Shown here: positions 1 through 15,932 of the stretch, piece by piece
How positions within the stretch are numbered: position 1 is the stretch's first letter
How the letters are laid out: each line of letters opens with the position of its first letter
Assembly: GCA_021828635.1 (NCBI GenBank)
Contig: JAJZEJ010000578.1
Span: 1 to 15,932, forward strand
Reading direction: 5' to 3'
DNA length: 15,932 bases
Source of the DNA: Chloroflexota bacterium
GTDB taxonomy: Bacteria > Chloroflexota > Ktedonobacteria > Ktedonobacterales > Ktedonobacteraceae
The notes under the pieces: generated by a model
The model's input: the letters and a program-made list of their open reading frames with translations, nothing else
The model's database searches: none
Told to the model about the DNA's origin: nothing
Translations under genes and position numbers: made by a program

Positions 1-100
1 TGCACGCTCAAGGATATGACACTCCTGGTCGCAGGGGAATTAGAGCGACAGAAGAGTGTGTTGAAGCATCGTTCATACATTCGAAGGGAGAGGTGTATCC

Positions 101-2893
101 ATGGCCGATATCTCGCTGGTGCCAGGCTATTCAGGGGAAGGTGCAGAGCAGACCGAACTGGTCACCACCAAACTCTTCATTCCGCTCACCAGCTCTGTCC
201 TGGTGGCCCGGCCCCACTTATTGCACTCCCTCAACGAGGGGATGCACAAGAAGCTGACGCTTATTTGTGCGCCACCTGGCTTCGGCAAGACGAGTCTGCT
301 GGCAGAATGGAGTGTGCAGCAACGCAGGCAGGGTGAGCAGAGCATGTCTATCGCCTGGGTCTCCCTCGATGCCGGTGACAACGACCCAATCCGGTTCTGG
401 CACTATGTCCTGACTGCCTTCCAGCGGCTGGCTCCCCACATTGGGGAGGAGGCTCTGCTCTGGCTACTCTCGCCCGCGCCTCCTTCCATCGAGGTGATCT
501 TAACGAGCGTGATCAATCGCCTGGCAACTGGAACAGATGAGGTCGTGCTGGTGCTGGACGACTATCACGTCATCGAAGCCTCTGCGATCCACCTGACCCT
601 GACCTTCCTACTGGAGCACCTGCCTCCCCGGTTGCACCTTCTCCTGTCCAGTCGCTCTCAGCCACCCCTCCCCGTGGCGCGATGGCGTAGCCGGGGCCAG
701 GTGAGCGAGTTACATACGGATGATCTGCGCTTCACCCCCTCAGAAGGAGAAGACTTCTTCCACTCTGTGGCCGGTCTGCACCTGACGGCAGAGGAGGTAA
801 CGACATTGGTGCAGCGCACCGAAGGCTGGATTGCTGGCTTACAACTGGCTATGCTCTCCCTCAAGGGACATCACGAGCAGGCCCAGTTCATCCGGGCCTT
901 CAGCGGTAGCCACCGCTACATCCTGGACTATCTCAGCGAGGAGGTGCTTGGTCAGCAGCCAGAAGCCGTCCAGACCTTCTTACTGCAAACTTCCATTCTC
1001 GATAGACTCAATGGTTCGCTCTGTGATACTGTCACCTCCCGGCAGAACAGCCAGAGCATGCTCGAATACCTGGAGCGGGCCAATTTGTTCGTGGTCCCTC
1101 TGGACGAGGAACGTAACTGGTATCGCTATCATCACCTGTTCCGCGATCTGTTGCGCCATCACTTGCGCCGCAGCCGACCTGAGCAGATACCCGAACTTCA
1201 CGTGCGTGCTGCCAACTGGTATGAGCGACAGGGTTTGGTGGCAGAGGCCGTGAGCCATGCGCTGGCTGCACCCGCCTATTCACAGGCGATGCGGTTGATT
1301 GAGCAAGTTTCGCTCACCATGTTGTATCAGGAGCGTGGAACCCTGCGGCAGTGGATAGAGGCACTACCTTCCGAGCAGCTCAAACACCGCCCACGCCTGT
1401 GCCTCACCTACGCGGCACTGCTGGCCACCAGCCTCGACTTTGAAGCGACCGAAACGTATTTGCAACTGGCTGAACACTCTCTGCCAGGGGTACCTGAAGG
1501 TGAGGAAACGATAGCGGTGCAACAGATGCTTGGCGAGATCAACAGTCTGCGAGCAGACCTGGCCTGTGATCGAGGAGAGATTGTAGAAGCCATTGCACTG
1601 TGTCGCCAGGCACTTGAAGACATTCCCAGAGATCATGCCCTGCTGCGTGGCAAGCTCACCCTCACCCTTGGGGTGGCCTACGTGTATCAAGGGAAGATCG
1701 AGGCGGCCCAGCAAGCCTTGACTGAAGCAGTGAATCTGAGCCAGGCGGCAGGCAATTTGTACGGAATGATACAGGCACTCTACCGATTGGGCTGGATGCA
1801 CATGTTCGTGGGCAACATCCGTCTGGCATACAACAGCTATCAACATGCCTTGCACATCGTCGAGACCCACCCGGCGTATAGCCGATCACCTTATGCGAGC
1901 CTGCTCTCCATCTTTGCGGGTGGCATCTTAGCTGAATGGAATGAACTGGATTCTGCCGCACAGCTGCTCAGTGCGGGAATTGCCCTTGCAGAGCAGATAG
2001 AGTTGAATCCCATTCCGCTCGAGGTGAGCTACACCCTCCTGGCATCGGTGAGACAGGCGCAGGGAAGGATGGAAGAAGCGGAGGCTCTGATGCAGCGTGT
2101 TGAACAGATCGCCCAACAGCATAACATGAAAGTCTTGATGGAAGCAAAAATTGTTTCCTACCGGGTGAGCCTCTGGCTTGCACAGGGGAAACTGGATGCA
2201 GCCATACAGTGGGCCGAACACTATCGCTCGCGGCTCAAGAGCGATAGTGCGCTCAGCTTTGTCTCTGAGATAGAGGGTCTTGCCCTGGCTGAGGTGTTGC
2301 TGGCCCAAAGCAGAGCGGGAAGGCAGTGGCCCAGTGCCTCTCCTTTGGAGGAAGCACTGCATGTAGTGGAGCAGGTACGCCATGTTGCCGAGGATGGCAG
2401 AAGGATGGCGCATCTCCTGGAAGCATGCGTGTTCGAAGCCCTCATTCAGCAAGCCCAGGGCCATGATGAGCAGGCTCTGGAGACCTTGAAAAAGGTTCTG
2501 AGGTTGGCAGAACCGGAAGGCCATGTGCGTCTTTTCGTGGATAAAGGACCTCCTATGACGCAGCTGCTACAACAGGTAGCTGCCTCAGGTGGGGCCTCGC
2601 CCTATCTTACGAGGCTGCTAGAGGCAGCGGGTGTCCCCGGCAGTGAGAAGAAAGATCCCCACTTCCCTAAAAGCGATGCAGCTTTCCCATGGTTGGAAGT
2701 GCTGAGCGAACGGGAAGTGGAGGTGCTGCGCCTGCTGTCAAGTGGTGCGTCCAATACCAGGATTGCTCAGATGCTGGTGGTCAGCACGAGTACCGTCCGC
2801 ACCCATCTGAGGCACATCTACGACAAGCTGGGAGCGAGCAATCGCACTCAAGCCGTTGCCCGTGCCCGTGAGTTTCACCTGTTGTCATCATAG
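101..2893 (+). CDS. MalT-like LuxR-family ATP-dependent transcriptional regulator
   Basis: A 930-residue signal-transduction ATPase of the STAND/MalT class, expected to bind an inducer and ATP, oligomerise, and activate transcription through a C-terminal helix-turn-helix. Seen: a P-loop (APPGFGKTS, residues 57-65), a Walker B-like LVLDDYH (150-156), the family's LLLSSRSQPPLPVARWR segment just after it, a long helical TPR-like middle (about 350-840), and a LuxR-type HTH starting at LSEREVEVLRLL (about 868-925) with the usual TVRTHLRHIYDKLG recognition region. Length fits the family (about 900). The ATG is preceded by AGGGAGAGG about 8 bases upstream, which supports this start. No sensor domain is fused at the N-terminus, so the inducer cannot be read from the sequence. 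It lies upstream of and in the same direction as the P450 cluster and could control it, but this is only positional inference. Confidence 0.93.
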   Translation: MADISLVPGYSGEGAEQTELVTTKLFIPLTSSVLVARPHLLHSLNEGMHKKLTLICAPPGFGKTSLLAEWSVQQRRQGEQSMSIAWVSLDAGDNDPIRFWHYVLTAFQRLAPHIGEEALLWLLSPAPPSIEVILTSVINRLATGTDEVVLVLDDYHVIEASAIHLTLTFLLEHLPPRLHLLLSSRSQPPLPVARWRSRGQVSELHTDDLRFTPSEGEDFFHSVAGLHLTAEEVTTLVQRTEGWIAGLQLAMLSLKGHHEQAQFIRAFSGSHRYILDYLSEEVLGQQPEAVQTFLLQTSILDRLNGSLCDTVTSRQNSQSMLEYLERANLFVVPLDEERNWYRYHHLFRDLLRHHLRRSRPEQIPELHVRAANWYERQGLVAEAVSHALAAPAYSQAMRLIEQVSLTMLYQERGTLRQWIEALPSEQLKHRPRLCLTYAALLATSLDFEATETYLQLAEHSLPGVPEGEETIAVQQMLGEINSLRADLACDRGEIVEAIALCRQALEDIPRDHALLRGKLTLTLGVAYVYQGKIEAAQQALTEAVNLSQAAGNLYGMIQALYRLGWMHMFVGNIRLAYNSYQHALHIVETHPAYSRSPYASLLSIFAGGILAEWNELDSAAQLLSAGIALAEQIELNPIPLEVSYTLLASVRQAQGRMEEAEALMQRVEQIAQQHNMKVLMEAKIVSYRVSLWLAQGKLDAAIQWAEHYRSRLKSDSALSFVSEIEGLALAEVLLAQSRAGRQWPSASPLEEALHVVEQVRHVAEDGRRMAHLLEACVFEALIQQAQGHDEQALETLKKVLRLAEPEGHVRLFVDKGPPMTQLLQQVAASGGASPYLTRLLEAAGVPGSEKKDPHFPKSDAAFPWLEVLSEREVEVLRLLSSGASNTRIAQMLVVSTSTVRTHLRHIYDKLGASNRTQAVARAREFHLLSS

Positions 2894-3141
2894 GCATTCT
2901 GGTGGTCAGTTGGCTGGAAGCAGGGATGAAGGCAAGTCCAACTCGTTTTTCTTTGCACCCCTGGGAGATGCCCCTGCTTTCTCCCTCCTTCTCGCATTCT
3001 CGTCCGTTTGGACGATGAGCTTGACATCATCTTCGGAACACAATCGTCTTTTTGGGTGATGACATCTGCAACGGAGTGACTGTACACTTGAACGAAAGAG
3101 AGCGGCACGAACTCGGCAGTGCCGGAGAAAGAAGGAGGGTT

Positions 3142-3369
3142 ATGACAGCGGTCTATCACATCCGAGTGCAGGGGCATATAGATGCCGACTGGTCCGAGGA
3201 GTTCGAGGGCTTGACCATCATCCATCAGAGCGATGGGACCAGCCTGCTTTCCGGTGGGCTGACCGACCAGAGCGTCTTGCACGCGGTTTTGCTCAAGGTG
3301 CGCGACTTAGGTTTGCCCTTGCTCTCTCTCAATTGCATCGAGCGAGAGAAACCAGATCACTCCTTCTGA
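3142..3369 (+). CDS. Small conserved-looking hypothetical protein (75 aa)
   Basis: A 75-residue soluble protein beginning MTAVYHIRVQGHIDADWSEE and ending in a polar tail. The ATG at 3142 is chosen over an in-frame ATG at 3052 because AAGGAGGG lies directly upstream (3132-3139) and the extra 30 residues look random and polar. The body has a compact pattern: a strand (YHIRVQGHI), a W-S-E-E-F-E-G-L motif, a strand with G-T-S-L-L-S-G, then a helix ending DLGLPLLSLN. This resembles small uncharacterised proteins I recall as frequent in Ktedonobacteria, often near LuxR-type genes, but no domain name is claimed. No transmembrane segment, signal peptide or metal motif is visible. It sits about 250 bases after the LuxR gene and about 210 bases before the P450. 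Confidence 0.72.
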   Translation: MTAVYHIRVQGHIDADWSEEFEGLTIIHQSDGTSLLSGGLTDQSVLHAVLLKVRDLGLPLLSLNCIEREKPDHSF

Positions 3370-3578
3370 CGTTTGCTTTGAGGCAAGCACTCTCCTTCTC
3401 TTGCGAGCCTTCCCCAGAAGCATGCACGACCAGAGAGGGAAGAGAGAGTCCCTGCAAGATATGAAAGAAAAACGAAAAGTATTCTGAGAAACGTCACTCA
3501 GTGATACGGCACTATTGTCCCACGGTTTGAACAACATGGAAGCTTTCAAAAACGGAGCAGAAAAGAAAGGTAGACGAG

Positions 3579-4790
3579 ATGCAACAGAGAACCACAGATG
3601 AGAGGCTCAATCCCTTTCCTCGCTATCAATTCATGCGTGAAACCAACCCGGTCTATTTTGACCCACAGTATCACTTCTGGCAAGTTTGCCGCTATGATGA
3701 TGTCGCACGGGTACTCTCTGAGTATACATCGTTCTCTTCGGAGATGGGAGGTGTTCGTTTCTCCTTAGACTTTGAAGGGAACCAGGGAGGCGGAAACCCC
3801 GCAGAAGGCCAGGGAGACGATCCGATGAGTTCAAGCATGTTTAATATGGATCCTCCACGACATCGACAATTACGGAACCTCGTGACGCAGGCATTTACTC
3901 CTCGTAGTATAGCTCAGCTATCAGGACGCATTACGACCATCGCTAACACCCTGTTGGATCAGGTTGTTGCCACAGGACACATGGATAGTATTGATGATCT
4001 GGCGTATCCACTTCCTGTGATCGTGATAGCGGAAATGCTAGGAATTCCACAGGAAGATCGTGAACAATTCAAGCTCTGGTCTGATGCCGTCGTCGGTGCG
4101 AGCGAATCTGGAAATGGCAATCCACAGGCAGAAATGAGTAACTACTTCCTCGACATGATTCAGCAACGCAGTCGAGAGCGAAAAGATGATCTCATGAGTG
4201 CCTTGTTAGACGCTCAGATTGATGGACAGCATCTCAATCAGCGAGAATTCCTGGGCTTTTGTATCCTCCTTCTAGTTGCCGGAAATGAAACAACCACCAA
4301 TCTGATTGGGAATGCACTGCTCTGCTTCGATGAGCATCCTGAGGTCATGGAGCAATTACGAGCTGAACCGGAGTTACTCCCAGGAGCTATTGAAGAGGTA
4401 TTACGATATCGTTCTCCCGTTCAATTTATGTACCGGAGAGTCGTAGCTGATATGACTCTCCGAGATTCGCACCTACGAGCGAATCAAATGGTGCTGGCCT
4501 TGATCGGTTCAGCAAACCATGATGAAACCCAGTTTCCCGATCCAGAGAGATTCGATATTCGCAGAACCCCCAATCGGCATATTGCCTTTGGACAGGGCAT
4601 TCATTTTTGTCTTGGAGCACCATTGGCCCGTCTGGAAGCCAAAATTGCACTCACGCTCCTCTTAGAACGCTTCGATGACATTCAGCGAGTGCGGAGTGTT
4701 CCACTGGAGGCGACCGGTGCGGATTTCGCGTATGGAGTCAAGCACCTCCCGATGACATTCCGAGAGAGAGTGAAGTCAAGAGGAGAATAA
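3579..4790 (+). CDS. Cytochrome P450 (bacterial soluble class)
   Basis: A 403-residue soluble haem monooxygenase that would hydroxylate or otherwise oxidise a small organic substrate using electrons from a ferredoxin partner. All hallmarks are visible: the C-helix region DPPRHRQLRNLV (91-102), the I-helix oxygen-activation motif AGNETT (234-239), the K-helix ExxR (E273 to R276), and the haem-ligand loop FGQGIHFCLG (337-346) with axial Cys344. Length is normal for bacterial CYPs. No N-terminal membrane anchor and no fused reductase are present, and no ferredoxin gene is seen nearby. The B-C loop carries a glycine-rich stretch (about 67-83), a region that usually shapes substrate access. The ATG follows AGAAAGG by about 8 bases. 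The next gene starts 34 bases after the stop, suggesting cotranscription. The coding sequence appears somewhat richer in A/T than its neighbours, which may hint at separate ancestry. Substrate unknown. Confidence 0.96.
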   Translation: MQQRTTDERLNPFPRYQFMRETNPVYFDPQYHFWQVCRYDDVARVLSEYTSFSSEMGGVRFSLDFEGNQGGGNPAEGQGDDPMSSSMFNMDPPRHRQLRNLVTQAFTPRSIAQLSGRITTIANTLLDQVVATGHMDSIDDLAYPLPVIVIAEMLGIPQEDREQFKLWSDAVVGASESGNGNPQAEMSNYFLDMIQQRSRERKDDLMSALLDAQIDGQHLNQREFLGFCILLLVAGNETTTNLIGNALLCFDEHPEVMEQLRAEPELLPGAIEEVLRYRSPVQFMYRRVVADMTLRDSHLRANQMVLALIGSANHDETQFPDPERFDIRRTPNRHIAFGQGIHFCLGAPLARLEAKIALTLLLERFDDIQRVRSVPLEATGADFAYGVKHLPMTFRERVKSRGE

Positions 4791-4824
4791 TAGACGTTAT
4801 TCCGCTGAAAGGAACCCAACTATC

Positions 4825-6345
4825 ATGAGCGAAGTAATAAACAGTGTAAATAGTTCCCCTCACTCCACCTCGACATCTCTGCACGACGTGGAACAAGCAT
4901 TCCGGCAAAACTACCCGAGCTATGAGAGTACCTCCTTACTCGATGAACTGCGTGCCACAGAATACAGTCGTCTGGACAAGCATGGGCATATCTACCTCGA
5001 CTATACCGGTGGTGGCCTTTACGCCGAGAGCCAGCTCCGTGAGCATATGGAACTGCTGCACAACAACGTCTTTGGCAACCCACACTCCCTCAATCCAACC
5101 TCGCGAGCCGCGACTGCACTGGTCGAACATGCGCGTGCTTTTGTACTCGAGTTTTTTCGCGCCTCACCCGACGAATATGCAGTTATCTTCACCTCTAATG
5201 CCAGCAACGCGCTCAAGTTGCTCGGCGAGTCCTATCCCTTTCAACCCGGTGGTCAGTTCCTGCTCCTCTTCGATAACCACAACTCCGTCAATGGCATCCG
5301 CGAATTTGTCCGTGCCAGAGGTGCCACATATACCTACCTGCCCATCACAGCTCCAGAACTACGGGCCGAGGAATCCCATCTCTTCTCATTTTTAGAGATG
5401 AACAAAGAAGGCCCCCATCATCTGTTTGCCTATCCTGCCCAATCCAATTTCACAGGGGTGCAGTATCCCCTCGAATGGATCGCAGAGGCGCAGGCCAGGG
5501 GATGGGATGTACTCCTCGATGGGGCTGCCTTCGTCCCCACCAACCGCCTCGACTTGAGTAGATGGCACCCCGATTTTGTGCCTATTTCATTCTACAAAAT
5601 GTTTGGCTACCCCACAGGAATAGGTTGCCTGCTTGCACGCAAAGCCGCCCTCACTAAATTGCACCGTCCCTGGTTTGCCGGCGGGACCGTCTGGGGTAGC
5701 TCCGTGCAAGGCGATGGACACGTCATGCTCGAAGGTGGAGAAGCCTTTGAGGATGGAACCGTGGACTACCTCAACCTCCCAGCCGTAGAAATCGGCCTGA
5801 AGCATCTCAACACGATTGGCATAGAGACTATTCACGAGCGCATCATGTGTTTGACTGCCTGGCTGCTCGACGCACTCCTCTCTCTGCATCACAGCAATGG
5901 AACACCACTGGTTCAGATCTACGGGCCGTGCAACGTTGCGATGCGCGGAGGGACCATCGCACTCAATTTCCTTACCCCGAACGGATCGATCATTGATGAG
6001 CGTGTGGTTGAACAAAGAGCGAGTAGCTTCACGCTCTCTCTGCGTGCAGGCTGCTTCTGTAACCCCGGTGCTGGCGAAGCTGCTTTCCAGATTTCTCAAG
6101 AAAAACTCCGCAACATCTTTCGCAGCGAGTCGAACGAAATCCTTCCGAAGCTCTTTAAGGGCGAAGAAGGCATGACCTGGGATCAATTTCTTGCAGACCT
6201 CGGTATGCAGAGTGGCGGTGCTGTTCGAGTTTCGCTTGGCCTCGCAACCAACTTTGCCGATGTGTACCACTTCACTCAATTCGCACAAACCTTCCTGGAT
6301 ACCATTCCTACCGAAACCAATTTGGCTCCCCGGATGCATTGTTAA
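4825..6345 (+). CDS. Class V PLP-dependent enzyme, molybdenum-cofactor-sulfurase-like
   Basis: A 506-residue fold-type I PLP enzyme of aminotransferase class V, the group that includes cysteine desulfurases. Evidence: YLDYTGGGLYAES near the start (58-69), TSNASNALKLLG (123-134), a DNHNSVNG segment (150-157) with a His expected to stack on PLP, and the lysine motif SFYKMFGYPTG (255-265) with K258 the likely Schiff-base residue. Further on come LRAGCFCNPGAG (407-418) and a C-terminal GGAVRVSLGLATNFADVYHF block. The SFYK and CFCNPG motifs are those of the N-terminal half of Moco sulfurases (MOCOS/ABA3). The central Cys412 matches the cysteine thought to carry persulfide there, while the third Cys of the eukaryotic motif is Gly417. 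The MOSC domain of true Moco sulfurases is absent. It could be a cysteine desulfurase or a C-S lyase. An AAAGGA lies 11 bases before the ATG. Confidence 0.9.
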   Translation: MSEVINSVNSSPHSTSTSLHDVEQAFRQNYPSYESTSLLDELRATEYSRLDKHGHIYLDYTGGGLYAESQLREHMELLHNNVFGNPHSLNPTSRAATALVEHARAFVLEFFRASPDEYAVIFTSNASNALKLLGESYPFQPGGQFLLLFDNHNSVNGIREFVRARGATYTYLPITAPELRAEESHLFSFLEMNKEGPHHLFAYPAQSNFTGVQYPLEWIAEAQARGWDVLLDGAAFVPTNRLDLSRWHPDFVPISFYKMFGYPTGIGCLLARKAALTKLHRPWFAGGTVWGSSVQGDGHVMLEGGEAFEDGTVDYLNLPAVEIGLKHLNTIGIETIHERIMCLTAWLLDALLSLHHSNGTPLVQIYGPCNVAMRGGTIALNFLTPNGSIIDERVVEQRASSFTLSLRAGCFCNPGAGEAAFQISQEKLRNIFRSESNEILPKLFKGEEGMTWDQFLADLGMQSGGAVRVSLGLATNFADVYHFTQFAQTFLDTIPTETNLAPRMHC

Positions 6346-6399
6346 GTATTAATTCAGCCTTTTTTATGAAGGAACTGGCAGAGAGAAAAGAGACCATCT

Positions 6400-7611
6400 A
6401 TGAACAATTCTTCTTCACAACAGGACCAGTTACGTATCCTTGGTGTGTTTGCCCATCCCGACGACGAGTCCTTTTGTGCAGGGGGTACGTTTGCTAAGTA
6501 TATCGTCAGTGGGGCAGAGGTGATGGTCGTGTCTGCAACGCGAGGGGAGGCCGGGCAAATTCGCAGCCCGCATGTCGCCACGCGCCGGACGCTTGGGGCG
6601 GTACGTGAACAGGAACTACATCAGGCCTGCCAGCAACTCGGCGTTCAGCAGGCGATCTGTCTGGATTATCGGGACGGGACGCTCAAGGACGTTGACCAGG
6701 AAGCACTTATCACCCAGGTGGCAGAACGTATCCGTACCTTTCGTCCCGATGTGGTCATCACCTTCGGGCCGGATGGTGGCTACGGTCACCCTGATCATAT
6801 CGCCATTAGTGCCGCAACCACCGCTGCCTGTCTAAGGAGCGGCGAAGAAACCCAATTTCCCGAACAACTTGCGGCTGGCCTCTCGCCTCATCAGCCAGCA
6901 AGACTGTATTACAGCTATTTCCCCCCCAAACGCCAGTTGCTGCTTCAACAGTTGGTACAATGGCTCGTACAGGCTGAGAAGCGATTTCGTGGAACCCTGG
7001 ATTTTGCCTACGCGCTGTTGCTTCTCTGTGAGGAAGCGACCTTGTTGCGCTATAGCAACGATCATTTTGATATCAACTGGTTCCCAGCTGACTTCCTGAT
7101 CATCGAGCAAGGCGAGGCTGCCAACAGCCTGTACTTAATCCTGTCAGGAACAGTGGATGTCATTCACGAAGAAGTTGATGGAACGCTGCAGGTGCTGGCG
7201 CGACTGGAACCTGGAGCCTTCTTTGGCGAAGAGGGGATTGCTCATAAGAAGCCCCGCAATGCACACGTGGTAGCTGCCGAGAACGTGACCTGCCTGATCT
7301 TCTCCCCAAGTACCCCGACGGCATTTCTGGGACGAGGAGAGGAGGCTCATATTAGCGGATTCGCAGGAGTGAATGGACAAGATGAGTCATACGGGATGGG
7401 AGCTACGACGTATCTTGATGTCGGCCCCTATACGCAGCAAAAGATTGCGGCAATCGCTGCTCATCGTTCGCAATATGCGGTCGAAGCAGACACGTTTCCA
7501 CTGCCGATCTTGCAGGAACTGATGGGGCAAGAATACTTTGTCCGTGTCTTTCCCCCCCACGAGATCGAAACCGAGTTATTCCCATCGCTTCCTGCTGTTT
7601 CTCAGATCTAA
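6400..7611 (+). CDS. PIG-L (LmbE-like) deacetylase with inserted cyclic-nucleotide-binding domain
   Basis: A 403-residue predicted zinc-dependent N-deacetylase of the PIG-L/LmbE/MshB family with a CNB domain embedded in it. The N-terminal part has the zinc motif AHPDDE (18-23) and GYGHPDH (127-133). The C-terminal end (about 338-386: LDVGPYTQQKIAAIAAHRSQ, then ...EYFVRVF) is the normal last segment of the PIG-L fold. Between them about 150 residues are extra: a helical linker (about 175-220) and a CNB beta-roll (about 225-310: FLIIEQGEAANSLYLILSG, then GAFFGEEG and R286 in the position of the phosphate-binding arginine). The catalytic domain is therefore interrupted rather than fused end to end, as would fit allosteric control by cAMP, cGMP or a similar ligand. 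The phosphate-binding cassette is less canonical than in the next gene (KKPRNAHV instead of R-T-A-T). It starts 54 bases after the PLP enzyme, with a purine-rich GAGAAAAGAGA ribosome-binding region. Confidence 0.92.
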   Translation: MNNSSSQQDQLRILGVFAHPDDESFCAGGTFAKYIVSGAEVMVVSATRGEAGQIRSPHVATRRTLGAVREQELHQACQQLGVQQAICLDYRDGTLKDVDQEALITQVAERIRTFRPDVVITFGPDGGYGHPDHIAISAATTAACLRSGEETQFPEQLAAGLSPHQPARLYYSYFPPKRQLLLQQLVQWLVQAEKRFRGTLDFAYALLLLCEEATLLRYSNDHFDINWFPADFLIIEQGEAANSLYLILSGTVDVIHEEVDGTLQVLARLEPGAFFGEEGIAHKKPRNAHVVAAENVTCLIFSPSTPTAFLGRGEEAHISGFAGVNGQDESYGMGATTYLDVGPYTQQKIAAIAAHRSQYAVEADTFPLPILQELMGQEYFVRVFPPHEIETELFPSLPAVSQI

Positions 7612-7759
7612 CACTCGTGAAAATGGTCAGCAGAACGCAGTGACAGGCAACGACGTTCCGGCCCGCATATCTTTGACTGCGCCGGTGTGAGTCTTGAGCA
7701 GTCTCTATTTCTCAGGACTTTCCCTTGCCAGAAAAAAGCTGAAGAGGAGAAAAAAACCG

Positions 7760-8815
7760 ATGAGTTCCGATTCTTACGCCTATGAGCAATTGGCCCATCA
7801 ACGTCTCTCAGACGGAACTCCAGGTGCGGTCTGCGAAATTCTGCCCGTGACATTGGAGTCGAACCAGGTGGTCTTGCTTCGTCGTCCTACAGACAGCCAG
7901 GCGCAATCCTGGCTTGTCCCACATCAACCAGACAAACATCCCAACGAAGCTGTACTCCAGCACCTGGCAGCATTCTTTGGCGAGGTCTTTGAACCGCATA
8001 CGTCTATTGTTCACTCAACCTCCTGGCGCTACGAATGCCAGCCAGGGAGAGTTATCCTCACCTACTTGGTTGTGCTGCCTCAACGGCCCTGGCTACGCCA
8101 TTGGATGGAGACCGGGCGTATTCTCTTTGAGTATGTAGGAGCTATCCAAAAGGTACAAGGGGACAACCTCCATCCCCCTGAAAAAATGAAGATGGACGAT
8201 GTGCTTGCCCATGCCCTTGATCACCTGGCCCTCCTGAGTCGTGACGACAGGAGCATCCAGACGGTACTCACGCCTGAATGGATAGACGTGCTTGGACCGC
8301 GACTTCCAAAACCGGCCGGTTTTGTTGGATTTGTGCTGAGTCAGCCTCTCGCTTTTCAGGATGCACATGCAAACGCCGAGAAGGTTCAATTCGTCGCCGA
8401 TCAGATTATTTTTCGTCAAAGCGACCCGGCAGATAAGCTCTATATCATTACCAGAGGCCAGGTCGATGTCTTGCGATTGAATAAGAGGAACGGCAGGGAA
8501 ATACATGTAGCACGGCTGAAGGAGGGACAGTACTTTGGAGAAATTGGAGTGCGAGGCCACACCGAACGCACAGCCACCGTTCGGGCAGTGACTCCAGTGG
8601 AGTGTCTGGCACTGAACCATAAGGTAGTCGCGTCACTGCTGGCAGCTTCAAGGGAGGCGTACAATGACATGGATAGAGTGCTGCGCCGTCGCATTATGGA
8701 ACTTGGTGTACTTGAGGACACGGTGATCGAAAATTCGTTAGATGCCGACTTGAATACCGTCATAGAGACGCGCATGATCCGCGATCAGCTCAAAGTACTC
8801 GAAGGGATGATATAA
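7760..8815 (+). CDS. Nudix-like/CNB two-domain protein
   Basis: A 351-residue protein with a C-terminal cyclic-nucleotide-binding domain and an N-terminal domain of uncertain family. The CNB domain (about 208-300) is canonical: FVADQIIFRQSDPADKLYII, TRGQVDVL, then the phosphate-binding cassette YFGEIGV (258-264) with R270-T-A-T. It is followed by helices but no helix-turn-helix, so it is not a Crp/Fnr-type regulator. The N-terminus (about 18-110) reads like a Nudix fold (GAVCEILPV, VVLLRRP, SWLVP, then a helix near EAVLQHLAAFFGEVF), but the catalytic REXXEE core of the Nudix box is absent, so hydrolase activity is doubtful. Residues 145-190 form a helical connector. ATG at 7760 is preferred over an upstream in-frame TTG (7694) because AAGAGGAG lies 10 bases before it. 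It may sense a nucleotide signal for the cluster. Role unknown. Confidence 0.85.
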   Translation: MSSDSYAYEQLAHQRLSDGTPGAVCEILPVTLESNQVVLLRRPTDSQAQSWLVPHQPDKHPNEAVLQHLAAFFGEVFEPHTSIVHSTSWRYECQPGRVILTYLVVLPQRPWLRHWMETGRILFEYVGAIQKVQGDNLHPPEKMKMDDVLAHALDHLALLSRDDRSIQTVLTPEWIDVLGPRLPKPAGFVGFVLSQPLAFQDAHANAEKVQFVADQIIFRQSDPADKLYIITRGQVDVLRLNKRNGREIHVARLKEGQYFGEIGVRGHTERTATVRAVTPVECLALNHKVVASLLAASREAYNDMDRVLRRRIMELGVLEDTVIENSLDADLNTVIETRMIRDQLKVLEGMI

Positions 8816-8816
8816 G

Positions 8817-8875
8817 CAAGATGCCGGGTAGACTCAGCATCTTGTAGGTCTGAATCCATCTTGTAGGTCTGGATC
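8817..8875. repeat. Hairpin plus 19-base tandem repeat in a convergent gap
   Basis: Directly after the stop of the CNB gene, CAAGATGC (8817-8824) and GCATCTTG (8837-8844) form a perfect 8-bp stem with a 12-base loop. The right arm overlaps the first of two tandem 19-base units (8838-8856 and 8857-8875), which differ at one base only (A8853 versus G8872). The second unit repeats CATCTTG, so the left arm can pair with either copy. No T-run follows, so this is not a classical intrinsic terminator. It may still end transcription between the converging genes, or be part of a dispersed repeat family. Confidence 0.6.
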
Positions 8876-9015
8876 ACGTATGTTGTTGCTATCCTTGCTC
8901 TCCCGTTTTCTCCGTAGTCGGCACTCGCAGTAGCGGCGGTACAACAGCGCATCGTATCTCCGTTGGACTTTTCGTCTGGCCTGTATGAGCAGCTTCTGTG
9001 CTGAATTTCCAGAGA

Positions 9016-10488
9016 TTAACGCACAATCACAACTAGCACGAGCATCATCAGCGCAACCGCGCACAGCACAGGTAGGGCAACTTTGCGCAGGATTTGCCCC
9101 TCTTTGCCGACCAGTCCCACTGTTGTTGTTGCTAATACCATGCGGGCGGGCGAGGCCATTGTGGCAATCGAATCCGCTCCATTCTGCGCCGCCATTACCC
9201 AATACACAGGTAGATGCGCTTTGAGGCTAATGGTACGCTGCAATTGCGCGAAGACGGCCATTCCTCCGGCATTCGACCCCGTAATCCAGCCGCCGAGTGC
9301 GCCCAGCCAGGGCGCAACCCAGCTATAGCCATAGCCCAATGTCGCCGCCGCGCTCCCCAAAACCACGATCATACCGCCATTGCTCATGACTTGCGAGGCC
9401 GCTAAAAAGCTGGCAATCGCTACCGCCCCTGGCGTAAACTGCCTTAATGTGCGTAGCAACGCCTCTTTTATTTGCGCAAAATTGGCTCTGGTTAGTAGCA
9501 ATGTCGCCAGCACGGTCAGGAAAATAAAGAAGCCAGGACTATAAAGCAACTGAAAATGCAGGTTAATCGCCGCAATGCTCAACACACCATTTGTTTGCAG
9601 CCAATGCTGTAGTGGCACAACAAAACGTGAGAGCAGTAGTAACAGCGTCAGGATAATATAAGGGACAAGAGCTAATGGAAATGTCTGCCCTGCTACTTTT
9701 GGGACTTGCTCCGGCGAAGCTTTGTGGCCGATTCTGCCTGCCACAATCAACAAAATAATTATGGGAATGCTGGCAAAAGCTCCTGCCAGTTCCACACCCA
9801 ACCACAAGCTAAAGCACCACTCGCCGAGAGCCAGCAGCAGGCCAGCTAACAGGGCGAGCGGCCAGAGACGCCGCACTGCCCCGCGTGTCCCGCCTAGCAG
9901 GAGTGTGAGCAGTGCGAAGAGACAGGGAACAGGCATGTTCAGCAGAGCCGTGTGTGCGCTCAGTATGCTGACGTTGAGTTGGGTCAATTGCGCACCCAAC
10001 ACCGTACCAACGGCCAGCGCACCCCACGGTACAGCGATCTGCCCAAAGAGGCCCAGCACGGCGGCTTGCAGGGTATCCAAGCCCAGCGCCATCAGCATCG
10101 GAATGATGACTACTGAGCCGACGCCAAAACCACTCACCGATTCGACAAAAGGTGCGACACCGATTACAAGCAACAGCAGTTGTATGTCGCGTTCTGGACA
10201 GAGCCGACCAATACCCCGCGCTAAAATATCAATACAGCCCGTTACGCGCTGCACTTGATAGAGCAACAATGCTGGTAACAGCACATACAGCACCGTTAAT
10301 GAATTGCCAATGCCCTGTCCTACGGCCAGTGCTGATTGCACAAATGACAGATGAAATACTGGTACGAATAGCACCAGCAGGAGCGCAACAAGCATGGTTG
10401 CCAGACCGGCTTGTAGCCCACTGCGCTGCAAGGCGGCCAGCATGATAATGGCGACGAGCAAGGGTAGCATGGCTAGCAGAATGGTCAT
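9016..10488 (-). CDS. lctP: L-lactate permease (LctP family)
   Basis: A 490-residue polytopic inner-membrane transporter, predicted to import lactate (or glycolate) with protons. Long hydrophobic segments run through the protein, about 12 or more helices. Family signatures are visible: APFVESVSGFGVGSVVIIP (112-130), QIAVPWGALAVGT (150-162), GGWITGSNAG (399-408), AAQNGADSIATMASPARM (433-450) and VGLVGKEG (457-464). It is somewhat shorter than the E. coli LldP (about 550), with the loss spread across loops. The ATG at 10488 has GAGGAGCT 5-12 bases upstream on the minus strand. It lies 39 bases downstream of the phosphoesterase gene on the same strand and is probably cotranscribed with it. No lactate dehydrogenase gene is seen in the window, so the real substrate rests on family resemblance. 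Confidence 0.93.
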   Translation of the reverse strand: MTILLAMLPLLVAIIMLAALQRSGLQAGLATMLVALLLVLFVPVFHLSFVQSALAVGQGIGNSLTVLYVLLPALLLYQVQRVTGCIDILARGIGRLCPERDIQLLLLVIGVAPFVESVSGFGVGSVVIIPMLMALGLDTLQAAVLGLFGQIAVPWGALAVGTVLGAQLTQLNVSILSAHTALLNMPVPCLFALLTLLLGGTRGAVRRLWPLALLAGLLLALGEWCFSLWLGVELAGAFASIPIIILLIVAGRIGHKASPEQVPKVAGQTFPLALVPYIILTLLLLLSRFVVPLQHWLQTNGVLSIAAINLHFQLLYSPGFFIFLTVLATLLLTRANFAQIKEALLRTLRQFTPGAVAIASFLAASQVMSNGGMIVVLGSAAATLGYGYSWVAPWLGALGGWITGSNAGGMAVFAQLQRTISLKAHLPVYWVMAAQNGADSIATMASPARMVLATTTVGLVGKEGQILRKVALPVLCAVALMMLVLVVIVR

Positions 10489-10527
10489 GAAAAGCTCCTC
10501 TCATATATTTGTGACCATACTGCTATT

Positions 10528-11475
10528 TTAACCCAACATTACCCTCCACTGTTCTAGCCAATGCTGCGTTTTGTGGTCACGCACACGAATGATGGCATGA
10601 TGCGGATAGATGTGAAATGAGAACGAGGCCAGCACGTCGGGCGTATCTGCACGGTACTCTAGCTGTGTGCGTTCGGCATTCCAACGCGCTCCGGCGAAAC
10701 GTCCTGTGTACCAGGGTGACATCAGGTTGAGGTGTGTCACGCTATGATCGCCTAATCTCTCATTAAGGAGCAGTTGCGGCGAACCCCAACCGGAATGCGT
10801 ATGACCACTGATATAGAAAACAGCATTGGCATGGTGCGCCAGGATGAGTCGCACGGCCTCTGAATTTTCCACAAAAAAGAAGGCATCGAGCGAGTCGTCA
10901 TCCATGTTGCGTTGCGGATCGCGGTCCAGCACGGTATTGTGCAAGGGGCAATGAGCAAAGATGATGGCAAGACGCTCGGCGTTTTGTGTCAGCGTCTCAT
11001 CCAGAAATTCCAGTGTCTCCGGCGGGAAAATGACGTGCGGATTCTCGCACCGCTCTCCTGGCAAGAAGGGATTGGGCTGATCGAGCATGATACAAATAAT
11101 TTCGTTATGCGCACCCGCCGTCCAACTATAACGCACTGGTCTACCCCAGACTGCGCTAAATTCCGCGCCGGTATGCAGTATATCCACCGGCCCATCGGGC
11201 TGAAATTCGTGATTGCCCAGGCCGGGATAGAGTGGTACCGTGCCTAGTTGCTCACTCAACACACGTTTTGCTAGCGAATAATGCTGTGGCGCACCCTTAT
11301 CGACCAGATCACCCGGCGCAACACAAAAGGCCGGTAATCCCTCCTGCTGCCAGATACTATGCAAGTCATCAAACATCTGTGTCATGCGCGGTGTATGAAT
11401 GGGCAACCACTGCTCCCACGCTCGAAAATGCATATCGCCGATAGCCCAGAAATGTAATAGTGCTTGTTCTGCCAA
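10528..11475 (-). CDS. Calcineurin-like metallophosphoesterase
   Basis: A 315-residue soluble dinuclear-metal phosphoesterase. The ordered family motifs are all present: GDMH (13-16), GDLVD (55-59), GNHE (87-90), a metal-binding His in AHCPLHN (174-180), and GHTH (224-227). The substrate could be a phosphodiester, nucleotide or phosphoprotein, and nothing in the sequence decides which. There is no signal peptide, so a cytoplasmic location is likely. The start is a TTG at 11475, chosen because GAGGAG lies about 7 bases upstream (11483-11488 on the + strand as CTCCTC) and the reading MAEQALLHFWAIGDMHF puts the first motif at the usual distance from the N-terminus. It is the first gene of a two-gene minus-strand unit with the lactate permease. 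A promoter candidate lies at 11530-11557. Confidence 0.93.
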   Translation of the reverse strand: MAEQALLHFWAIGDMHFRAWEQWLPIHTPRMTQMFDDLHSIWQQEGLPAFCVAPGDLVDKGAPQHYSLAKRVLSEQLGTVPLYPGLGNHEFQPDGPVDILHTGAEFSAVWGRPVRYSWTAGAHNEIICIMLDQPNPFLPGERCENPHVIFPPETLEFLDETLTQNAERLAIIFAHCPLHNTVLDRDPQRNMDDDSLDAFFFVENSEAVRLILAHHANAVFYISGHTHSGWGSPQLLLNERLGDHSVTHLNLMSPWYTGRFAGARWNAERTQLEYRADTPDVLASFSFHIYPHHAIIRVRDHKTQHWLEQWRVMLG

Positions 11476-11529
11476 CTTTTATCTCCTCGAACGAATGAGT
11501 TTCATCATTGATAATTGTACAAGGAAATT

Positions 11530-11557
11530 GTTATGGCAGTGTAAAATCGCGTGTCAA
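11530..11557 (-). promoter_or_regulatory. Candidate sigma-70-type promoter for the phosphoesterase-permease unit
   Basis: On the minus strand a perfect -35 TTGACA (11552-11557) is followed after 16 bases by CATAAC (11530-11535), four of six matches to TATAAT. It points toward the TTG start at 11475, leaving a leader of roughly 45-50 bases. Prediction from consensus only. Confidence 0.45.
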
Positions 11558-11560
11558 AAC

Positions 11561-11589
11561 TTGTCCCTTTCCCCCACCTCTGGTATACT
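11561..11589 (+). promoter_or_regulatory. Candidate extended -10 promoter for the toxin-antitoxin-like pair
   Basis: TTGTCC (11561-11566), a 17-base spacer, then TATACT (11584-11589) preceded by TG at the extended -10 position (11581-11582). It faces the small gene at 11709, giving a leader of about 110 bases. Its -35 box lies only three bases from the -35 box of the oppositely directed candidate, so the two promoters are back to back. Prediction from consensus only. Confidence 0.5.
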
Positions 11590-11708
11590 AGTCCTTGACG
11601 ACTCGCAGGTTGTTCTGATCATCTTTCTATGTAGGAAGATTTGTATGCTCGCCTAAAGCTGGTTGGACGAAGAAAAAACCGCAGAACAAATTCTTTGAGG
11701 AGCATTTT

Positions 11709-11960
11709 ATGATTGATCGACTTCATGAGATGTTAGAGCGACTTCAATATCTGCCCCAGTCAGAGCAGGAGGAAGTTGTGGAGCAACTCGAAAAACTTCT
11801 GGCACGGATTGAGCGCCGCCAAGCGAAGGCACAAGAACGCTCCACTGCCTGGCACAAGCTCGTCGGCGTGTGGGCTGACGATAACGTGGATCAGGCTTAT
11901 GCAGAGCTAGATCGTATTCGCCACGCCAACCCACCTAGCCCACCTCTTCAACTGCCATGA
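11709..11960 (+). CDS. Small helical protein, probable antitoxin partner of the PIN RNase
   Basis: An 83-residue acidic, largely helical protein. Residues 1-45 are leucine- and glutamate-rich with heptad-like spacing (LHEMLERLQYLPQSEQEEVV, then a second helix to about 47), suggesting a coiled coil for dimerisation. The second half has a WHKLVGVWADDNVDQAYAEL segment and a proline-rich tail (PPSPPLQLP). Its stop overlaps the start of the PIN gene as ATGA, the usual antitoxin-toxin layout. The gene order and size support an antitoxin role, but I see no clear ribbon-helix-helix, AbrB or Phd DNA-binding motif, so autoregulation cannot be argued from sequence. GAGGAG about 7 bases before the ATG supports the start. 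Confidence 0.75.
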   Translation: MIDRLHEMLERLQYLPQSEQEEVVEQLEKLLARIERRQAKAQERSTAWHKLVGVWADDNVDQAYAELDRIRHANPPSPPLQLP

Positions 11961-12394
11961 ACTTACGAGTAAGCGGTCATACTCGCTTCTTATTGGATGC
12001 CAACGTATTAGCTGGTGTGTTTCTGGGCCGCCGTGGCGCAGTGACTCTCGTTGATCCGTGGATTACTCATCAAGAAGCGGCAACCAGTATCTTGGTGTAT
12101 GGAGAAGTAGTCGAGTATGCAATGGGTTTTGCAGACTACGCCCGTCGTCTTGTGCATCTTAGGACACTGCTTCACACCATCCCTGCCTATCCTGTAACTT
12201 ATGAGATTATGGAGCGATATGCAGCGTTGCGCCGTGCTATGCGACTCTCTTCGTCTGGCCTGATAGGCGATGTCGATACGTTAATCGCAGCGACTGCTTT
12301 GGAGCATGAGCTAACCGTCGTGACAACGGATACCGATTTCATGCGTGTTCCTGGCCTCAGATCCCATGTGATTCCTCTGAGTACTATCAAATAG
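11957..12394 (+). CDS. PIN-domain ribonuclease, VapC-like toxin
   Basis: A 145-residue single PIN domain, predicted Mg-dependent endoribonuclease that would cleave tRNA or another RNA when freed from its antitoxin. Conserved acidic residues are in place: D14 in FLLDANVLAG, E50 in ILVYGEVVEY, D107 in DVDTLIAATALEHELT, and D125/D127 in VVTTDTDF. The DTLIAATALEH and VTTDTDF blocks are typical of VapC proteins, and the length (about 130-145) is normal. It overlaps the upstream small gene by four bases, so translation is probably coupled. No frameshift or lost catalytic residue is seen, so the module looks intact. The downstream gene is 144 bases away with its own promoter candidate. Confidence 0.9.
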   Translation: MNLRVSGHTRFLLDANVLAGVFLGRRGAVTLVDPWITHQEAATSILVYGEVVEYAMGFADYARRLVHLRTLLHTIPAYPVTYEIMERYAALRRAMRLSSSGLIGDVDTLIAATALEHELTVVTTDTDFMRVPGLRSHVIPLSTIK

Positions 12395-12442
12395 CAAGTC
12401 ATCTTTACCCCAGATTTATGAAGCCCTTGATTACAGCACGTA

Positions 12443-12470
12443 TTGACAGAACATCCCATCCGTGTAAGAA
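12443..12470 (+). promoter_or_regulatory. Candidate promoter upstream of the glutamine synthetase gene
   Basis: A perfect -35 TTGACA (12443-12448), a 16-base spacer, and TAAGAA (12465-12470), with TG immediately upstream of the -10. The distance to the ATG at 12539 leaves a leader of about 60 bases. No GlnR- or TnrA-like operator was recognised. Prediction from consensus only. Confidence 0.4.
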
Positions 12471-12538
12471 TGCACATGCTTTGAATATGTTGTTGCATTG
12501 GTGGTAAGCAAGGATGCAAGAGGAACAGAGGCACAGCT

Positions 12539-13963
12539 ATGGCCGATAAACAAGAGCAACCAGAGATAGTACAGCACACAAATGAGACGCGCACACAGAT
12601 AATGCGGCGCATTGAGCAGGAACAGGTGCGTTTCATCAATCTAGAATTTACCGATGTTGTTGGCATGGCGAAATGCGTCACAATTCCGGTCGAGCAGTTT
12701 CCAGATTGTATTGAACATGGTCGCTGGTTCGATGGCTCGGCTCTCGATGGCTTTGCGCGTATCGCCGAAAGTGACATGTATCTCTTCCCCGATCTGTCTA
12801 CATTTGCCGTATTGCCCAATAATGTGCGTCCCTCGCCTGCTTCAGCTATACAGCAGAACGACGGCCATGTAGTCGAGGATGATACGGTAGCACGGGTGAT
12901 CTGTGCTGTACGCACACCGGATGAGGAAGACTTTGATGGCGATCCACGGGCCACATTGCAGCGTACACTCACACTGGCTCACGACATGGGCTATGGCTTC
13001 CGCGTCGCGCCCGAACTGGAGTTTTTCTTGTTGCGCCAGGACGAGAAGATGCCGACACCACTGCCGCATGATAGCGGTGGCTACTTCGACCTCTCTACCG
13101 ACCTGGCCGCGACCGTGCGTCGCCAGATGGTACGCGCCCTTCAGCAGATGCATATTTCCGTTGAGGCCAGTCATCACGAGGTTGCCGCCGGACAGCACGA
13201 GGTCGATCTAGCTAGTGATGACGCGCTCAAGATTGCCGATAGCCTGATGACGGCTAAATACGTGTTAAAGGCCATTGCCGCTCAGCACAATCTGTATGCT
13301 ACCTTCCTGCCCAAACCACTTTACGGCATTAACGGCTCCGGCTTGCATATGCATCAGCAACTTGTGCGTTTGAGCAGTGGCGAAAATGCCTTTGTCGATG
13401 CACACGACGAATATGGCCTCTCCGAGATTGGCCGCTACTTTATTGCTGGTCAGCTGACCCATGCTCGTGCCATGTGTGCCTTACTGGCCCCGCTAATCAA
13501 CTCCTACAAGCGGCTCATCCCCGGTTTCGAGGCTCCGGTCTTCATTAATTGGGGGCGTGTCAATCGGCAGGCGCTGATTCGCGTACCGCGCATGAGCCAT
13601 AACATGAATATCTCCGGGCGTATCGAACTGCGCTGTAGCGATCCAAGCTGCAATCCCTATCTGGCCCTCGCTGTCATGCTGCGTGCTGGCCTGGATGGCA
13701 TTCAGCGCCGCCTGACGTTGCCACCACCGATGGACGAAAACCTGTTCCTGCGTGACGAGAGCGAGCGCCTGCGTCCTCGCGCTAGCCTGTTGCCCGCCAC
13801 ATTGGAAGAAGCTCTTGAAGCATTACACGAAGATTCGCTGATCCGTGAGACGCTAGGTGATGCTATCTACGAGGGCTTCATGGATGCCAAAACCATCGAA
13901 TGGACCGAATATCGCCGTCAGGTGCATACCTGGGAGATTGAACGCTACCTGTCCATTTTCTAA
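12539..13963 (+). CDS. glnA: Type I glutamine synthetase
   Basis: A 474-residue cytoplasmic enzyme predicted to join ammonium and glutamate to glutamine with ATP as a dodecamer. Visible landmarks: the D50' loop WFDGSALDGFARIAESDMYL (63-82), APELEFF (157-163) and EVAAGQHEVD (214-223) with metal-binding Glu residues, GINGSGLHMH (263-272), NSYKRLIPGFEAP (321-333) with the flap Glu331, NRQALIRVPR (342-351), and RIELRCSDPSCNPYLAL (361-377). Length is close to the GSI family norm. The adenylylation tyrosine region of the GSI-beta subtype (NLYDLP-like) is replaced by PPPMDENLFLRDESERLR, so control by adenylylation is unlikely. The Ser of FDGSS is Ala68. It could alternatively be a GS-like gamma-glutamyl ligase acting on another amine, since NWGRVNR resembles such paralogues as well. 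AGAGGAACAGAGG lies upstream of the ATG. Confidence 0.88.
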   Translation: MADKQEQPEIVQHTNETRTQIMRRIEQEQVRFINLEFTDVVGMAKCVTIPVEQFPDCIEHGRWFDGSALDGFARIAESDMYLFPDLSTFAVLPNNVRPSPASAIQQNDGHVVEDDTVARVICAVRTPDEEDFDGDPRATLQRTLTLAHDMGYGFRVAPELEFFLLRQDEKMPTPLPHDSGGYFDLSTDLAATVRRQMVRALQQMHISVEASHHEVAAGQHEVDLASDDALKIADSLMTAKYVLKAIAAQHNLYATFLPKPLYGINGSGLHMHQQLVRLSSGENAFVDAHDEYGLSEIGRYFIAGQLTHARAMCALLAPLINSYKRLIPGFEAPVFINWGRVNRQALIRVPRMSHNMNISGRIELRCSDPSCNPYLALAVMLRAGLDGIQRRLTLPPPMDENLFLRDESERLRPRASLLPATLEEALEALHEDSLIRETLGDAIYEGFMDAKTIEWTEYRRQVHTWEIERYLSIF

Positions 13964-14017
13964 CTGCCACTACGTTGAATGGAGACAAACGAAATAAAAT
14001 ATGAGAATAAGGCCGTT

Positions 14018-14100
14018 GTACGAACCGATTTACCGCGTCCGCGTACCTGTTGGGCGTGATAAATGCCTGGGCTACGCGGGCGCGGTAAACCGGTCCGTAC
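14018..14100. repeat. 83-base imperfect inverted repeat (28-bp arms)
   Basis: Arms at 14018-14045 and 14073-14100 are complementary at 25 of 28 positions, with a 27-base loop (14046-14072). All three differences are transitions (A14023, A14028 and T14038 against their partners), so each is a G-U wobble in a transcript of one strand or the other. The outer ends are GTACG and CGTAC. It lies between the converging ends of glnA and the hydrolase gene. There is no T-run, so it may act as a two-way terminator by structure alone, or be a mobile palindromic repeat (REP- or MITE-like). Confidence 0.75.
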
Positions 14101-14122
14101 AGGGAAAGGGGTACAGAGAGTA

Positions 14123-15085
14123 TTAGACGCGCGTACCCGCGAACTCTTTGACCAGATTGTTGAATGCGGTAGCCTGCTCGTGCTGGGCATGACCACTACT
14201 CTTATCCAGAATGCGCACCTCGCTGCGTGGATTGACGCGCTTGAACGCCTCGCTGGCCTCCGATGGGGTCAAAACGCCCTCGCGGCCTAAGACAACGACA
14301 ATCGGCATCTGGAGGCGGGCGAACGGCTCATGCACATCCATTGTCAGGTAGTCGGTCAGCAGAGAAGCCTGGGCATAACGCGCATTGGATTGATGGGCGC
14401 TGGTGAAGACATACTCGACCAGTTCGTCGGTGATAAGACCAGGGTTATGATAGCCCTGAACATCATAGTAGCCACGGATGGCTTTGCGCGAAGAGAGTTG
14501 GTTGTAGATAAACTCGCCAATGACAGGCAGACTTAACAAGAAGAGTGTAGCGGCGCTGAGTGGTCCCGGCATGGACTCTTGTAGAATGGTCGGCGGCGGC
14601 GTCAGCAGGATCAGGCGCTCAAACAACTGCGGATGACGGAAAGCATCGGAGATGACATATGCGCTGCTCAGTCCATGTGCAACCACAGTCGTGGGCTTGC
14701 CAATGACCTCTTTAATGAAGTCGCTAATCAGGTCGATGTAGGTCTCCGCCGTATAATCGATGGCGGGCCGATCTGAGAGACCGAAGCCGAGCAGATCAAT
14801 AGAATAGACACGGAACTGCTCCGCCAGACTATCGACATTTTTGCGCCACTCGAAGGAAGAAGCACCAGGGCCAAAGCTGTGTACCAGCAACAGAGGTCGA
14901 GCATCGCGTGCGCCCTTTACCTGATAGAACATATCGCCGTCTTTCCAGGGGTAACGGCGCTCTTCACCGGTCAAAGCTGTATCAAGTTCACCCGCCATTG
15001 TCTGCGTAACTTTATTATAGATAGCCATCGCGCCCAGTGCGCCGCCAAGAACCAGTCCGGTTGTCAAAATGTTCTTTATCTTCAT
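14123..15085 (-). CDS. Alpha/beta hydrolase-fold protein lacking the usual nucleophile serine
   Basis: A 320-residue alpha/beta hydrolase-fold protein with an N-terminal hydrophobic segment (NILTTGLVLGGALGAMAIY, 5-23) that would anchor it in the membrane or act as a signal sequence. The fold's landmarks are visible: the oxyanion region VHSFGPGASSFEW (68-80), VYSIDLLGFGLSDRP (93-107), the nucleophile-elbow region VVAHGLSSAYV (134-144), a possible acid in LGREGVLTP (266-274), and a histidine region SGHAQHEQ (297-304). At the elbow the usual G-x-S-x-G reads A136-H-G138-L-S140, so glycine takes the place of the nucleophile. The protein may be non-catalytic or may use another residue such as Ser140 or Ser141. 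The ATG at 15085 is chosen over an in-frame start 20 codons upstream because AGGAGAG lies 7 bases before it and the hydrophobic segment then falls at the N-terminus. Confidence 0.88.
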   Translation of the reverse strand: MKIKNILTTGLVLGGALGAMAIYNKVTQTMAGELDTALTGEERRYPWKDGDMFYQVKGARDARPLLLVHSFGPGASSFEWRKNVDSLAEQFRVYSIDLLGFGLSDRPAIDYTAETYIDLISDFIKEVIGKPTTVVAHGLSSAYVISDAFRHPQLFERLILLTPPPTILQESMPGPLSAATLFLLSLPVIGEFIYNQLSSRKAIRGYYDVQGYHNPGLITDELVEYVFTSAHQSNARYAQASLLTDYLTMDVHEPFARLQMPIVVVLGREGVLTPSEASEAFKRVNPRSEVRILDKSSGHAQHEQATAFNNLVKEFAGTRV

Positions 15086-15488
15086 CTCGGTCTCTCCTAC
15101 ATGTGTTATCATCATCCGCCCCGCCCTGCACCATAAACAGAACAATGGTGGCGCGGAGCCTAAATATTGTGTACAACAAACATCTCTATTGTTATAATCA
15201 TTGCATCAAATACGTGATGCTGCGTTATAGAAGCTGCTTCAATTTTATCGGGTCTGGGCCATGTCATCCTATGTATCCCATGCAGTATACAAGTATCTCT
15301 CGCGCGATTGAGACCTCGCAATGCTGGGGTCACGCACGTAGAACCCATGTGATACTATAGCATGTCCCTTTTATACGACGCAAATTTTACGCTAGAGGTC
15401 GTAAGAAGTACTATATCTGGTTTGCCTTTGCCAGCCTCATGCTGCTATGATTCAATCATCGACATCGCTTATAATTATTTGAGGGTAT
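15086..15488. other. Intergenic region between divergent genes, about 400 bases
   Basis: No protein-coding gene or tRNA is seen here. It holds the ribosome-binding site of the minus-strand hydrolase gene, a small 6-bp hairpin (CACCAT at 15129-15134 with ATGGTG at 15145-15150) in that gene's leader, a + strand promoter candidate at 15170-15198, a 6-bp inverted repeat TACGAC/GTCGTA (15374-15379 and 15398-15403), and a TATAAT (15470-15475) only 13 bases before the psuG start. The length between the promoter candidate and psuG leaves room for a structured leader or a small RNA, but I recognise no riboswitch class. Confidence 0.5.
15170..15198 (+). promoter_or_regulatory. Candidate + strand promoter in the gap before psuG
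   Basis: TGTACA (15170-15175, four of six to the -35 consensus), a 17-base spacer, and a perfect TATAAT (15193-15198). It points toward psuG, about 290 bases upstream of its start, so transcripts would carry a long leader. Prediction from consensus only. Confidence 0.35.
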
Positions 15489-15932
15489 ATGCAAAATACA
15501 CAACAAAAAATACCTTATTTGGCACTTAGCGAGGAGGTGCAAACGGCGCTGGAAGCGAACAAGGCCGTGGTGGCGCTTGAATCGACGGTCATCGCGCATG
15601 GCCTGCCCTATCCCGCCAACGTTGAGATTGCGCGAGTAATGGAGGCGGCGATTCGCAGTGAGGGAGCCGTACCGGCAACGATTGCACTCTTCAACGGTAA
15701 CATAAAAGTGGGATTGGCGGCAGCGGAGATTGAGCAACTGGCAACCACGCCATCGGCACAGGTGCAAAAGGTCAGCCGACGTGATCTGGCGATGACACTG
15801 GCATCACGACGCCTGGGTGCCACGACGGTTGCCGGTACTATGCTGTGCGCCAGTATGGCCGACATCCACTTCTTCGCCACCGGTGGCATCGGTGGCGTAC
15901 ATCGTGGCGCGGAGACCAGCATGGATATTTCC
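15489..15932 (+). CDS. psuG: Pseudouridine-5'-phosphate glycosidase, 5' part (cut by window end)
   Basis: The first 148 codons of an open frame that runs off the right edge. The product would reversibly split pseudouridine 5'-phosphate to uracil and ribose 5-phosphate in the cytoplasm, in pseudouridine breakdown. Seen: VVALESTVIAHGLPYPANVE (27-46) with Glu31, VPATIALFNGNIKVGL (61-76), QKVSRRDLA (93-101), and ATTVAGTMLCASMADIHFFA leading to TGGIGGVHRG (111-140), which are hallmark blocks of the family. The lysine that forms the covalent intermediate in E. coli PsuG (near residue 166) would lie beyond the window. The ATG is preceded by GAGGG 3-4 bases upstream, a little close but convincing. 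About half of the usual 300 residues is present. A pseudouridine kinase gene (psuK) would be expected nearby but is not in view. Confidence 0.93.
   Translation, partial: MQNTQQKIPYLALSEEVQTALEANKAVVALESTVIAHGLPYPANVEIARVMEAAIRSEGAVPATIALFNGNIKVGLAAAEIEQLATTPSAQVQKVSRRDLAMTLASRRLGATTVAGTMLCASMADIHFFATGGIGGVHRGAETSMDIS

Follow-up and report, generated by a model that had tools for sequence, protein, structure and literature searches.

Introduction

The cAMP and cGMP receptors of bacteria are described as best known among transcription factors (PMC10127613). Enzymes that carry a cyclic-nucleotide-binding (CNB) domain are also on record. MtKat and MsKat are reported to be bacterial acetyltransferases with an in-chain CNB that cAMP activates directly (PMC5861322), and Bd1971 is described as a cAMP-binding EAL phosphodiesterase (PMC12750041). 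The LmbE-like superfamily is described as taking its name from the LmbE hydrolase; in the main text of a review of it the term 'cyclic nucleotide' occurs 0 times (PMC4101496). CNB-gated enzymes are thus already known in MtKat and Bd1971, and we found no published account of a PIG-L enzyme joined to a CNB (PIG-L-CNB). Full-text literature searches returned nothing on a CNB fused to a PIG-L deacetylase, nothing on a CNB combined with LmbE and nothing on a CNB with a cysteine desulfurase and a P450 in Chloroflexi. Among the matches listed, no title described a PIG-L protein with a built-in CNB or a Nudix domain joined to a CNB.

We describe here such a PIG-L-CNB gene from a Chloroflexota contig (JAJZEJ010000578.1), whose whole analysed stretch of 15,932 nucleotides is referred to as the window. 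An earlier note, made from the sequence, had reported it as part of a four-gene cluster and had read that cluster as a pathway whose enzymes are gated directly by a cyclic nucleotide. The observation of the cluster was confirmed; the interpretation was supported in part, for the enzyme with its sensor and partly for its pairing with a PLP enzyme.

Results

The four-gene cluster in the window

Four neighbouring genes, all on the + strand and separated by 34, 54 and 148 bp, were found to be genuine and intact (Table 1). Identities proposed earlier for the P450, the class V PLP enzyme, the PIG-L protein with internal CNB and the protein with C-terminal CNB were all upheld. The fourth gene had been called Nudix-like, and its product does show a Nudix fold in the predicted model, but it starts at 7760 rather than at 7694. 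The TTG at 7694 is not needed because the ATG at 7760 is preceded by GAGGAG and the 98% homologue P0121 is likewise 351 aa long. No encapsulin gene is present, as had been stated: the window proteins scanned gave no shell-protein match. Family 2B encapsulin, which shares a CNB, was rejected, since its model NF041163 matched weakly over the CNB alone (25 and 37.9 against a cut-off of 400 bits).

Table 1. Features of the window and DUF2652 genes at related loci (strand at the loci is relative to PIG-L-CNB)
Feature	Sequence	Position	Strand	Remark
Cytochrome P450, 403 aa	window	3579-4790	+	Pfam and motifs AGNETT, EVLR, FGQGIHFCLGA
Class V PLP enzyme, 506 aa	window	4825-6345	+	NifS-like cysteine-desulfurase/Moco-sulfurase domain, without MOSC
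PIG-L (LmbE-like) deacetylase/amidase with internal CNB, 403 aa	window	6400-7611	+	
PIG-L Rossmann-like catalytic core, residues 8-175	window	6421-6924	+	
Inserted CNB of PIG-L-CNB, residues about 199-307	window	6994-7320	+	
Phosphate-binding cassette of PIG-L CNB, residues 276-290 (Glu277, Arg286)	window	7225-7269	+	
PIG-L C-terminal lobe, residues 336-384, strand-helix-helix-strand	window	7405-7551	+	predicted model
Nudix-fold protein with C-terminal CNB, 351 aa	window	7760-8815	+	
Nudix-fold domain without Nudix box, residues 18-181, HSTSWRY at 85-91	window	7811-8302	+	
CNB of Nudix-fold protein, residues 209-295	window	8384-8644	+	Pfam
Cassette of Nudix-protein CNB, Glu261, Arg270-Thr271	window	8537-8581	+	
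DUF2652	Kribbella L003	9179-9910	same	about 60 bp upstream
DUF2652	Blastococcus L005	11164-11856	same	directly downstream
DUF2652	L006	11126-11839	other	directly downstream
DUF2652	L010	11126-11845	other	directly downstream
DUF2652	Geodermatophilus L008	13016-13702	other	within 2 kb
DUF2652	Geodermatophilus L011	12740-13468	other	within 2 kb

The downstream neighbour of the set is a lactate permease gene on the opposite strand. Upstream lie a 75-aa ORF (3142-3369) and then a MalT/LuxR-type regulator gene (101-2893), which is on the same strand as the set and is a candidate regulator. The ATG of the small ORF is preceded by AGGAGG, and its product shares 52% identity, across 63 residues, with the beginning of P0172, in which the similar segment stands ahead of an HSTSWRY-type Nudix-fold domain. 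No RNA family reached its gathering score in the window. Scans for promoters and terminators gave 3 where 4.3 were expected and 8 where 5.4 were expected, so these counts do not establish operon limits. Several close homologues of known name belong to Ktedonobacteraceae.

Architecture of the PIG-L-CNB protein

The PIG-L domain scored 129.0 bits against a curated cut-off of 28.2 and contains both metal-site motifs, AHPDD and HPDH. Across 61 sequences of the PIG-L-CNB family, His19, Asp21, Asp22, Tyr128, His130, Asp132 and His133 are invariant. The predicted structure shows the full two-lobe, MshB-like PIG-L fold, with the CNB, an insertion of some 110 residues, lying between the catalytic core and the C-terminal lobe. 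PF00027 matched the PIG-L-CNB and Nudix-CNB proteins at 65.7 and 72.2 bits respectively (cut-off 27.5). In both cassettes the Glu and Arg (Glu277/Arg286 and Glu261/Arg270) presumably bind the ligand; among the 61 close PIG-L-CNB homologues the Glu is kept in 58 and the Arg in 52.

None of the thiol-pathway NCBIfam models reached its cut-off with this protein. BshB2 (115.6 of 195.25 bits), Mca (112.9 of 277.15) and MshB (112.9 of 224.35) were the top-scoring models, followed by BshB1 (88.3 of 182.5). A search of plasmids gave no match at 1e-30, in viral contigs three stretches fitted a pattern and none was confirmed, and in PHROGs the sole match was one unnamed PIG-L-type family.

The PLP enzyme, the P450 and the Nudix-fold protein

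Lys258 of the PLP enzyme, in SFYKMFG, is the probable PLP lysine, and RAGCFCNPGA begins at residue 407. The corresponding loop, RxGC[FY]CNxG, was found in 120 of the 120 best homologues, and we take it to be the Cys-loop motif of Moco sulfurases. The protein thus has the desulfurase-like PLP domain with Cys loop of a eukaryotic-type Moco sulfurase (Aminotran_5). No MOSC domain was found in its 506 residues, Aminotran_5 being the only Pfam match at E up to 1. The protein stayed far below all NCBIfam cut-offs, those for SufS, CsdA, IscS and NifS included, with the SufS family giving the highest score (102.4 of 475.1 bits); its best sequence relatives in the PDB are cysteine desulfurases. The P450 matched PF00067 at 133.6 bits, FGQGIHFCLGA being its heme-Cys loop, and a Pfam scan of ten ORFs of the window revealed no redox partner for it.

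The Nudix box has the pattern GX5EX7REUXEEXGU. It is absent from the fourth protein and from its 120 listed matches, the ground on which an active Nudix hydrolase was rejected; judged by this motif, the Nudix-fold sensor is probably non-catalytic. The CNB part of its model is of low confidence, and there are few CNB rows in the underlying alignment. In other relatives (P0224, P0190, P0167, P0150) the Pfam listing shows the HSTSWRY-bearing Nudix-fold domain in one protein with PIG-L, AHSA1, deazaflavin-nitroreductase or PF14306 domains. No full Nudix-CNB relative was found in the 47 genomes searched from the class of genome G001 (Ktedonobacterales), probably the home class of the window; one matched the CNB part and three (G021, G024, G031) the Nudix part alone. 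No PLP or PIG-L-CNB gene was seen near these Nudix parts in the fetched stretches L140-L142, of which L141 is shorter than 5 kb.

Conservation of the neighbourhood

We compared the window with 22 other PIG-L-CNB loci, 14 from genome contigs (L001-L014) and one from each of eight more genomes (G011, G012, G018, G019, G020, G192, G371, G541). The first 14 come from among the matches listed with general PIG-L patterns; closer relatives may exist. The locus counts do not include the most similar homologues (up to 92%), which are proteins without readable neighbours. PIG-L-CNB was detected in 9 of 400 Chloroflexota genomes (E 1e-70) and, among 396 actinobacterial genomes, in 2; for most genomes of both screens no more than 3-4 candidates each were scored. 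Within the order of G192 it occurs in one genome of 16, G192 itself, with no further locus.

The four-gene set was found at none of the 22 loci, an absence that is weak at L012, L013 and L088 because their contigs are short or end at the gene. Neither a P450 adjoining PIG-L-CNB nor a full Nudix-CNB relative was present at any of the 22, several contigs being short; at L002 a P450 lies 3-4 kb away on the opposite strand. Nine Chloroflexota loci of the PLP gene (L133-L139, L143, L144) had neither PIG-L-CNB nor P450 nearby, and at L137 a PIG-L without CNB lies about 7 kb from the PLP gene. With the set in 0 of 22 loci, no partner at the nine PLP loci and the PLP gene unlinked to PIG-L-CNB in four of the six relatives with both (G002, G011, G012, G020), a conserved four-gene pathway is not supported, judged by the refuting condition that the earlier note itself had set.

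Only the PLP/PIG-L-CNB pair recurs, in two genomes of two phyla. The genes are adjacent and on the same strand at 2 of the 22 loci, in opposite orders: PIG-L-CNB comes first at L004 (Flexivirga endophytica) and the PLP gene first at L127 (G192, Chloroflexota). The PLP enzyme was detected in 43 of 400 Chloroflexota genomes (E 1e-120), again with 3-4 candidates at most scored in the majority of genomes. Both genes occur in five of the 400 (Fisher p 0.001, kinship ignored) and are unlinked in four of these five. At the thresholds used, the PLP gene is missing from 14 of 20 other PIG-L-CNB genomes. A stricter search (248 actinobacterial genomes, E 1e-120) missed the positive genome G003, where the match was split in two (best E 1.4e-106), and is given no weight; a search of nine genomes without a positive control gave 0 of 9. 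The latter was redone at E 1e-25 with G003 and G192 included; at this looser threshold both were positive and the 14 other PIG-L-CNB genomes were not (2 of 16).

Other neighbours were also seen. In actinobacterial G541 (L132, 2527-13965), PIG-L-CNB is flanked by genes for a TPP enzyme of pyruvate-dehydrogenase type and for a phosphopantetheinyl transferase; ThiF and a C-A-T-TE NRPS follow farther out, and all of these genes share one strand. In Kribbella (L003, 11175-12149) and Geodermatophilus (L008, 11189-12202) the next gene downstream of PIG-L-CNB encodes a PALP-type PLP enzyme and runs in the opposite direction.

The cassette at distant loci

Both cassette residues, Glu and Arg, are retained at 16 of the 22 distant loci. 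The other six (L009, L088, L128-L131) are every PIG-L-CNB found among the 47 genomes of G001's class, the probable home class. The Arg is lost in all six and the Glu also in three, so a CNB can persist without the classical pocket; judged by these residues, this group possibly binds a different ligand or none.

DUF2652 and the supply of messenger

A DUF2652 gene lies beside PIG-L-CNB or within 2 kb of it at 6 of the 22 loci, all of them actinobacterial, which amounts to 6 of the 11 such loci (Table 1). All six neighbouring PIG-L-CNB proteins keep the cassette Glu and Arg. As a control, a DUF2652 relative was present at 1 (L066) of 66 PIG-L loci, among the matches listed, at which no CNB was found; the resulting Fisher p of 0.0008 overstates the association because no control was labelled actinobacterial and five of the six positives, from Blastococcus and Geodermatophilus, come from what we take to be one family. 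A search at E 1e-3 revealed no DUF2652 in the window or around the PIG-L-CNB copies of Chloroflexota.

Two Asp residues are invariant in seven DUF2652 sequences and were taken for metal ligands. Pfam gave DUF2652 alone on these proteins and NCBIfam nothing. A published computational study describes DUF2652 as resembling class III cyclases and reports that genes for CNB-domain proteins occur in its neighbourhood (PMC4886424). The cyclase reading rests on that description, since our own seven-sequence profile found no cyclase in the PDB, giving two chance-level matches. PF00211 was present in all 13 relatives that were checked and, within G001's class, in 46 of 47 genomes; with cyclases near-universal in the class, their presence says little, and messenger supply is plausible, not specific.

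Discussion

We propose that the locus encodes a cyclic-nucleotide-gated PIG-L amidohydrolase whose substrate, shared with the PLP enzyme, is a conjugate of sugar or thiol type, a reading to which we give a probability of roughly 0.5. Its computed support consists of the gene content, the predicted fold, the insertion point, the catalytic and pocket residues, the PLP pairing and the actinobacterial DUF2652. We infer the ligand, the gating, the substrate, the order of steps and a single pathway for all four genes. The core would be a zinc-type PIG-L/LmbE amidohydrolase in which an inserted CRP/PKA-type CNB connects the two lobes. Once a 3',5'-cyclic nucleotide (cAMP being the likeliest) is bound at Glu277/Arg286, the CNB would move, and this movement would reposition the C-terminal lobe, which shapes the substrate cavity. 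The enzyme would thereby be turned on or off for the hydrolysis of N-acyl conjugates of sugar or thiol type. The neighbouring PLP enzyme of desulfurase type may then act on the amine so released, in the simplest case an S-cysteinyl or cysteine group. Next to this pair, in the Ktedonobacteraceae-like lineage of the window, stand the P450 and another CNB protein, whose Nudix-fold sensor is probably non-catalytic. Several results weigh against this reading: the cassette Arg is missing from all six relatives of G001's class, DUF2652 was not seen around the Chloroflexota copies, 14 of 20 other PIG-L-CNB genomes lack the PLP gene at the thresholds used, the 47 genomes of that class gave no full Nudix-CNB relative, and the PIG-L protein reached no thiol-pathway cut-off.

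The idea of CNB-gated metabolism put forward in the earlier note finds support in the built-in CNB, in pocket residues kept in the close family and in the cyclase-like neighbour in actinobacterial relatives, but not as a conserved four-gene system. Its premise, that CNB domains normally sit in transcription factors, kinases or channels, was too narrow, MtKat and Bd1971 being CNB-controlled enzymes.

The same neighbourhood data lend some weight to chance, which we regard as possible though doubtful: the genes would share no pathway, PIG-L-CNB alone would be allosteric, and the P450 and Nudix-CNB would be unrelated to it. The missing four-gene set, the four genomes with an unlinked PLP gene and the nine fetched PLP loci would all be expected under it. 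It does not readily account for the PLP gene lying next to PIG-L-CNB in two further genomes from different phyla, for which a naive calculation (two of six genomes, 5,000 genes each) gives a chance of about 2e-6, nor for the arrangement on one strand with gaps of 34-148 bp. P0149 (195 aa, on a 152-kb contig) also speaks against it, as it consists of a PIG-L N-terminus and the middle of a Nudix-CNB and fits a deletion between adjacent genes, an assembly error being possible too.

Other explanations concern what the proteins do. A route for sulfur trafficking or detoxification seems unlikely to us. In it the P450 would generate an electrophile to be conjugated by a thiol cofactor, PIG-L would cleave the conjugate in the manner of Mca or LmbE, and its sulfur would be removed or mobilised by the PLP enzyme, with the CNBs doing no more than tuning the route. 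The PIG-L protein does score best with BshB2, Mca and MshB, and LmbE and then LmbF are described as acting on mycothiol-derived conjugates in lincomycin biosynthesis (PMC5518657). However, those scores are all below the cut-offs, and the PLP enzyme retains a desulfurase-type Cys loop, whereas LmbF is described as beta-eliminating (PMC5518657). Quite improbable, in our judgement, is a CNB that is structural or binds another ligand, with no second-messenger gating. Absence of the cassette Arg from all six relatives of G001's class and its alteration in 9 of 61 close homologues would suit that explanation, but both Glu and Arg are retained in most close homologues, at 16 of the 22 distant loci and at all six with a cyclase-like neighbour.

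Returning to the gated amidohydrolase, a sensor built into the hinge of an enzyme that stands beside a PLP enzyme here and in two distant bacteria points to direct switching of a metabolic step by a second messenger. More tentatively, a dedicated divergent cyclase (DUF2652 in actinobacteria) might switch the enzyme through the CNB at the PIG-L hinge, so that a pathway of thiol or sugar conjugates responds with no transcription involved, and the Nudix-fold/CNB protein of the window might co-read messenger and metabolite. If the gated reading is true, a sensor at a catalytic hinge offers a testable case of direct second-messenger control of metabolism. Orphan DUF2652 proteins would likewise gain a candidate partner in PIG-L-CNB enzymes, the cyclase-like gene being adjacent in actinobacteria.

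Comparison with known systems

Like PIG-L-CNB, MtKat and MsKat are described as enzymes with a CNB in the same chain, but there it is fused N-terminal to a GNAT domain and not inserted in a hydrolase (PMC5861322); Bd1971 is described with an N-terminal CNB and an unrelated enzyme (PMC12750041). Regulators of the Nudix type such as NrtR and AraR are DNA-binding transcription factors, whereas here a CNB follows the Nudix fold. The LmbE/LmbF pair of lincomycin biosynthesis resembles the present pair in that a hydrolase is followed by a PLP enzyme acting on an S-cysteinyl group; the likeness is one of description, and no CNB is described for those proteins (PMC5518657). The C-terminal lobe of TT1542, as described, has the same order of elements as that of the PIG-L-CNB model (PMC4101496). 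With MshB, Mca and BshB, members of the LmbE-like superfamily, PIG-L-CNB shares the whole PIG-L fold, the zinc-site and acid-base residues and the two lobes, and it differs from them in the CNB of about 110 residues placed between the core and the C-terminal lobe.
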